NCBI RefSeq assembly: GCF_019924045.1
Contig: NZ_JAHXBN010000008.1
Location: 1 to 64,000 of the forward strand
Source of the DNA: Dyadobacter fermentans
Lineage (GTDB): Bacteria > Bacteroidota > Bacteroidia > Cytophagales > Spirosomataceae
Direction of reading: 5' to 3'
Length of the DNA: 64,000 bases
The notes beneath the pieces are model-generated. The model saw nothing but the letters and a program-made list of their open reading frames with translations. It made no database searches and had not been told where the DNA came from. Shown here in pieces: positions 1 to 64,000 of the stretch (positions are counted from its first letter, which is position 1; each line of letters opens with the position of its first letter). The position numbers were made by a program, and so were the translations under genes.

Positions 1-25
1 GCCCGGTTCCGAAGCGGAACCGGGC
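1..25 (-). terminator. Hairpin terminator downstream of the M16 peptidase gene
   Basis: A perfect 10-bp inverted repeat (GCCCGGTTCC / GGAACCGGGC) with a 5-base loop lies 21 bases past the stop codon of the minus-strand peptidase gene. Any T-run on the minus strand would fall outside the window, so termination is inferred from the hairpin and its position alone. Confidence 0.6.
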
Positions 26-46
26 GCTTTGTTTATCAGGAATCGG

Positions 47-2857
47 TCACTTCTTCTCCGGCATCAGCACCACTTTGATGAAATTGTCATCATTGAAATA
101 CTTCTGCGCAGCGGCTTTGGTACTGGCCACGGTTACTGATTTCAGCAATCGGTCCTGCTCGAAAATTTCATTCAGGTCGTCGCCGAGGAATGTATTGTCG
201 TCGAGGTAATCGAGCCAGAAGCCGTTGGTTTTAAGCGCGGTCTCTGTTTTGCGCTGAGTTTCCGCGACGAACTTCTCGATATCCTTCTGATCCGCGCCGT
301 TTGTTTTGATCTTGTTGATCTCTTCCTGCGCTCTTTTAATCAGTTTGTCTACATTCTCGGGCGCGCAGCCGAAGCCGATGGAGAAACGGTAATGGCCGGT
401 CGGGAATTTGTCGGTACCTTCTGAAACACTCACTCCGTAGACGCCGCTTTCTTCCTCCCGCAGTGATTCGATCAGTTTGATCTGCAAAATCTCCTGCAAT
501 GCCTCAATCTGCACATTGTTTTCCGGGTTATAGTCATATTCCCCGCTCGAAACGAGTGTTACACGGCTTTTAGGTTCTAAACCTTTGTAAATTACCTTTT
601 CAATGCGCCCTTTCGGCGGGAAAATATTCGGGTGGCTGAACGTATCGTCCCGGTCGCTTGATGGCAGGCTGCCGAGGTATTTTTCAATCAGTGGCTTGAT
701 CGTCTCCGGCTTGAATGCCCCCACAATCGTGAATACAAAATCCGAGGCGTCGGCGAAGCGGTTTTTGTAAATTTCAAATGCACGGTCGAGGTTTACTTTG
801 TCGATGCTCTCGGGTTTCAGCGGTTGACGTTTGGGGTTGTGGCTTGTCAATACCGCATTCAATGAATCGGAATAGACTTTTTCAGGCGTTAAAGTCTTTT
901 GCATATTTTCCAGGTATGCCTTCTGGTTGGCGAGTATGCCTGTTACCACGTCCGCATCTTTACGGGGCTCCGTGAAATAGGCGTAGATCAGCTGCAACGT
1001 CGTTTCGAGATCCTTGGGATTGGTATTGCCGCCGACGCCTTCGGTGAGTTCGCTCAGATACGGGCCAGCGCTGGCAGTCTTGCCTGCGAGGAATTTTTGC
1101 AGTTGGGTCTGGTTGTAAGGTCCCACACCACCCGATTGAACAAGGTAGCTCGCGAAAATGCCCGTCTCACGCTCGCCCGGGAAGAGCGAATATCCGCCCT
1201 TCGCAGTCGCCTTGATCAGGATTTCGTCATTTTTGAAGTCGGTTGGCTTCAACAGCACCTTGACTCCGTTCGAAAGCGTCAGCTCAGTAACGCCGAGCTT
1301 GTCGAGCGATTTTTCGCCTGTGATTTTACCGGCAACAGGTTCGGTTTTTAGTAACGGTGCATCCACAACGTCGTCCACATAGGCCGTTACATCCTTGCCG
1401 GCCTCATTCAGCAATGTACGGATCTCGGCTTCGGTAGGAAGGGCATCCTTGCTTTTTTCTGGTCCCATAATCACGACCGCCCTGTTTTTATCGGTAATGT
1501 ATTTTTTAGCCAGGCCGTTGATTTCGGCCAGCGTCACGCCGTCCAGGTGCTTCTTCACGAATTCGAAATAGGCATCGGCACCCATAAACGCCTTGTCGTG
1601 AAGGAAATGATTGAGATATTCCTGGACGTGGTTGGCCGATTTCGTTTTGTCGCGCTCCTTGTAATCTTCTTCAACGGCATTGTAAAAGTCTTTCTTTGCG
1701 CGGTCAAGTTCAGGTTGTGTAAAACCGAACTTCTGCACCCGTGCGTTTTCTTCCAGGAGCGTCGTCAATGCGGTTTTCATCGAGGCAGCGTCTTTGGCGA
1801 GCGCGATGGAAGTGTAGGAATCCAGGTTTCCGAGGAAATCACCATATTGGCTCGCGCCGTAGAGGAACGGCGGATTGGCCTTTTGGGTAAGTTCCTGCAT
1901 CCGCTGGCCCATCATGGCATTGTACAGCTCCTGGGCAAAGCTGTTCCGTACATCCTGCAACGATTTCTCTTTCGTATTAGGCTGTTTGTAAATCAATTGA
2001 ATGAGGTTCTGCGGGTATTCCGGGTCGGTTACGATGGCCACTTTGGTAGAACCATCCAGCGGAATATCATAACGAATGCGTTTTTTAGGATTGACAGGCG
2101 GTTTAATGGAGCCGAATTTCTGCGAAATGAGGGCCTCCACTTTGGCTACATCAAAATCGCCGACTGCAATCACAGCCATCAGGTCGGGGCGATACCAATC
2201 CTGGTAAAACGCTTTGATCGTCTCCGGTTTGAAGCTTTTCAGAATGCTGTCTTTGCCAATCGGCAACCGCTCGGCGTAACGCGAGTTGTTGAGGATCACT
2301 TTCAGGAACTTGTCTCGCATGCGCTGTTGCGCCCCCCGTCCCATGCGAGACTCTTCAAGCACCACACCGCGTTCCTTTTCAATTTCGGAAGGATCAAGCA
2401 ATGCGCCGTGAGCCCAATCTTCCAGTACCTGAATGCCTTTTTCGAGTAACCCCGCGGAGTCTGTCGGGATAGGCAGCATGTAAACGGTTTCATCAAAACC
2501 GGTATAGGCATTTAGGTCGGCGCCGAAGCGTACCCCTGTTTTTTGCAGGAAATTGACCAGCTCATTTTTAGGGAAATGCGTGGTGCCGTTGAAATTCATA
2601 TGCTCCATGAAGTGCGCCAATCCTTGTTGGGCATCGGTTTCGAGCACCGACCCCGCTTTTACCGCCAGCCGGAGTTCTGCGCGGTTCTTGGGTTCCGCGT
2701 TCTTTTTAATGTAATAGGTGATTCCGTTTTTTAGTTTTCCAGTCTTTACACTGGGATCGAGAGGGATTTTTTGAGTGCTCAGGTTCTGCGCGTGCACCGT
2801 CGCAACAGAAACCACACCCCATCCGGCCAAGCATAGTGCTATGAACGCCTTTTTCAT
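47..2857 (-). CDS. M16 family zinc metallopeptidase, secreted
   Basis: A 936-residue double-length insulinase/pitrilysin-type peptidase. Residues 1-23 form a signal peptide ending near VHAQ, so it acts in the periplasm or envelope. The inverted zinc motif HFMEH is at residues 82-86 (His82 and His86 as ligands, Glu85 catalytic), and the third ligand is probably Glu162 in KERGVVLEES, at the usual spacing of about 75 residues. The second half (about 500-930) is the inactive M16 C-terminal repeat that closes the chamber. The length matches Bacteroidota periplasmic M16 peptidases, which degrade peptides. It is a single gene with a terminator hairpin after it; the next gene upstream is separated by 55 bases. 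The substrate is unknown. Confidence 0.93.
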   Translation of the reverse strand: MKKAFIALCLAGWGVVSVATVHAQNLSTQKIPLDPSVKTGKLKNGITYYIKKNAEPKNRAELRLAVKAGSVLETDAQQGLAHFMEHMNFNGTTHFPKNELVNFLQKTGVRFGADLNAYTGFDETVYMLPIPTDSAGLLEKGIQVLEDWAHGALLDPSEIEKERGVVLEESRMGRGAQQRMRDKFLKVILNNSRYAERLPIGKDSILKSFKPETIKAFYQDWYRPDLMAVIAVGDFDVAKVEALISQKFGSIKPPVNPKKRIRYDIPLDGSTKVAIVTDPEYPQNLIQLIYKQPNTKEKSLQDVRNSFAQELYNAMMGQRMQELTQKANPPFLYGASQYGDFLGNLDSYTSIALAKDAASMKTALTTLLEENARVQKFGFTQPELDRAKKDFYNAVEEDYKERDKTKSANHVQEYLNHFLHDKAFMGADAYFEFVKKHLDGVTLAEINGLAKKYITDKNRAVVIMGPEKSKDALPTEAEIRTLLNEAGKDVTAYVDDVVDAPLLKTEPVAGKITGEKSLDKLGVTELTLSNGVKVLLKPTDFKNDEILIKATAKGGYSLFPGERETGIFASYLVQSGGVGPYNQTQLQKFLAGKTASAGPYLSELTEGVGGNTNPKDLETTLQLIYAYFTEPRKDADVVTGILANQKAYLENMQKTLTPEKVYSDSLNAVLTSHNPKRQPLKPESIDKVNLDRAFEIYKNRFADASDFVFTIVGAFKPETIKPLIEKYLGSLPSSDRDDTFSHPNIFPPKGRIEKVIYKGLEPKSRVTLVSSGEYDYNPENNVQIEALQEILQIKLIESLREEESGVYGVSVSEGTDKFPTGHYRFSIGFGCAPENVDKLIKRAQEEINKIKTNGADQKDIEKFVAETQRKTETALKTNGFWLDYLDDNTFLGDDLNEIFEQDRLLKSVTVASTKAAAQKYFNDDNFIKVVLMPEKK

Positions 2858-2912
2858 TTTTCTAATTTTAATTTTGATGAAATTCAGGAGGGGCGAAAGA
2901 TATTGAAATAAT

Positions 2913-3536
2913 CTATTTAACCGGCTCGCGTAGAATGGTTTTTAATTTATGGGGCGGCGTCTTGCGAAAATCGGACAGATAAATCTCGTGATGTAGCCCG
3001 TTACGCCCGAGCGCGTGGGCCGAAATAAAGTCATTCAGCTTTGCGAGTGTTTCAGGTTCATTATCAAACGGTCCGGTATGCAGCATTTGTACCACTTTCC
3101 CTTCATTCATTTCAAAATAGGAAACTTCCCGGATGGCCGCCTGGTTTTTTGATGCAAAACTGGCTTCTACGGTGGCTTCCACATCTTTTTTCTCCACATA
3201 ATCCGGGATGCGGATCAGGAGCCGGTATTCCCATTCGCTGCGGGGAATGGCCGTGGGCGAATCGGCGATCGAAATGCCGGCGTAACGTACTTCGTCGTAC
3301 CACCACAAGCCTTCCAGTTTGGCCACAACGAAATCCTTGCCCTGGGCTTTGAATGCGAATTTTAATGCGTACGCTACCGGGTAGATCGCCTGGATTTTTT
3401 GTGCAAAATCCTCCCCCGAAGGATCCCCTTTGCCGGTAATGGATAGGTACCGGGCCTTTTCGATATGTAGCACTTCGGGTTTAGTCTTTGCGGTGTAGTA
3501 ACTTTTGAAATGTTTGGTAAGATCCAGTTTTTCCAT
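2913..3536 (-). CDS. GyrI-like small-molecule-binding domain protein
   Basis: A 207-residue cytoplasmic protein with no signal peptide. The sequence from about residue 20 to the end (ITGKGDPSG near the start, then KLEGLWWYDE and HTGPFDNEPETL) matches the stand-alone GyrI-like/SBMC domain that binds small hydrophobic molecules and is otherwise found fused to AraC or MerR regulators. No DNA-binding domain is present, so this is the free-standing form. It begins with ATG just after a 76-base gap from the lipoprotein gene. Physiological role unknown; the family includes weak hydrolases of xenobiotics and gyrase-inhibitor proteins. Confidence 0.8.
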   Translation of the reverse strand: MEKLDLTKHFKSYYTAKTKPEVLHIEKARYLSITGKGDPSGEDFAQKIQAIYPVAYALKFAFKAQGKDFVVAKLEGLWWYDEVRYAGISIADSPTAIPRSEWEYRLLIRIPDYVEKKDVEATVEASFASKNQAAIREVSYFEMNEGKVVQMLHTGPFDNEPETLAKLNDFISAHALGRNGLHHEIYLSDFRKTPPHKLKTILREPVK

Positions 3537-3616
3537 GGCTCTGCTGGTTTTAGGTTGATAATAACCGCAATTAATGGGCGCCTATTGACAACAGTATGAC
3601 AGTAACCCTGAAAAAT

Positions 3617-4102
3617 TTATGGTACCATCGGGCATTCGACCGGTTCGAAGTAAAGGCCTTTTTCGAAATTCAGTTTCGAACGGTCTTTAAAAATCAGCAC
3701 ACCGGAGGAATCTGTTACTTCTCCAAACCCCTCTACCCAGCCTTCACCCTTTTTTAAAAAAGTCACTTCCCGTGTAGATTTTGTGCCCTCAGAAGTGAAT
3801 GTGTAGTGCCCAAAAATTTTGTCGCCCTGCATTACTCCTGCGAATTGCCCGTCATTCCGATCCTTCTCAAAAAATGCATATGAAAGTTTACCGACAACCA
3901 TATTGTCTTCTAGGATGTCGACGCGCAGCAACGCGGAGTCCTTTTCTGTTTTATATCTGTAGCAATGAGATAGCTTTCCCCCGGGAGCTAATGTAACCTC
4001 GGCAGTGCTGTCGATATCTCGGTTTTTTCCCGAATCCGATTTTCCTGTGCAAGAAAGCATGCAGGCGGTCATAAGGAATGCAAAAGCGTTACGTGCTGTC
4101 AT
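3617..4102 (-). CDS. Small lipoprotein of unknown function
   Basis: A 161-residue predicted lipoprotein. The short hydrophobic leader ends in a lipobox (ACMLSC, Cys18), followed by a polar Ser/Asp-rich linker, as expected for export and outer- or inner-membrane anchoring. The remaining 130 residues look like a small beta-rich domain (GGKLSHCYRYKTEKDSALL, KIFGHYTFTSEGTKSTREV) of a kind common in Bacteroidota, where it is annotated only as hypothetical. The ATG start directly precedes the leader. It could be co-transcribed with the GyrI-like gene 80 bases downstream. I do not recognise a function. Confidence 0.75.
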   Translation of the reverse strand: MTARNAFAFLMTACMLSCTGKSDSGKNRDIDSTAEVTLAPGGKLSHCYRYKTEKDSALLRVDILEDNMVVGKLSYAFFEKDRNDGQFAGVMQGDKIFGHYTFTSEGTKSTREVTFLKKGEGWVEGFGEVTDSSGVLIFKDRSKLNFEKGLYFEPVECPMVP

Positions 4103-4270
4103 AATAGTTGGCGGTCAATAGTTTGGAAGGACGGGAGAAATAGCTAGTTTTATAAAATTTCTTCAAAAACAGACTAACAACGGAAATGTAACCGGAGAAT
4201 TATCCGGAGCGTATGATTACTGCCGTATACCACACCAGTTAAGGATGTAACCCCCGTTAAACGTCCGATT

Positions 4271-5563
4271 ATGTCTGAATTCAAAATTCCCGGAATGCAG
4301 CTTGTTCACGACAATGTTGTACTAAGAAAATACCTTACGAAAAATCCGCGCCATGGTCTGGTATTGGCATTGATCCTCATCTACCTGGCGCTGGAAAGTT
4401 ATTACCTGTTTTTCCGTTTCCACGGCCACATTCAGGACCTTACGCTTTATCACGGTATTGCATTGAAAATGTTGGACGGGCAAATGCCGTTTCGCGATTT
4501 CCGCATCGAATACCCCGTTTTTGTACTGATACCCATTCTACTGCCGGGTATTTTGAGCCAGTTAGCGGGAGGCTCGTTCGAAAGTTATGTATACTGGTTT
4601 GTAGCACAAAATCTGGGACTGGCAGTGGGTATTGCATGGATTATTGCCCAATCGGATACGACTGGCAAGGCACTGCCGCGCTTTTTTGTCGCGACGTTGT
4701 TCTTTCTTCCGCTTTTCCTTTTTCGCTTTGACCCTTTCCCGGCAATACTTACCGCGCTTGCCGTTACGAACGTTTCATGCAGACCGTTCATTTCGGGTAT
4801 GTCGCTGATGGCGTCTGTTGCTGCGAAATTGTACAGCATTGTGCTGATGCCGGTCTTTGGGCTATATTGTCTTTTTAACAGGGATATTACGAAGTGGATT
4901 TGGCTGATAGCGGGGTGCGGTTGCTTCTGCGGAGCGATCGCGGGGTGCATTGCGTGGGCCGGAATGGACGCTGCTTTGGACTTCATGCATTACCATCTGT
5001 TGCGCGGCATTCAAATTGAAAGCCTGGCCGGGGGAATTTTATTACTTTTAGAACAAACCGGGCTGGTAGAGCTGGATGTTGCTCACAGCTTTGGCGCTAT
5101 GCACCTCGTAACGCCGCTCTCAGGCCCTGTTTTGCAATGCATTAATATCATGACGCCACTTTCCTTTGTCCTGATGGCGAGTTTCCTTGCCTGGGCATTT
5201 TATAAAACTGCGTCGACGTCGGGAAGTATTACATTCCGGCAATTGAATGCGGCTGCGGCGGCGCAGATACTTTTGTTCATCCTTCTCAACAAAGTGCTTT
5301 CTCCGCAATACCTGATCTGGCTGCTGCCGTTAGTCCCGTTTTGCAGGTTTAGAGCATCGCTGATTTTTGCAGTTACACTAATGCTCACAATACTCATATT
5401 CCCTGGTCACTATTATAGTTTGATTTCAAAACAACTGTTGATGGTCGTTATTCTGAACATACGGAATGCCCTGCTGATCTGGCTTTTCATTGAGCTTGTT
5501 TCGGAAATCGCTTCCGCGTACGTTACGCAAAGCGTCAGCGGGCGGCCGACTCCATCCGCGTAA
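4271..5563 (+). CDS. Polytopic membrane protein, GT87/DUF2029-like
   Basis: A 430-residue integral membrane protein with about 10 hydrophobic segments starting at residue 30. An acidic loop after the first segment (GHIQDLTLYHG, then FRDFRIEYPVFVLIPIL) resembles the first periplasmic loop of GT-C glycosyltransferases of the GT87/DUF2029 type, where an Asp and a Tyr-Pro pair help bind polyprenyl-phosphate sugar. By family knowledge it would transfer a sugar such as mannose on the outer face of the inner membrane. The acceptor is unknown. Its last 29 bases overlap the 3' end of the convergent polymerase gene, so both stop codons lie inside the other gene. Confidence 0.7.
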   Translation: MSEFKIPGMQLVHDNVVLRKYLTKNPRHGLVLALILIYLALESYYLFFRFHGHIQDLTLYHGIALKMLDGQMPFRDFRIEYPVFVLIPILLPGILSQLAGGSFESYVYWFVAQNLGLAVGIAWIIAQSDTTGKALPRFFVATLFFLPLFLFRFDPFPAILTALAVTNVSCRPFISGMSLMASVAAKLYSIVLMPVFGLYCLFNRDITKWIWLIAGCGCFCGAIAGCIAWAGMDAALDFMHYHLLRGIQIESLAGGILLLLEQTGLVELDVAHSFGAMHLVTPLSGPVLQCINIMTPLSFVLMASFLAWAFYKTASTSGSITFRQLNAAAAAQILLFILLNKVLSPQYLIWLLPLVPFCRFRASLIFAVTLMLTILIFPGHYYSLISKQLLMVVILNIRNALLIWLFIELVSEIASAYVTQSVSGRPTPSA

Positions 5564-8504
5564 TTTCCGCCACCTCCACGGTGAGGAAGCCGAATTCTTC
5601 CGTCACGACGCCGCGGATCTTGTAAACGCCTTTTACCGAACCATTCACTTTGGCGGCCGCCGTGGGGAAATGGACGGTGTCGATAAATTGCCCCTCGTAA
5701 TCCAGAAACGTACCAAACTGCATCGACTCGCCGCGATTTGTCCGGGTGTTTTTCAGGGCCACCAAGTAGCCGTATTGCACCACTTCCTGGTTGACATAAT
5801 TGTGCAGATCGCGCGACATTACACTCTTGGGCAACGGGTTTTTCAGCAAATTGAACGGGCTGCAAAGAGGAAAGCCGAGCAATTCGATCTGGTCATAGGC
5901 GTCATCGAGAATCGACGAATGGAACTCCGGCAGATTGAAATCCTTGATTTCGGAATGGAACAACTGCTTTTGCGGTACTTTGACGGGCGTGGTACTCAGC
6001 CGGAAATGGGCCTTCCAAAGCAGTGTTTTCTTGCCGATACCTGTAAACCGAAACGCGTCGATCCGGATCAGGATGGTCAATTGTTCTATCGAAATCGGAA
6101 CCCGGTCGAGGAAATCGTTGAGTGATGTGAAGGGGCCGTCTTGCCTGCGGGCACCGAGGATTCTTTCGATCGTTCTTTCTTCCAGTGCATTCAGAAACTG
6201 CATACCGAGGTAAATTTCATGCCCTTCGATGGTCGCCTGGGCTTCGCTGTGGTTCACGCATGGCGCATGTACCAGCGCGCCGAGCATGCGCGCCTCATGT
6301 ATGTACAGCTCGGGCGCGTAAAAGCCGCCGCCGTTGTTGAGCACGGCCACCATGAATTCCAGCGGGAAATAGGCTTTCAGAAACAATGTCTGATAGCTCT
6401 CGACGGCATAGGAAGCGGAATGCCCTTTTGCAAAGGCGAACCCGGCGAAGCTGGCGATCTGGTTCCAGATTTCCATGGTCATCTCTTCGTCGTAACCCTT
6501 GCTCCGGCAGTTTTTGAAATACTTCTTTTTAACGCGCTCAAACTCTTCACGCCCGCGAAACTTGCCGCTCATGCCGCGCCGGATCACATCGGCCTCACCG
6601 AGTGTTAATCCGGCAAAATAATGTGCGACCTTGATCACATCTTCCTGATACACCATAATGCCATAAGTCTCCTCCATCAGCTCCAAAAGACGCGGGTGCG
6701 CCTCGTTCCGCTTTTCGGGGTGGCGATGGCGGAGAATGTACTCACGCATCATCCCGCTTTTCGCGACGCCAGGCCGGATAATGGAGCTGGCCGCAACAAG
6801 TCCGAGATAGTTGTCGACTTCCAGCTTTTTGAGCAGCATCCGCATCGCCGGAGATTCTACATAAAAGCAGCCGATACACTGCGCCTGCCTGATAAGATCG
6901 TTGATTTTTGGGTCGGTTTTGAATTTCCGGACGTCGTTAATGTCAAAATCTGCGGTATCGGGGCGGTTATATCGGATGATTTCAAGCGTTTCCTTAATCT
7001 TAGCGAGCCCGCGCTGGCCCAGGATATCATATTTATTCAGCCCGACATCCTCCGCAATCACCATATCAAATTGCGTGGTGGGAAAGCCTTTCGGCGGCAC
7101 GTCGGTAGCGGTAAAGTAGTGCATAGGCCGTTCCGAAATGAGGATACCGCCCGCGTGAATGCTCAAATGGTTCGGCTGGTTGTTGGTTTGGAAATAATCA
7201 GCATACCTGATCACCAGCCCGGAAAGCTGATCGAGCTTTTTCGGGTCATATTTACCATTGCTCAATGCATCGATTTCATAGGCAGGTAAACCAAATACTT
7301 TTCCCAACTCGCGCACGGCCGAGCTGTGCTGAAAAGTACTGTACGTGGCTAGTAGCGCCGCCTGGCCATTTTTGCCGTAAGTCTCAAAAATATAGCGCGT
7401 CACATCTTCGCGGTCGCGCCACGAGAAATCGATGTCGAAATCGGGCGGGTTTTTGCGGTGAAGGTTGATAAACCGCTCGAAATATAAATCCAGCTCGATG
7501 GGGTCGACATTCGTAATGTTGAGCAAATAAGCGATGATACTGTTCGCCCCGCTGCCCCGGCCGACGTAGTAGTAACCCTTCCGGCGGGCATAATTCACGA
7601 TGTCGTGATTGACCAAGAAAAAAGGCACGAAATTCTGCTGCCGGATCATATCCAGTTCCTTGGCAATGCGGTCGAAAATTTCATCGGTAATATTGTCGCC
7701 GTAACGATAACCAAGCGCCTGATAGCTCATCGACCTCAGCCGTTTGAAATCTTCCTGCTCGTTTTGACTGAAAACTTTTAGATTCTGGTGTTCGCGTTCA
7801 TTCCCAAAGCTGAACTGGATGTTGCATTCATCCATCAGTTTACGCGTGTTCTCGAGGATCGTGCGGAAGTCCTTTTGCTTAAAATGGTATTCCAAAACCT
7901 TGGCCTGTACGATCTGTTCGTTCTCTTTGCCCGTCTCGCCGACTGTGAGCTTGCTGAGCAGCGTGTTGCCGTCGATAGCCCGTAGCAACCGATGCGCATT
8001 AAAATCCTTTTTGTTCCGGAAAGTTACAGGCTGCTGGATGATCAGCCTGTCTATGAACCGGTGTAGCGGTGAGTAATGCAGCTTGTCCAGGTCCTGCATC
8101 GAAATGCCGATGTATTCGTTGGGCCGGAACTGCTCGCGGCGCTCTTTATTCAGTTTTTCAAAAGGATAAATAATTGCCACATGCTCCATTTCAGGTGCGC
8201 GGTCGGGGAAAGGTGCGTCCGTCAGTTTCTGAGCCGAGAGATAGGCATTCAAAGTCTGAAAGCCGACGTTGTTCTTCGCCAATGCCACAAATTGCTGCGT
8301 CACACCGTTCCGGAAATCGATCCCGACAATGGGTTTAATATCGAACCTGGGCGCCATACGAATGAAGTTCAGGCAGCCCGAGGTGTTATTGATATCCGTC
8401 AGCGCGGCGCAGTCGTACCCATTCTCCCGGCAAAGCGCAAGAAGTTCATCCTCAGGAATCGTCCCGAAGCGAAGACTGAAATAAGAGTGGCAGTTGAGTA
8501 ACAT
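5535..8504 (-). CDS. dnaE2: Error-prone DNA polymerase III alpha subunit (DnaE2/ImuC-like)
   Basis: A C-family replicative-type polymerase of 989 residues, clearly shorter than a replicative DnaE (about 1160) and closer to damage-inducible DnaE2. The order is an N-terminal PHP domain (about 1-200), the palm with catalytic aspartates in PPDFDIDF near residue 354, fingers, a helix-hairpin-helix region, and a C-terminal OB-fold ending near residue 985. No tau-binding tail follows. The PHP metal site looks degraded: the usual HxH near the N terminus reads N-C-H, and the TDHG motif reads TDIN, so proofreading or phosphoesterase activity is unlikely. It faces the same way as dinB, with higBA between them. 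The expected role is translesion synthesis with the Y-family polymerase. It overlaps the convergent GT87-like gene by 29 bases. Confidence 0.85.
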   Translation of the reverse strand: MLLNCHSYFSLRFGTIPEDELLALCRENGYDCAALTDINNTSGCLNFIRMAPRFDIKPIVGIDFRNGVTQQFVALAKNNVGFQTLNAYLSAQKLTDAPFPDRAPEMEHVAIIYPFEKLNKERREQFRPNEYIGISMQDLDKLHYSPLHRFIDRLIIQQPVTFRNKKDFNAHRLLRAIDGNTLLSKLTVGETGKENEQIVQAKVLEYHFKQKDFRTILENTRKLMDECNIQFSFGNEREHQNLKVFSQNEQEDFKRLRSMSYQALGYRYGDNITDEIFDRIAKELDMIRQQNFVPFFLVNHDIVNYARRKGYYYVGRGSGANSIIAYLLNITNVDPIELDLYFERFINLHRKNPPDFDIDFSWRDREDVTRYIFETYGKNGQAALLATYSTFQHSSAVRELGKVFGLPAYEIDALSNGKYDPKKLDQLSGLVIRYADYFQTNNQPNHLSIHAGGILISERPMHYFTATDVPPKGFPTTQFDMVIAEDVGLNKYDILGQRGLAKIKETLEIIRYNRPDTADFDINDVRKFKTDPKINDLIRQAQCIGCFYVESPAMRMLLKKLEVDNYLGLVAASSIIRPGVAKSGMMREYILRHRHPEKRNEAHPRLLELMEETYGIMVYQEDVIKVAHYFAGLTLGEADVIRRGMSGKFRGREEFERVKKKYFKNCRSKGYDEEMTMEIWNQIASFAGFAFAKGHSASYAVESYQTLFLKAYFPLEFMVAVLNNGGGFYAPELYIHEARMLGALVHAPCVNHSEAQATIEGHEIYLGMQFLNALEERTIERILGARRQDGPFTSLNDFLDRVPISIEQLTILIRIDAFRFTGIGKKTLLWKAHFRLSTTPVKVPQKQLFHSEIKDFNLPEFHSSILDDAYDQIELLGFPLCSPFNLLKNPLPKSVMSRDLHNYVNQEVVQYGYLVALKNTRTNRGESMQFGTFLDYEGQFIDTVHFPTAAAKVNGSVKGVYKIRGVVTEEFGFLTVEVAEITRMESAAR

Positions 8505-8509
8505 GAGTA

Positions 8510-8540
8510 TTTGAAAAACGGAACTGAGTACTTACTTTTG
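8510..8540 (+). promoter_or_regulatory. Promoter of higBA
   Basis: TTTG (8510-8513), 19 bases, then TACTTTTG (8533-8540) exactly fits the Bacteroidota housekeeping promoter (-33 TTTG, -7 TAnnTTTG). The transcript would start about 25 bases before higB. The -33 element lies within 10 bases of the divergent polymerase start codon. Confidence 0.75.
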
Positions 8541-8553
8541 GCGTTACTAACGC
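8541..8553. promoter_or_regulatory. Probable HigA operator
   Basis: GCGTTACTAACGC is a perfect 6-bp inverted repeat around one base, starting at the base after the -7 element. That position suits a HigA autorepression site and could also affect the divergent polymerase gene. Binding is inferred. Confidence 0.6.
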
Positions 8554-8569
8554 GAGCCGGCACCCCGAT

Positions 8570-8851
8570 ATGATCGTCAGCTTTTCTTCGAAGGAAACCG
8601 AAAAAATATGGCTCGGCGAGCGGGTCGGAAAGTTGCCGTTGGAAATCCAGCAAGTAGGGAGACGGAAGCTTAGAATGCTTCATAACTCGCAAAATCTTGC
8701 GGATTTACGTATCCCGCCATCGAATAGGCTGGAAAAGCTCTCAGGAAACCTGAAAGAGTTTTACAGCATACGTATCAACGACCAATGGCGGATTGTATTC
8801 AAATGGTTAGACGGTAATGCTGCGGAGGTTAGAATTGTCGATTATCATTAA
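8570..8851 (+). CDS. higB: HigB-like toxin, RelE superfamily mRNA interferase
   Basis: A 93-residue basic protein with the HigB/RelE fold signatures: MIVSF at the start, LRIPPSNRLEKLSGNLKEFYSIRINDQWRIVFKW in the core (split here only for recognition: RLEKL, GNLKEFYSIRI, WRIVFKW), and a C-terminal VRIVDYH. The terminal Tyr-His and the Arg residues of the core are typical of these ribosome-dependent RNases, which cut mRNA in the A site. Toxin precedes antitoxin, the standard higBA order. The six-base gap to higA implies co-translation. Nothing suggests inactivation. It lies on the opposite strand between two polymerase genes. Confidence 0.88.
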   Translation: MIVSFSSKETEKIWLGERVGKLPLEIQQVGRRKLRMLHNSQNLADLRIPPSNRLEKLSGNLKEFYSIRINDQWRIVFKWLDGNAAEVRIVDYH

Positions 8852-8857
8852 ATTTCG

Positions 8858-9157
8858 ATGGAAACACTAAATAATATTCATCCAGGAGAAGTCCTGATGG
8901 AGGAGTTCCTTGAACCAATGGGCATTTCCGCTTATCGATTGGCAAAGGAGACCGGTATTCCCCAGACGCGGATCAGCGAGATCATCAAAGGGCGGAGACG
9001 TGTTACCGCCGATACCGCATTGCGTTTTAGCAAATACTTCGGCACGACGCCCAAGTTCTGGCTGGGCTTGCAGGACGATTATGATATTGAAGAAGGACAA
9101 CATTTGATTTCCGAGGAATTGAATGAGATAAAAGCCTTGCAGCCCAATGCAGCCTGA
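8858..9157 (+). CDS. higA: HigA-like antitoxin, XRE-type DNA-binding protein
   Basis: A 99-residue protein with a helix-turn-helix from about residue 22 to 75 (ISAYRLAKETGIPQTRISEI, then RVTADTALRFSKYFGTTPKFWLGLQ), the hallmark of the HigA/VapI antitoxin family. It should neutralise HigB and repress its own promoter, probably through the GCGTTACTAACGC site. The N-terminal IHPGEVLMEEFLEP motif is also family-typical. The stop codon lies six bases from the stop of the convergent dinB gene, with no terminator visible between them. Confidence 0.9.
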   Translation: METLNNIHPGEVLMEEFLEPMGISAYRLAKETGIPQTRISEIIKGRRRVTADTALRFSKYFGTTPKFWLGLQDDYDIEEGQHLISEELNEIKALQPNAA

Positions 9158-9163
9158 TTATCG

Positions 9164-10393
9164 CTACGCATTCCTATGGGCCGGAATAATGGGCGGCTCG
9201 CCGTTGAATGGGTTTCCCATCGCGCCGATATCCGAGATCCCCATTGTGCTGGCCCAGGTGAGGATTTGGTCGCCTTCTTTATTATAGGCGTATTTGGTTT
9301 TAATGTAATCCATAGCCTGATAGAGGTTGAGCCGTTCTTCGGTATCGTCGAAAAGGTTGATCTGGTAATTCCCCGTCACAAGGTCGCTGAAACTCACCCC
9401 TACCAATCTCACCATCATCCTGCGGTTATAAAGCTGGTCGAAAAGCCGTTCGATATGCGGGATCAGCACATGGTCCGCGGAAGTGTAGGCGATTTTCAAC
9501 TGCCTGGAAAATGTATTGAAATCGGAATAACGGATTTTGACAGAAATACAGGAAGTGAGCTTTTCGCCCGTTCGCAGCTGAAAAGCCAGTGTTTCCACCA
9601 TCGCACGTACCATTTCGCGCATTTTTTTCACGTCGCCGGTGTCCTTCCCGAAAGTTCGTTCGCTGGAAATCGATTTGCGCTCGTGGAACGGAACAATAGG
9701 AGAGTTGTCGAGCCCGTTGGCGCGGTTCCAGAGCGAGATTCCATTTTTGCCTAAAACCTGACCCATAATTTCCATAGGCATTTCCTGGATTGTTTTCACA
9801 TACCGGATCCCGAGGTTGTGAAGTGTCTGGTTCATTTTTTCGCCTACCATCGGAATTTTCTGCACTTCCATCGGTGCCAAAAACGGTTTTTCCTGCCCCG
9901 CATCCACTTTGAGCTGATTGTTCGGCTTGGCTTCCCCGGTCGCAACCTTTGATACCAGTTTATTGGTAGCCAGCCCAAACGAAATAGGCAGGCCGGTTTC
10001 GCGGATAATGCGCTGCCTGAGCTCGCTGGCCATTCCATAGCAACTGTGGTATTTGTCCATACCCGACAGATCTGCATAAAACTCGTCGATACTGGCCTTC
10101 TCAAACACGGGGACGCTCTGGCTGATGATCTCGCTCACTTCCTTCGATTGTTTGGAATATGCTTCCCCGTTTCCTCGGATAACGGTCGCTTCGGGGCAGA
10201 GCATGCGGGCCATTTTCATAGGCATACCGGAATGCACCCCAAATTGCCTGGTTTCGTAGCTGCAAGCCGCTACAACACCGCGGTCGCCCGTCCCACCCAC
10301 GAGTATCGGTTTACGTTCAAGCCGGCTGTCCTGCTTGCGCTCTACGGATACGAAAAAGGTATCCAGGTCAAAATGTAATATCGCACGGTCCAC
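9164..10393 (-). CDS. dinB: Y-family DNA polymerase (Pol IV/DinB-like)
   Basis: A 409-residue translesion polymerase. The N-terminal AILHFDLDTFFVSVE carries the first catalytic Asp; SIDEFYADLSG near residue 102 carries the second acidic pair (the usual form is SIDEAYLD). The little-finger domain spans about 235-345. QINLF near residue 358 is a beta-clamp-binding motif. GTG (10391-10393) is the best start because it gives the conserved M-D-R-A-I-L-H-F opening. It is divergent from the LexA-like gene, so a shared operator region probably controls both. A -7-like TAATTTTG lies on this strand at 10412-10419. The function is bypass synthesis at damaged DNA, likely with the downstream DnaE2-like polymerase. 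Confidence 0.92.
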   Translation of the reverse strand: MDRAILHFDLDTFFVSVERKQDSRLERKPILVGGTGDRGVVAACSYETRQFGVHSGMPMKMARMLCPEATVIRGNGEAYSKQSKEVSEIISQSVPVFEKASIDEFYADLSGMDKYHSCYGMASELRQRIIRETGLPISFGLATNKLVSKVATGEAKPNNQLKVDAGQEKPFLAPMEVQKIPMVGEKMNQTLHNLGIRYVKTIQEMPMEIMGQVLGKNGISLWNRANGLDNSPIVPFHERKSISSERTFGKDTGDVKKMREMVRAMVETLAFQLRTGEKLTSCISVKIRYSDFNTFSRQLKIAYTSADHVLIPHIERLFDQLYNRRMMVRLVGVSFSDLVTGNYQINLFDDTEERLNLYQAMDYIKTKYAYNKEGDQILTWASTMGISDIGAMGNPFNGEPPIIPAHRNA

Positions 10394-10411
10394 TACTATT
10401 TGGATTTTTTA

Positions 10412-10490
10412 CAAAATTATGGATTTATTCCAAATATATGGATCATATCCATTTATTGAAAGGAAATATTCCAAAATATTTGTATGTTTG
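10412..10490. promoter_or_regulatory. Divergent promoter and triple operator between dinB and the S24 repressor
   Basis: Three copies of GGA-N5-TCC occur in AT-rich DNA: GGATTTATTCC (10421-10431), GGATCATATCC (10440-10450, within the 15-bp dyad ATGGATCATATCCAT) and GGAAATATTCC (10462-10472, within AAATATT-CCAA-AATATTT). Their starts are 19 and 22 bases apart, about two helical turns. A -7 element TATGTTTG (10483-10490) serves the repressor gene, and TAATTTTG on the minus strand (10412-10419) could serve dinB. The sites sit between or over these promoter elements, as expected for a repressor acting both ways. No well-spaced -33 element is seen. Confidence 0.7.
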
Positions 10491-10526
10491 AAGGGTCAAG
10501 ACATTGTCAACCGGTAATCACCACGC

Positions 10527-11294
10527 ATGCTTATGGCCATTGATGAAGAATTCAGGCGTTTCAAGCAAATCAGAGAGGAGCTCAATCTGACCCAGGCGGC
10601 ATTTGCGGAGGAATTGGGGATCAGCGCTACCACTGCCGACATCGAGCGGGGGCGTACGCGCATACCCGGGCAAGTAGTAAAGGAACTGCTTAAAAAGTAC
10701 CACATCAACCCGCTCTGGCTGTTCGGAGACAGTTTGCAAAAGTATCTTTATACGGACAGAGTATTCGTCAATCCGAAAGTAGTGACGGTCGATCAGGCGG
10801 GTAACGACAATATTGTGCTCGTCAGCGCGAAAGCGGCGGCCGGCTATCCCAACAATATCGGCGATGCGCAATGGTTTGAGGCGTTGCCAGCCTTCACAAT
10901 ACCGCTACCGGAATACCGTAATGCGACATTCAGAGGATTTCAGGTCGATGGCGACAGTATGACGCCGGCGTTGCAGTCAGGCGAATGGATTTGGGCCCGC
11001 GCGGTGGATGACTGGGAGTCGCTGAGTGATAAACATATGTATGTCATTGTCACGATCGACAGCGTGCTGGTCAAAAAGATCCGGAAGGAAAAAGATTCCC
11101 TTTTTGTGAACCTGGTATCGCTCAATCCCGACTATGCACCGATCCGTGTTGATCGTAACGAAATTCGTGAAATATGGCAGGTAAACAGTAAGTTGTCTTT
11201 CAATCTGGAAGAGGACAAAACGGAAATAAGTTTGCAAGGCCTGTACCAGGAAATGCGGGAGTTGCGGCAGGAGGTGAAGAAGCTGGTTAAATAG
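10527..11294 (+). CDS. LexA/CI-like S24 self-cleaving repressor with XRE DNA-binding domain
   Basis: A 255-residue regulator. Residues 10-66 form an XRE helix-turn-helix (RFKQIREELN, LTQAAFAEELGISATT). Residues 95-230 are an S24 peptidase domain: a cleavage-type Ala105-Gly106 in AKAAAGYPNN, the catalytic serine in DGDSM (Ser144), and the general-base lysine at 183 or 184 in VLVKKI. The C-terminal 35 residues are charged and may form a coiled coil. By family, RecA filaments trigger self-cleavage and so derepression. The divergent dinB gene and the intergenic dyads argue that it controls this mutagenesis locus and itself. A second ATG six bases downstream could also be the start. Confidence 0.88.
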   Translation: MLMAIDEEFRRFKQIREELNLTQAAFAEELGISATTADIERGRTRIPGQVVKELLKKYHINPLWLFGDSLQKYLYTDRVFVNPKVVTVDQAGNDNIVLVSAKAAAGYPNNIGDAQWFEALPAFTIPLPEYRNATFRGFQVDGDSMTPALQSGEWIWARAVDDWESLSDKHMYVIVTIDSVLVKKIRKEKDSLFVNLVSLNPDYAPIRVDRNEIREIWQVNSKLSFNLEEDKTEISLQGLYQEMRELRQEVKKLVK

Positions 11295-11304
11295 CGCTGC
11301 TAAA

Positions 11305-11554
11305 CTATTGAGGACTGAATGGGTTAAGTAAACGCAATTTTTCGATTCCTACGAAATCTGTTGTGTTATCTGTAATCAGGGTAAGCCCGTGAACTATGGC
11401 AGATTTCCAGCTGAATAATTCTATTTCTGTGATTACTGAAAAACAGATTCGGGAATTTCCGGCAATGTCATCCATTACGTTCCCTGCATATGGAGGGAGC
11501 TGCTGTTGACGATAGTAGACGGCAATATTGGTATCCCAAAGAGGCTTGGTTCAT
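11305..11554 (-). pseudogene. Degenerate VapC-like PIN-domain toxin
   Basis: Reading the minus strand downstream of the antitoxin gives a recognisable PIN start (WDTNIAVYYRQQQLPP), then ISVITE-like FSVITEIELFSWK, and then a jump straight to the C-terminal GLTLITDNTTDF and LRLLNPF before TAG. The ATG overlapping the antitoxin stop (ATGA, 11551-11554) is in a different frame from the PIN sequence, so the 5' end is frameshifted. Only about 77 residues are readable, against about 130 in intact relatives. The central part, which carries further acidic active-site residues, is missing. The toxin is very probably dead. The call rests on my own translation and memory of the family. Confidence 0.8.
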
Positions 11555-11754
11555 TTGCCGCGTAATCGTCTAAATTCCCGCTCAATTTCCTCAACTGGCT
11601 GCTTGGTCATTTTGCCCTTCAGAAAACGGATGGCGCTCGTGTCTTTCATCTGCAGAGTGCTTTCGCGCAGACGAATGACGCTCAGGTTTTCTAGTTTCCT
11701 TAAAAGTTCAAGCGCATTGTCGTCGAGGACATCGATTGTGACTGTATAGTGCAT
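11551..11754 (-). CDS. Small antitoxin of a VapBC-like pair
   Basis: A 67-residue intact ORF, MHYTVTIDVLDDNALELLRK at the start, then acidic and basic helical sequence ending RRLRGK. The size, the early beta-strand followed by a leucine-rich helix, and the ATGA overlap with a PIN-domain remnant identify it as the antitoxin of a type II pair in the form common in Bacteroidota. The promoter and a perfect 12-bp inverted repeat upstream are intact. It may survive as an orphan that neutralises related toxins elsewhere or simply represses its own promoter; this is inference. Confidence 0.75.
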   Translation of the reverse strand: MHYTVTIDVLDDNALELLRKLENLSVIRLRESTLQMKDTSAIRFLKGKMTKQPVEEIEREFRRLRGK

Positions 11755-11757
11755 AGT

Positions 11758-11813
11758 GTGATTGATTAATTTTTGTAATTATTCAAAGTTAATCAATCAC
11801 TATTGCATTTCAA
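11758..11813 (-). promoter_or_regulatory. Promoter and palindromic operator of the antitoxin gene
   Basis: On the minus strand, TTG (11811-11813), 19 bases, TAACTTTG (11784-11791) matches the Bacteroidota promoter consensus. A perfect 12-bp inverted repeat, GTGATTGATTAA (11758-11769) and TTAATCAATCAC (11789-11800), with a 19-base spacer, overlaps the -7 element and the start region. This is the layout expected for toxin-antitoxin autoregulation. Confidence 0.75.
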
Positions 11814-11827
11814 GCCCAGGTTGTATT

Positions 11828-13609
11828 TTACACCTCCTCCGAAATTAACTGCTTCTCATACAGTTCTTTGTAAGCCCCATTCAGCGCCATAAGCTCCGTG
11901 TGAGTGCCTTGCTCCACAATGCGGCCTTCGTCGAGGACCACGATCTTGTCGGCGAGCTTCGCGGAGGAAACGCGGTGGGAGATAATCATAGAAGTCCGCT
12001 GGTCCATGATCCGCTTCATGTTGTTGAGGATGATGTTCTCTGTGTTGGTATCGACGGCGGAAAGACAGTCGTCGAGCACAAGGATTTTCGGGTCGCGTGC
12101 GATGGCGCGTGCGATCGAAAGTCGCTGCTTCTGGCCGCCGGAGAGTGTAATACCCCGTTCACCGAGCATGGTTTCGTAGCCTTGCGGGAAGTCTTTGATA
12201 TTATTGTAAAGATCGGCGTCTTTCACGGCTTGCTCGATTCTTTCAAACGGCATGTCTTCGGTACCGAATCGGACATTGTTCTCGATGCTATCCGAGAAAA
12301 GGAACACATCCTGCGGCACGTAGCCGATCTGGCGACGATAACCGTGGACATCGTAATCTTTCATCGGAATACCGTCGATCAGGATCTGCCCTTCGGTTGG
12401 GTCGTAGAGGCGGCACAACAAGTGAGCTAGGGTGCTTTTACCCGAGCCTGTGGTGCCGAGGATCGCCACGCTTTCGCCGGCTTCGACTGTCAGATCAAAA
12501 TCGTGTAACGCTTTAATGCCTGAATCAGGATAGACAAATCCGACATGGCGGAACGTGATCTTGCCGTCCAGCGGTCTGCTGATATTTTTCTCGGATACCA
12601 ACGTCGTTTTTTCATTCAAAAACTCATTGATCCGGAGTTGTGACGATGCGGCGCGCTGGATCTGGCTTGTGGTCCATCCCAGAGCCATCACAGGCCATGT
12701 AAGCATATTGACATACAATATGAACTCGGTGATATTACCCGGTGTGAGGCGGCCATTGATAATTTCCTGTCCGCCGACATAAATGACCAGGATGTTGCTC
12801 AGCCCTATCAAAAGGACAATCATCGGGTAGAAGAATGCATCCACTTTGGTAAGGCCCAATGATTTTGCCTTGAAAACCTCTGCCTCTTTTTGAAAATTAG
12901 CATAAGACCGGTCTTCCTGTACAAAGGATTTGATCACACGTATTCCGGAAAACGCCTCCTGTACATAAGTCGACAACGCCGAAAGCTGTTTCTGAATTTC
13001 CTGCGAGCGTTTCATGATCATGCTGTTGACCACATACACGCTTACCGAGAGCACCGGCAGCGGCAATAGCACATAAAGCGTCAGCTTCGGGCTAACGGAG
13101 ATCATATAGGAGATCACCAGGAAGAACAACACGATCAGGTTAATGCCGTACATCAACGCCGGGCCGACGTAAATGCGGACGTTACTCACGTCTTCGGAAA
13201 TGCGGGCCATCAGGTCGCCCGTGCTGTGGCGGCGGAAAAATGCGGCCGGGAGTGTCTGGTAGTGTTGGTAAACGTCGTTTTTAAGCTCGAATTCGATATG
13301 GCGCGACATCACAATGATCGTTTGCCGCACCAGAAAGAGGAATATTCCTTTGAGGAGCGCCATGAGCAGGATCAGGAAGCCGTAGAGCAGGATGCTGAAC
13401 GCGAAAATGTCATACATATCACTTTGCAGCGATACGCCATTATAGAGGTAATAAATGTCGAGCGTTTCGATCACCAGGTCGAGTGCGTAGCGCACGAGCT
13501 GGGCCGGGATAATGCCGAAAAGGTTGGATACGATGGTAAAAATGATACCGAGGATGAGGTACCACTTATATTTCCACAAATATTTGTTGAGAGATTTTAA
13601 TGCTTTCAC
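11828..13609 (-). CDS. ABC exporter half-transporter (MsbA/MdlB-like)
   Basis: A 593-residue fusion of a six-helix transmembrane domain (about 15-310) and a nucleotide-binding domain (about 340-590). Walker A is GTTGSGKST, the signature is LSGGQ, Walker B reads ILVLDD, and the H-loop is MIISHR. The residue after the Walker B aspartate is Asp rather than the catalytic Glu, a change seen in the degenerate site of heterodimeric exporters. The partner half is not in the window. Substrates of such exporters range from lipids to drugs. GTG at 13607-13609 is the start. The gene is divergent from nusB. Confidence 0.88.
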   Translation of the reverse strand: MKALKSLNKYLWKYKWYLILGIIFTIVSNLFGIIPAQLVRYALDLVIETLDIYYLYNGVSLQSDMYDIFAFSILLYGFLILLMALLKGIFLFLVRQTIIVMSRHIEFELKNDVYQHYQTLPAAFFRRHSTGDLMARISEDVSNVRIYVGPALMYGINLIVLFFLVISYMISVSPKLTLYVLLPLPVLSVSVYVVNSMIMKRSQEIQKQLSALSTYVQEAFSGIRVIKSFVQEDRSYANFQKEAEVFKAKSLGLTKVDAFFYPMIVLLIGLSNILVIYVGGQEIINGRLTPGNITEFILYVNMLTWPVMALGWTTSQIQRAASSQLRINEFLNEKTTLVSEKNISRPLDGKITFRHVGFVYPDSGIKALHDFDLTVEAGESVAILGTTGSGKSTLAHLLCRLYDPTEGQILIDGIPMKDYDVHGYRRQIGYVPQDVFLFSDSIENNVRFGTEDMPFERIEQAVKDADLYNNIKDFPQGYETMLGERGITLSGGQKQRLSIARAIARDPKILVLDDCLSAVDTNTENIILNNMKRIMDQRTSMIISHRVSSAKLADKIVVLDEGRIVEQGTHTELMALNGAYKELYEKQLISEEV

Positions 13610-13675
13610 CGGTTCAGATTTTGATCAGCCGTGCTGGACGCTTTCTAGCCAACATCCTATTTTACCAAAACGTTG

Positions 13676-13732
13676 CAAAATTAAAACGACGCATCTCAAT
13701 TTTCCGATTGTGAACAAAATAGTCTAATTTTG
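13676..13732. promoter_or_regulatory. Divergent -7 elements for the ABC exporter and nusB
   Basis: TAATTTTG occurs on the minus strand (13676-13683) toward the ABC gene and on the plus strand (13725-13732) toward nusB. Both match TAnnTTTG. I do not find well-spaced -33 elements, so these are tentative. A short inverted repeat, GCAGGG / CCCTGC, follows in the nusB leader between about 13757 and 13783. Confidence 0.4.
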
Positions 13733-13843
13733 CGGTCGATTTTAAAACCAACTCATGCAGGGTACCAGGCAGAATGGCCCTGCAATACATGCAGACACGT
13801 TCTTTGATTTACTGTACCTTTTATCCAAATAGTATTCCGGCAT

Positions 13844-15010
13844 ATGCTGAATAGAAGATTACTAAGAACCAAAGCGGTTCAGGCACTTTATGCACGGCAG
13901 CTCACAGCCGATGCGAACCGTTTACTGGCACTCGATCAGATTGAAGAAGCATTTGCTCCTGACCTTAACTCGATGGAGTTTCAGGACAAGAAAAAGCTTT
14001 CGGGTATGAAAAGACTCGCGAACATGACACTCGACGAGTTTATTAAAAATGGTAAACCCAACGGTGACGAAGAGCTTCCCGATCGCGTGCTGAGAGTGGC
14101 TCAGACAGCCTATGAAGCATACAACCGGCAGACTAATACGGATGGAGAAAAACTCGTTAGAAGGGTTTTGAATGAAACGGAAACAATTTACGCTGACTTC
14201 ATCCGAATCCTGTCGATGCTGATTGAACTATCACACCAGGCAAAAATCGACCGCGAGCGCAGGTACGACGATCCGGAGGCGCCATTCCCCAAAGACTCGG
14301 GACTGGATACCAACCGGGTGATCAAGGTTTTGCAGGAAGATAAGGCGCTGGAAGAGGAGATTATCCGTAGCGGCATCAACTGGACCAACGAAATGAACCT
14401 GATCCGGAAAATTTACCGGGAAGGTTTACGGAAGGACGAAACCTACGAAACATATTGCAAATCGGCGACGCATACGCCGGAGGAAGACCAGGAGATTATC
14501 CAACATGTCCTGCGTCAGATCATCCTCAAACACGAGGTGTCGCTCGAATACCTCGAACAACGCGATCTTTATTGGGCAGACCACAGCGAGTTGATCCGCA
14601 GCCTTGCGATCAAAACGTTGCGTACTGCCGATTTGGCACACACATTCCAGCTTGCACCGCTTACCAAGGATTGGGAAGAGGATAGGGCATTTGTGGAAGA
14701 GCTTTGCAAAATCGTTGTGAAAGAAAGTGACCAGTACGATGTTTATCTGGAAGATCAGCTGAAAAACTGGGAACTCGAAAGGATTGCCCTGTTGGACCTT
14801 ATTATCCTCAAAACAGCCCTAGCTGAACTCATTCATTTCCCAGGTATCCCTGTGAAAGTCACCATCAATGAGTTTATTGAGATCGCCAAAAGGTACAGTA
14901 CCCCAAAAAGTGGTAAGTTTGTGAACGGCGTCCTGGACGTACTTTCCGTGAAACTGGCCAAAGAGGGCGTGATCAGAAAAAGCGGGCGCGGATTGATTGA
15001 TAATAAATAA
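13844..15010 (+). CDS. nusB: Transcription antitermination factor NusB, long Bacteroidota form
   Basis: A 388-residue protein whose N terminus (RRLLRTKAVQALYARQ) and C terminus (ERIALLDLIILKTALAEL, then NEFIEIAKRYSTPKSGKFVNGVLD) are the two halves of NusB. About 230 extra residues separate them, including a charged helical segment, whereas the bacterial NusB core is about 140 residues. This enlarged form is normal for Bacteroidota. NusB binds boxA RNA with NusE (S10) and prevents premature termination of rRNA transcription. The gene heads a same-strand run with a YtxH-like gene, DUF1573, yajC, ybbR and coaE. Confidence 0.92.
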   Translation: MLNRRLLRTKAVQALYARQLTADANRLLALDQIEEAFAPDLNSMEFQDKKKLSGMKRLANMTLDEFIKNGKPNGDEELPDRVLRVAQTAYEAYNRQTNTDGEKLVRRVLNETETIYADFIRILSMLIELSHQAKIDRERRYDDPEAPFPKDSGLDTNRVIKVLQEDKALEEEIIRSGINWTNEMNLIRKIYREGLRKDETYETYCKSATHTPEEDQEIIQHVLRQIILKHEVSLEYLEQRDLYWADHSELIRSLAIKTLRTADLAHTFQLAPLTKDWEEDRAFVEELCKIVVKESDQYDVYLEDQLKNWELERIALLDLIILKTALAELIHFPGIPVKVTINEFIEIAKRYSTPKSGKFVNGVLDVLSVKLAKEGVIRKSGRGLIDNK

Positions 15011-15111
15011 AAGCTGACGAAATTGTGGCCGGGTATAAATGGAACAATTTTTGGAAGCCATTATTAATATATGAGCTGACACCCGTTTGCAGCAAAAAAA
15101 CAGCAGAAACC

Positions 15112-15417
15112 ATGAGTAAAACCAGTAATACTTTAATCGCATTTCTGACAGGCGCTGCCACCGGCGCAGCATTGGGCATACTTTACGCTCCCGACAAAGG
15201 GGAGGTGCTTCGTACCCAGCTGACATACAGACTGTCGAAATACCGTGAGAAACTACAAGAAGTGATTCAGGACCTGGTCGATAAGAAAGACCTGCCTGAT
15301 AATTTTTCCAGAACGGAAGGCGAGCGCGTTGTGAATGATGCGCGCGAAAAAGCCGAAAAGCTTCTGGAAGACGTAGACCGTCTGATGGCGCAGATCAAGG
15401 GCCAGGCCAGCGAATGA
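15112..15417 (+). CDS. YtxH-like small membrane-associated protein
   Basis: A 101-residue protein with one hydrophobic Gly/Ala-rich segment near the N terminus (FLTGAATGAALGILYAPDKG), the signature of the YtxH/gas-vesicle-like family, followed by an amphipathic, highly charged helical tail. The frame is open from 15025, but the ATG at 15112 gives the normal family N terminus (MSKTSNTLIAFL) and is preferred. Members are linked to envelope stress in other phyla, but no biochemical role is established. It ends three bases before the DUF1573 gene, implying co-transcription. Confidence 0.8.
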   Translation: MSKTSNTLIAFLTGAATGAALGILYAPDKGEVLRTQLTYRLSKYREKLQEVIQDLVDKKDLPDNFSRTEGERVVNDAREKAEKLLEDVDRLMAQIKGQASE

Positions 15418-15420
15418 CCT

Positions 15421-15873
15421 ATGAAAAAAATAGCCCTTTTCGCGTTTCTGGGATTAGCGGTAGCTTTTTCCGGTTGCTCCAAAAATGAAAAGAATGGCGA
15501 AGAAAAACAGGCAAATTCAAAACTGCCTGTTTTTGCTTTGATCGACAGCACGGAATATGATTTCGGTACCATTCAGGAAGGCGCCATTGTGGAACACGAA
15601 TTCAAATTCCGCAACGATGGTGAATATCCGTTGATTCTCAACAATATCAGCTCTTCGTGCGGATGTACCACGCCCGAATGGCCGAAGGATCCCATCGGGC
15701 CGAAGGAGACTTCGAGCATCAAAGTTCGTTTCGATAGTAAGCATAAGGCAGGTCCTCAAGTGAAGACGATCACAGTTTACGCCAATACGGAACCCGCAAA
15801 TACCGAATTGAGGCTGAAAGGGATTGTAAACGCAGCACCTCAGACGGCGGATTCGACGACGGCGAAGAAGTAA
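15421..15873 (+). CDS. DUF1573 lipoprotein
   Basis: A 150-residue lipoprotein: the leader ends in the lipobox AFSGC (Cys19). The mature part is a single DUF1573 Ig-like beta domain with the diagnostic motif SSCGCTTPEW near residue 77 and FRNDGEYPLIL before it. The family is abundant in Bacteroidota and occurs near yajC, as here, but has no assigned activity. It may package or scaffold envelope proteins; that is speculation. It lies three bases after the YtxH-like gene and 24 bases before yajC. Confidence 0.88.
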   Translation: MKKIALFAFLGLAVAFSGCSKNEKNGEEKQANSKLPVFALIDSTEYDFGTIQEGAIVEHEFKFRNDGEYPLILNNISSSCGCTTPEWPKDPIGPKETSSIKVRFDSKHKAGPQVKTITVYANTEPANTELRLKGIVNAAPQTADSTTAKK

Positions 15874-15897
15874 TATTTATACAACCCATCTACTACA

Positions 15898-16197
15898 ATG
15901 AATTATTCTATTTTAGCACAAGCAGCGGGCGGCTCCCAGGGCATGATTTACCAGGTCGTAATGTGGGTCGGTATCATCGGGGTATTTTATTTTTTCATGA
16001 TCCGTCCGCAGCAGAAAAAGCAGAAGGAACAGAAAGAATTGCTCAATAACCTGAAAAAAGGCGATCAGGTGGTAACGATCGGTGGTATCCACGCGAGAGT
16101 TTATACTGTGGAAGAAGCGACAGTTACGCTTGAGTTGGACAAAGGAGTGAAACTAACGGTCGAAAAATCGGCTATTTCGCGTACCATTGCCGGGTAA
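15898..16197 (+). CDS. yajC: Preprotein translocase subunit YajC
   Basis: A 99-residue protein with one transmembrane helix (about residues 18-38) followed by the conserved FFMIRPQQKKQKEQKE motif and the small beta domain GDQVVTIGGIHARVY. YajC joins SecDF at the inner membrane and stabilises the holo-translocon. The length is typical. It is part of the nusB-to-coaE run. Confidence 0.95.
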   Translation: MNYSILAQAAGGSQGMIYQVVMWVGIIGVFYFFMIRPQQKKQKEQKELLNNLKKGDQVVTIGGIHARVYTVEEATVTLELDKGVKLTVEKSAISRTIAG

Positions 16198-16213
16198 AAA
16201 CTAATCATGAACG

Positions 16214-16237
16214 GCATGCATTCCCGCTAATGCATGC
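16214..16237 (+). terminator. Hairpin after yajC, possible terminator or attenuator
   Basis: Perfect 9-bp arms GCATGCATT / AATGCATGC with a 6-base loop, followed by ATTTTC. The stem lies 16 bases after the yajC stop and 15 bases before the YbbR start. The U-tract is weak, so partial termination or RNA processing between the genes fits as well as full termination. Confidence 0.5.
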
Positions 16238-16252
16238 ATTTTCAAAATTGTT

Positions 16253-16948
16253 GTGAGTCAAGTCCCACCCAACCAGAACAGGATCAAAACGTTTATAGGA
16301 TGCTTGCTTGCGGCATCCTTTTTTTGGTTAATGAATGTCCTCAATAAGGATAATTATTCCCTGAAACTGAATTATCCGCTGTCGATCGAATATGATAACG
16401 CAGCCTATGTGCCGATGCAGCCGCTTCCGAAACGGATTTCGGTAAATGTAACGGGGGATGGCTGGACTTTGCTTCAAAAATCCTGGCTGAATTTTAATGC
16501 CAACCCGGTGGTTTACCGGGTTCAAAACCCGACGGTGTCTAGTTTTATCAACTCTACCACCCTCACCGACCAGATCACGGAAATGTTCCCGAACCTGCAC
16601 GTCAACTATGTGGTAGCGGATACATTTGAGCTTAATTTCGAGCCTAAGATCAGGAAGATCATTCCGATCCGCGTCGATAGCGCGGGTATCGATGTGCGCG
16701 AAGGCTATGTAATTTCGAGTTTTATCAACGTCTCGCCTTCGCTTATTTCAGTGGATGGGCCGGTTTCACTGATCAAGACCTTCCCGGATACGATCAAGAT
16801 TCGCGTGCCTACCCCAAAGATTCAGAACAACTACGACGAGAGCTTGCCTATCCCGCTGCCGGTTTCCCCATTGGTGGAAGTGAGCCATCGGGACGTTTAT
16901 GTGAGTTTCGAAGTCGCGCAATTTCTTATTGCGCCGCCACAACAATAG
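16253..16948 (+). CDS. YbbR-like domain protein
   Basis: A 231-residue protein starting with GTG. One N-terminal transmembrane helix (about 12-30, FIGCLLAASFFWLMNVL) anchors an extracytoplasmic region with YbbR-type beta repeats (RISVNVTGDGWTLL, and RVDSAGIDVREGYVISS followed by SVDGPVSLI). In Firmicutes YbbR (CdaR) regulates the diadenylate cyclase CdaA, but no cyclase gene is visible here. In Bacteroidota this gene sits beside coaE and yajC, and its role is undefined. Confidence 0.82.
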   Translation: MSQVPPNQNRIKTFIGCLLAASFFWLMNVLNKDNYSLKLNYPLSIEYDNAAYVPMQPLPKRISVNVTGDGWTLLQKSWLNFNANPVVYRVQNPTVSSFINSTTLTDQITEMFPNLHVNYVVADTFELNFEPKIRKIIPIRVDSAGIDVREGYVISSFINVSPSLISVDGPVSLIKTFPDTIKIRVPTPKIQNNYDESLPIPLPVSPLVEVSHRDVYVSFEVAQFLIAPPQQ

Positions 16949-16976
16949 CTTAATCCCTCATTTGACCGATAACCAC

Positions 16977-17588
16977 ATGGATCTTCCGCTTCTGATAGGT
17001 GTTACAGGGGGTATTGGTTCGGGTAAAAGCATGATTTGCAGGCTGTTTGAATGTCTGGATATCCCTATTTACTATGCTGACAGTCGTGCCAAATGGCTTA
17101 CTAACAACGATCCGGAAATCCGTGCGAAGGTAGTGGCACTGCTAGGGCAAGAGGCTTATGATAGCGAGGGAATGTACAATACCCGATTTGTCGCGTCCCG
17201 TGTTTTCAAAAATGAGCCATTACTCAAAGAGCTCAATGCTATCATCCATCCGGTCGTACTTCGTGATACCAAAGCGTGGGTCACTCAAAATGCGGGAGCG
17301 CCGTATGTAGTGAAGGAAGCCGCCATTATGGCTAAGGCTGGACAGGCCAATGCGGTGGACGTCGTGGTTGTGGTAGAAGCGCCGGTCGAGTTACGGGTTC
17401 AAAGGATATTGCAGAGGGATAAACGCCCTGAGCAGGAAATCAGGGCGATTATCGAACGGCAGGTTTCCGACGAATCGAGGCGCGACATAGCCGATTATAT
17501 TGTAAACAACGACGATGCTTCCGAGCTGATTCCGCAAGTACTGCATTTGCACGAACTTTTCTTGAAAAGGAAATCCTCCGAACGTTAG
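16977..17588 (+). CDS. coaE: Dephospho-CoA kinase
   Basis: CoaE phosphorylates the 3'-hydroxyl of dephospho-CoA in the last step of CoA synthesis. The P-loop GVTGGIGSGKS lies at residues 7-17, DSRAKWLTN follows with the family's conserved Asp, and a lid region (RVQRILQRDKR) lies near residue 145. The ATG at 16977 gives a 203-residue protein beginning MDLPLLIGVTGG, the usual length; an in-frame ATG at 16929 overlaps ybbR and is less likely. The stop codon overlaps the stop of the convergent dnaX by four bases. Confidence 0.93.
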   Translation: MDLPLLIGVTGGIGSGKSMICRLFECLDIPIYYADSRAKWLTNNDPEIRAKVVALLGQEAYDSEGMYNTRFVASRVFKNEPLLKELNAIIHPVVLRDTKAWVTQNAGAPYVVKEAAIMAKAGQANAVDVVVVVEAPVELRVQRILQRDKRPEQEIRAIIERQVSDESRRDIADYIVNNDDASELIPQVLHLHELFLKRKSSER

Positions 17589-19399
17589 AAGTCCACATCC
17601 AGCCCCAATGCTTGCTTCAATTCGAGCAAATAGGGGTTTTTTTCTGCTAAAAAGTTGAATTTCTCAGCCGGGGTATAAGGCAGCCTGTTTACCTCTTGCG
17701 GTGCAACGCGGGGGTTAATGTCCAGTTTTGGTGCATCCATCCGTGCTTTCAGGAAGCCCAGCAACTCATACCGCATATTCATTACAGCATCCTGTTGGTG
17801 ATCGTTATCCAGCGCGATTTCGATCGTGGTACCATTCAGCTGAATTTCACGGTTCAATGTGATTTGCTCGGTCGTTGAATTGCCGGCTTGCAGGCGTTTT
17901 TGGGAGAATTCGTACCAGAAACGTTGCAGATTGGCCAATGTCAATTCTTCCCTTTTTGCACCATTTGGAACAGCAGCATAATCTACCGAAGGCTCGGTAT
18001 TGCTTTGCTTAGTAGTTTGCTGTGCCGGCGGAGTGAGCGATTGCGTCAGCGAAACGGTACTTTTAAGCCGCGAAGGAGCAGCTTGCTGCGGTGCCGACTG
18101 CTGCGGAGTTGCTTGCTGTGGTGCAGCTACCGGTTGTGAAGGTGTATTCGCGTAAGCGCTTCCGTTTGACTGGCCGTTAGCTGGCGCCGCAGGTTGAGGG
18201 GGCGCCGCTTGTGATGGGGGTGCCGCATTGTTCAGGGATTGTTGAGGCTCAACTTTTTTTTTTGCCGTTTCATCAACGGCTGCAAGAGAATGAAGTTGAA
18301 GAACTTGGGGCAAATTGGCGAGTTTCATGAGACAGAGCTCTACATGCAACCGCTGGTTTTTCGCCGATTTGTAATTGATATCGCATTGCCCGGTAATGCT
18401 CAGCGCCGAAAGCAGGAAGCTGAGATCGGCCATCAGGGATTGTTCAAGGTATTTCCGCTCAGCTGATTCGGAAACTTGTAGTAAGGTTACTGTTGCCGGA
18501 TCTTTGCACACGAGCAGGTTCCGGAAGTGTTCCAGAAGGCCTATAACAAAAAGGTGCCCATCGAATCCTTTCCTTAAAATCTCATCGAACAGCACCAGCG
18601 AGCGTGCAATACTGCCCGCCGTAAGCGCGTCCGTGATTTTGAAATAGTAGTCGTAGTCGAGAATGTGCAGGTTTTCCAGCACCGCCGCATAGGTGAGGTG
18701 GTTGTTGGTGGAAAACGTCACGTTAAGGTCAAACATCGAAAGCGCATCCCGCAACCCCCCGTCGGCTTTCTGGCCAATCAGTTCCAGCGCTTCATGTTCG
18801 GCATTGATACCTTCTTTTTTCGCGATATCGGCGAGATGGCGCGCGATATCTTTCGATTGAATGCGGTTAAAGTCGAAGATCTGGCAGCGCGAAAGAATCG
18901 TAGGCAGGATCTTATGTTTTTCCGTCGTAGCAAGAATAAAAATAGCGTACGAAGGCGGTTCTTCCAACGTTTTCAGGAATGCGTTGAAGGCAGCCTGCGA
19001 AAGCATGTGGACCTCATCAATGATATAGATCTTGTACTTCCCTGTCTGAGGCGGGTAACGTACCTGGTCGATCAGGTTACGGATATCTTCCACAGAGTTA
19101 TTGGAAGCTGCGTCGAGCTCGTGGATATTAAAGGAAGCGTTGTTTTGGAAGCTCACGCAAGACTCGCATTCGCCGCAGGCCTCTACATCATCGCCCAGGT
19201 TCTGGCAGTTGATGGTTTTGGCCAAAATACGCGCGCAGGTCGTTTTTCCTACACCGCGCGGACCGCAGAAAAGGAAAGCTTGCGCGAGGTGATTGGTGCG
19301 AATGGCATTCTTTAATGTGGTAGTGATGTGTGATTGACCCACCACCGAATCAAAGGTGACGGGACGATACTTCCTGGCCGAAACAACGAAATGATCCAT
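17585..19399 (-). CDS. dnaX: DNA polymerase III subunit gamma/tau
   Basis: The clamp-loader ATPase, 604 residues from the preferred ATG at 19399 (MDHFVVSARKYRPVTF); an in-frame ATG at 19432 adds 11 atypical residues. Walker A is GPRGVGKTT, the zinc site includes CGECESC, Walker B is DEVH, and the sensor-1 region is ILATTEKH. Domain III ends near residue 370. A Gln/Pro/Ala-rich linker (about 385-475) leads to a tau-type C-terminal domain. An A10 run at codons 379-382 marks a likely slippage site for a gamma form ending near residue 383. The gene overlaps coaE tail to tail by four bases. Confidence 0.95.
   Translation of the reverse strand: MDHFVVSARKYRPVTFDSVVGQSHITTTLKNAIRTNHLAQAFLFCGPRGVGKTTCARILAKTINCQNLGDDVEACGECESCVSFQNNASFNIHELDAASNNSVEDIRNLIDQVRYPPQTGKYKIYIIDEVHMLSQAAFNAFLKTLEEPPSYAIFILATTEKHKILPTILSRCQIFDFNRIQSKDIARHLADIAKKEGINAEHEALELIGQKADGGLRDALSMFDLNVTFSTNNHLTYAAVLENLHILDYDYYFKITDALTAGSIARSLVLFDEILRKGFDGHLFVIGLLEHFRNLLVCKDPATVTLLQVSESAERKYLEQSLMADLSFLLSALSITGQCDINYKSAKNQRLHVELCLMKLANLPQVLQLHSLAAVDETAKKKVEPQQSLNNAAPPSQAAPPQPAAPANGQSNGSAYANTPSQPVAAPQQATPQQSAPQQAAPSRLKSTVSLTQSLTPPAQQTTKQSNTEPSVDYAAVPNGAKREELTLANLQRFWYEFSQKRLQAGNSTTEQITLNREIQLNGTTIEIALDNDHQQDAVMNMRYELLGFLKARMDAPKLDINPRVAPQEVNRLPYTPAEKFNFLAEKNPYLLELKQALGLDVDF
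18241..18263 (-). promoter_or_regulatory. Slippery A10 run in dnaX, probable frameshift or transcription-slippage site
   Basis: The coding strand has ten A residues (plus-strand T-run 18254-18263) spanning GCA AAA AAA AAA, at Ala379-Lys382. One added A gives K-K-K-S-stop; one lost A gives K-K-K-L-S-L-N-N-P-stop. Both shifted frames therefore end within ten codons. GTTGAGCCTCAAC (18241-18253) follows directly and can form a short stem. Thermus dnaX makes gamma at a comparable A-run by RNA polymerase slippage, and E. coli dnaX by ribosomal -1 shifting. Confidence 0.65.
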
Positions 19400-19437
19400 G
19401 GTGCAAGATACTTCCGTGCACTGGATTTTCAAAGCCG

Positions 19438-20298
19438 TTACTTCGTCGCGAGCGGGTACACGCGCACGTAATCGATCTCCATTTTTTGTGGGAAAACGCT
19501 GTCATCCACGCCCTTTTGCCCACCCCAGTTACCACCGACGGCTACGTTTAAAATTAAATGAAAAGGCTTGTCGAACGGCCACTCCGGCCACTGGTAGGTT
19601 GCTTCCTTTTTGAATGTGAAATAGGCGTTGCCGTCAACGAGGATTGTCACCGCTTCAGGCGTCCATTCGCAGGCGTACACATGGAAGTTTTCCGAAAGTC
19701 CTTTTACGATGATATTGTTGCCCTTGTTGGTTTTAATAGCGTGATTGAATGCTTTCGTATGGATATTCCCATGCAACCGATCCTGATCAAAACCGACATG
19801 CTCCATAATATCGATTTCGCCATTGTCCGGCCAGCCTTTGTTGCCGTAGCTGTTTCCGCTGGCCAGCATCCAGATCGCCGGCCAGGTCCCGCGCCCCTTC
19901 GGTAGCTTCGCCCTGATCTCGAATTTGCCATACGTAAAGTCGCCCTTTCCCTTCGAAACTAGCCTTGCCGAGCTGTATTGCTGCTTGCCGGATGGCTCTT
20001 TAATGGCTGTGATCACCAAATGGCCGTTTTCCACCTTGGCGTTCTCGATTTTGCTGGTATAATTTTCCAACTCGTTATTCCCCCAGCCATGGTCGCCAAG
20101 ATCGTAGCTCCATTTGGCGGCATCGGGCTTGCCGGTGTAGTCGAATTCGTCCTGCCAGGAAGGGGTGGTGGCGAATTCGTATTGGGATGTCGCAGGTTGC
20201 GGTTTCTCTGAGGGCTGGGCGCAGCCTTTTAAGGCTGTAAAGAAGCCTATGCCTGACAGCATTAAGAGGCTCGATATCGAAAGTCTGAGCATTTTCAT
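19438..20298 (-). CDS. GH16 family beta-glucanase lipoprotein
   Basis: A 286-residue glycoside hydrolase. The N-terminal leader ends in a lipobox-like ALKGC (Cys26), so it is probably a lipoprotein in the outer envelope. The catalytic GH16 motif EIDIME is at residues 161-166: Glu161 nucleophile, Asp163 helper and Glu166 acid/base. GWGNNELENY and GTWPAIWML are conserved substrate-cleft motifs of the laminarinase (beta-1,3-glucanase) branch, though the exact linkage cannot be fixed by eye. Its ATG overlaps the stop of the 49-residue ORF upstream (ATGA), so translation may be coupled. A second ATG lies six bases in. Confidence 0.9.
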   Translation of the reverse strand: MKMLRLSISSLLMLSGIGFFTALKGCAQPSEKPQPATSQYEFATTPSWQDEFDYTGKPDAAKWSYDLGDHGWGNNELENYTSKIENAKVENGHLVITAIKEPSGKQQYSSARLVSKGKGDFTYGKFEIRAKLPKGRGTWPAIWMLASGNSYGNKGWPDNGEIDIMEHVGFDQDRLHGNIHTKAFNHAIKTNKGNNIIVKGLSENFHVYACEWTPEAVTILVDGNAYFTFKKEATYQWPEWPFDKPFHLILNVAVGGNWGGQKGVDDSVFPQKMEIDYVRVYPLATK

Positions 20299-20444
20299 CC
20301 TTTTTTTCGTGATTTGGCGACTTCTGGATGGTCTTCTATTTTTGGTAAGTTATTGAAATCGATGTTTTTAGATAGTTTTTCAAGCGATCGGACTTTCTCT
20401 TCTACTATCTTCCTCTGTTCAGGTGTGAGATGATATCTTTCCAT
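20295..20444 (-). CDS. Unannotated 49-residue protein, partner of the DUF6934-like gene
   Basis: I translated this ORF by hand: MERYHLTPEQRKIVEEKVRS opens it, a long charged helix follows, then a less ordered tail (FNNLPKIEDHPEVAKS) ends in K-K-G. It begins two bases after the stop of the 143-residue gene and its TGA overlaps the ATG of GH16, so the three genes look like one operon. It has no signal peptide or membrane segment. The small helical protein beside a larger unknown one recalls toxin-antitoxin or regulator pairs, but there is no sequence proof. I do not recognise a family. Confidence 0.65.
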   Translation of the reverse strand: MERYHLTPEQRKIVEEKVRSLEKLSKNIDFNNLPKIEDHPEVAKSRKKG

Positions 20445-20446
20445 GG

Positions 20447-20878
20447 TCAAAGCCGTTTTATGTAGTAAACATCATATTCCTTATTCGGTTCAAATAGAGA
20501 CACTTCTCCGTTTTTGTTTCCGTATACTTCGAACTTCCCGGAAATTTTCGATAATGCCTGAGTGATGGCTATGCGGTACAATCTTTGTCTGCGGTCATCA
20601 TTCCCATAAAATCCGACGATAATTTCCGGATTGCGGACCAGGAAATGATCGACTATCTGAAATACCGTGGCCAACACTTCCCTGACATCACCGTTTCTAC
20701 TTTCAACATCATCGCATAACTGTCCATCGTCAGTTACATCCATTAATGCCAGATTGAACAAGTTGTCGTTCAGTGAACGCGCTAGTAAAACGGCTTTCCG
20801 AATTTTCTTAACAATACTAACACTTTCAAAGCGGTACACCGACTCTTCGAGTGCAAACGGATAATTTTTCTCCTTCAT
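20447..20878 (-). CDS. DUF6934-like protein of unknown function
   Basis: A 143-residue cytoplasmic protein. The pattern of an N-terminal YRFESVSIVKKIRKAV, then FNLALMDVTDDGQLCDD, SRNGDVREVLATVFQIVDHF, and GFYGNDDRRQRLYR resembles the Bacteroidota family I remember as DUF6934, which has no assigned function. The conserved N-G-D and D-R-R-x-R-L-Y blocks suggest a defined active or binding site. It has its own promoter and is followed after two bases by the 49-residue ORF. The lower GC content than neighbouring housekeeping genes suggests an accessory gene. Confidence 0.65.
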   Translation of the reverse strand: MKEKNYPFALEESVYRFESVSIVKKIRKAVLLARSLNDNLFNLALMDVTDDGQLCDDVESRNGDVREVLATVFQIVDHFLVRNPEIIVGFYGNDDRRQRLYRIAITQALSKISGKFEVYGNKNGEVSLFEPNKEYDVYYIKRL

Positions 20879-20914
20879 AAATTTAACGACTTATAGTGTG
20901 CCAGAATGCTCCCC

Positions 20915-20944
20915 CAAACATATAAAAAATCCCTATAACCCAAA
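20915..20944 (-). promoter_or_regulatory. Promoter of the DUF6934-like operon
   Basis: On the minus strand, TTTG (20941-20944), 18 bases, TATGTTTG (20915-20922) fits the Bacteroidota consensus. The start codon is 36 bases beyond the -7 element. Confidence 0.65.
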
Positions 20945-20995
20945 TTATAAATTGCTAAACCCCAGCATTTAGTGAAATCCTGTGGTTTTCATGCT

Positions 20996-21003
20996 TAATT
21001 TTG
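20996..21003 (+). promoter_or_regulatory. Possible -7 element of the GSCFA gene
   Basis: TAATTTTG matches TAnnTTTG and lies 24 bases before the ATG. No convincing -33 TTG is seen at the right spacing. Confidence 0.35.
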
Positions 21004-21027
21004 TAGCCCGCTTGTCGTTTTTATGTA

Positions 21028-22029
21028 ATGAAGGAAATAAAGTTGAGCACGGAAGTTGCCCTGGATGCCCCGGATTGGAAGATCGATCACCACACCAAAA
21101 TTCTCACCATAGGCTCCTGCTTTGCCGAGGTGCTGGGCAGCCAGTTAGGTAGTTATAAGTTTGATGTACTCAATAACCCGATGGGTACGGTGTTCAACCC
21201 GCTGACAATATGCAAAATACTCGACAGCGCGGTGGAGGGTAAAAGGCCCAATCCGGCATTATTCCTGCAAAACCCCGATCAGATCTGGCTGCACCACGAT
21301 TTCCATTCTTCACAATGGGCTAATGGGCAGGGCGCATTGGATGCCCAGCTTTCCGACCAGCTCGATGAAATCCGTGAATTTCTGGCAGAGGCAGATGTAC
21401 TGGTGATTACACTGGGTACCGCCTACGCGTACCGCCACAGGAAAACCAATCTGATCGTAGGCAACTGCCATAAAATGCCAGCCGATCGTTTTGTCAAGGA
21501 ACTGCTTCATTTCGACCAGATTTCGATCGCATTCGAACAATTGATCCAAAAGCTGATCCCCTATAACCGTAAACTGCGCATACTGCTTACGGTAAGCCCC
21601 GTGCGTCACACGCGTGACACGCTTTCACTTAATCAGGTGAGTAAATCGACGTTGCGCCTGGTGGCCCACCGCCTTTCAGAGAAATATAAGCATGTAGAGT
21701 ACTTCCCTTCGTACGAGATTATGATCGACGAATTGCGGGATTACCGCTTCTATAAGGAAGATATGATCCATCCGAGCACTGTGGCGGAGGAATACATTTT
21801 CAACGCATTTGCACAAAACTATATCGAGGGTGGCTCATTGAAATTCATGACCGAATGGGCGTCAGTTCGTGATACGCTGGCCCACCGGCCGCAGCACGGG
21901 CACACGCCGGGACACTTGAAAATGCTGAAATCGCTGTGGAGCAAGCTCAATGCGATCTCACGGAACGTGGATGTTTCCGCCGAAATGGAGGAAGTGGAGC
22001 GGAGAATCGGAGAATTTCCGGGAATGTAA
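21028..22029 (+). CDS. GSCFA domain protein
   Basis: A 333-residue protein carrying the motif that names the family, G-S-C-F-A, at about residues 29-33 (TIGSCFAEVLG). The family belongs to the SGNH/GDSL hydrolase-like fold; TLGTAYAYRH and a late DMIHPST, which supplies the Asp-x-x-His typical of SGNH enzymes, support that. It has no signal peptide, so it is cytoplasmic. In the family the Cys may replace the SGNH serine nucleophile, but no reaction is established. It lies 60 bases before mrp on the same strand. Confidence 0.88.
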   Translation: MKEIKLSTEVALDAPDWKIDHHTKILTIGSCFAEVLGSQLGSYKFDVLNNPMGTVFNPLTICKILDSAVEGKRPNPALFLQNPDQIWLHHDFHSSQWANGQGALDAQLSDQLDEIREFLAEADVLVITLGTAYAYRHRKTNLIVGNCHKMPADRFVKELLHFDQISIAFEQLIQKLIPYNRKLRILLTVSPVRHTRDTLSLNQVSKSTLRLVAHRLSEKYKHVEYFPSYEIMIDELRDYRFYKEDMIHPSTVAEEYIFNAFAQNYIEGGSLKFMTEWASVRDTLAHRPQHGHTPGHLKMLKSLWSKLNAISRNVDVSAEMEEVERRIGEFPGM

Positions 22030-22089
22030 CAAACTCATTGGCGGCATTTCGTGTTGCATAATATCAAGTCAAAAGTACCAACCATAATA

Positions 22090-23196
22090 ATGGGAGAATT
22101 TACAATCAATAAAGAAAAAGTATTGCAGGCATTGAGTACTGTGGAGGAGCCCGATCTGAAAAAGGATCTGGTGACGCTCGGTATGATCCAGGATATAGAA
22201 ATAGGGGTGAATCAGGTGCGGTTTACGGTAGTGCTTACCACCCCGGCTTGCCCTCTCAAAGAACTGATCAGGAAAAATTGTGAGAATGCGATCCATGAGC
22301 ATCTGAGTCCGGAAGTAGAAGTGATTATCAAACTCACGGCGAATGTAACGACAACGCGGCACACAGGCCCTCTGATCCCTGGTGTTAAAAACGTGATCGC
22401 GATCTCATCCGGTAAAGGTGGAGTGGGGAAATCCACGGTGACGGCCAACCTCGCGATGGCATTGCATCGCTCAGGCGCGAAAGTGGGGATTATCGATGCG
22501 GATATTTCCGGGCCGTCGATCCCGGTGATGTTCGGAGCGGAGAATATGCAGCCCACAATCACTCCGAAAGACGGAAAGAATTTTATCAACCCGATCCGCC
22601 AATATGGTATTAAAATGATGTCGATCGGCTTCCTGACGCCGCCGGATAGCGCGGTGGTTTGGCGCGGACCTATGGCCAGCCAGGCGTTACGTCAGTTTTT
22701 CGGCGATACCGACTGGGGCGATCTGGATTACCTGCTGATCGACCTGCCTCCGGGCACCAGCGATATTCACCTTACATTGGTACAAACCGTTCCGGTAACA
22801 GGCGCTGTGGTGGTAACCACACCTCAGAAAGTGGCGCTCGCCGATGCTGTGAAAGGTTTGTCGATGTTCAGGCAACCGCAGATCAATGTGCCTGTTCTAG
22901 GTGTGATTGAAAATATGGCCTGGTTTACGCCCGAAGAACTGCCTGATCACAAATACCATATCTTCGGCCAGGGTGGAGGGCAATCACTGGCAGATAAATT
23001 CGAGGTACCGCTGATCGGACAGATTCCATTGGTACAAGGCATTCGCGAGGCTGGTGACGATGGCCGTCCGGCGGTAATGGATACGAATCCGATCGTGAAC
23101 GAGGCATTTATGGATGCCGCGGAAGCATTGGCGCAGCAGATTGCGATCCGTAATGCGTCGCGCGAGAAAACCAAAGCTGTTGAAATCCAGGTTTAG
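22090..23196 (+). CDS. mrp: Mrp/ApbC-type Fe-S cluster carrier ATPase
   Basis: A 368-residue protein with an N-terminal MIP18/DUF59 domain (about 1-85, TPACPLKELI) and a C-terminal P-loop ATPase with the deviant Walker A ISSGKGGVGKST near residue 105 and DLPPGTSDIHLT. It carries and delivers Fe-S clusters. The CxxC found in many Mrp/Nbp35 proteins is absent: the equivalent stretch reads ENMAWFTPEELPDHKYHIFG, a form I recall from Bacteroidota. ATG 22090 is chosen because the extension to 22051 is not conserved-looking. The following nfu gene supports the Fe-S role. Confidence 0.92.
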   Translation: MGEFTINKEKVLQALSTVEEPDLKKDLVTLGMIQDIEIGVNQVRFTVVLTTPACPLKELIRKNCENAIHEHLSPEVEVIIKLTANVTTTRHTGPLIPGVKNVIAISSGKGGVGKSTVTANLAMALHRSGAKVGIIDADISGPSIPVMFGAENMQPTITPKDGKNFINPIRQYGIKMMSIGFLTPPDSAVVWRGPMASQALRQFFGDTDWGDLDYLLIDLPPGTSDIHLTLVQTVPVTGAVVVTTPQKVALADAVKGLSMFRQPQINVPVLGVIENMAWFTPEELPDHKYHIFGQGGGQSLADKFEVPLIGQIPLVQGIREAGDDGRPAVMDTNPIVNEAFMDAAEALAQQIAIRNASREKTKAVEIQV

Positions 23197-23264
23197 CAGT
23201 TAGTAACTGAATGATTTGATTTTTTGGATATAATCTTGCATCTTAGCAGACAGACTTTTTAACA

Positions 23265-23522
23265 ATGGATTCAAAAGAAAAAACCATAGAATTGATCGAG
23301 CAGGCGCTCGAAACGGTGCGTCCTTACCTGCATGCAGATGGAGGAGATGTGAAATTGGTAGAACTGACGGACGACATGATTGTGAAGCTGGAATTGCAAG
23401 GCTCCTGCCAAAGCTGCCCGATGAGTGCAATGACTTTCCGTGCAGGCCTGGAAGAATCGATCCGCAAAGCGGTACCTTATATTAATAAGGTTGTTTCCTC
23501 GAATGTGCCTGAGCTGGCATAA
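23265..23522 (+). CDS. NifU C-terminal domain (Nfu-type) Fe-S scaffold
   Basis: An 85-residue single-domain Nfu protein. The opening ETVRPYLHADGGDVKLVEL and the cluster-binding CQSCPMSAMTFRAGLE, with the CxxC at about residues 46-49, are diagnostic. Two copies of the CxxC hold a 4Fe-4S cluster at a dimer interface, and the protein hands it to target enzymes. It lies 68 bases after the Mrp-type carrier. A strong terminator follows. Confidence 0.93.
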   Translation: MDSKEKTIELIEQALETVRPYLHADGGDVKLVELTDDMIVKLELQGSCQSCPMSAMTFRAGLEESIRKAVPYINKVVSSNVPELA

Positions 23523-23551
23523 CAGCGGAAAATTGATATCAAATATTGATC

Positions 23552-23597
23552 AAAAGCAGTTTCCTGAACGGGAAGCTGCTTTTTGCTTTTTAATCCG
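23552..23597 (+). terminator. Rho-independent terminator after nfu
   Basis: AAAAGCAG-TTTCC pairs with GGGAA-GCTGCTTTT across a short loop (23552-23584), with one G-T pair, followed by TTTTGCTTTTT-like sequence. It closes the GSCFA-mrp-nfu run. Confidence 0.75.
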
Positions 23598-23684
23598 CGC
23601 GGTAAATAGGCAGAAATTGATTCCTCCCGATTAGTCACTTATATTGCGGGCATCATTGGATTGCATTAATCAGGAATATCAACC

Positions 23685-25385
23685 ATGCGTATCGGAATTT
23701 TTTTTGGAGGTCCTTCCCGCGAGCGGGAGATATCATTTGCAGGTGGCAAAACGGCATTTGAATACCTCGATAAGTCACTTTTTGAGCCGGTACCGGTTTT
23801 CGTAGACAGCTTTGGCAGGTTCATTCTGCTGCAAAAGGAATTAATGTATTCGTCCGAGATCCGGGAGTTCTATCCCGCGCCGGGCATTCAAAAAGACGGT
23901 TTTAAAACGTACATTGAATCTTTCCCCGAACTGGCCGCAGCCGGTATTCCTGCCGAAATCGGGAAACTGATTTCGCCGGCTGAATTCAGGGAGTATTTCG
24001 ATTTCGTGTTCCTGGCCATGCACGGGCCTGATTGCGAAGACGGCGCAATCCAGGGCTTGCTGGAATGGTACAAAATCCCATACAGTGGTCCGGGCTTGAT
24101 GGGTTCAGCGGTGGGTATTGACAAGATATTACAAAATGAAATGATTGCCCTCGTGAACGGGCAGGAGAAGAAGAGTTGGACGCTCAAATACAGCCAGTGG
24201 GTTCCGAAAGATTACCCATTGCTTTTCCAGGTTTTAAAAAAGCATCTGGGACTGCCATTGGTCATTAAGGCTCCCCATCAGGGCTCGTCGATCGGCGTGG
24301 CGATTGTGAAGGAGGATTCTCTGGAAGAATTTGTGTCGGCTGTAAACCAGTGTTTCTTCCAGATTGAGCTCGATGCCGAGACATGGAAGGAGCTGGATGA
24401 AGCCGAAAAACTGGCCTGGGGGCAAAAAATCGCTAACCTGGACGAGGGCATTGGTTTCCCTGTGATCCTGGATGGCAAGACGATCTATCACCCAACTACA
24501 TTGATCAGCGAGCTGGAAATCTACTTCTCCGAAGGCAATAACCACGCATTACTAAGCAGTTCCAATGCGGAAGATCAGGTGTTGGTAGAAGAATTTGTGA
24601 ACGGTCAGGAGTTCTCCTGTGGCTGTATTCAATTCGACGACGGTTCGCCGCTGGCATTGCCACCGAGTGAAGTGATCAAAATGGTAAAGGTCTTTGATTT
24701 CAATGCAAAATATAAACCCGGGGCGAGCCGTAAACGCATTCCCGTGGATACTACCCTCGAAAAGAACCAGGAAATTCAGCAGATGATCGCAGCGACGTTC
24801 CAGCAACTGGGCATTAACGCCTGTGTGCGGATCGACGGCTTCCTGACCGAAAACGGCACCATCCTGCTCCACGATCCGAACACGATTCCGGGCATGTCGC
24901 CTACCTCTTTCATTTTCAAGCAAATGGCGGAGATCGGTTTGAACGTAACCCAGGCATTGACCTACCTCGTACGCCAGTCGCTGCGCGAGCGTATACGTAC
25001 GGGCAAACACACGTGGGCGCTCCGCGCATTGCTCGAAAAGCTCGATGCGCGCATAGCTGCTAACGTCGCTACTGAAAAACCTGCCGAACACATCGTTTTT
25101 GACGCTACCGACGAAGCCTACGTCGAGGCACGGCGCCGCTACGGCTTGTTGAATGCGGGTGGAAAAGTTACCCCGGTTCCCGTATTGAAAGCCGCCGACG
25201 GCCAGTTCTATCAATTGCCCAACCCATTGATGTTCAAGGAATATGTATCGGATGTGGAAGACTTGCTGCATGCGGAACGTCATCCTTTGCTGGTCGAAAC
25301 TTCGCAAAAGGCGGCTGCGCTCACGCACTTTTTTGCCGGGGCCGTTTCGTATGACATTATCCGAATAGACAACCCGGCTCTGTAA
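23685..25385 (+). CDS. Long D-alanine--D-alanine ligase-like ATP-grasp protein
   Basis: A 566-residue protein. The N-terminal IFFGGPSREREISFAGG is the Ddl fold opening, MHGPDCEDGAIQGLLEWYKI and PYSGPG are classic Ddl motifs, VIKAPHQGSSIGVAI is the ATP-grasp nucleotide loop, and PNTIPGMSPTSF is the catalytic end. Two things are odd. It is about 230 residues longer than Ddl, with an insertion of about 80 residues in the ATP-grasp core and a C-terminal extension of about 110. The metal-binding E-x-N of Ddl also reads D-P-N. It may ligate a different amino acid or dipeptide. The gene stands alone between two terminators. Confidence 0.78.
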   Translation: MRIGIFFGGPSREREISFAGGKTAFEYLDKSLFEPVPVFVDSFGRFILLQKELMYSSEIREFYPAPGIQKDGFKTYIESFPELAAAGIPAEIGKLISPAEFREYFDFVFLAMHGPDCEDGAIQGLLEWYKIPYSGPGLMGSAVGIDKILQNEMIALVNGQEKKSWTLKYSQWVPKDYPLLFQVLKKHLGLPLVIKAPHQGSSIGVAIVKEDSLEEFVSAVNQCFFQIELDAETWKELDEAEKLAWGQKIANLDEGIGFPVILDGKTIYHPTTLISELEIYFSEGNNHALLSSSNAEDQVLVEEFVNGQEFSCGCIQFDDGSPLALPPSEVIKMVKVFDFNAKYKPGASRKRIPVDTTLEKNQEIQQMIAATFQQLGINACVRIDGFLTENGTILLHDPNTIPGMSPTSFIFKQMAEIGLNVTQALTYLVRQSLRERIRTGKHTWALRALLEKLDARIAANVATEKPAEHIVFDATDEAYVEARRRYGLLNAGGKVTPVPVLKAADGQFYQLPNPLMFKEYVSDVEDLLHAERHPLLVETSQKAAALTHFFAGAVSYDIIRIDNPAL

Positions 25386-25397
25386 TTAGAAGTATTC

Positions 25398-25446
25398 GCG
25401 GGTTACTTATTTTGGCTCATTATGAGTCGGTTACCCGCTTTTTTGT
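25398..25446 (+). terminator. Terminator after the Ddl-like gene
   Basis: An outer stem GCGGGT / ACCCGC encloses an inner CTCAT-T-ATGAG stem and is followed by six T residues. It lies 13 bases past the stop codon. Confidence 0.75.
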
Positions 25447-25576
25447 AGCCGCAGATAACCAGTTGCCGGATTGTTAAATTTTTTCAATTTTCTTTCGGTT
25501 TCTGGTGTTTTTGAAAACCGGTTTTCTAAATTGGGTAATTATTGAAATTCATTCCTTTCGAAAAATTGACGGATTA

Positions 25577-28267
25577 ATGGCACAAGGAGCTGAAAAAGTT
25601 AGGTTAAGTCTTCAAAAGGAAAACAGGGGATGGAAGAAATGGGGGCCTTACCTGTCGGAGCGCCAATGGGGCACGGTACGGGAGGATTATAGTGGAAATG
25701 GCGACGCCTGGAACTATATTACCCATGAAATGGCCCTTTCCAAAGCATATCGCTGGGGCGAAGACGGGATCGGTGGTTTTTCTGATAACAAGCAACATAT
25801 ATGTCTTTCGTTCGGGTTCTGGAACCATAAGGACAAAATACTGAAGGAGCGCATTTTTGGTCTGACCAACCGTGAATCGAATCACGGGGAGGATGTGAAG
25901 GAGATGTACTATTACCTCGATAGCACGCCTACGCATTCATACACCAAAATGCTCTATAAATACCCGCAGCAGCCATTTCCGTACGACAAGCTGCGGCAGG
26001 AAAATGGCCGGCGCGGCAAACAGGACCCGGAATACGAGATCATGGACACAGGTGTGTTCGATAACGACGAGTATTTCGATATTTTCATCGAGCACGCCAA
26101 GGCCGATGAAGAGGATATCCTGATGAAAGTGACGGTTTTCAACCGGGGTAAGGAAGAAGCGCCGATTACCGTGCTGCCGCAGATTATGTTCCGGAATACC
26201 TGGTCGTGGGGCTATGAGGCGTTCAACTACAAGCCGATTATGAACGGTATTTCCAACCGGCTGATCGAGGTAACGCACCGGAAACACGGGAAATATAACC
26301 TTTACCTCGATGGTGCGGATGAACTGCTCTTCTGCGAGAACGAGACGAACTTCAAAAAGCTCTACGGTACGGCCAATAACACGGCTTATCCCAAGGACGG
26401 TATTAACGACTACATTGTAAGCGGGCAGAAATCGAATACCGTCAATCCGAACAATATCGGTACCAAAGCGGCTGCGCGTTTTACCAAAACAATCAAAGGC
26501 GGCGAGAGTTTTACTTTTCGCCTGCGTTTTGTAAACCACTCCATTTCGGAGCCTTTCGGTGGGTTTGAAGACCTTTTTACTAAAAGGATCCGCGAGGCCG
26601 ACGAGTTTTATGACGACTTGCAGCGCGACGTGACCGACGCCGACCTCCGCTCGATCCAGCGACAGTCATATGCCGGAATGCTTTGGAGTAAGCAGTTCTA
26701 CTATTATAATGTATATGAATGGCTGAAAGGCGACCCAGCGCAGCCGGGGCCTAACCAGGGCCGGAAGTGGGGCCGCAACTCGGGGTGGAAGCATTTGTAT
26801 GCGGCGAATATCATTTCAATGCCCGACAAATGGGAGTATCCGTGGTTTGCCGCATGGGATCTAGCCTTCCATTGCGTGCCGCTGGCGAGGGTGGATGCCG
26901 ATTTTGCTAAAAGACAACTTGAAATTCTCCTGCGCGAGTACTACATGCACCCGAACGGGCAGATACCCGCGTACGAGTGGAACTTCTCCGACGTGAACCC
27001 GCCGGTACACGGCTGGGCAACCTGGAAAGTATATGAAATCGACCGGGAGCAAAATAATGGAGTAGGGGATATTGAATTTTTGGAAAAAATATTCCACAAG
27101 CTCCTGCTAAACTTCACCTGGTGGGTTAACCAGAAGGACGATACCGGTAACAACATATTCAGTGGGGGCTTCCTGGGCTTGGATAATATCGGTGTATTCG
27201 ACCGCTCGACGCCCATGCCGTTCGGCGGTAAGCTGCAACAGGCAGATGCAACCGGCTGGATGGCGATGTACACCTTGAATATGCTGCGCATTTCAGTCGA
27301 AGTGGCGCTGGTACATGGTGTTTACCAGGATATGGCTTCCAAATTTTTCGAGCACTTCCTGCACATTGCAGGTGCGATGGAGTCGATTGGAGGGAAAAAC
27401 TCGTCGATTAGCCTCTGGGACGAGGAGGATCAGTTCTATTACGATGTCATCCACATTCCGAATGGGCAAAGCATTCTGTTGAAAGTCCGCTCGATCGTAG
27501 GATTGATACCGCTATTTGCGGTGGAAATCCTGGATCCGCAGAATCTGGACAAGTTGCCGATTTTCAAACGTCGGGTTGAATGGGTATTGGCCAACCGTCC
27601 CGATCTGGCGAGGTTGATTTCCCGCTGGTTTGAATCAGGTAAGGGAGAAAACAGATTGCTGTCGATCCTGCGCGGCCACCGGATGAAAATGATCATGAAA
27701 CGGATGCTCGATGAGAGCGAGTTCCTGTCCGATTACGGTGTGCGCGCATTGTCCAAATACCACGAGGAAAATCCCTACAAGTTTTATATCAACGGGGAGG
27801 TATTGCAGGTCGATTACACGCCTGCCGAGGCTTTGACCGACATTATGGGCGGAAACTCCAACTGGCGCGGGCCGATCTGGTTCCCGCTCAACTACCTCAT
27901 TTTCGACTCACTGATGAAATTCCATACTTATTATGGCGAGGATTTCATGATCGAATACCCGACGAATTCTGGTAACCTTACGACGATCAAAGATGCGGCA
28001 TTGGCCATTGCGTGCCGGTTGATCGACATTTTCAAGAAGGATTCGGAAGGAAAGCGCGCGGTGTACGGCCATGATGAGAAAATGCAGAAAGACCCTAACT
28101 TTAACGACCACGTGCTGTTTTACGAATATTTCCACGGGGATAATGGCCGCGGATGCGGTGCGAGCCACCAAACCGGTTGGACGGGGCTGGTTGCCGAGTT
28201 AATCCATAAAACCGCGAAAGAGCGGTTCTCGGCGATTGAGAAAGAACCGATGGAGGTTAGTAAATAA
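25577..28267 (+). CDS. GH63-like (MGH1-type) glycoside hydrolase, cytoplasmic
   Basis: An 896-residue enzyme from ATG 25577 (MAQGAEKVRLSLQKE); the frame is open from 25505, but that extension is hydrophobic and not family-like. The C-terminal half is an (alpha/alpha)6 barrel of clan GH-G: FAAWDLAFHCVPLARVD, PAYEWNFSDVNPPVHGWATW and RGPIWFPLNYLIFDSL are recognisable. There is no signal peptide. GH63 enzymes remove glucose or mannose from small glycosides or glycans; the bacterial branch is poorly characterised. It lies 50 bases before a phosphohexomutase gene, which suggests that the released sugar enters central metabolism. Confidence 0.82.
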   Translation: MAQGAEKVRLSLQKENRGWKKWGPYLSERQWGTVREDYSGNGDAWNYITHEMALSKAYRWGEDGIGGFSDNKQHICLSFGFWNHKDKILKERIFGLTNRESNHGEDVKEMYYYLDSTPTHSYTKMLYKYPQQPFPYDKLRQENGRRGKQDPEYEIMDTGVFDNDEYFDIFIEHAKADEEDILMKVTVFNRGKEEAPITVLPQIMFRNTWSWGYEAFNYKPIMNGISNRLIEVTHRKHGKYNLYLDGADELLFCENETNFKKLYGTANNTAYPKDGINDYIVSGQKSNTVNPNNIGTKAAARFTKTIKGGESFTFRLRFVNHSISEPFGGFEDLFTKRIREADEFYDDLQRDVTDADLRSIQRQSYAGMLWSKQFYYYNVYEWLKGDPAQPGPNQGRKWGRNSGWKHLYAANIISMPDKWEYPWFAAWDLAFHCVPLARVDADFAKRQLEILLREYYMHPNGQIPAYEWNFSDVNPPVHGWATWKVYEIDREQNNGVGDIEFLEKIFHKLLLNFTWWVNQKDDTGNNIFSGGFLGLDNIGVFDRSTPMPFGGKLQQADATGWMAMYTLNMLRISVEVALVHGVYQDMASKFFEHFLHIAGAMESIGGKNSSISLWDEEDQFYYDVIHIPNGQSILLKVRSIVGLIPLFAVEILDPQNLDKLPIFKRRVEWVLANRPDLARLISRWFESGKGENRLLSILRGHRMKMIMKRMLDESEFLSDYGVRALSKYHEENPYKFYINGEVLQVDYTPAEALTDIMGGNSNWRGPIWFPLNYLIFDSLMKFHTYYGEDFMIEYPTNSGNLTTIKDAALAIACRLIDIFKKDSEGKRAVYGHDEKMQKDPNFNDHVLFYEYFHGDNGRGCGASHQTGWTGLVAELIHKTAKERFSAIEKEPMEVSK

Positions 28268-28317
28268 GGACGGTACATACATTTTAAATTCTCTTAATTA
28301 ATTCTATTTAACTGATT

Positions 28318-30081
28318 ATGACTGCAAAATTGGAACCGAATGTGATGACCAAAGTGAGCAGCTGGCTCAACGGTGATTATGATATCGATACGAAACAATC
28401 CATTCAACAACTCATCGATGAAGGCAACGATACTGAACTGACGGATGCGTTTTACAAAGACCTCGAATTCGGAACTGGCGGATTGCGCGGCCTCATTGGC
28501 ATTGGTTCCAACCGCATGAACCGCTACACGGTAGGCACGGCTACGCAGGGATTGGCTAATTACCTGAATAAGGCATTCCCGAACGAGGCGAAAAGCGTGG
28601 CAGTGGCTTATGACAGCCGTATCAAATCAGATGAATTTGCAAAAATCATCGCGGATATTTTCTCGGCGAACGGTATTTCGGTTTACCTGTTCGAAGGCTT
28701 GCGCCCGACGCCGGAGCTTTCCTTCGCGATTCGCCTGCTGGGCTGTAAAAGCGGGGTGGTAGTAACGGCATCGCACAACCCGAAAGAATACAACGGCTAC
28801 AAAGCCTACTGGACCGACGGTTCGCAGGTGGTGGCGCCGCACGATACGAATATCATTAACGAAGTAAATGCGATCACGTCGATCGACCAGGTGAAATTTG
28901 ATGGCGATGCCTCGAAAATCACTAAAATCGGTACCGAAGTGGATGAAAAATATATTAACCACATCCTTTCACTTTCGATTTCGAAAGGTGCGTTGGAGCG
29001 CCAGAAAGGCCTTAAAATCGTTTACACGCCATTGCACGGAACAGGTGTGACGCTGGTGCCGCAATTGCTGGCAAAAATGGGTTTCGAAGCAGTAACCCTG
29101 ATTGAAGAGCAGGCGGAGCCAAAGGGTAACGGCCAGTTCCCGACGGTAGTTTATCCAAACCCGGAAGAAAGCGAAGCGATGTCCAAAGCCGTTGAAAAGG
29201 CAAAGGAAATCGATGCAGACCTGGTAATGGGTACCGACCCTGATTCCGACCGTGTAGGTATCGCTGTGAAAAATCACCATGGGGAAATCCAGCTGCTGAA
29301 TGGCAACCAGACGGCCAGCGTGCTGATTTACTATCTTCTGAATGCATGGAAAGACGCCGGCAAGCTTACCGGAACGCAGTTCGTGTGTAAAACGATCGTT
29401 ACCACCGACCTGATCGACAAAATGGCGGCGGCTTACGATGTGAAATGCTACAACACGCTCACCGGCTTTAAATACATCGCACAGGTAATCCGCGAGAAAG
29501 AAGGCCAGGAGCAGTTTATTGGCGGTGGCGAAGAGAGTTACGGCTATCTGATCGGCGACGCGGTACGTGACAAAGATGCTATCGCTTCCTGCGCGATGAT
29601 CGCCGAGCTCACGGCTTACGCGAAAGACAAGGGCCTGAGCCTCTTCGATATGCTGATGGAAATCTACAAGCAGTTCGGTTTCTACTATGAGGGGTTGATC
29701 TCACTGACCAAAAAAGGCAAGTCGGGCGCTGACGAAATCCAGCAAATGATGGCCGATTTCCGTGCTAATCCTCCGAAAACCATCGCAGGATCGCCGGTTG
29801 TAAGAATGGACGACTATAAAGCGTTGACCACGACCGATTTCAAATCGGGCAATACGGTTGCCATTCCATCCGGAGAAATGGGTATCGAATCGTCGAATGT
29901 ATTGCAGTTCTTCACCGAAGACGGTACAAAATTCACTTGCCGCCCATCCGGCACAGAACCAAAGATCAAGTTCTACGTGGGCGTGCGCGCTGCGTTGGAA
30001 AAGAACGAGGATTTCGACAGCGTTTACGCTTCGTTGAAAGAAAAAGTAAAGGCGATCGGCGAGGAGCTGAATTTGAAATAG
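28318..30081 (+). CDS. Phosphohexomutase (phosphoglucomutase/phosphomannomutase family)
   Basis: A 587-residue alpha-D-phosphohexomutase. All four family loops are visible: the phosphoserine loop TASHNPKEYNG, the metal loop GTDPDSDRVG, the sugar-binding GGGEESYGYL, and the phosphate-binding RPSGTEPKIKFY. It interconverts hexose 1- and 6-phosphates. The length and the RGLIGIGSNRMN opening fit the branch annotated as phospho-sugar mutase in Bacteroidota. It is probably co-transcribed with the GH63-like gene and ends at a bidirectional terminator. Confidence 0.94.
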   Translation: MTAKLEPNVMTKVSSWLNGDYDIDTKQSIQQLIDEGNDTELTDAFYKDLEFGTGGLRGLIGIGSNRMNRYTVGTATQGLANYLNKAFPNEAKSVAVAYDSRIKSDEFAKIIADIFSANGISVYLFEGLRPTPELSFAIRLLGCKSGVVVTASHNPKEYNGYKAYWTDGSQVVAPHDTNIINEVNAITSIDQVKFDGDASKITKIGTEVDEKYINHILSLSISKGALERQKGLKIVYTPLHGTGVTLVPQLLAKMGFEAVTLIEEQAEPKGNGQFPTVVYPNPEESEAMSKAVEKAKEIDADLVMGTDPDSDRVGIAVKNHHGEIQLLNGNQTASVLIYYLLNAWKDAGKLTGTQFVCKTIVTTDLIDKMAAAYDVKCYNTLTGFKYIAQVIREKEGQEQFIGGGEESYGYLIGDAVRDKDAIASCAMIAELTAYAKDKGLSLFDMLMEIYKQFGFYYEGLISLTKKGKSGADEIQQMMADFRANPPKTIAGSPVVRMDDYKALTTTDFKSGNTVAIPSGEMGIESSNVLQFFTEDGTKFTCRPSGTEPKIKFYVGVRAALEKNEDFDSVYASLKEKVKAIGEELNLK

Positions 30082-30108
30082 GACCTTATTATAGATTGAT
30101 AAAATGCG

Positions 30109-30132
30109 AAGGCGGCTCATTTGGGCCGCCTT
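30109..30132. terminator. Bidirectional terminator between the phosphohexomutase and M56 genes
   Basis: AAGGCGGC and GCCGCCTT form a perfect 8-bp stem around an 8-base loop. The convergent M56 gene ends four bases away, so one hairpin can serve both strands. Confidence 0.75.
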
Positions 30133-30135
30133 CTA

Positions 30136-31896
30136 TTATTTGGTATGAATAATAAAGTAGGTCTTGTGTTGGTTGTTTTCCCGATAGGAGATTTTTTTAA
30201 TTTTATCAATGGGGAGTTTACTGACTTCTTCCCGGGTCGAGCGGTTGGTATTAATGTAAAATTCGGAATTCGCGTGCTTGTCAGTAAATTGTAATGTGTT
30301 TTGTTCTGATCTTCCGAAGCCTCTTTTTTCCAGAGATAGTCTATTGTTCTCTCCATTGAGTGCATCCGGGCTCAAAGAACCTCCCGAACTGGATCCGATG
30401 CCACTTATGACTTTCTTCTCAAAAAAGTCAACCTCTTTTTCCTTCTTAATGGCCAATGCGACTTGGTAGTCTGCTTCCAGTTCCGCCTTCAATGGCGCCG
30501 GCAGCGGGGATTGCATTCCGAGTCCACCCTTATATGCGAAACCGGAGTAGCCTTTCATCGGACTCGTGTCGTCATCGCCATCATCGCCTTCGCTCATGCT
30601 GCCCTCACCTTTAACGTGCACGGAAATAGCGGTAATGTAGCTTTGCAGTGGATCATATTGCAACTTGTTAATGATCAAATCATAATTGAATTTTTTAACC
30701 TCAGCCTTCATTGCATTAATCTGATCCCAGGTCGTCAGCGGGGTGATAACCCAGTGCAAGGTGTCATTTCTGATAAAAATACCTTTCACTTTTGGCCCGG
30801 TTTCCCTGGCAATGCGTGCACTTTCGACAGCACTTGCAGCATCTTCTTCTTGGGGCGCCGCCTCAGTAACCTCCTCCTTTTTGTTCAGATTTTCGGTTGA
30901 ATCCTTTTTAATGGATTCTATTGATGGCGCTTCGTCCATCAATGGCTTCATCAGCGGCCTGATCACTTTCGGTGCCAGCTCAACAATCCGTTCGCGGTAA
31001 GGTGCCACAAATGCCGATGAAAGATAAATCAATGCAAGCAAAGCCACGTATTTGCTCCAAACCAGGTAATGCGATGGCTTCCGGTTCATCATTTGAATGC
31101 GTTTTTTAAGTAACGATTGGGCAAATGAGTTAGTTAGCGGCAGCTCGCGGGCCTGCATCACCGTGTTGAGTAAATTGTATTGATATTGCTTTTTCTCAAA
31201 GCCATTGTCGAGTACAGCGCGGTCGGCGAGGTATTCGAGATTTTCCTGCACCAATCTTTGATGAATCCACGCAAATGGGTTGAACCACAGGCAGATCTTC
31301 TGGATTTCTGCCAGCAGCAGATCGGTGCTGTGCCACTGCCGCGCATGCTCAGCCTCATGGGCAATAATGTTATTCAGCGCTAGCCCCGAATGCATTGAAG
31401 GGTCGAGCACGATCCATTTGAAAAACGAGAAAGGCGAAGTGCCTGCTACATGCACCACAAAAGTGCCGTCGGGGTATTCTTCGTTCTGGCCGCGCGCAAT
31501 CAGCAGAAATAAGCGGCAGATCTGAAAAAGGAAATACCCTGCCATTACGAGCATAACCGAAAAGTAAATTGCGCTGATCCAATCGGCGACGTTCATTGCC
31601 GGTAGTGCCATTTCTGCGGAAGGGGTGAAAGGCTGCGATTGAATGGTCGCCATCGGTTCGCTGAGTATCGGCAGCTTTGCTACAACTTTGGGAATGCTGT
31701 GGTGAAATTCATTCTGCACTTCCACCGGTCCCCAGCTGGGTAGACTTATCAACGGTAATGTCCAGGCGGCAGCTACATTGAGCCACAATAACAGGCGGTT
31801 GAGCTTCGAAAATGTTTCAAACTGGATCAGCCAGCGGTAGGCCAATGTAAGCACAGCCAGCACAAGGCTGACTTTGATGAGGTAAGGGATCAGCAT
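30136..31896 (-). CDS. BlaR1/MecR1-like M56 membrane peptidase
   Basis: A 586-residue protein with N-terminal helices (about 1-20, 35-52, 107-133), a zinc-peptidase loop with HEAEH at 180-184 (IIAHEAEHARQWHSTD), and another helix near 285-305 (YVALLALIYLSSAFVAPY). The remaining 280 residues are extracytoplasmic, lack a penicillin-binding (SxxK) sensor domain and carry no enzyme motif I recognise. In BlaR1 systems sensing activates the peptidase, leading to loss of the BlaI repressor. The BlaI-family gene lies 33 bases upstream. The signal here must be something other than classical beta-lactam acylation. Confidence 0.85.
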   Translation of the reverse strand: MLIPYLIKVSLVLAVLTLAYRWLIQFETFSKLNRLLLWLNVAAAWTLPLISLPSWGPVEVQNEFHHSIPKVVAKLPILSEPMATIQSQPFTPSAEMALPAMNVADWISAIYFSVMLVMAGYFLFQICRLFLLIARGQNEEYPDGTFVVHVAGTSPFSFFKWIVLDPSMHSGLALNNIIAHEAEHARQWHSTDLLLAEIQKICLWFNPFAWIHQRLVQENLEYLADRAVLDNGFEKKQYQYNLLNTVMQARELPLTNSFAQSLLKKRIQMMNRKPSHYLVWSKYVALLALIYLSSAFVAPYRERIVELAPKVIRPLMKPLMDEAPSIESIKKDSTENLNKKEEVTEAAPQEEDAASAVESARIARETGPKVKGIFIRNDTLHWVITPLTTWDQINAMKAEVKKFNYDLIINKLQYDPLQSYITAISVHVKGEGSMSEGDDGDDDTSPMKGYSGFAYKGGLGMQSPLPAPLKAELEADYQVALAIKKEKEVDFFEKKVISGIGSSSGGSLSPDALNGENNRLSLEKRGFGRSEQNTLQFTDKHANSEFYINTNRSTREEVSKLPIDKIKKISYRENNQHKTYFIIHTK

Positions 31897-31929
31897 AAAG
31901 TCGGCGGATGAATGTGGTACATCAATACT

Positions 31930-32298
31930 CTACTCTCCTTCTTCGATCATCCGGATGATCTCGCGCAGATCGTCCGGGGTCACTTTTTCCTGCTTCGCGA
32001 AATAGGCAACCAGGTCCTTGTAGGAATCATTGAAATACCCGCCAACGACCTTGCCCAATACAAAATGATTCTGGTAGTCCTCCTGCTTCACGACCGGAAA
32101 GTACTCATAGGTATTCCCGAATTGCCGGTGCGATACATAGCCCTTTTCTTCCAGGTTCCGGATAATGGTCGAAACGGTGTTGTAATGCAATTTCGGCTCG
32201 GTGAATAGCGGAAGCATGTCTTTCACGAATGCAGTGCCAAGCTTCCATAGCGCTTGCATCACTTCTTCCTCTTTGTTGGTCAGCTTTTCAAATTCCAT
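31930..32298 (-). CDS. BlaI/MecI family transcriptional repressor
   Basis: A 122-residue winged-helix regulator: KLTNKEEEVMQALWKLG and HYNTVSTIIRNLEEKGYVSH form the DNA-binding domain, and the C-terminal helices dimerise. The family represses its own operon and targets through TAGT/ACTA-type dyads. Two such dyads lie directly upstream. It is the first gene of a two-gene operon with the M56 peptidase that would inactivate it. Confidence 0.92.
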   Translation of the reverse strand: MEFEKLTNKEEEVMQALWKLGTAFVKDMLPLFTEPKLHYNTVSTIIRNLEEKGYVSHRQFGNTYEYFPVVKQEDYQNHFVLGKVVGGYFNDSYKDLVAYFAKQEKVTPDDLREIIRMIEEGE

Positions 32299-32311
32299 AT
32301 GGTAAATATGA

Positions 32312-32346
32312 AACTATTTTTATAGTTAACAAACTATTTTTCTAGT
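32312..32346. promoter_or_regulatory. Twin BlaI-type operator dyads
   Basis: ACTATTTTTATAGT (32313-32326; the flanking bases extend the dyad to 16 bp) and ACTATTTTTCTAGT (32333-32346) both follow ACTA-N6-TAGT, and their starts are exactly 20 bases apart, two helical turns. They lie 15-48 bases upstream of the repressor start. Autoregulation is very likely; control of the divergent susC is possible. Confidence 0.75.
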
Positions 32347-32506
32347 AATTATATTTTTTGAGGAAGAACTTGAAAAGAAATATGTGCATCCTGCAACTTC
32401 AAACCCGCCGCTGGGTAATCCAAATGTCACCTTTTGTTGTCTTATGGAAGCTTTGGGTAATATTTTTTTAAGAATGAATTGTAACTTACTGGTATCATAT
32501 AACGAC

Positions 32507-32516
32507 ACCTAGCTAA
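32507..32516 (+). promoter_or_regulatory. Shared susC leader motif, copy 1
   Basis: ACCTAGCTAA ends three bases before the susC ATG. The related ACCTAACTAA and ACCTGACTAA occur before the other two susC genes in the window. Confidence 0.45.
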
Positions 32517-32519
32517 TTG

Positions 32520-35500
32520 ATGATGAAAAAACTACTTCACAACAACTCAATGTGGTTTTGCCTGATGATGGTATGCTGGAATACCGCATGGGCGCAAGAT
32601 GGGTCGGTGGCCGGCAAAGTCACGGACAAGGACGGAATTGAAATGCCGGGCGTAAGTGTGAACGCCAAAGGCACCTCTCACGGAACGTTAACCGATGCGA
32701 ATGGCAGATATTCGATTTATGTAAAGCCTGGTACGGTACTCGTTTTTAGCTTCATCGGTTTTAAAAAACAGGAGATTACGCGCGGGAGCGAGAGTGTATT
32801 GAATGTGCAAATGGAAGCCGACGTGTCGATGCTCGACGAGGTGGTGGTAACAGCACTCGGGCAGACACAGGAAAAGCGGGCGATCGGCTATTCGGTGCAG
32901 TCGATCCGGTCCGATGAAATTAAGGAATCGGGCAATCCGAATATGGTGGGCGCATTGCAGGGCAAGATTGCAGGCGCTGTGATTACCGGCTCGGGCGGTG
33001 CGCCAGGTGCCGGGGTGAATATCATCCTCAGGGGAATTACGTCGCTCAGCGGGAGTGCCGATAACCAGCCGCTGTTTGTAATCGACGGCATTATCATCAG
33101 CAATGCGACCACAGCCGGTAACCCGTTGCCCAGCGCGGGCTCTGCGTCTCCCGGAGCCTCCGAGCAGTTTGCGAACACCAATCGCGCGGCGGACATCAAC
33201 CCTGACGACGTCGAAAGCATTTCGGTACTGAAAGGCCCAGCGGCAACGGCGCTTTACGGCTTGCGAGCTTCCAATGGCGCCATCATCATTACCACCAAGC
33301 GCGGAAAATCGGGTAAGCTCAATGTCTCGTTGTCGCTATCGGGTGGGGTGGATGTGCTAGGTAAATCACCGGATATTCAGACACGCTTCCTGCAAGGCCG
33401 CTTCGGGGAGTTCATTTCACCTACGGAAGTACGCCAGCGGACGCCTTACCAGTCGTTCGGGCCGTCGGTAATCGGTAACACCACCGACCGCATTTATGAC
33501 AACTTCCGCGGGTTTTACCAAACGGGCTTTCGGACCAACAATAATATTACCCTCACCAAGGGAAGCGAAAAGGGCAACATTTATGTTTCGGCGGGGCATA
33601 ATTACCAGCAAGGCATTGTGCCTGCCACCTATTTCGAAAGAACTTCCGCTAAAATTGCCGGGACCTACAATTTGACGAAACGCTTTTCAGCCTCGGGCTC
33701 GTTCAACTACATCCGCTCGGGTGGGAAACGCCCGCCTGCCGGTGATAAATCGGTGTTCAGTGCACTGTCGTACTGGCCTAATACTTACGATGTGAACGAC
33801 TATCTGAATCCCGACGGATCCTATAAGAATCTCTTGCCTGGCTTTACGGATAATCCGGTTTACCTCGTCAAAAAGAGCCCGCGGATAGACGCTGTTAATC
33901 GCTACATCGCCGATGTTACATTGAATTACAACGTTACCGACTGGCTCTCGGCCAAATACCAGATCACAATGGATGCTTTCAATGAGCGGCGCAAGCGGCA
34001 GGTCGATAGTACTTTCGATGTAGGCACGGCCGTGAAAGGGTTTCTGATCAAAGAAAATATCAATTACCGCGAAATCAACTCTAACTTATATATAACAGCC
34101 ACGAAGCAGTTCGACGAAAATTGGAACGGCTCACTGATGGTGGGGAATTCGGTAGTAGGCAGCAAGCGGCCAGATAGCTACTACGAACGCGGCGAAGGCT
34201 GGAAAGCGCCTTTTACCGACGAGATCAGCAGCTACCGTAACCAGCAGAAGCGCTTCTATTCGCCGCTGCAATACCGGATCGTGAGTTTTTTCGCAGATGC
34301 CAAACTGAGCTATAAGGATATGCTCTACCTCAATGCGACGGGCCGTAACGATATCGTGTCCACGCTCCCCAAGGCCAATAACTCCTTCTTTTATCCTTCG
34401 TTCAGTGCCGGGTACATTTTTACCGAAAACCTTCCCAAAAACAATATTCTCAGCTATGGAAAACTTCGCGCGTCGTGGGCGCAGGTGGGTAAGGGTACAG
34501 ACCCGTACGTGATAGGCGTGTATTACGAGCTAGCCGACAACTTTCCGTTTGGCAATACGGTGCCGGGCTATGTCCGCCGGTCTACCACCGCGGCGGATAA
34601 CCTCAAACCCGAGCGTACCACCTCCATTGAGTTCGGTACCGAGCTGCGTTTTTTCAGGAATCGGCTCATGCTCGATGCGACCTATTTTACGATGGATAGC
34701 AAAGACCAGATCGTTCGTGCGCCGGTTTCCAATGTGTCCGGGTATTCCTTCTATTATACCAATATCGGCCTGATCCGCAACAAGGGTATCGAGTTGCTGG
34801 CCACTTTCAAGCCGGTGCAGACGGCGCGGTTCAACTGGGACATGTCATTGAATTTTACGAAAATGTCGGGCAGGGTGATCGAAATGCCCGAGGAACTTGA
34901 AGAAATCTCCTATTTCGACAACGGCAGCCGTGGCGTGCTGAAAGTGCGGGAAGGTAGTAAACTTGGCGAACTCTGGGGACTCGATTATTTACGTGCGCCG
35001 GATGGGCAGTTGCTCATTCAACCGAATGGCTTTCCGCTAACCAGCCAAGTGACCGTGCCATGGGGTAATGCATTGCCCGACTGGACAGCCGGGCTCACCA
35101 ATAGCTTCAATTACCGGGGAATCGGCCTTTCGTTCCTGCTCGAATGGCGGCAGGGCGGTGATGTGGTCGATCTCGGTGAGCGCAATGCATTTCGTGCAGG
35201 ATCAATCGAAATTACCGGACGCCGTTATGAACGGGTTGTATTTAAAGGGGTTGTCGAGCAAAAAGGTGCAGATAACTCCGTAACCTACGTGCCCAATACC
35301 AAATCGGTGGTACTGGACGATGCATTCTATAATCCATCCACGGCACGTTACATGGGGAACTCGGCCCAATTTAATATCCAGGACGGCTCTTGGTTCAGGC
35401 TTCGGACGGTGAGTCTTTCGTATGCGATCCCGAAAACCGCGTTGGCCAAATCAATTTTCAAAGGTGGTGTTCGGTTTAATTTTACCGGCACCAACCTCTT

Positions 35501-35633
35501 TTTGAATACGCCGTTCCGCGGGTATGATCCGGAAGCCCTCACATTTGGTTCAGGGACCAATATCATCGGTTTTGTGGGACGGAACAACCCCGCTACACGC
35601 AGTTTTCAGTTAGGTATCAATGTCAATTTTTAG
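32520..35633 (+). CDS. SusC/RagA-type TonB-dependent outer-membrane transporter (locus 1)
   Basis: A 1037-residue transporter. A signal peptide ends near AWAQ, then come a carboxypeptidase-regulatory-like beta domain (GKVTDKDGIEMPGVSV), a TonB-box-like stretch (MLDEVVVTALG), the plug domain (SVLKGPAATALYGLRASNGAI) and a 22-stranded barrel with the terminal aromatic residue in GINVNF. It imports glycans or peptides across the outer membrane with SusD and TonB energy. ATG at 32520 is chosen; an upstream TTG adds one residue. The paired susD follows after six bases. Substrate unknown. Confidence 0.93.
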   Translation: MMKKLLHNNSMWFCLMMVCWNTAWAQDGSVAGKVTDKDGIEMPGVSVNAKGTSHGTLTDANGRYSIYVKPGTVLVFSFIGFKKQEITRGSESVLNVQMEADVSMLDEVVVTALGQTQEKRAIGYSVQSIRSDEIKESGNPNMVGALQGKIAGAVITGSGGAPGAGVNIILRGITSLSGSADNQPLFVIDGIIISNATTAGNPLPSAGSASPGASEQFANTNRAADINPDDVESISVLKGPAATALYGLRASNGAIIITTKRGKSGKLNVSLSLSGGVDVLGKSPDIQTRFLQGRFGEFISPTEVRQRTPYQSFGPSVIGNTTDRIYDNFRGFYQTGFRTNNNITLTKGSEKGNIYVSAGHNYQQGIVPATYFERTSAKIAGTYNLTKRFSASGSFNYIRSGGKRPPAGDKSVFSALSYWPNTYDVNDYLNPDGSYKNLLPGFTDNPVYLVKKSPRIDAVNRYIADVTLNYNVTDWLSAKYQITMDAFNERRKRQVDSTFDVGTAVKGFLIKENINYREINSNLYITATKQFDENWNGSLMVGNSVVGSKRPDSYYERGEGWKAPFTDEISSYRNQQKRFYSPLQYRIVSFFADAKLSYKDMLYLNATGRNDIVSTLPKANNSFFYPSFSAGYIFTENLPKNNILSYGKLRASWAQVGKGTDPYVIGVYYELADNFPFGNTVPGYVRRSTTAADNLKPERTTSIEFGTELRFFRNRLMLDATYFTMDSKDQIVRAPVSNVSGYSFYYTNIGLIRNKGIELLATFKPVQTARFNWDMSLNFTKMSGRVIEMPEELEEISYFDNGSRGVLKVREGSKLGELWGLDYLRAPDGQLLIQPNGFPLTSQVTVPWGNALPDWTAGLTNSFNYRGIGLSFLLEWRQGGDVVDLGERNAFRAGSIEITGRRYERVVFKGVVEQKGADNSVTYVPNTKSVVLDDAFYNPSTARYMGNSAQFNIQDGSWFRLRTVSLSYAIPKTALAKSIFKGGVRFNFTGTNLFLNTPFRGYDPEALTFGSGTNIIGFVGRNNPATRSFQLGINVNF

Positions 35634-35639
35634 GAAAAC

Positions 35640-37058
35640 ATGAAAAATATCAGATACATATTCAAAATGCTGCCTCTGCTGGGGCTGTTGCTGAGCTCCT
35701 GCGACAAATTCCTGGACGTCAATACCGACGAAACGCTGAAAGGTGATGCGACTATGCAGGAACTGCTGCCGACCGCGCAGTTTTATACAGCCGAGGCTAG
35801 TTTCCAGCAGGCCTACGTGGCTTGCCAGTACGCACAGCAACTAGGCAGCGCGCTGGGCGCCAACGGGATTGATACCTATGCGGAAACGGATAATACGCTG
35901 GGCTGGTCCAACTTGTACCTCTATGCCCTGCCTCAGCTCAATGCAATTATCCGGAAAGGGGAAAAGGAAGCCTCGCCGGCCTATGTAGGCATTGCCAAGG
36001 TGCTTACAGCCTATAACCTCGGTATCGCAACCGTCAACTGGGAGAATGTGCCGTACAGCCAGGCCGACCAGAATGATTTTTCTCCTGCCTACGACACGCA
36101 AGAGCAGATATATGCGACAATCGGTAAGCTGCTCGATGAGGCGGTGACGGAGCTGAGTGGTAGCACCGGAGCCAAGCCCGGCCAGGATGACCTCATTTAC
36201 CAGGGGGACCTGGGTAAATGGACCCGGCTGGCCTATTCGTTGCGGGCCCGCTACATTTGGCATGGCTCATTACGAAATCCCCAGCAAGCCGTACAGGGAG
36301 CGCTTGCAGCATTGGAAAAGGGTATGAAAGGAAATGAGGATGATTTTCAACTACAATACAATTCCAAAAACCTTAGCCCCTGGTATAGCAAAGTGGCTAT
36401 TCCGAACACGACGGGCAACCTCTCCGTGACGTTTTCGAATACCATTGTGGACCTTTTCAACGGCACGGCGCAAGGCATTGTAGACCCGCGTTTATCGAAA
36501 GTGATCGGTTTGAAAAATAACCAGACTGTCTATTCCGGCGTCGTCCCCGGGTCGGGCAGCGGCTCCACGGTCGACCTGAATAACAAGGCGTGGCATTCGA
36601 ATATTAACTCGCCGCTGGTCATGATGACTTATTCCGAGCTGAAAGGGATCGAAGCGGAGGCGAGATTGGTCGGCAATGCGGGTGGAGGTACTTCGGCGGC
36701 CGGATATGCGGCGTATCAGGAAATGATCTCCGCCAATATGAAGAAGGTGGGTGTTGAACAGGCGGATATCGACAAATTCCTGAAAGATGTGAAGGTCGAT
36801 ATCGGTGCTTCAAAACTGACGGCGAAGCAAATCGTTATCGAGAAATTCAAATCCATGCTGCTTATCGGCGACATTTGGACGGATATCCGTAAATACAGCT
36901 ACCTCGATTTCCCGATGCCGACCAATCCGAACCCCGACTTGCAGGGCAAACGCATTCAACGTATGAAATATCCGGATTCGGAGATCACCCGGAACTCCAA
37001 AACCGTGCTGGCCAACCAGAAAGATCCCGAAGTACTGATGTGGCTGATCAACAAATAG
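35640..37058 (+). CDS. SusD/RagB-like substrate-binding lipoprotein (SusD_2 type)
   Basis: A 472-residue lipoprotein with lipobox LLLSSC (Cys21). The alpha-helical TPR-like fold is recognisable in AYVACQYAQQLGSALG, YNLGIATVNWENVPYSQAD and KWTRLAYSLRARYIWH, which fit the SusD_2 subfamily more than classical SusD. It sits on the cell surface as the lid of the upstream SusC. The length is normal. The small lipoprotein gene follows after 21 bases. Confidence 0.9.
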   Translation: MKNIRYIFKMLPLLGLLLSSCDKFLDVNTDETLKGDATMQELLPTAQFYTAEASFQQAYVACQYAQQLGSALGANGIDTYAETDNTLGWSNLYLYALPQLNAIIRKGEKEASPAYVGIAKVLTAYNLGIATVNWENVPYSQADQNDFSPAYDTQEQIYATIGKLLDEAVTELSGSTGAKPGQDDLIYQGDLGKWTRLAYSLRARYIWHGSLRNPQQAVQGALAALEKGMKGNEDDFQLQYNSKNLSPWYSKVAIPNTTGNLSVTFSNTIVDLFNGTAQGIVDPRLSKVIGLKNNQTVYSGVVPGSGSGSTVDLNNKAWHSNINSPLVMMTYSELKGIEAEARLVGNAGGGTSAAGYAAYQEMISANMKKVGVEQADIDKFLKDVKVDIGASKLTAKQIVIEKFKSMLLIGDIWTDIRKYSYLDFPMPTNPNPDLQGKRIQRMKYPDSEITRNSKTVLANQKDPEVLMWLINK

Positions 37059-37079
37059 ATTTTATAAAACAGAAATAAT

Positions 37080-37556
37080 ATGAAACCGATCTTGAAATAT
37101 ATACTTGTCTGCCTGATCCCGGCGGTGCTGCTTACCAACTGCTATAAAGAACCAGATTTGTTCGAGGAGTTGCTGGTCAGCAACGGAAAGGTGGCGCAGA
37201 TTGCGGTTGTATGGCTTGGGGATGCGAAAGTTTATAATGCAGCCGGCGTACTCCAGACGACTACCACCGTAGATTCACTCAGTACGGTGAATGTGAATAT
37301 CGAGTATACCTCCGAAGTAGCCGTCAAGGAGTTCAAAATCTACTCGGCACCGACGGCTTCGGCCTCGCAAACGCTTCTTGCGACTGTTCCCGCGGGTGCT
37401 CAGAAGTATGATGCCGAGCTTCGTAACTATGTCATGAAAGTGCCCATTACCGCGCCAAAGGGCAAAAACACGACTTCGATCATTTTCGCGGAGATTGTTG
37501 CTGAAAATTCCTATGCATCGTCTCAAAAAACGGCCACATTGAAAACGAAGCCATAA
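37080..37556 (+). CDS. Small lipoprotein of the SusC/SusD locus
   Basis: A 158-residue lipoprotein with lipobox VLLTNC (Cys21). The mature part looks like one Ig-like beta-sandwich (NIEYTSEVAVKEFKIYSAPT, AQKYDAELRNYVMKVPITAP). Its position directly after susD matches SusE/SusF-like surface ligand-binding lipoproteins, which are often unrecognisable by sequence. The binding role is therefore inferred from context only. Confidence 0.65.
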   Translation: MKPILKYILVCLIPAVLLTNCYKEPDLFEELLVSNGKVAQIAVVWLGDAKVYNAAGVLQTTTTVDSLSTVNVNIEYTSEVAVKEFKIYSAPTASASQTLLATVPAGAQKYDAELRNYVMKVPITAPKGKNTTSIIFAEIVAENSYASSQKTATLKTKP

Positions 37557-37659
37557 CTGAAAGTGAAAGGGATATGCAACATTTGGAGGGTATTTCGGGT
37601 ATCGGTTCAAAGTTTAAAACTCCTCATTTATCTTTGAGGTTTAAAGCTCTGAATATCCG

Positions 37660-38802
37660 ATGCACCCCTTTTTGAACCGCATATCCCTTACCCGTTACTT
37701 ATTGGTATTAGTCGTGGCCGTACTGGCAAGCACAGGCATGTATGCGCAGCAGGCAGGAACGGTTACGCTCACAGGTAAAGTGACCGACGAAAAAACCGGC
37801 AAACCGCTGCCTTTTGCCAATGTTTTCATTAATAATTCGACCATAGGGACCAATTCCGATGAAAACGGCAATTATCGCTTGCCCAATCTGTCGGTGGGTA
37901 ACCTGGAACTGGTGGTGTCCTTTCTGGGCTATGAAACTATGAAGCAAACGCTGCGCTTTGAACAGCCCGGTACCAAGACGGTTATTTTCAAACTACGTGA
38001 GGGACAGGAACTGCAAGGCGTTACCATTGTGGCTAAAAAGAATAAAAAGAGGGAGAGGCATTTGAAAATCATCATTCGTGAACTGTTGGGAAGGGGCAAA
38101 TTCAGCAAATTATGTAAAGTGCTGAATCCGGAAGTGTTGCGGATCTCGGAAGACGACGACGGGCATCTTGGAGCACAGACAACGAAGCCGCTCATTATCG
38201 AAAACTACGCATTGGGTTACCGCATTCACCAGGACCTGGATGATTTCGATTATTTCAATGGAAAGGTCTACTACGGTGGTGCCACGCGTTTCGAGCTTCT
38301 GGCCCCGGCGGACGATGCACAGCGCAAGCAATGGCGCGCCAACCAGAAAGAGGCTTATAAAGGTTCTCTCAAACATTTGTTGACGAGCATGGTTGCCGAT
38401 AGTTTGCAGGAGCAGGGGTTCAAGGTATTTCAGGTAATTCCGGATTCTCTCCGCATTTTTAAATCGGTCAGGAGCGTCAACGGGTATAACACTATTACTA
38501 ATCATATCCACAATCGGATCGAGCCAGTGCGCGGTATGCGTCTGGTGCGTCCGGGAGAGCTGCCCACGGAGCGGCTGGTTGTGTCGGGTACGCAGCTGGA
38601 AGTATTTAATATGAACAAGCACGGCAAATCGCCCTATGCGGACATGTCCTATGCCTACACGCAGATAACACTTCCGCAAGGTTACATGGTCACGACACCG
38701 CAAGGATGGGTTGTGATGCCTATGGGTTTTGAAATTGCCGGAGATCTCGGCAACGACCGTTTTTCCAACCTTCTCCCCGCCGACTGGAAGCGCGAAGAGT
38801 AA
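37660..38802 (+). CDS. Secreted protein with carboxypeptidase-regulatory-like domain
   Basis: A 380-residue protein with an uncleaved or cleaved leader (TRYLLVLVVAVLASTGMYAQ), then a CarboxypepD_reg-like domain at about residues 35-120 (LTGKVTDEKTGKPLPFANVF, NGNYRLPNLSVG). The remaining 260 residues contain no barrel or plug, unlike SusC. The family is common in Bacteroidota and is thought to be an envelope protein of unknown function. It lies 103 bases after the lipoprotein gene on the same strand, so it may be independent of the SusC/SusD locus. Confidence 0.7.
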   Translation: MHPFLNRISLTRYLLVLVVAVLASTGMYAQQAGTVTLTGKVTDEKTGKPLPFANVFINNSTIGTNSDENGNYRLPNLSVGNLELVVSFLGYETMKQTLRFEQPGTKTVIFKLREGQELQGVTIVAKKNKKRERHLKIIIRELLGRGKFSKLCKVLNPEVLRISEDDDGHLGAQTTKPLIIENYALGYRIHQDLDDFDYFNGKVYYGGATRFELLAPADDAQRKQWRANQKEAYKGSLKHLLTSMVADSLQEQGFKVFQVIPDSLRIFKSVRSVNGYNTITNHIHNRIEPVRGMRLVRPGELPTERLVVSGTQLEVFNMNKHGKSPYADMSYAYTQITLPQGYMVTTPQGWVVMPMGFEIAGDLGNDRFSNLLPADWKREE

Positions 38803-38831
38803 TCAATTTTCTTTTTTACGTATAGTAATAT

Positions 38832-38987
38832 CCGTCGCCACGGACGGAGGTACTCACCTTTTTGTGAGTGAATGTAGCATAGTACTCAAAAGCGCATATG
38901 CTTCTTGCGTATATGTCACTCATTTTTTATAAAAGTATGCTAATATCGTATAGTATGCCACTCTTTAAACGATTAAGTGGCGTTTTT
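38832..38987. other. Intergenic region with several hairpins
   Basis: The 353-base gap between 38803 and 39155 is AT-rich. It holds CCGTC / GACGG (38832-38847), ACTCAC / GTGAGT (38852-38869), and GCCACT / AGTGGC followed by GTTTTT (38957-38987), the last being a terminator-like hairpin on the plus strand. No ORF of note is present. A small RNA ending at the third hairpin is possible but unproven. Confidence 0.4.
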
Positions 38988-39112
38988 ACACAAAAATCCA
39001 ATAAGTAACCGATAGTGATATAGCGTAACATTTTTTTATCCATTTATGGTACTATTCTGTCAAAAAATAAAAAAGTGTCTTTTGTACGTATAAATATTTG
39101 ATTAAATAGTTA

Positions 39113-39120
39113 TAAATTTG
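39113..39120 (+). promoter_or_regulatory. Possible -7 element of susC (locus 2)
   Basis: TAAATTTG matches TAnnTTTG, 35 bases before the ATG. Candidate TTTG elements lie 12 and 28 bases upstream, neither at the usual spacing. Confidence 0.35.
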
Positions 39121-39140
39121 ATATGCCTAATAATTTATTA

Positions 39141-39150
39141 ACCTAACTAA
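39141..39150 (+). promoter_or_regulatory. Shared susC leader motif, copy 2
   Basis: ACCTAACTAA, within ATTAACCTAACTAA, ends five bases before the ATG. The third susC carries the same 14-mer with one change at the same distance. Confidence 0.5.
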
Positions 39151-39155
39151 GGAAT

Positions 39156-42100
39156 ATGAAAATAATCTACAAAAGTCCCGGTCGGGATTTATTCACTTTC
39201 CTCCTCCTTTTTCTGACTGTTTTTTCAGCTATTGCTCAGGATCGGAGAGTGACTGGTGTTGTGTCAGATCCCGCGGGCACAGGAATTCCCGGAGCTACCA
39301 TTCTGATAAAAGGTACGCAGATCGGGTCGAACACAGATGCGGAAGGGCGTTTTGCGGTAAATGTCAGATCAGACAAAGATGTGCTAGTCATTAGCTTTGT
39401 CGGCTACAAAACGAAAGAGATCATCGTAGGTAACCAGACGGTGGTCGATGTGAAAATGGAAGACGACGTAGCGGCGTTGGAAGAAGTGGTAGTGACCGGT
39501 TATACGACCGACAAACGCCGTGAAACTTCCGGTTCGGTAGCGCTCGTAAAAGCGAAAGATCTGACGGCCGTTCCGTCTGGTAACGTGGAGCAGCAATTGC
39601 AGGGCCGCGTGGCGGGTGTGACGGTAATTACGAATGGTCAGCCAGGCACCAACAGCCAAATCCGTGTACGTGGTTTCGGTTCTTTTGAAGCCAACGAGCC
39701 ATTGTATATTGTGGACGGGGTGCCGGTGGGTTCTACGGACTTTCTCAATCCGGACGATATCGATCAGACCACCGTTTTGAAGGATGCCGCCGCAGCATCT
39801 ATTTATGGAGCGCGGGCCGCAGCGGGGGTGGTCGTTTATACAACCAAAAAAGGTACCCGCAACAGGAAGCTGAGCGTTACCTATGATGGTCTTGTTGGTT
39901 TTACGACTCCGGGCAGCGGTCAGAAAATGATGAACCCAACGGACTTTGCAGACTGGACCTGGAATGCATTCCGCAATTCCGGCTGGAAGCCGGGCGATAA
40001 AAACTGGACTCACCCGCAATTTGGTACCGGCGCTACGCCCGTAATCCCCGACTACCTGATGGTGGGCGGAACGTATGGCGTTACCGGTAATGTGGATCTG
40101 GCAGCAGAACGTAAAAAATACAATGTAGATCCTACGGCAGGAACGGTCTATCAGGTGGTAAGGGCAAACCGCGCAGGTACCGATTGGTACGACGCGATCA
40201 CCCGCACAGCGCCTGTTACGCGTCACTCGCTGGGCTTCTCCGGCGGCGGTGAAAACGGTCGTTACTTTGTAGGATTGGGTTTGCAGGATCAAAAGGGTAT
40301 TCTTTTGAACAACAGTTTCAAACGATACACCTTCCGCGTGAATACCGAATTCAATATCCTTAAAAACCTGAGATTCGGAGAGAATATTCAGGGAACCTAT
40401 CGTCAGGTGCTGGGGATTGGCGGAGCAAACAACGGTCAGGGTGTAGCAAACGATGAGAACGATATCCTGAGCGCATTCCGTATGCCTTCGATTATTCCGG
40501 TTTATGACGAGTTCGGAGGTTATGCAGGAACGGCGGCAAAAGGTTTCAACAACCCAAGAAACCCTGTGGCTACCCGCGACGGTATGAAAAACAACAACGC
40601 TTTCAATGCGAACGGCTTCGGTAACATCTACCTTGAATTCGACCCGATCGAAAACCTGACGTTGCGTTCAAGCCTGGGTGGTCAGTACAACAACTATACC
40701 TATTGGAACTATTCTCGCCGCCAGTACGAAAACTCCGAAAACAACTCGGCAGTAGGTTACGGTGAAGGATCGGGATACCGCTTTGCATGGACATTGACCA
40801 ACACTGCTCAATATCGCAAGACATTCGGCCTGCATAATCTGGACGTTTTGGTAGGTCAGGAAGCATTGAACACCGGTGTGAGCCGCGATTTGCAGGCGTC
40901 CGGTCTGAACCCGTTCTCGAACGACATTAATTATGTAAACATGTCGAACGTGTCGTCGAAAGTTACCAACAGCCAATTGAGCAATGGGGTGACGTTCTAC
41001 TCACTCTTCGGTCGTTTGAATTACATATTTAATGACCGGTACATTGTTTCCGGGGTATTGCGTCGCGACGGTTCCTCACGCTTCGGTGCGGCTAACCGTT
41101 ACGGGGTGTTCCCGGCGGTGTCGGTGGCATGGCGTGTTACTTCCGAGAACTTCATGAAGGGTGTAACTTTCCTCAGCGACCTGAAAATCCGCGGAGGTTA
41201 TGGTACAATGGGGAACTCCAATGCCGTGCGGCCCGATAATCAGTATAGCCTCTATTCGGCAGGTATCGGAACATCCGCCTATGACATTACCGGTTCCAAC
41301 ACCAGTGCAGCCGAAGGTTATTACCGTAGCAAATTGGGAAATGCAGATGCTAAATGGGAAACCAGCGTTACCAAAAACATTGGTTTCGATGCGACATTCT
41401 TCAATGGCAAGCTGGACGTAATCCTCGATTTGTGGCAAAAAGATTCCAAAGACCTGTTGTTCCAGAAAGGGGTGCCGGCCGTTGTTGGCTCGGGTGCAAC
41501 GCCTCCGTATGTGAACGCGGGAACGATTACCAACAAGGGTATCGACTTCCAGATTATTACAAAAGGCAAAGCGGGTAGCAAGCTCGGCTATGAGTTGAAT
41601 GTGACTGGTAGCGTGCTCAAAAATGAGATCGGCGACCTTGGCGGCGACAAATACCTGGCGGGTATCAACCCGGGTTACCGTGGTCTGCAACCGATCCGTA
41701 ACCAGCTCGGCTATTCGCTTTCGGCATTCTATGGTTACAATGTACTCGGCTTGTTCCAGACTCAGGAAGAAGTTGACCGTGCTCCGGCGCAGGATGGAAA
41801 GGGCATTGGCCGGTTCCGTTATGAGGATGTCAATGGCGATAACCTTATCAATGCCGACGACCGCAAGTACCTGGGTAGCCCGGTTCCGAAATTCACCGGC
41901 GGTTTGAACCTGAAACTAACTTACATGAACTTCGAGGTTGAAACTTACATGTACACCTCCGTTGGAAACAAGATTTTCAATGCTTCGAAATGGTTTACTG
42001 ACTTCTATCCTTCGTTTGCCGGTGCAGCCATCAGCGAAAGGGTGAAAGATTCCTGGTCACCATCCAACACAGGTGCAGCTATCCCTATTTTCGAAAGCGC

Positions 42101-42389
42101 TTCCAACTTCAGTACGAATACGCAAGCCAACTCTTTCTATGTGGAAAATGGCAACTATGTGAGAATGCAGAATATTTCGCTGGGTTATAACCTGCCCAAG
42201 ACTTTGCTGGCCAAGCTGAAAATGCAGAAACTGAGACTGTACGCCTCAGCCAACAACATTTTCACAATCTCCAAATACCAGGGTCTTGATCCCGGTGTAG
42301 GTGGTAACGCGGACACGCAATTCGGGATCGATGTGGGTAACTATCCTGTGACAAGAAGCTGGGTCTTTGGTGTAAACCTTGGTTTCTAA
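39156..42389 (+). CDS. SusC/RagA-type TonB-dependent transporter (locus 2)
   Basis: A 1077-residue outer-membrane transporter with signal peptide (ending near AIAQ), a carboxypeptidase-regulatory-like domain (GVVSDPAGTGIPGATILIKG), the TonB-box region (LEEVVVTGYTTDKRRE), a plug (TTVLKDAAAASIYGARAAAG) and a barrel ending in GVNLGF. LKDAAAASIYGARA and the general layout group it with the locus-3 SusC of this window. The susD partner follows after 51 bases. The neighbouring FG-GAP/ASPIC lipoprotein suggests surface assembly, but the substrate is unknown. Confidence 0.93.
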   Translation: MKIIYKSPGRDLFTFLLLFLTVFSAIAQDRRVTGVVSDPAGTGIPGATILIKGTQIGSNTDAEGRFAVNVRSDKDVLVISFVGYKTKEIIVGNQTVVDVKMEDDVAALEEVVVTGYTTDKRRETSGSVALVKAKDLTAVPSGNVEQQLQGRVAGVTVITNGQPGTNSQIRVRGFGSFEANEPLYIVDGVPVGSTDFLNPDDIDQTTVLKDAAAASIYGARAAAGVVVYTTKKGTRNRKLSVTYDGLVGFTTPGSGQKMMNPTDFADWTWNAFRNSGWKPGDKNWTHPQFGTGATPVIPDYLMVGGTYGVTGNVDLAAERKKYNVDPTAGTVYQVVRANRAGTDWYDAITRTAPVTRHSLGFSGGGENGRYFVGLGLQDQKGILLNNSFKRYTFRVNTEFNILKNLRFGENIQGTYRQVLGIGGANNGQGVANDENDILSAFRMPSIIPVYDEFGGYAGTAAKGFNNPRNPVATRDGMKNNNAFNANGFGNIYLEFDPIENLTLRSSLGGQYNNYTYWNYSRRQYENSENNSAVGYGEGSGYRFAWTLTNTAQYRKTFGLHNLDVLVGQEALNTGVSRDLQASGLNPFSNDINYVNMSNVSSKVTNSQLSNGVTFYSLFGRLNYIFNDRYIVSGVLRRDGSSRFGAANRYGVFPAVSVAWRVTSENFMKGVTFLSDLKIRGGYGTMGNSNAVRPDNQYSLYSAGIGTSAYDITGSNTSAAEGYYRSKLGNADAKWETSVTKNIGFDATFFNGKLDVILDLWQKDSKDLLFQKGVPAVVGSGATPPYVNAGTITNKGIDFQIITKGKAGSKLGYELNVTGSVLKNEIGDLGGDKYLAGINPGYRGLQPIRNQLGYSLSAFYGYNVLGLFQTQEEVDRAPAQDGKGIGRFRYEDVNGDNLINADDRKYLGSPVPKFTGGLNLKLTYMNFEVETYMYTSVGNKIFNASKWFTDFYPSFAGAAISERVKDSWSPSNTGAAIPIFESASNFSTNTQANSFYVENGNYVRMQNISLGYNLPKTLLAKLKMQKLRLYASANNIFTISKYQGLDPGVGGNADTQFGIDVGNYPVTRSWVFGVNLGF

Positions 42390-42440
42390 TCTTAAAACAG
42401 GCTGTTTCTACATTGAATGAATCATTAATATTCTGAATCG

Positions 42441-44180
42441 ATGAAAAAGATAATAACAAATAGTATGGTGATAATCGCCGGCGTTATGACGGTGTTTTTC
42501 TCCTGCAAAGAGAGTTTTCTGGAAAAGCCGGCCACGGGCGCGGTAAGTGAAGGCCTTCTCACGTCTACAAAAGGGTTGGAAGGAGCACTGATATCGGTGT
42601 ATGGCCAGATTAACGGTAAGGGCGCAGGTGGCAGGATGGCCAGCCCGAGCAACTGGGTTTGGGGAAGTATCCGGGGAGGCGATGCCAACAAAGGTACCGA
42701 CCCTGGCGATTACAGCGACATCAACCCGATCCAGCGCTATGAATACCTGAGCACGCAAGGGGTTATCTCTGAAAAATGGCAAGGCAATTACGAAGGTATT
42801 TCACGTGCGAACGCCGTGCTGCGCCTTATAGCTAAGGCTGATGCCGATGTTACCGATGCTACCAAGACGCGCATTAGCGCAGAAGCTCGCTTCCTGCGCG
42901 GACATTATTATTTCGAACTGAAAAAAGCATTTGGCAATACGCCTTATGTGGATGAGTCGGTTGACTATGGATCCGGTATCGAAAAGGTGAAAAATGATGC
43001 TGACCTTTGGCCTAAGATCGAGGCGGATTTCAAATTTGCTTTTGACAACCTGCCGGTAACGCAGGATGCGGTAGGACGTGCCAACAAATGGGCCGCGGCT
43101 TCTTACCTCGCCAAAGCATATTTGTACCAGAAAAAATTCCCGGAAGCCAAAACGCTTTTCGACCAGATTATCGCAAACGGCCAGACTACCAACGGCAAGA
43201 AATACGCTTTGGTACCTAAATATGCCGATGTTTTCCGCGCTTCGAACGACAACAACTCGGAGTCCGTTTTTGCGGTGCAGGCAGCAGCCAACACGGGTAG
43301 TGTGAATAACGCGAACCCTGAATTTGACCTCAACTGGCCTTACAATACCGGTGCGAATGGTCCTGGTAACTGCTGCGGTTTCTTCCAGCCGAGCTTCGAA
43401 ATGGTGAACTCGCACCGTACCGATGCCAACGGTTTGCCATTGCTTGACGGTTCGTACAATTCGGATAAAAATGCGGTGGTATCGGATATGGGGTTGCTTT
43501 CCAAAGATAAATTCACCCCTGACGCTGGTAACCTCGATCCTCGACTCGACCACTCGGTAGGTCGCCGCGGAATTCCGTTCCTTGACTGGATCGACCACCC
43601 GGGTGCCGACTGGATTCGTAACCAGGCTAATGGCGGTCCGTACAGCCCTAAAAAGTACGCTTATTACAAAACCGACGTAGGCTCGTTGCAGGATAACAGT
43701 TCCTGGACTCCGGGTTACACGGCGATCAACTACACTGTAATCCGCTTTGCCGACGTGCTCCTGATGGCCGCAGAAGCAGAAGTGGAAGCAGGTACACTTG
43801 AAAAAGCACGTGAGTATGTGAATATGGTACGCACTCGCGCAGCGAATCCTGACGGGTTCGTGAAAAAAGCAGGTGCTCCGGCAGCGAAATATGTGATCGG
43901 GACCTACAAAACTGCATGGACCGATAAGGAGGCCGCCCGTACCGCCGTTCGTTTTGAAAGAAAGCTGGAACTGAACCTGGAAGGTCACCGGTTCTTCGAC
44001 CTTGTGCGCTGGGGTGTTGCCGAAAAAGAACTCAATGCGTACTTGACGTTCGAGTCGAAACAACTTACAGGTGCCTTGGGTAGCGCTAAGTTCGCAGCCA
44101 AATACGAATTGTTGCCGATACCACAGAGCCAAATCGACCTTCAGGGCGCTGATGTTCTGAAACAGAACCCTGGTTTCTAA
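42441..44180 (+). CDS. SusD/RagB family lipoprotein (locus 2)
   Basis: A 579-residue surface lipoprotein with lipobox TVFFSC (Cys19). SusD features are RFLRGHYYFELKKAFGNTPY, the mid-protein GNCCGFFQPSF, and the C-terminal FERKLELNLEGHRFFDLVRW, which is the RagB/SusD_RagB signature. A vicinal Cys-Cys pair in CCGF is shared with the locus-3 SusD. It forms the lid of the upstream SusC. A strong terminator follows. Confidence 0.93.
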   Translation: MKKIITNSMVIIAGVMTVFFSCKESFLEKPATGAVSEGLLTSTKGLEGALISVYGQINGKGAGGRMASPSNWVWGSIRGGDANKGTDPGDYSDINPIQRYEYLSTQGVISEKWQGNYEGISRANAVLRLIAKADADVTDATKTRISAEARFLRGHYYFELKKAFGNTPYVDESVDYGSGIEKVKNDADLWPKIEADFKFAFDNLPVTQDAVGRANKWAAASYLAKAYLYQKKFPEAKTLFDQIIANGQTTNGKKYALVPKYADVFRASNDNNSESVFAVQAAANTGSVNNANPEFDLNWPYNTGANGPGNCCGFFQPSFEMVNSHRTDANGLPLLDGSYNSDKNAVVSDMGLLSKDKFTPDAGNLDPRLDHSVGRRGIPFLDWIDHPGADWIRNQANGGPYSPKKYAYYKTDVGSLQDNSSWTPGYTAINYTVIRFADVLLMAAEAEVEAGTLEKAREYVNMVRTRAANPDGFVKKAGAPAAKYVIGTYKTAWTDKEAARTAVRFERKLELNLEGHRFFDLVRWGVAEKELNAYLTFESKQLTGALGSAKFAAKYELLPIPQSQIDLQGADVLKQNPGF

Positions 44181-44204
44181 GCATTTCAAACCTGACTAAT
44201 TTAT

Positions 44205-44236
44205 AGGAGATGGTATGTATTTACCATCTCCTTTTG
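44205..44236 (+). terminator. Terminator after the locus-2 susCD pair
   Basis: AGGAGATGGTA / TACCATCTCCT is a perfect 11-bp stem with a 6-base loop, followed by TTTTG. It lies 25 bases after the susD stop and would separate the FG-GAP gene from the susCD transcript. Confidence 0.8.
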
Positions 44237-44286
44237 TTAATTTCGGACTATCCTGATTCTGTCAACTTTATTATCGCACCTGGCAA

Positions 44287-47200
44287 ATGCTCTTTAAGCG
44301 CTTACTCCCTGTTTTAGTGGGCTCTGTCCTGCTTGTATCCTGTAAAAAAGAACTCAAAACGTTTACCGAACTGCCTGCCGATGAGACAGGCATCCGGTTT
44401 TCGAACCGTATTGCCGAAAACGATACGATGAATATTCTGGCGTTCGAATACGTCTACAATGGAGGGGGAGTGGCATTGGGTGACTTCAATAATGACAGCC
44501 TGCCCGACGTATATTTTACCGGTAATACCGCCCCCAACAGGTTGTATCTGAACAAGGGCGACTTCAAATTCGAGGACGTTACGGAAAAGGCAGGCGTAGC
44601 GCCGCAAAACAAATGGTCGACGGGTGTGGCTTTGGTGGATATCAACAATGATAACTTACTGGATATCTACGTGTGTGCATCTGTCCGCGAGGTAGCGCAG
44701 CAGCGGGAGAACTTGCTCTACGTAAACCAGGGCTTGGGGAAAGACAAAGTGCCGGTTTTTAAGGAAATGGGTAAAGAATATGGAATCGCTGATACGACGC
44801 ACACGACCAATGCGGCGTTTTTCGACTATGACAACGATGGTGATTTGGATTTGTTCCTGATTGTCAACGAAATGGACGATAACAACTTCCCCAATAAATA
44901 CCATAAGAAGGTTGTCGACGGCTCGTCGCGCCGTACCGACAGGTTGTATCGTAACGACTGGGATGCCAAATTGAATCATCCCGTTTTTACCAATGTGTCC
45001 AAAGAAGCCGGCATCCTGATCGAAGGTTATAGTCTGGGTATCAATGTGACGGACGTAAACCAGGACGGTTGGAAAGACGTGTACATTACAAATGATTACC
45101 TCACAAACGACCTTCTCTACATCAATAATGGTAATGGTACGTTTACCGACCAGGCCGCAAATTATTTCAAGCATACCTCGCATTCGGCGATGGGTAACGA
45201 CGTGGCCGATATTAATAACGATGGCCTGGTGGATGTGGTAGCCGTGGATATGATGCCGGCTACCAATCGCCGCAAAAAGATGATGACACCCGCGAACAGC
45301 TATGTTACCTATCAAAACAACGATTTGTTTGGTTACCAGTATCAGGTAGCCAGAAACACGCTGCAACTCAATATGGGAAGTGCCTCAGGTGATAGTAAGT
45401 CTCCGGTTTTTAGTGAAATAGGGCTGCTTAGCGGTGTTGCCGAGACGGATTGGAGCTGGACGCCGATGGTCACAGACTTTGATAATGACGGTCTCCGTGA
45501 TATGATTATTACGAATGGCTTTCCTAAGGACATTACGGACCTGGATTTCATTGCATACCGTAATGAGGTATCGAGCATTATGGCCCCGATGATGATGCTT
45601 GACTATATTCCCAGCGTCAGGATCAAGAATTTTGCATTCAAGAACAAGGGCAATCTCGGCTTCGACGACGTAACCAACGACTGGGGGATAGAGACACCCG
45701 GATTTTCAAGCGGGGCAGCCTATGCCGACCTGGACAACGATGGAGACCTCGATTACATTGTCAACAATATCAACGACTCGGCGATGGTTTATCGCAACAA
45801 CAGTGTTCAGTTGAAGCCGGAGGAAAGTAATTATTTACGCATTGCGTTTAAGGGGGATCGTTACAATGGAGCCGGAATCGGGGCCATTGCCGAAATCACT
45901 TACGGAAGTGGAAAAAAGCAGATAGCAGAAAATTCGCCTTATCGCGGCTATTTGTCGACAGTTGAGCCGGTTTTGCATTTCGGATTAGGGAAAGAGAAAA
46001 CTTTGCAGGAAGTGAAGATCACCTGGCCAGGCGGAAAGGAGCAGGTGCTGAAAAACGTCAAAGCTAACCAGGTGTTAGTCGTGCGGGAGAAAGACGCGAC
46101 ACTGGCCCCGACGCCTGCGGAAACGACTGTCCCGCCATTATTTACTGATATTACTAATACCCTCAATGTGCCTTATCGCCATGAAGAAACAGATATTATT
46201 GATTTCAACGTTCAAAAACTGCTGCCGCATAAAATGTCACAATTCGGACCTGCACTTGCGGTTGGCGATGTGAATGGAGATGGGTTAGAAGATGTATTTG
46301 TGGGTGGAGCATACCTGCACAAAGGGCGTTTTTTACTCCAAAAAACCGATGGTAAGTTTACGGTGGCGGACATGCTTCCCGGACCGGAAGGCTTTGAGAA
46401 AACATCAGAGGATATGGGGGTGCTGCTCTTTGATGCCGACCGGGACCAGGATCTGGATTTGTATATCGTGAGCGGCAGTTATGAGATTCAGGAGGGCTCG
46501 GACGCTTTGAAAAACGCATTGTATCTCAACGATGGCAAAGGCCATTTTACGCGCGATACTGCCGCATTACCCGGATTTCTGGTAAACGGTTCATGCGTAA
46601 AAGCCGTTGATTTTGACCGTGATGGCGATCTGGACTTGTTTGTTGGTGGGAGGGTAGAGGCCGGGAAATATCCGAAGCCGGTTTCAAGTTACATTCTACG
46701 GAACGACACAAATGGCACTACCGTGCGCTTTTCAAATGTTACGGCAGCGGTAGCGCCCGAGCTGGCGGGTATTGGGCTGGTTTGTGACGCCCTTTGGACT
46801 GACTATGACAACGATGGCTGGGCCGACCTGCTGCTGGCAGGCGAATGGATGCCTTTGACTTTCCTCAAAAATGAAAAAGGTAAATTCAAGAAGGTTACCA
46901 CCGGGCTGGAAACTCAAAAAGGGTGGTGGGGTAGCCTCGTAGCGGGTGACTTTGACAACGACGGCGACATGGATTACATTGGCGGGAACCTGGGCACGAA
47001 TACCCTTAGCAGGGCTTCGGAAAGCCGTCCTGTGAGCGTGTACGCCAAAGATTTCAACAACGACGGCTATTTCGATGCGATACCGACTGTGTTCTATAAG
47101 GCGCAGGACGATACTTACAAGGAGTTTCCTTACAACACGCGCGACGATATGGGTAAGCAGGTGATCCAGGTGCGCCAGCGCTTTCAGGAGTATGGTAAGT

Positions 47201-47838
47201 TTGCGGAATCGGGTTTACCGGATATCCTGAAACCCGAAGAGTTGAAAGATGCATTGCATTTGACGGCTACCTGGATGAAAAGCAGCTATATCGAGAACCA
47301 GGGCGGCGGAAAATTCGCTTTGCGTGAGCTGCCTGTTCAGGCGCAGTTTGCCCCGCTTTTTGGAATGATAGCGGACGATTTCGATCAGGATGGGAACCTC
47401 GACTTAATGCTCTCAGGAAACGATTACGGTTCCGAAGTGTCGGTAGGGCGGTACGATGCAATGTACGGACTTGTCCTCAAGGGCGATGGTAAGGGTGGTT
47501 TCCGCCCGCTTAGCATTTCGGAGAGCGGTTATATGGCGGGTGGGAATATGAAAGCACTCGTGCGTGTGGCTTCTTCTGATGGCAGCTGGCTTTCGGTAAC
47601 CTCTCAGAACCGCGACTTGTTGCGGTTTCATCGTGGGGCTAAGCCCACACGGAAAATCGGCCTGGCGACTGGCGAGACATCCGTATTGCTGCATTTGAAA
47701 AACGGAAAATCGAGGCGTGAGGAGCCGGGTTATGGGTCTTCGTTCCTCTCGCAATCGAGCCGCGCATTGTTTCTGCCCGATTACGTTTCAACTGCAACCG
47801 TTACTGACTCAAAAGGAAACAAAAGAGAGTTGAAATAG
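44287..47838 (+). CDS. FG-GAP/VCBS-repeat lipoprotein with ASPIC/UnbV domain
   Basis: A 1183-residue lipoprotein (lipobox LLVSC, Cys19). I count 14 Asp-rich calcium-binding boxes of the form D-x-[ND]-x-D-G-x-x-D, for example DYDNDGDLDLFL, DVNQDGWKDVYI, DFDQDGNLDLML. They fall in two arrays with a central ASPIC/UnbV domain near residues 520-600 (GAGIGAIAEITYGSGKKQIA, WPGGKEQVLKNVKANQVLVV). The fold should be beta-propeller-like and exposed at the cell surface. Relatives sit next to SusC/SusD genes in Bacteroidota and have no proven function. Two susCD pairs flank it here. Confidence 0.87.
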   Translation: MLFKRLLPVLVGSVLLVSCKKELKTFTELPADETGIRFSNRIAENDTMNILAFEYVYNGGGVALGDFNNDSLPDVYFTGNTAPNRLYLNKGDFKFEDVTEKAGVAPQNKWSTGVALVDINNDNLLDIYVCASVREVAQQRENLLYVNQGLGKDKVPVFKEMGKEYGIADTTHTTNAAFFDYDNDGDLDLFLIVNEMDDNNFPNKYHKKVVDGSSRRTDRLYRNDWDAKLNHPVFTNVSKEAGILIEGYSLGINVTDVNQDGWKDVYITNDYLTNDLLYINNGNGTFTDQAANYFKHTSHSAMGNDVADINNDGLVDVVAVDMMPATNRRKKMMTPANSYVTYQNNDLFGYQYQVARNTLQLNMGSASGDSKSPVFSEIGLLSGVAETDWSWTPMVTDFDNDGLRDMIITNGFPKDITDLDFIAYRNEVSSIMAPMMMLDYIPSVRIKNFAFKNKGNLGFDDVTNDWGIETPGFSSGAAYADLDNDGDLDYIVNNINDSAMVYRNNSVQLKPEESNYLRIAFKGDRYNGAGIGAIAEITYGSGKKQIAENSPYRGYLSTVEPVLHFGLGKEKTLQEVKITWPGGKEQVLKNVKANQVLVVREKDATLAPTPAETTVPPLFTDITNTLNVPYRHEETDIIDFNVQKLLPHKMSQFGPALAVGDVNGDGLEDVFVGGAYLHKGRFLLQKTDGKFTVADMLPGPEGFEKTSEDMGVLLFDADRDQDLDLYIVSGSYEIQEGSDALKNALYLNDGKGHFTRDTAALPGFLVNGSCVKAVDFDRDGDLDLFVGGRVEAGKYPKPVSSYILRNDTNGTTVRFSNVTAAVAPELAGIGLVCDALWTDYDNDGWADLLLAGEWMPLTFLKNEKGKFKKVTTGLETQKGWWGSLVAGDFDNDGDMDYIGGNLGTNTLSRASESRPVSVYAKDFNNDGYFDAIPTVFYKAQDDTYKEFPYNTRDDMGKQVIQVRQRFQEYGKFAESGLPDILKPEELKDALHLTATWMKSSYIENQGGGKFALRELPVQAQFAPLFGMIADDFDQDGNLDLMLSGNDYGSEVSVGRYDAMYGLVLKGDGKGGFRPLSISESGYMAGGNMKALVRVASSDGSWLSVTSQNRDLLRFHRGAKPTRKIGLATGETSVLLHLKNGKSRREEPGYGSSFLSQSSRALFLPDYVSTATVTDSKGNKRELK

Positions 47839-47882
47839 GTCTGTACACGTTACAATCCTGACCGTTGGTACTATGATATTTT

Positions 47883-47910
47883 GCCGCTGTGACCACACAG
47901 CGGCTTTTTT
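47883..47910 (+). terminator. Terminator after the FG-GAP lipoprotein gene
   Basis: GCCGCTGTG-ACCA-CACAGCGGC (perfect 9-bp stem, 47883-47904) followed by six T residues. Confidence 0.9.
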
Positions 47911-48313
47911 ATTGAAATATGAATTTTTTCATTTCAGGTTAATTTTGGATAATTTGAAATATGAATATTAAAGTTAATTATATAAAATATCACATGTTTG
48001 TGATGCGAATGGCCGGTGATGCATTTCCAGATATTTTATCTTTTTAATTTCTCCTTTAGATCCTCATTTTGTAACCAATATTTTACTATAAATCATTGAT
48101 TTTGTGTTATTTGTGCCGTTGACACTTATTTATTTTGACATTAAAATTGGATTAAAATCAATGCAATTGGAGTGTTGAATCTTGGAAAAGATCAATTCTG
48201 ATTTACTTATTTAAATGGAATAGTACAATTCAATATTTGATTGAATATATTTTGTAGATATTAGATTATTTAATGATTCTAAATGAATATTTTTGAGTAG
48301 CATAATTATATTA
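47911..48313. other. AT-rich intergenic region upstream of susC (locus 3)
   Basis: About 400 very AT-rich bases with no ORF. It holds a 13-base direct repeat, TTGAAATATGAAT (47912-47924 and 47954-47966), a -7-like TAATTTTG (47940-47947) and another, TATTTTTG (48288-48295), 33 bases before the ATG. No well-spaced -33 element was found for either. It may hold regulator sites for the locus-3 susC, but I see no clear dyad. Confidence 0.4.
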
Positions 48314-48323
48314 ACCTGACTAA
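48314..48323 (+). promoter_or_regulatory. Shared susC leader motif, copy 3
   Basis: ACCTGACTAA, within ATTAACCTGACTAA, ends five bases before the ATG, as in locus 2. Confidence 0.5.
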
Positions 48324-48328
48324 ATACG

Positions 48329-51300
48329 ATGAAACAAAACTACCTTCACCTGGGAAGCAGGCTGGTTTTTTGCGTGCTTCTCTTTCTAATCTCCCTAACA
48401 GCTTTTTCACAGGATATCACCATCACCGGCAAGGTTATGGACGAACAGTCCGGTTCAAGTCTGCCGGGAGCTTCTGTCACACTAAAAGGTTCGACGACCA
48501 TTGGCGTCACCACTGACGCGGACGGTAAGTACTCCATTAAAGTACCTTCCAGCGCTCAGGTCCTCGTTTTTTCATTTATCGGCTACACGGCCAAGGAGGT
48601 GGCGATAGGCAATCGGACGGTTATCGATGTATCGATGGCCAGTGACGTAAGTGCTTTGGAAGAAGTGATTGTGACGGGTTACGGTTCACAATCACGTCGG
48701 GATATTACCGGCTCGGTAACGACCGTCAATGCGAAGGATTTGCAGTCTGTCCCGGCAACCACATTCGCGCAGCAATTACAAGGCCGCGCGTCGGGTCTGA
48801 ACATCGTGAACGACGCAACACCGGGTGGGAACGCGACCGTACGTATACGGGGGTTCGGTACAATTGGTAATAATGATCCGTTGTTCATTATCGACGGCGT
48901 ACCTACCGAAAACCAGGGTAACCTTAACCCCAACGACATTGAGACGATCCAGATTCTGAAAGATGCGTCTTCGGCCTCTATTTATGGTTCGCGCGCGGCC
49001 AACGGGGTGGTGATCATCACGACAAAACGTGGTAAGATAGGCAAGCCGGTTATATCCTTCAATGCTTACTACGGAACGCAGAAAGCTTATAAGGATGTAG
49101 AAGCGTTGAATGCCAAAGAGCTGGGCCAGTACCTGTATCTGGCCGACAAATATGCGGGTAAAACCCCTTCACACGGTCAGTATACCTTTGGCCCGAACGG
49201 CGAGGTTACTGTACCGGATTATGTATTCCCAAGTAAGGGCAAAGAGGGTACGCCGGAGGTAGATCCTGCGAAATACTCGCTAGTGCCAGGTAACATTTAC
49301 GCCATCACCAAGGCGGCAGATACCAATTGGTGGAAGGAATTGACCGCCTCAGCACCCATTCAAAATTATCAGTTGTCCGCAACCGGAGGTACCGAAAACA
49401 GCCGGTATGCATTGTCCGTGGGCTATTTTAGCCAGGATGGTGTCGTAAAATTCATCGGTTACGATCGCTACACAGTTCGGGCGAATACCGAATTCTCGAC
49501 TGCCAACAAGCGTTTCCGGGTAGGAGAGAACCTTGCGGTGTCCTTCGATAACAGAAAAGGAGGTTTTGGTAATAACCAGGAACAAAATGCGGTATCGGGT
49601 AGCTACAAGCACCACCCGCTGCTTCCTATTTATGATATCAAAGGCAATTTCGCCGGTTCCCGCGGTGCTAACCTGGGTAACAACTCGAACCCATATGCGA
49701 CGCTGTATCGCGAAAAAGACAACCGTACCTACCGCTTGCGTGCATTTGGTAATGTTTATGGCGAGTTTGATATCATTCCTAATCTGACTGTGAAAACAAG
49801 TCTGGGTATCGACGGAGTGAGCCAGAGAGGTCGCTACATCGGCCGCGCTAACCCTGAATATGTGGAAGGTAGCTTCAACAACGGATCGACCTCAACCGAT
49901 TATTATTCATACCAATGGGTTTGGACAAATACACTGAGTTACTCCCGCAATTTCGGCACCAATCACAAGGTAGATGCTTACGTGGGTATTGAAGCAATTC
50001 GTGAATTTGCCGAAGAATTCGGTGCCTCCCGTTCCGGTTATGCATTTGAAATTCCGTCGATTATCAACTACCTCAACCTCGGTGATGCTACAAAGGCAAC
50101 CAACTACGGTGGTGTAAACAGGGATTACAGCCTTTACTCGCAATTTGGAAAAGTTAACTACGCATTTGCGGACAAATACCTGTTCCAGTTCATTTTGCGT
50201 AACGATGCTTCTTCCCGTTTCCAGCAAGCTTCCCGAAGTGCGGTGTTCCCGGCATTCAGCTTGGGATGGCGGTTGTCGGATGAGGGCTTTATGAAATCAG
50301 TGAGCTTCATCAATGATATGAAACTTCGCTACGGTTGGGGTAAAACCGGCAACCAGAAAATCGGGGATTACAATGCCTACACCACTTACCGGGCAGATAT
50401 TTTCCATGCAGGTTATCCTATCGACGGTTCGGGAAGTCAGCCAACCATCGGTTATGACGCCTCCTCTTTCGGTAACCCCAATGCGAAATGGGAAACGACA
50501 ACTTCCAACAACATCGGTCTCGACGCAACATTCCTGAATGACGCGTTGACCCTCGAATTGGATTTCTGGAATAGAAAGACGACCGACATGCTCTTCTCGA
50601 CGCCGATCACATTTACTGCCGGTGACGCGAACGCCCCTTCATTCAACGTAGGGCAGATGACAAACAAGGGTATTGACTTGGGGCTATCCTACCGCAACAC
50701 TGCGATGAAAGGCGATTTGCGCTACGGAGCGTCGTTCAACTACTCGATGTACCGCAACACGGTGGATAAACTCGATGAAAGCGAGAATACCAAATACTTC
50801 GGCGCCGGTTCCCGTGTGCCGGCGGTGACGCTCACGCAGGCAGGATTGCCGATCTCGTCTTACTACGGATATAAAGTGCTGGGCATCTTCCAGTCCGACG
50901 AGGAGGCCAAAGCCTGGGCGCCTTATGGTTCTTACAATAAAGCAGGTAAATTCAAAATTGCGGATATTAACAATGACGGTAAGATCACTGACGACGACCG
51001 GACCGTTATCGGCAACCCGCACCCCGATTTTGTTTATGGCGTAAATGTGAACATCGGCTACAAAGCCTTTGATCTGACTGTCTTCGGTAATGGTGTAGTA
51101 GGCAACGAAATTTTCAGCTATCTGCGCTACTTCACTGATTTCAACACGTTCCAGGGTAACCGTGCCAAACGTGCATTATACGACGCATGGCAGCCGGATC
51201 ACAAGGAAGGTACTGTGCCCATTATGGATGCGGATGACCAGATCAGCAGCCGCCCGTCCAGCTATTTTGTTGAAAAGGGAACCTATTTCCGTCTGAAAAA

Positions 51301-51517
51301 CGTCCAGCTCACTTACACATTGCCTAAGCCGCTTGCCGCGAAGATCGGTTTCAGTAATGCACAGATCTACGTGCAGGGACAGAACATGTTCACGGTTAGT
51401 AAATACACCGGTCTGAACCCCGAAATTCAGACAGGTGAAGACCGTACCCTTGGTTTTGATGGTGGCTATATGCCGGTGTCGCGGACATTCCTGCTTGGCC
51501 TTAATGTGTCATTCTGA
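48329..51517 (+). CDS. SusC/RagA-type TonB-dependent transporter (locus 3)
   Basis: A 1062-residue transporter: leader ending near AFSQ, carboxypeptidase-regulatory-like domain (GKVMDEQSGSSLPGASVTLK), TonB-box region (LEEVIVTGYGSQSRRD), plug (IQILKDASSASIYGSRAANG) and barrel ending GLNVSF. It resembles the locus-2 SusC throughout, including TNKGID and ADINNDGKITDDDR, so the two are paralogues of one subfamily, though clearly diverged. The susD partner is 38 bases downstream. Confidence 0.93.
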   Translation: MKQNYLHLGSRLVFCVLLFLISLTAFSQDITITGKVMDEQSGSSLPGASVTLKGSTTIGVTTDADGKYSIKVPSSAQVLVFSFIGYTAKEVAIGNRTVIDVSMASDVSALEEVIVTGYGSQSRRDITGSVTTVNAKDLQSVPATTFAQQLQGRASGLNIVNDATPGGNATVRIRGFGTIGNNDPLFIIDGVPTENQGNLNPNDIETIQILKDASSASIYGSRAANGVVIITTKRGKIGKPVISFNAYYGTQKAYKDVEALNAKELGQYLYLADKYAGKTPSHGQYTFGPNGEVTVPDYVFPSKGKEGTPEVDPAKYSLVPGNIYAITKAADTNWWKELTASAPIQNYQLSATGGTENSRYALSVGYFSQDGVVKFIGYDRYTVRANTEFSTANKRFRVGENLAVSFDNRKGGFGNNQEQNAVSGSYKHHPLLPIYDIKGNFAGSRGANLGNNSNPYATLYREKDNRTYRLRAFGNVYGEFDIIPNLTVKTSLGIDGVSQRGRYIGRANPEYVEGSFNNGSTSTDYYSYQWVWTNTLSYSRNFGTNHKVDAYVGIEAIREFAEEFGASRSGYAFEIPSIINYLNLGDATKATNYGGVNRDYSLYSQFGKVNYAFADKYLFQFILRNDASSRFQQASRSAVFPAFSLGWRLSDEGFMKSVSFINDMKLRYGWGKTGNQKIGDYNAYTTYRADIFHAGYPIDGSGSQPTIGYDASSFGNPNAKWETTTSNNIGLDATFLNDALTLELDFWNRKTTDMLFSTPITFTAGDANAPSFNVGQMTNKGIDLGLSYRNTAMKGDLRYGASFNYSMYRNTVDKLDESENTKYFGAGSRVPAVTLTQAGLPISSYYGYKVLGIFQSDEEAKAWAPYGSYNKAGKFKIADINNDGKITDDDRTVIGNPHPDFVYGVNVNIGYKAFDLTVFGNGVVGNEIFSYLRYFTDFNTFQGNRAKRALYDAWQPDHKEGTVPIMDADDQISSRPSSYFVEKGTYFRLKNVQLTYTLPKPLAAKIGFSNAQIYVQGQNMFTVSKYTGLNPEIQTGEDRTLGFDGGYMPVSRTFLLGLNVSF

Positions 51518-51555
51518 TAACCGGTTTTTCTTCTGATCTTAAAAATTCGATATAT

Positions 51556-53334
51556 ATGAATTCAAGACTTGTAAAATACATGCTATCGGTGGGTCTGGCA
51601 ATCGGGATTGTCTCGGCTTGTAAAGATTCATTCCTGAGCCGCGATCCGCAAGGACAATACAGTCCGACGGCGCTCAAAACGCCTTCGGGTGTGGAAGGCT
51701 TGCTCGTGGGCGCCTACGCGATGATCGACGGGCAGGGCCTCGACGGACAGGATCCGTGGAACAACGATATCCAGAGCTGGGTCTTCGGCGGGATTGCTTC
51801 CGATGATTCCTACAAAGGTACCGATGCGGGTGACCAGCCTGAGGAATCGTTTATTGAAAAATGGGACTTTCAGCCTACCAACAACCACATTAAAAACAAA
51901 TGGCGTGGATTGTACAAAGGCATTGCCCGCACCAACGACGTAATCAATACACTGGCCGAGGTGAAAGAGGTAAGTGACGCACGCAGAAAGCAGATCATCG
52001 CCGAAGCGCGTTTCCTGCGCGGGTTGTTCCACTTTGAAGCCAAGAAAATGTGGAAGACGATCCCGTATATCGACGAGACGATTTACAAACTCGACGATCT
52101 GGAAAGTACCAAAATCCCGAACGACAAGGACGTATGGCCGATGATCGAAGCCGATTTTAAAGCGGCGTCCGAAGGACTTCCGGAGGCACAATCGCAAGTT
52201 GGCCGCCCGACCAAATGGGCAGCTCTGGCTTTCCTGGCCAAGGCTTATATGTACCAGGGTTGGAATATCTCTACCGGTGCGGCTAATGTGGCTGTTTTGC
52301 AAAAAGCGAAGCCTATCCTGGAACAAATTATTGCATCAGGCAAGTTTTCGCTCGCCCCGAAATTCGAGGATAACTTCCTGATCGCGACTCGCAACAATGT
52401 CGAATCAATCTTCGAAATCCAGTATGCGGTTTCCAGTGCGTCGGGTGACGCGGCTGATGCGGGCGTAGGTTTGGCTCACCCTTACATTGATCCGTGGGGC
52501 TGCTGCGGATTTTATCAGCCTTCACAAAACCTCGTGAATGCATTTAAAACCACTGCTACCGGCTTGCCGATGCTGGATAATTTCAATGACAGTGACGTGA
52601 AAAACGACCAGGGTTTGAAATATACCGATCCGTTTGAACCTTATACCGGAACACTGGATCCCCGGCTGGATCAGACAGTCGGCCGCCGCGGTATTCTTTT
52701 CAAGGATTTCAAAATTCATGGCAGCGACTTTATCCGCGACCAGACTTATGCAGGCCCTTATTCTCCTAAAAAACACATTTCCGAGAAAGCGGGCTTTGGT
52801 ATCAATGGCTGGGGTAACCTTTCGAGCAACAACTACCGCATTATGCGTTACGGCATGATCCTGCTCTGGCTTGCTGAATGCGAGGTAGAGTTGGGTAACC
52901 TCGAAAATGCAAGGAAACTGGTAAACCAGATCCGTACACGCGCGGCCAATCCGGCTGGTTTTGTGAAAAAAGCGGTTCAGGGGCCGAAGTCGAGGGACGA
53001 TTACTCTGTGCTCAATGAGCCGGCTGCAAACTACGTGATCAAAACTTACGACCAGGCTTGGACAGACGCTGCCGTTGCCCGTAAAGCGGTACGCTTCGAA
53101 ACCCGCCTCGAATTCGCCATGGAAGGTCACCGCTTCTTCGATTTGACACGCTGGGGAATTGCGGCTGAGGTATTGAATGCCTACGTGGCCGTAGAAGCCA
53201 ATAAAAGAGTTTACAAAAAGGGTGCAGTATTTACCAAAGGCAAGAACGAGTTTTTCCCGATTCCACAGGAAGCGATCGACCGGTCGTACAAGGCGGGAGT
53301 AGCTACGCTCACACAGGACCCTGCGTATAAATGA
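51556..53334 (+). CDS. SusD/RagB family lipoprotein (locus 3)
   Basis: A 592-residue lipoprotein with lipobox IVSAC (Cys22). It aligns by eye with the locus-2 SusD: RFLRGLFHFEAKKMWKTIPY, the WGCCGFYQPSQ cysteine pair, LDPRLDQTVGRRGI, and the C-terminal FETRLEFAMEGHRFFDLTRW. It is the surface partner of the upstream SusC. A bidirectional terminator follows. Confidence 0.93.
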   Translation: MNSRLVKYMLSVGLAIGIVSACKDSFLSRDPQGQYSPTALKTPSGVEGLLVGAYAMIDGQGLDGQDPWNNDIQSWVFGGIASDDSYKGTDAGDQPEESFIEKWDFQPTNNHIKNKWRGLYKGIARTNDVINTLAEVKEVSDARRKQIIAEARFLRGLFHFEAKKMWKTIPYIDETIYKLDDLESTKIPNDKDVWPMIEADFKAASEGLPEAQSQVGRPTKWAALAFLAKAYMYQGWNISTGAANVAVLQKAKPILEQIIASGKFSLAPKFEDNFLIATRNNVESIFEIQYAVSSASGDAADAGVGLAHPYIDPWGCCGFYQPSQNLVNAFKTTATGLPMLDNFNDSDVKNDQGLKYTDPFEPYTGTLDPRLDQTVGRRGILFKDFKIHGSDFIRDQTYAGPYSPKKHISEKAGFGINGWGNLSSNNYRIMRYGMILLWLAECEVELGNLENARKLVNQIRTRAANPAGFVKKAVQGPKSRDDYSVLNEPAANYVIKTYDQAWTDAAVARKAVRFETRLEFAMEGHRFFDLTRWGIAAEVLNAYVAVEANKRVYKKGAVFTKGKNEFFPIPQEAIDRSYKAGVATLTQDPAYK

Positions 53335-53379
53335 TTTTGGTTAGTTAAAACCAGTATTTGTTAAGCGTTTGTAATCAGA

Positions 53380-53410
53380 AAAGCCCCTGCGGATATGCGG
53401 GGGCTTTCTT
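53380..53410. terminator. Bidirectional terminator between susD (locus 3) and hsp20
   Basis: AAAGCCCCTGC / GCGGGGGCTTT with one G-T pair and a short loop, followed by T-rich sequence on the plus strand. The convergent Hsp20 gene ends 24 bases away. Confidence 0.8.
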
Positions 53411-53433
53411 AGTTGATGAAGGTTTTCAATTAC

Positions 53434-53838
53434 TTAGCTAACATTAATCTCCTGCGCAGCCTTCTCCGAGCCGGGCACGATCGGTAGCGTCAGTTGCAGG
53501 ATGCCGTTGTGATATTGAGCGCTGATATTTTCCGTATCGACGGTGTTGTCGATCATGAATGTCCGTTGAAAAGAGCTCTTGCTGAACTCCTGTCTGATCC
53601 AGTTGCGCTTCTCGCTTAGATTGTCTTTCAATTCATAGGAAATGGTCAGTTCCAATCCCTGTACGTTGATTTTGAAATCTTCCTTGTTGCGGTCCGGGGC
53701 GAAAATGAGCATTTGGTAGCTGTCCTCGTTTCTGACGATGTTCACAGGGACGCGGAATTCGCGTTGCGGGCCTAAATGCCTGCCATAATAGTCGTGGCGC
53801 ATTCCAAAGCCACGACGTCCGAATCTGTTATCACACAT
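53434..53838 (-). CDS. Hsp20/alpha-crystallin small heat-shock protein
   Basis: A 134-residue chaperone with a Gly/Arg-rich N-terminal arm and an alpha-crystallin beta-sandwich at about residues 32-128: VNIVRNEDSYQMLIFAPD, then FQRTFMIDNTVDTENISA and the conserved NGILQLTLP. It binds unfolded proteins without ATP. The C-terminal IxI-type tail is weak. The small membrane-protein gene is 29 bases upstream on the same strand, and a sigma factor gene begins the group, so stress control is plausible. Confidence 0.9.
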   Translation of the reverse strand: MCDNRFGRRGFGMRHDYYGRHLGPQREFRVPVNIVRNEDSYQMLIFAPDRNKEDFKINVQGLELTISYELKDNLSEKRNWIRQEFSKSSFQRTFMIDNTVDTENISAQYHNGILQLTLPIVPGSEKAAQEINVS

Positions 53839-53867
53839 GGTATTTGATTGTTTGTTGAATGAATTGT

Positions 53868-54128
53868 TTAAACTTTTTGGGGCGCCGGGCCAAACGGGTC
53901 GGCCAGGTATTCGCGCTGCGGACCTTCGAAATCGGCATTAGGATAGCCGTAGAAGCCCGAATGATAATGTCGCCACCTGCGGTAGCGCCTCCTGCCTGTA
54001 AACAGCCTGAAAATCAGTCCGAGGAAAAGGAAGAAGAATATGGCTTTGAATATCAGGAATGGGAGTGCAAACAGGAACAAACCTGCCAGTACTGCGGCCC
54101 CTATTGATTTTAGAATGACGATGAACAT
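53868..54128 (-). CDS. Small membrane protein with basic and aromatic tail
   Basis: An 86-residue protein: one or two hydrophobic helices fill residues 3-42 (FLFALPFLIFKAIFFFLFLG), then a basic stretch RRRYRRWRHYHSGFYGY and an acidic tail. No catalytic motif is visible. It lies between hsp20 and the 127-residue membrane protein on the same strand. I do not recognise the family. Confidence 0.65.
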   Translation of the reverse strand: MFIVILKSIGAAVLAGLFLFALPFLIFKAIFFFLFLGLIFRLFTGRRRYRRWRHYHSGFYGYPNADFEGPQREYLADPFGPAPQKV

Positions 54129-54212
54129 GATCTTGTCTGGTTTTGATGAATGTTGGCGCGTCGTTTGCGCCTACATTATTGCAGACGTGCAGTTCGAAAA
54201 AATACTTTAACC

Positions 54213-54250
54213 CAAGGCAAAAAAAATAAACCCGGCTGTCGGGCCGGGTT
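54213..54250 (-). terminator. Terminator after the sigma-factor operon
   Basis: On the minus strand, AACCCGGC / GCCGGGTT (54229-54250) forms an 8-bp stem followed by TTTATTTTTTTT. It lies 10 bases after the stop of the 127-residue membrane protein and separates that pair from the two genes downstream. Confidence 0.8.
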
Positions 54251-54259
54251 GGGTATAAG

Positions 54260-54643
54260 TTACAGGTTATCAGGTGGCTTTCTCCACCGGTTTCGCATTT
54301 CCTGGCGGAAGCGCCGACGCTCCTCGTCGGTCATTTGCATCCATTTGTTTTTCCACGCCAGCATTTCCTCGCGTCCTTCACGACCAAAGCGCCGGTTGAA
54401 CTTCTGCCATTTGTGATGATGCCGGTGCTGACCAGGCCCACCACGAAAACCGCCGAAAAGTATTTTGCACAAAACAAACAAACCTACCGCCTGCCAGTAG
54501 TTGATCGTATTAAAGTTCGCGGCCGCAGGCAGAATGGCGTTCCAAAGCCATTGTACAATTGCTCCGAGTCCGAGGGCTGCGATCAGGATAAAAACCGGTA
54601 GCGCAAGCCGAAATCTCCTACCTCTGTTTTGCGGGTTCATCAT
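54260..54643 (-). CDS. Small membrane protein coupled to an ECF sigma factor
   Basis: A 127-residue protein from the ATG at 54643; the frame extends to a TTG at 54652. The N-terminal basic stretch leads into two hydrophobic segments (LALPVFILIAALGLGAIVQW; YWQAVGLFVLCKILFGG), and the C-terminal half is highly charged (EMLAWKNKWMQMTDEERRRF, RQEMRNRWRKPPDN). That tail resembles the metal-sensor or anti-sigma-like tails seen beside ECF sigma genes, but no anti-sigma motif is clear. It starts 11 bases after the sigma stop and is co-transcribed with it. Confidence 0.6.
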   Translation of the reverse strand: MMNPQNRGRRFRLALPVFILIAALGLGAIVQWLWNAILPAAANFNTINYWQAVGLFVLCKILFGGFRGGPGQHRHHHKWQKFNRRFGREGREEMLAWKNKWMQMTDEERRRFRQEMRNRWRKPPDNL

Positions 54644-54654
54644 GGTCAACAAAT

Positions 54655-55203
54655 TTAATAATTTACAAACTCCCGGTACACGCTTTCGAGCCGTTCACGA
54701 AGGTGACGGACCGCATAGCGCTTACGGGATATTAAGGTTTTGATATTTTCTCCGGTACGGTCGGATATCTCCTGGAATGTCTGGTCTTCGAGCTCATTCC
54801 AGATGAACACCTGGCGCTGGTTCTCAGGCAGCTCGTCCAGGGCAATGTTCAATTGCTCCCAGAAGAGATCTTTCAAATAGGCAGTTTCGGGTGTATTGTC
54901 GTCGGCTAGCAGGATGTCTTTGAAATGAAACTCGCCATCCTCGTCTTCGTACCCGAAATCTTCCAGCGACTCGGGCTTTTGCTTGCGGTATTTATCGATG
55001 ATCCTGTTGCGGGCCACGCGGTAAAGCCAACTGCTCATCTGCTCGATCGCCTCAATCTCCGGCACTGTACTCAGCTGGTACCAAACGTCCTGCAAAATAT
55101 CCTCCGCATCCTCATCGGTATTCACGCGCTGCCGGATGAACCCGAGCAATTGCTTACCATAGGATGTGACGGTTTGGATGATATTTGGCTTTTTCTGCGA
55201 CAA
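54655..55203 (-). CDS. ECF-family RNA polymerase sigma factor
   Basis: A 182-residue sigma-70-type factor from a TTG start at 55203 (S-Q-K-K-P-N-I-I-Q follows). Region 2 is at DAEDILQDVWYQL and SWLYRVARNRIIDKYRK, and region 4 at LPENQRQVFIWNELEDQTFQ with EISDRTGENIKTLISRKRYA. The frame is open to 55365, but that part translates non-coding repeat DNA and has no ATG where the protein should begin, so TTG is preferred. An acidic linker (EDFGYEDEDGEF) lies between regions. The adjacent membrane protein may control it. Confidence 0.87.
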   Translation of the reverse strand: MSQKKPNIIQTVTSYGKQLLGFIRQRVNTDEDAEDILQDVWYQLSTVPEIEAIEQMSSWLYRVARNRIIDKYRKQKPESLEDFGYEDEDGEFHFKDILLADDNTPETAYLKDLFWEQLNIALDELPENQRQVFIWNELEDQTFQEISDRTGENIKTLISRKRYAVRHLRERLESVYREFVNY

Positions 55204-55274
55204 ACGGACTTTTAAACTATTATAGATGGGCAGACGGCTGAGAGTCGGAAAATACTTTACGGGTAACAAAATTT

Positions 55275-55360
55275 TTTTGCCACGAGGACACCAATTACCA
55301 CGAAGTGAGACACGTTCGTGTTCCTTCACGGTCCGCCGCCGCGGTGCCTTCGTGGCAAAA
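55275..55360. repeat. Palindromic repeat upstream of the sigma factor gene
   Basis: An 11-bp outer inverted repeat, TTTTGCCACGA (55275-55285) and TCGTGGCAAAA (55350-55360), encloses an inner CACGAA / TTCGTG pair (55299-55320). Units such as TTCGTGG recur. This resembles dispersed palindromic elements that occur in many copies in some Bacteroidota genomes, but I can see one copy only. It also means the long upstream extension of the sigma ORF is probably not coding. Confidence 0.6.
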
Positions 55361-55540
55361 TCCACTAACCAGGTATACTAGTCATAAATATTTAAATAGT
55401 ACAAAAATTAGCTAATTGTACTATTCCAATAGAACTGGCAAATTTCAAACGACTTGCTGTACTTTTCCTATAAACATATGATTATTCCAATGTTTATGCA
55501 TCAATGAAAAAGGAACTTTGCCCAGTCGAAATGGTTCTTA

Positions 55541-55572
55541 TTGACTTTTAATCATAATGTTGGGTACCTTTG
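55541..55572 (+). promoter_or_regulatory. Strong promoter of the small secreted protein
   Basis: TTG (55541-55543), 21 bases, TACCTTTG (55565-55572) is a close match to the Bacteroidota promoter. The leader to the ATG at 55689 would be about 110 bases. Confidence 0.75.
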
Positions 55573-55688
55573 TAATGTCCAAAGAGCAGAAAAGTACAAC
55601 GAGACACCGCTCAGAGAACTTGAACAGGTAAATGCCTGAAAAGTACAAATTGGTAACATTGAATCAGACATTAAACATTAAGAATAAA

Positions 55689-56054
55689 ATGAAAAAGACT
55701 ATCTTGGCAATCGCAGTATTGGTGGGAGTATCAACTGCAAATCTTTCAATCGCTGCTGACAAAGTAAAAGAAAACAACGCTTCTATCGAGCTCGTTTCAG
55801 GTGCAGAATTGAAATTCAAATTGTCTCTTGAAAACGTAAAAGAAAGATCTTCATTGGTTATCAAAGATTACACAGGACAGATCGTTTACAGCACATCGAT
55901 CCCTAAGTCTGAAAACTACACTAAGATCTTCGACCTGTCGAACCTGGCAGACGGAAATTACAGCTTCATTATCAACAATGGCAGCGAAATCTCTACAAAG
56001 CCATTCGCGATCTCAACTGAAACAAAACGTCAGGTAACAGCAGTTATCAAATAA
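55689..56054 (+). CDS. Small secreted beta-sandwich protein, T9SS-C-terminal-domain-like
   Basis: A 121-residue exported protein. ATG 55689 gives a clean signal peptide (MKKTILAIAVLVGVSTANLS, cleavage near IAA); an in-frame ATG at 55632 adds 19 residues and is less likely. The mature part (LVIKDYTGQIVYSTSIPKS, LSNLADGNYSFIINNGSEIS) looks like the beta-sandwich of type IX secretion sorting domains but stands alone, with no passenger domain. A strong promoter and A/T-rich frequent codons suggest high expression. Function unknown. Confidence 0.72.
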   Translation: MKKTILAIAVLVGVSTANLSIAADKVKENNASIELVSGAELKFKLSLENVKERSSLVIKDYTGQIVYSTSIPKSENYTKIFDLSNLADGNYSFIINNGSEISTKPFAISTETKRQVTAVIK

Positions 56055-56077
56055 TATAAGCCAGGTCTGGCAAGAAA

Positions 56078-56112
56078 AAAGGCAGTTCGGATATTCCGGA
56101 CTGCCTTTTGCT
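56078..56112. terminator. Bidirectional terminator between the secreted protein and the oxidoreductase gene
   Basis: AAAGGCAGT-TCGGA pairs with TCCGG-ACTGCCTTT (one G-T pair) and is followed by TTTTGCTTTTT. The convergent gene ends 15 bases away. Confidence 0.8.
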
Positions 56113-56126
56113 TTTTATTGCGGCTC

Positions 56127-57161
56127 TTAGTAAGCCAGTACTTTCTTCTCGTTACTGCTTTGGAATGCCAGGTCGATCACGCGGCAGGTGCGCAAAACTT
56201 CTTCGGGTTTCACCGCCAGCTCGGCGCCGTGCACGATGGCGTCGTAGACATTCTGATAAAACGGCATGTAATCACCAGCTTCGCTTTCCACTATACCAGT
56301 AAATGCTGCACTATACAGCTTGCCCCAGCGATCTTCCGGTTCCACGCCCCAGGGTTTTTCGGTAGGCAGTACATTCTTGCGCAGCGTCTCTTCCTGCGGG
56401 TCGAGGCCGCCTTTGATGAATGAGCCCTTCGTGCCGTGCAGGACGTAACGCAAGTGGTTTTCATACACCATCAGGCTCGATTTCACGATCACCGACTTGT
56501 CAGCATAACCCAGGCGAATATCAAAATAATCGTCGATCTCGCTGTTCGGACGGACGATACGGATGTCGGCAGTGACCGTTTGCGGTTCACCGAAGAGTAC
56601 CAATGCCTGGTCGATCAAATGCGGGCCGAGGTTGTACACATTACCACCCACGGGTACTGCACGTTCTTTCCATGAGCCGGCCACAGCTTCGCGGTAGCGG
56701 TCGTAGCGGCATTCGTATTCGATAACATCGCCCAGTTTTCCTTCGCCAAGCAATTTCTGGATGGTCAGGAAGTCGGAATCCCAGCGGCGGTTTTGGTAAG
56801 CGGTTAGTATCAGGCCTTTTTCTTTGGCTACTTTCACGAGCTCACGGGCCTCTTCTTCGGTAGCTGAAAACGGCTTTTCGATTACGACGTGTTTCCCGTT
56901 TTGAAGCGCGTCCATTGCGTACTCGAAATGCGTGTCGTTAGGCGTGCATATGAAAACGAGGTCGATTTCCTCGTCGCTGAGCAGCTCTTCCACCGACCGC
57001 GCATTGCCAATGGTTGGGTCAAATTCCTGCGCCTCGTTTTTGGTCCTTTCGACCACCGTTTTGATCTTGAAATTTGGATTGGCACTCAGGAACGGCGAGT
57101 GAAAATACCGCCCCGACAAACCGAAACCGATTAAACCGACATTGAGAATTTTTGAAGGCAT
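56127..57161 (-). CDS. Gfo/Idh/MocA family NAD(P)-dependent oxidoreductase, cytoplasmic
   Basis: A 344-residue enzyme from ATG 57161 (MPSKILNVGLIGFG); the frame is open to 57221, but the extension is not family-like. The Rossmann GLIGFGLSGRYFHSPFL is at the N terminus, FICTPNDTHFEYAMDAL follows, and the EKPFS motif carries the conserved lysine of the catalytic site. The beta-sheet C-terminal domain binds sugar or inositol. It oxidises a sugar-like alcohol. It is a single gene with a terminator at its 3' end and long repeat-rich DNA upstream. Confidence 0.9.
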   Translation of the reverse strand: MPSKILNVGLIGFGLSGRYFHSPFLSANPNFKIKTVVERTKNEAQEFDPTIGNARSVEELLSDEEIDLVFICTPNDTHFEYAMDALQNGKHVVIEKPFSATEEEARELVKVAKEKGLILTAYQNRRWDSDFLTIQKLLGEGKLGDVIEYECRYDRYREAVAGSWKERAVPVGGNVYNLGPHLIDQALVLFGEPQTVTADIRIVRPNSEIDDYFDIRLGYADKSVIVKSSLMVYENHLRYVLHGTKGSFIKGGLDPQEETLRKNVLPTEKPWGVEPEDRWGKLYSAAFTGIVESEAGDYMPFYQNVYDAIVHGAELAVKPEEVLRTCRVIDLAFQSSNEKKVLAY

Positions 57162-57396
57162 AGTTTTAGATTTTGCTTTGTCACAAAGGTAGCCTTCCCC
57201 GAAAACTGAGCAAGGGACCATTGCAGGATGTTTAGGATTGATAGGAGAATTAACTCATTAACATCATATCTGACTAGCATCAATACGTTTTGCCATGACA
57301 ACGGAAGAAAAGAAAATCGAGATTGTCGGGAAATCGCGTAGCGATGTAATATTGGTAGCAATATCAAATCGTATGTGATTTCAAATCCCGCCAGGG

Positions 57397-57502
57397 ATGC
57401 AACAACCTCGGACAAGCAACGCATTGTTGTTGCATGCCCAAGGGCATTTACCGAACGTTGCCGCCGTGTTTTGCTACCTACGTTGCATGCCTAACGGCAT
57501 TT
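57397..57502. repeat. Repeat-rich intergenic region with paired palindromic units
   Basis: Within the gap 57162-57519, the 21-mer GTTGCATGCC-CAAG-GGCATTT (57429-57449) recurs at 57482-57502 with two base changes, 53 bases apart. Each holds a palindrome (ATGCCCAAGGGCAT; ATGCCTAACGGCAT). ATGCAACAAC (57397-57406) pairs with GTTGTTGCAT (57426-57435). An ATATTG-GTAG-CAATAT dyad lies near 57349-57364. This looks like a dispersed palindromic element family; no ORF is credible here. Confidence 0.6.
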
Positions 57503-57519
57503 TCTTACACTGAATACTT

Positions 57520-59625
57520 TTATGGCAACGCAAAAGCCACATACTTATCCGCCGACTTCGTATTCAACTTCCCGCCACCGCAAGCTATGACGACATATTG
57601 CCGGCCATTCACTGAATAGGTACTTGCAGACGCATAGCCAGCGGCCGGTAAGGCAGCCTGCCATAAGATTTTACCCGTTTCCTTATCAAAGGCACGAAAC
57701 TGTTCGTCTCGACTGGCTGCGATGAATATTAGTCCGCTTGCCGTTACCAGCGGGCCGCCATAATTGTCGGTGCCGGTAGGTGGAATGCCTTTCGCAGTCA
57801 GCTCTTTGTATTCGCCCAGCGGAACCTGCCATTTTCGCTGACCGGTGTTGAGGTCAATGGCCGTTAATGTACCCCAGGGCGGCTGACTTACCGGATAGCC
57901 GTTTCGGTCGTACCAGCGGTTGTAGCCGGTGTGCTGGTAGGGAACTTGTGTTTTGGAATCGACTTTTATGCTTTCCTTACTTCCCTGATTGCTAAGATAA
58001 GCGATGATCGACTTGCGTTCCGCCTCCGAAATGTGCGTAAATGAAGGCATCATGCCGCGGCCATTTTGCAGTATCGTCTCGATTTGCGCCGGTTTCAGCC
58101 GTTTTTCGAGGTTGGCGAGTGAGGGATAGGAGCCGTCGTGGTTGCCCATTTTATCAGTGCCATGGCAGGCTGCGCAGTTCATTTGGTACAATTGCGCGCC
58201 GGTTACGCTCGCCGCGTTTTGGGGGACTTCTTTTTTAACGAGTGAAGTATAAACAGGTATTTCCTTGGCAGGAACGTACATGACGCCACTTGGATCCGTT
58301 GCCGCGCCTCCCCATTGCGCACCGCCGTCGGTACCGGGGTAGAATATCGTCATGCTGGAATTGATAGGAATGTAGGCGCTGCCGGTTTGGGCTTTGGAAA
58401 GCAAATCGACAAGAGAATCCCGGTCGGCTACGAAAGCATTGAAATCACTTGCATTAAATGTCTGTCGCGTAAATGGGACTGGCAACGTGGGAATAGGCTG
58501 CGTAGCGCTGACTTTTTCACCATCAATGCCCGGAAAATTAAATGCGGTTTCCTTGATCGGGAACAGCGGCTTTCCGGTGAGCCGGTCGAGGACGAAGACG
58601 TAACCTTGCTTGGTCACCTGCACGATCGCATCCACGCGCCTGCCGTTGTGCGTGACGGTCACGAGGTTAGGAGGGCAGGGAGGATCGCGGTCCCATATGT
58701 CGTGATGCACGAGCTGGTAATGCCAAAGGCGCTTGCCGGTCGCGGCGTCGAGGGCGATGAGGCAATTGGCAAAAAGGTTGTTGCCGGGCCGGTTACCCCC
58801 ATAAAAATCATAGGCCGCCGAGCCGGTCGGAATGTAAACGATCCCACGGCTGCGATCGATGGCCATGCCGGCCCATGCATTGGCGCCGCCGAAATGCTCA
58901 CGCGCATTCGCGGGCCAGGTTTCGGCGCCGAATTCCCCTTTGGCGGGAATAGTGCGAAACGTCCAAACGAGCTTGCCTGTGCGCACGTGATACGCGCGCA
59001 CGTCCCCGAGCAAGGCGGTTTCAGTCTCATTGACGCGCATTCCGGTAATGAGCAGGTTTTTGTATATGGTATTGGGAGTATTGGATGTCAGGTAATCATC
59101 CGCGCCAGGGCGCTCAATGCCGCTTTTGAGGTTAATCCGCCCATTTTCTCCAAAGCTCTTGACCAATGAGCCATCCACCGCATTCAATGCGTAAATCCAT
59201 TTCCCGGCCCCGAAAAGAATGCGTTTCTCCTTACCATCCGACCAGTAGGTGACACCTCGACTCGTGGTACCGCCGTTATCGCTGATATTGGTTTGCCAGA
59301 TTTGTTGTCCCGTTGCTGCATTCAATGCAAATGCCTGCGTCCCTGCCGAAACTCCGTACAAAATGCCGTCGATTACGATCGGGTTGCATTGCATTTGCGT
59401 GCGGTTACGCGCCGTGTCGGCGCCGCCCGACGCGTACGTCCAGGCGACTTTGAGCTGCGCCACATTATCCTTTGTGATCTGGTTCAGGACGGAATAATGG
59501 CTGCGCGCGCCGTCACCGTTGTATTCCTGCCAGTTCTGGTCTGTAGAATGCGTGCTGATCACAAAACCGCATAGCACGGCAAAGGACGCCGATAAGAGGA
59601 CGGGCGTTAGTTTCATGGAATGCAC
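57520..59625 (-). CDS. PQQ-dependent dehydrogenase with embedded cytochrome c domain
   Basis: A 701-residue secreted quinoprotein of the eight-bladed propeller glucose/alcohol dehydrogenase type. A leader (residues 1-21) is followed by propeller motifs such as GDGARSHYSVLNQI, LRVN-type turns and QPPWGTLTAIDLNTGQRKW. A cytochrome c domain is inserted near residues 470-545: CAACH at about 482-486 binds heme and GRGMMPSF gives the axial Met. The last blades follow it. Such enzymes oxidise sugars or alcohols in the periplasm and pass electrons to heme. It is the third gene of an operon with an isomerase and a heparinase-like gene. The substrate is uncertain. Confidence 0.88.
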   Translation of the reverse strand: MHSMKLTPVLLSASFAVLCGFVISTHSTDQNWQEYNGDGARSHYSVLNQITKDNVAQLKVAWTYASGGADTARNRTQMQCNPIVIDGILYGVSAGTQAFALNAATGQQIWQTNISDNGGTTSRGVTYWSDGKEKRILFGAGKWIYALNAVDGSLVKSFGENGRINLKSGIERPGADDYLTSNTPNTIYKNLLITGMRVNETETALLGDVRAYHVRTGKLVWTFRTIPAKGEFGAETWPANAREHFGGANAWAGMAIDRSRGIVYIPTGSAAYDFYGGNRPGNNLFANCLIALDAATGKRLWHYQLVHHDIWDRDPPCPPNLVTVTHNGRRVDAIVQVTKQGYVFVLDRLTGKPLFPIKETAFNFPGIDGEKVSATQPIPTLPVPFTRQTFNASDFNAFVADRDSLVDLLSKAQTGSAYIPINSSMTIFYPGTDGGAQWGGAATDPSGVMYVPAKEIPVYTSLVKKEVPQNAASVTGAQLYQMNCAACHGTDKMGNHDGSYPSLANLEKRLKPAQIETILQNGRGMMPSFTHISEAERKSIIAYLSNQGSKESIKVDSKTQVPYQHTGYNRWYDRNGYPVSQPPWGTLTAIDLNTGQRKWQVPLGEYKELTAKGIPPTGTDNYGGPLVTASGLIFIAASRDEQFRAFDKETGKILWQAALPAAGYASASTYSVNGRQYVVIACGGGKLNTKSADKYVAFALP

Positions 59626-59630
59626 GGTTG

Positions 59631-60581
59631 TTATGCGGCTGCCCAGAGTTCTTTCAGCTTCTGCAAATCACGTTTCATCGCATCGAAAACCACTTTTTTA
59701 TCCACGGTAATCTGAAACGCGCCCTGGTCGGCACCGCCCAGCGGGTATTCGAGGTGGAGACAAATCGGTACATCCACTTTCAGGTCTTTCAGCAGTTTGA
59801 AATAAGTTTTAAAATCCACCATTCCTTCACCGAGCGGCACACTTTTCACCGCCCATTTACCGCTGCTGTTTTTGTCCCAATAAAAATCCTTGATCACGAT
59901 CGTCTTGATATGAGGGCGGATCAGGTTGAAACCGGTTTGCCACGAAAGGCCGCCTTCTACGGTAGCGTGGCGGATGTCGTACTGCGCGCCCATTGTTTTG
60001 GGATTCGCTTTTTGCAAAATCTGCCAGATTTCGAACATCGAAGCACCCACCATGCGCCCCGAATGGTTCTGATAGCACCCGTGAATGCCCAGTTTGTCAT
60101 TCAGCTGACTTAATCCAGCCATCTTGGAGCTGAACTCGCCGAGTTGTTCGGGAATGGCTTTTTGCTCATTATAGCGGTACCAATTCATGCGGTAATATTT
60201 GAAACCCAGCCTGGCTGCTGTTTCGAGCAGTTTTTTGTCAACCGGGTTTGTGGCATCTTCCACCGCGGTACAAAACATTTGCGGCGCCAATCCCACTTTT
60301 TTCATCGCTTCCACTGCTAATGGAAGATCCGTTTCGACTTTTTCGGGCAGAACGTGGCCTTTGGGGCGAACCGTGAGGTCGATACCATCAAAACCGAGCT
60401 CTTTAGCCACTTCCGCCATGTCCTGGTAGTTCAGGAATTGCAGGTGCTTGGAGAAAATATTGACTTTCAAATCATCTGCCACCCCGTTCGCGGGGCTTGC
60501 GAATGACTCTTCGGCCAAAGTAGGTATAATGCTGCCTGCGAGGGCGCTGTTAATGAGGAAATCTCTGCGGGATAAGTTCAT
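59631..60581 (-). CDS. Tat-exported sugar isomerase/epimerase (xylose-isomerase-like TIM barrel)
   Basis: A 316-residue protein. SRRDFLINSALAGSIIPTLA is a twin-arginine signal, so the folded enzyme goes to the periplasm, presumably with its metal. The rest is an AP-endonuclease-2-type TIM barrel (ELGFDGIDLTVRPKGHVLPE, HHNHSG-like NHSGRMVGASMFEIW, CLHLEYPLGGAD) used by sugar isomerases and epimerases. The substrate cannot be read. Five bases separate it from the PQQ gene and nine from the heparinase-like gene, so the three are one operon. Confidence 0.87.
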   Translation of the reverse strand: MNLSRRDFLINSALAGSIIPTLAEESFASPANGVADDLKVNIFSKHLQFLNYQDMAEVAKELGFDGIDLTVRPKGHVLPEKVETDLPLAVEAMKKVGLAPQMFCTAVEDATNPVDKKLLETAARLGFKYYRMNWYRYNEQKAIPEQLGEFSSKMAGLSQLNDKLGIHGCYQNHSGRMVGASMFEIWQILQKANPKTMGAQYDIRHATVEGGLSWQTGFNLIRPHIKTIVIKDFYWDKNSSGKWAVKSVPLGEGMVDFKTYFKLLKDLKVDVPICLHLEYPLGGADQGAFQITVDKKVVFDAMKRDLQKLKELWAAA

Positions 60582-60590
60582 GAGGAATAA

Positions 60591-62540
60591 TCAGGATTTG
60601 GTGATAACAAAACTGTGTTTGCCTTTGGCTTTCAGTGCCTTACTGGTGAGGATAATGCGGGTAACCGGAGCGCCGTCCCATTTGGTTTTGAAACTGTTAT
60701 ATTCCATGCCCTCGGTGGATGGCAGTTGCGTTGAAACTGTCCAGCTCTTTTGGTCATAAGAGAGCGAGACCGTTTTTTTACCAGAAGTCGTGAGGATAAT
60801 TTTGCCTGGTACGCTGGTATCGACTTTACAGGCGGTCATGAATATTTGCTGCAAGGAGTCGGGCTTCTGTTTCAGGATGTAGTCGTCGGAGACCTCCACG
60901 ATATTTTTACTGCGATTGAGCTTCACCAGCCGGTTCCAGTTTTGAATGCCAGCTTCCTGCGGATACGCCGGCGCGATGTCCATAGAGAGCGAAACTTCTT
61001 TTTCAGAGACATTGCTCCTGACATTTCTTGCATTGAACTGCTTCCCGGCCGGTTGCCCGAGTCCATTGATTATCGGCAGGTTATGGTACTTCGATTGTGT
61101 AAACCAAAGCTCATATCGTTTCGAAGAAAACGTCCGCGCCGTATAGTTACCGCGGCCGGCATCGATGATCACCGGTTCGCCATCTGTATACACAATGAAA
61201 TCGCCCACGTCATTATGGTTATGGCTTTCGGCATTGTGGCCGGCGTGGGTGGCGAGGTACAAGCCATTGTCGGAACGGGCCGTGAGTACTTCAATATCCG
61301 AAAGCCACGATTGTGCTACTTGCTTGTAAGTTTTCGATGGATCCGGCTTCAACTCGGAAGTTGTGAGCAGGTTCCAAATCTTTCTGGGGCGCTGGTAGCC
61401 ATTACCGCCGGTTACCGCGCCAAACTGGCCGTAGGCCCATTCACCAAGCGCAATCAGTTCCGGGTCCTGAACTGCCTTGCCGAAGCGGTAAAGCATTAAA
61501 CCATCCGGTTTTAGTTTGGGGTCGGCATCGGCGAAGTTGACAAAATAGTCATTCGCAATATGTACTTTGTAAACATAGGCGGCCATTTTACGGATCAGGT
61601 CATTGTCGTAAATATTGACTTTTCCGGCAGTCGCACTTTCGAGGATCGCGAGCGCGTCATAGGCGCTCGCACCCGCAGCGAACCAGTAGCTCGGCCCTTC
61701 GTCGCAACCACCGTCGTCGCCCAGGCTATTGAAATACCGGTCAAGGAACACCATGTATTGATAGGCATTATCGCCGCGCTTTTGGGCGTCTTTTTCGAGC
61801 AAAAGATCGGCAATGAGCAGGTTTGATACGATCCATGGGTTCCAGTTATTGACGGGGTTGGTGGTACTCAGCCAACCGTAGCGTTTGGCATCTTTCAGCG
61901 GCTCGAATATTTTTTTGTTGGTTTCAAAGTAAATGCGGGGACGGATCAATGGCGATATTTTATCGAGTTTCGCGCCCAGGAAATAATCGGTGAGCGCCAG
62001 CACTCCCGCAGTTTCAGCCCCGAACAGGTCGACAGTCGGGTCCTGCACGTCGGGGAGGCCATTTTTAGCCTTTTGCACGCTCAAATGCGCGGGTACGCCC
62101 CAGTAAGTTTCCTCGCAAATGGTCCATACCGAGTTGAGAATAGCTTCCATGAACCGGTCTTTGCCTTCCGCTGCCTCGGCAAGGACGAGATTCATCAACT
62201 GGTTTCTTCGCCCGAACGACGCTGTTGCATGCCGCTCACGGTCGCCGCTGCGGGTGAAATCGAGCAAAAGGCTTGCCGTAACCGTTGGGATAGGCTTTTC
62301 CAATGCCTCTTCACCTGCTTTGATAATCTTCGTGAGCTCGGCCGGATCGGTTTTACTGCGCCATTCTTCCGGGGTTCTGGGGTAAGGTGCCCATTTGTCG
62401 AGCGGGATGAGGGCTTCTTTAAATGCATTCTGGGTGTACTTCTGTGCGAGAATGTTTCGCGGGGTGATTTGCGCGCCGGCAGGCCGGGCGCCCACGGACA
62501 ACGCAATTGCCAGGGCAAATGCCAGTAGTAGTCGGATCAT
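60591..62540 (-). CDS. Heparinase II/III-like polysaccharide lyase
   Basis: A 649-residue secreted protein: signal peptide (RLLLAFALAIALSVGARPAG), an alpha-helical toroid (about 35-370) and a C-terminal beta-sandwich. GHNAESHNHNDVGDFIVYTD holds the conserved His-Asn-His cluster of the heparinase II/III family near residue 432, and YDKE-like positions lie in the helical domain (YWFAAGASAYDALA). These lyases cut uronic-acid polysaccharides by beta-elimination. It is the first gene of the minus-strand operon, divergent from the second Gfo/Idh/MocA gene by 114 bases. The exact substrate is unknown. Confidence 0.86.
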   Translation of the reverse strand: MIRLLLAFALAIALSVGARPAGAQITPRNILAQKYTQNAFKEALIPLDKWAPYPRTPEEWRSKTDPAELTKIIKAGEEALEKPIPTVTASLLLDFTRSGDRERHATASFGRRNQLMNLVLAEAAEGKDRFMEAILNSVWTICEETYWGVPAHLSVQKAKNGLPDVQDPTVDLFGAETAGVLALTDYFLGAKLDKISPLIRPRIYFETNKKIFEPLKDAKRYGWLSTTNPVNNWNPWIVSNLLIADLLLEKDAQKRGDNAYQYMVFLDRYFNSLGDDGGCDEGPSYWFAAGASAYDALAILESATAGKVNIYDNDLIRKMAAYVYKVHIANDYFVNFADADPKLKPDGLMLYRFGKAVQDPELIALGEWAYGQFGAVTGGNGYQRPRKIWNLLTTSELKPDPSKTYKQVAQSWLSDIEVLTARSDNGLYLATHAGHNAESHNHNDVGDFIVYTDGEPVIIDAGRGNYTARTFSSKRYELWFTQSKYHNLPIINGLGQPAGKQFNARNVRSNVSEKEVSLSMDIAPAYPQEAGIQNWNRLVKLNRSKNIVEVSDDYILKQKPDSLQQIFMTACKVDTSVPGKIILTTSGKKTVSLSYDQKSWTVSTQLPSTEGMEYNSFKTKWDGAPVTRIILTSKALKAKGKHSFVITKS

Positions 62541-62654
62541 AACGGCTGTGGTTTAGGAAGTTGAATGTAACCGAATATAAGACTCCAATATCCAGTAGAA
62601 TCACTGACTCCGGTCTTTAAATTAAATTCAATTAGTATAAATTCTTGAAAAAAT

Positions 62655-63941
62655 ATGAATACCAAGTGTCTGAACCGTCGCGATTTCCTGAAAGCAGGTG
62701 CCGTTGTCTCTTCTTTTATGATCGTGCCCCGGCATGTGCTCGGGCGCGGGTATCGGGCGCCCAGCGACATGATTGCCTTGGGTTTCATCGGGTGCGGGCG
62801 CCAAAGTGGAGGCTTGCGAAACCGCTTTCTCGATACCCGGGAAACACGTATTATCGCTGCTTCGGATGTATATGCGGTCAAGCAGGACGCTTTTGTGAAT
62901 GCTGCCAATAAATGGTATTCCGAAAAGCTTGGGCAGGGCACTTACAGGGCTGCGGCCGGTATAAAGGATTTCCGGGAAATGCTTTCGCGAAAGGATATTG
63001 ATGCCGTGGTGATCGCCGCGCCGGACCATTGGCATGCCGCCATGGCTGTACGTGCAGCCGAAGCGGGCAAAGATATTTATTGTGAAAAGCCGCTTTCACT
63101 AACGGTAAAGGAAGGGCGGGCGATGGTGAATGCGACCAGAAAGCACAACCGGGTTTTCCAGACGGGAAGTATGCAACGTTCGGCTCCGGAATTTACAAAA
63201 GCCGTGCAGCTGGTGCGCAGCGGAGCCATTGGAACCATTAAGAAAGTGTATGTCAATGTGGGCGGCCCGCCGAAAGTCTGGGATTTGCAAAGCGAAACCA
63301 GGCCGGACGGCCTCGATTGGGACCTGTGGATGGGGCCTAATACCATTGAAAGACCCTACAACAACGAACTCGCACCGGCAATGGATGCTAAATTCTGGCC
63401 AAAATGGCGCGATTATGTGGAGTTTGGCGGTGGCGGTATGACCGACTGGGGTGCACACATGTTCGATATAGCGCAATGGGGGCTCAATATGGATGCCAGC
63501 GGTCCCAATGAACTGGTATATTCCGAGCCGGGGAAAGGATTGATTTACAAATATGCCAATGGCGTCGAAGTCGTTCACCGTCCGATAGAAGGCAAGCAGC
63601 ATTGCCATTTCGTGGGCACGGACGGCGAGGTTTTTGTGGCACGCGGCGAGCTGAGAACTACGCCGGAACCGTTGAAAGACAAGGTTTTCAATGCGGGCGA
63701 CGCTGGCGTTTACGTCAGTACCAATCATTATAAAGACTTCCTGGATGCGATCCGGACGAGAAAGCCGCCTATCTGCGATGTCGAGACCGGCCATCGTACG
63801 GCGTCTGTTTGCAACATCGGGAATGTCGCGTACGGTTTGGGGCGTTCGCTGAAATGGGATCCGGTGAAGGAGGATTTTGAAGGGGATAAAAAAGCCAGTC
63901 AACTGCTGGGCAGGCCGATGCGAAAAGAATGGAAAGTCTGA
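62655..63941 (+). CDS. Tat-exported Gfo/Idh/MocA family oxidoreductase
   Basis: A 428-residue protein. NRRDFLKAG followed by a hydrophobic stretch is a twin-arginine signal, so it is periplasmic and cofactor-loaded before export. The Rossmann part has IALGFIGCGRQSGGLRNRF, then VVIAAPDHWHAAMAVRAAEA and the catalytic CEKPLS. The C-terminal half (GGGGMTDWGAHMFDIAQWGL) is the family's conserved sugar-binding beta-sheet region. It likely oxidises or epimerises a sugar unit. It faces away from the lyase operon and may share its regulation. Confidence 0.9.
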   Translation: MNTKCLNRRDFLKAGAVVSSFMIVPRHVLGRGYRAPSDMIALGFIGCGRQSGGLRNRFLDTRETRIIAASDVYAVKQDAFVNAANKWYSEKLGQGTYRAAAGIKDFREMLSRKDIDAVVIAAPDHWHAAMAVRAAEAGKDIYCEKPLSLTVKEGRAMVNATRKHNRVFQTGSMQRSAPEFTKAVQLVRSGAIGTIKKVYVNVGGPPKVWDLQSETRPDGLDWDLWMGPNTIERPYNNELAPAMDAKFWPKWRDYVEFGGGGMTDWGAHMFDIAQWGLNMDASGPNELVYSEPGKGLIYKYANGVEVVHRPIEGKQHCHFVGTDGEVFVARGELRTTPEPLKDKVFNAGDAGVYVSTNHYKDFLDAIRTRKPPICDVETGHRTASVCNIGNVAYGLGRSLKWDPVKEDFEGDKKASQLLGRPMRKEWKV

Positions 63942-63960
63942 TGTTGTCGGACACATAAAA

Positions 63961-63993
63961 TTGTCACGGGTTTTTCCAAATTGTGTATTTTTG
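63961..63993 (+). promoter_or_regulatory. Possible promoter at the end of the window
   Basis: TTG (63961-63963), 22 bases, TATTTTTG (63986-63993) fits the Bacteroidota promoter pattern. The gene it serves lies past the window end; the ATG at 63998 is too close to be its start. Confidence 0.45.
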
Positions 63994-64000
63994 TAACATG

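Follow-up and report, generated by a model that had tools for sequence, protein, structure and literature searches.

The closest described relatives of the operon treated here appear in Timinskas and Venclovas (2019, PMC6511836), where Bacteroidetes with an apparently active PolY2 together with DnaE2 and without ImuA/ImuB-C are described; the DnaE2 of Bacteroidetes is noted elsewhere as unusually short (PMC3919608). The regulatory side was treated by Sanchez-Osuna and colleagues (2021, PMC8565304). According to that work, S24 'non-canonical LexA' regulators of Bacteroidetes bind either GGA-N5-TCC or CTAA-N5-TTAG, dinB-polymerase III alpha operons are controlled by such regulators through GGA-N5-TCC, and this motif is linked to induction by mitomycin C elsewhere in the phylum. 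The GGA group was found mainly in Flavobacteriaceae, and the regulators of Cytophagaceae were left unassigned. SOS-linked toxin-antitoxin (TA) systems are known as well: in Escherichia coli, yafNO stands behind dinB, whose promoter mediates its induction by mitomycin C (PMC2814082), and the higBA genes of Caulobacter are repressed by LexA and HigA (PMC13384398).

The locus described here occupies positions 5535..11294 of the window, by which we mean the whole stretch of 64,000 nucleotides of the soil bacterium Dyadobacter fermentans that was analysed, inside an assembly of 8.0 Mb (genome G000). Its features are collected in Table 1. An earlier note on this DNA had named the genes and their strands, with the S24 gene divergent from dinB and higBA between the two polymerase genes, and had given spacings of 6 bases at the dinB stop and 65 bases at the polymerase start. 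Checked against the open reading frames, all of this is exact to the base: the convergent ends of higA and dinB are separated by 9158-9163 and the starts of dnaE and higB by 8505-8569.

Table 1. Coordinates of genes and sequence elements at the dinB-dnaE locus, numbered as in the window
Feature	Position	Strand	Basis
Short DnaE-type (C-family) polymerase, 989 aa	5535..8504	-	PF07733 + finger, HHH_6, PHP
TTTG, -33-like element of higBA, 5 bases from dnaE start codon	8510..8513	+	pattern
TACTTTTG, -7-like element of higBA, 19 bases after TTTG	8533..8540	+	pattern
GCGTTACTAACGC palindrome, probable HigA operator	8541..8553	.	core conservation, recurrence elsewhere
higB toxin (RelE-like), 93 aa, C-terminal DYH	8570..8851	+	PF05015; PDB 6f8s_B match
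higA antitoxin, 99 aa, antisense to dinB-dnaE	8858..9157	+	TIGR02607
dinB, Y-family polymerase, 409 aa, GTG start	9164..10393	-	IMS + IMS_C
GGA-N5-TCC operator-like site, closest to dinB	10421..10431	.	pattern; genus conservation
GGA-N5-TCC operator-like site, middle	10440..10450	.	pattern; genus conservation
GGA-N5-TCC operator-like site, closest to repressor	10462..10472	.	pattern; genus conservation
S24/HTH repressor, 255 aa, divergent from dinB	10527..11294	+	PF01381 + PF00717

The first named relative among the matches listed is Dyadobacter jiangsuensis (97% in DnaE). The DnaE-type polymerase matches PF07733 with 204.5 bits, has no Pfam match past residue 827 of its 989 residues, and stays under both NCBIfam cut-offs (455.6 against 939 bits for the error-prone polymerase, 500.3 against 1002 bits for DnaE). 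The earlier label 'DnaE2-like' therefore rests on context and short length, and the curated error-prone family does not back it. All 48 Dyadobacter genomes keep D357, D359 and D493 of DnaE together with Q845, L848 and F849, as well as D9, D11, D103 and E104 of DinB; the three aspartates of DnaE and the four DinB positions are presumably the catalytic residues. Clamp-type motifs are QINLF in DinB and QKQLF in DnaE, and after QINLF the C-terminus of DinB has, judged by eye, a stretch resembling the RecA-N-terminus motif. The operon thus consists of an active-site-complete Y-family gene adjoining a DnaE-type gene, without an ImuB-C gene. The idea of a Bacteroidota mutagenesis-type operon lacking imuA beside a LexA-like S24 gene is borne out, but it is not new, since this operon type is already known in Bacteroidetes from two papers (PMC6511836, PMC8565304).

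Two further Y-family-dnaE pairs exist in the same genome, one of them as part of a cassette with the order S24-[245 aa]-Y-family-dnaE. The 245 aa protein gives no match in Pfam and resembles imuA in position only. Because of these imu-like cassettes, a role of the operon as the organism's replacement of imuA-imuB-dnaE2 was ruled out. Nine second DnaE-type genes (L124-L132), 43-47% identical, occur in eight Dyadobacter genomes; an S24 match adjoins seven of the nine, and none of the nine fetched stretches has a DinB match. A DnaE-type fragment with an internal stop lies in the genome of the window itself (L005, G000:C113:16062-16325).

Synteny in the relatives confirms that the genes are neighbours. 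The order repressor-dinB-dnaE was found in all 48 Dyadobacter genomes and is, given this constancy, more than chance. A tblastn match of the repressor runs without stops in each of the 48. The Ala-Gly site and Ser/Lys pair which had been called intact are Ala105-Gly106, Ser144 and Lys183, kept in all 45 aligned repressors of the genus (the length filter dropped 3 of the 48 copies). With HTH_3 (PF01381), Peptidase_S24, Ala-Gly and the Ser-Lys dyad, the protein resembles non-canonical LexA. Furthermore, the gap between repressor and dinB contains exactly three GGA-N5-TCC sites in 48 out of 48 genomes, compared with a mean of 0.005 per region after mononucleotide shuffling. It is this genus-wide count which carries the case for an operator; the excess of the pattern over the window (24 against 14.7 expected, one of 100 shuffles being as high) was rejected as stand-alone evidence. 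From the three-site promoter and the published work on S24 regulators, the operon is very probably under SOS control.

Outside the genus the two motifs are distributed differently. GGA-N5-TCC occurs in one of 44 scored loci from other genera of the family (two sites) and CTAA-N5-TTAG in two; in the order sample CTAA-N5-TTAG is present in 11 of 13 scored loci and GGA-N5-TCC in none of the 13. Aquimarina litoralis (L030) has two GGA sites at a distance of 19 bases, as is the case for the two sites closest to dinB in the window. Among the first six palindromes shown per locus, TACACAAAATGTA or a close form recurs upstream of dinB in L188, L190-L192 and L199, and GTATTCNNAATAC in most of L207, L209, L210, L212-L216 and L218-L220. 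Palindromes of these two types are perhaps diverged SOS operators.

In the genome of the window, the palindrome TGGAWWWWWTCCA was counted 12 times, compared with 3 times for a reversed-pattern control. Eleven of its places are outside the operon; profile scans of six ORFs at five of them identified a GDSL lipase, ribosomal proteins S8 and L6, a bacilliredoxin and dnaN, whose site falls within the ORF before it, while one protein had no match; dnaN excepted, no clear SOS gene is among these six. Close to recA no such site was found: the stretch around it has a single GGA-N5-TCC, at a distance of 1,272 bases upstream of the gene. These searches gave little sign of a wider regulon in this genome, a point against the scheme proposed below.

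The module between the polymerase genes has all parts of a HigBA system. HigB scores 76.3 bits against PF05015 (cut-off 27) and matches PDB 6f8s_B in sequence with E 1.8e-20, 4mct being also similar in sequence; HigA belongs to TIGR02607 antidote_HigA (109.5 bits, cut-off 47.7). The C-terminal DYH, which we take to be catalytic, is present in all 13 complete HigB copies of the genus, with one extra residue in two. Seven of the 13 complete copies are preceded by TTTG-N(17-21)-TAnnTTT and the remaining six show no match at equal strictness; TTTG and TAnnTTTG are read as promoter elements after the Bacteroidota consensus. The 11-base core of GCGTTACTAACGC is found in 11 of the 13. Inspection by eye revealed that, in other genera, higB genes at unrelated sites are preceded by a near-identical unit of TTTG-N19-TACTTTTG plus GCGTTACTAACGC, so that this unit belongs to the higBA module. 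As an element of dnaE the GCGTTACTAACGC palindrome could thus be ruled out, since it travels with higBA elsewhere; it is a probable HigA operator.

Pairs among the 13 genomes with complete higBA, at dS under 1.5, gave a median dN/dS of 0.033 for HigA (11 pairs) and 0.041 for HigB (12 pairs), next to 0.045 for the repressor (6 pairs) and 0.023 for both DnaE (5 pairs) and DinB (8 pairs). HigA and HigB are under purifying selection, which addiction explains; a useful function would explain it equally. As far as the sequence tells, higBA is probably a working toxin-antitoxin pair. In plasmid records the module has two weak matches, each with less than 80% coverage.

The trio of repressor, dinB and dnaE is constant in the genus, whereas the junction between the polymerase genes exists in several states. 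Complete higBA is present in 13 of the 48 genomes (G000, G004, G007, G011, G016, G022, G027, G029, G031, G035, G040, G043, G045). Seven have an intact higA and no complete higB (G018, G021, G030, G033, G034, G036, G046), nine have traces only, as called by eye and simple patterns (G009, G012, G013, G017, G024, G025, G032, G037, G038), and in 19 none was seen. The gap between dinB and dnaE measures 15-46 bases in 14 of these 19 (15 in D. beijingensis, L010); in the others it is 235 bases (G042 and G008), 95 (G014) and, in the basal genomes, 69 (G047) and 59 (G015). G014 was scored as having none, and its leader is perhaps a diverged higBA remnant. These 19 junctions free of any trace, 14 of them tight, give good support to the first of two alternatives in the earlier note, that higBA inserted into a dinB-dnaE operon. 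Several gene-less junctions retain either the last ~20 bases of the dnaE leader, for instance in G044, or the higBA promoter region (for instance G009). In G032, whose junction is trace-only, a distant HigB-like match (33%) lies ~370 bases past the 3' end of dnaE (G032:C2:5432276-5432455).

An intact antitoxin without a complete toxin is found in the seven genomes named above, which represent at least five separate cases on the host tree, and the converse in none of the 48. Decay is therefore one-way and toxin first, with higA outliving higB. One might suppose that the TA guards the mutagenesis operon against loss by penalizing any deletion of the locus, which would suit both the purifying selection on HigBA and the presence of the operon throughout the genus. 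However, the 35 genomes that lack a complete pair have kept the operon just as well, and we regard such protection as very improbable.

With regard to origin, the tree of junction copies (13 two-gene and 7 higA-only copies) places all 20 on one side of a branch, opposite nine copies from the family (support 99/97) and likewise opposite 31 copies from family and order (support 98/94). HigB copies elsewhere reach 84% identity, yet fall outside this clade. A search of the genus with HigB gave 13 full-length matches at 73-100%, all of them at the dinB-dnaE junction, which is also where G037, G018 and G017 have their broken remnants; the other matches listed do not exceed 54%. The two basal genomes, G047 and G015, are without higBA. 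A single entry at the base of the clade formed by the other 46 genomes implies 22 losses of complete higBA and 13 losses of every trace of it. We infer such a single old entry, before these 46 genomes diverged, followed by repeated loss which re-tightened the operon.

Equal-weight undirected parsimony needs 10 changes for complete higBA instead of the 22 losses under a single gain, so that recombinational spread among relatives has to be considered; several forks of the host tree are unsupported. The TA-bearing junction would then behave as an allele, spreading by homologous exchange across dinB and dnaE in addition to being lost. Presence and absence indeed differ among species 95-97% alike in DnaE, and HigB distances correlate only weakly with host distances (396 of 5000 permutations as high). 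Against this, HigA distances track those of the hosts (none of 5000 permutations as high), several subclades of HigBA coincide with subclades of the hosts, and the remnants show deletions. Spread by exchange thus appears quite improbable to us, and vertical inheritance from one entry with many losses is the reading we prefer.

The search was extended to other genera of the family (60 of 75 matches fetched, 47 with dinB upstream on the same strand) and to other families of the order (40 of 69 matches fetched, 15 with dinB upstream). In the family, 33 of the 47 have dinB within 50 bases of dnaE. Using HigA, HigB and the PemK/MazF-type pair in tblastn, and viewing the rest by eye, we found a TA in none of the 47 family junctions and in none of the 15 order-level ones; these negatives cover the named queries, with ORFs partly profile-scanned, and other TA families could escape. 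Within the queries used, a TA at the dinB-dnaE junction is confined to Dyadobacter in this sample. The literature search, in the parts of the papers that it covered, brought up no report of a TA in a dinB-dnaE junction. Against that literature, the TA island inside the operon and its antisense orientation appear to be the new part, the kind of operon being published already. Six family loci (L178, L193, L194, L198-L200) have an ORF of 126-148 residues between dinB and dnaE on the operon strand, whose start in L193 gives a borderline YopX match (22.6 bits, cut-off 22.4). Judged by eye, repeat units of ~40 bases fill the 735-base gap of L205 (G141, 4700-5500), which contains no ORF of at least 45 residues.

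Dyadobacter itself holds a second TA family at this place. In G013 (L107) and G038 (L113), the site of higBA is occupied, in the same orientation, by a PemK/MazF-family toxin (55.3 bits to PF02452) and an antitoxin of 75 residues, which scores 26.2 bits for DUF2281, just below the cut-off of 26.5. The dnaE side keeps the TTTG-N19-TACTTTTA of the old higBA promoter and the palindrome is gone. Hence higBA seems to have been replaced by another TA module in two relatives, and its old promoter, to go by these elements, seems to have outlived its repressor. Between dinB and the complete higBA of G040 (L115) lies a PemK/MazF-type pair with the toxin cut short, and in G030 (L119) the antitoxin of such a pair is left alone beside the lone higA; these remnants indicate that the PemK/MazF-type antitoxin, too, outlives its toxin. 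When the genus was searched with this toxin, matches of 100 and 92% came only from the G013 and G038 junctions, followed by the G040 remnant at 69% and others at 56% or less.

How dnaE is transcribed behind an opposing module can be approached from the signals present. A TAnnTTTG in dnaE sense is found in none of the 13 complete junctions; as chance provides only ~0.16 per junction by estimate, this is weak evidence. GGA-N5-TCC occurs within the junction in 4 of the 13, three times at the same place in higA, and no such site of dnaE's own is common to all 13. A sigma-70-type match on the dnaE strand lies in the 3' part of dinB (9309-9281, 10/12), one of two found where 3.1 are expected. No terminator-like site was seen on the minus strand between 8300 and 10700. 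Since dnaE has no shared GGA site or TAnnTTTG of its own, its leader is taken by the higBA promoter and no terminator-like site lies ahead, we infer that its expression comes from read-through transcription across higBA in antisense direction.

Taken together, we consider it reasonably probable that the locus is an operon of known type which higBA entered once, which is read through, and which carries the module as a self-maintaining passenger. In this scheme higBA would have entered facing the operon, ~25 bases upstream of dnaE (a place estimated by eye from the leaders), and would have brought its own promoter and HigA operator, both now situated in the dnaE leader. On damage, the S24 repressor would be inactivated and its hold on the three-site dinB promoter released, and transcripts crossing higBA in antisense would supply dnaE. 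What keeps the module would mainly be that it works as a TA whose antitoxin must not be lost before the toxin; after failure of the toxin, the remainder would decay and the operon close up again. We take higBA to be a passenger held by its own addiction because it is often lost while the operon stays.

A functional link, the second alternative of the earlier note, is conceivable as well. Antisense read-through under SOS conditions might lower higBA expression, so that labile HigA falls first and the freed HigB slows translation during error-prone synthesis, which would make the locus a damage-operated arrest switch. The convergent dinB and higA ends only 6 bases apart, the higBA promoter within the dnaE leader, the lack of a terminator-like site in dinB sense, the second TA family at the same place and orientation, and the SOS-linked TAs of E. 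coli and Caulobacter cited above would all fit. Yet the complete pair is missing in 35 of 48 genomes, all of which keep both polymerase genes, complete higBA may have been lost up to 22 times, and the TA queries had no match in the junctions of other genera and families. This frequent loss argues that a link between damage and arrest is not essential, and we hold such a switch to be rather unlikely. A bolder form, in which antisense TAs dock repeatedly at the junction (first higBA, later the PemK/MazF-type pair behind the old higBA promoter) and SOS read-through turns whichever is present into a damage-triggered, self-resetting growth brake, we likewise judge unlikely; if true, mutagenesis and arrest would be coupled through transcriptional interference and not through a LexA box of the TA's own. 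The passenger reading is the one that we retain.

Under that reading also, a single genus offers a natural series of complete pair, broken toxin, lone antitoxin, remnant and clean junction. The series shows the order in which such TA modules decay and lets one ask whether an antisense TA inside a presumed SOS operon alters mutagenesis or survival.

Compared with known systems, the repressor resembles the non-canonical LexA proteins (PMC8565304) in its HTH_3 and S24 domains, the Ala-Gly and Ser/Lys residues and the GGA-N5-TCC between regulator and dinB. It differs in its host: the published GGA group is mainly from Flavobacteriaceae, and three such sites in each of 48 Dyadobacter genomes extend this operator to a part of the phylum whose regulators were unassigned in 2021. 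With the putative PolY2 + DnaE2 mutasome, as in Cellulophaga algicola (PMC6511836), the operon shares an apparently active Y-family gene followed by a DnaE-type gene and the lack of an ImuB-C gene; the Dyadobacter polymerase is a candidate DnaE2 by context and short length. Unlike that system, some Dyadobacter carry a TA on the opposite strand between the polymerases, and imu-type Y-family-dnaE cassettes are present besides in the genome of the window. The ImuA-ImuB-DnaE2 cassette (PMC6511836) is similar in having a Y-family protein adjoining an extra DnaE, often under LexA; it differs in that the Dyadobacter operon is without an imuA-like or ImuB-C gene and that ImuB is catalytically dead, whereas the Y-family protein here keeps its catalytic residues in 48 of 48 genomes. 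Among type II HigBA systems (PDB 6f8s and 4mct, by sequence), the toxin-first order, the HigB-like DYH end and the HigA-family antitoxin are usual, and the Dyadobacter copy is unusual in its place only. The dinB-yafNO locus of E. coli (PMC2814082) likewise has an antitoxin-autoregulated TA of the RelE superfamily beside dinB. There, however, yafNO is read along with dinB, while higBA of Dyadobacter faces dinB and has a promoter-like site of its own; if it did act as a switch, this antisense layout would be a different route to the same end as in yafNO and the higBA of Caulobacter.
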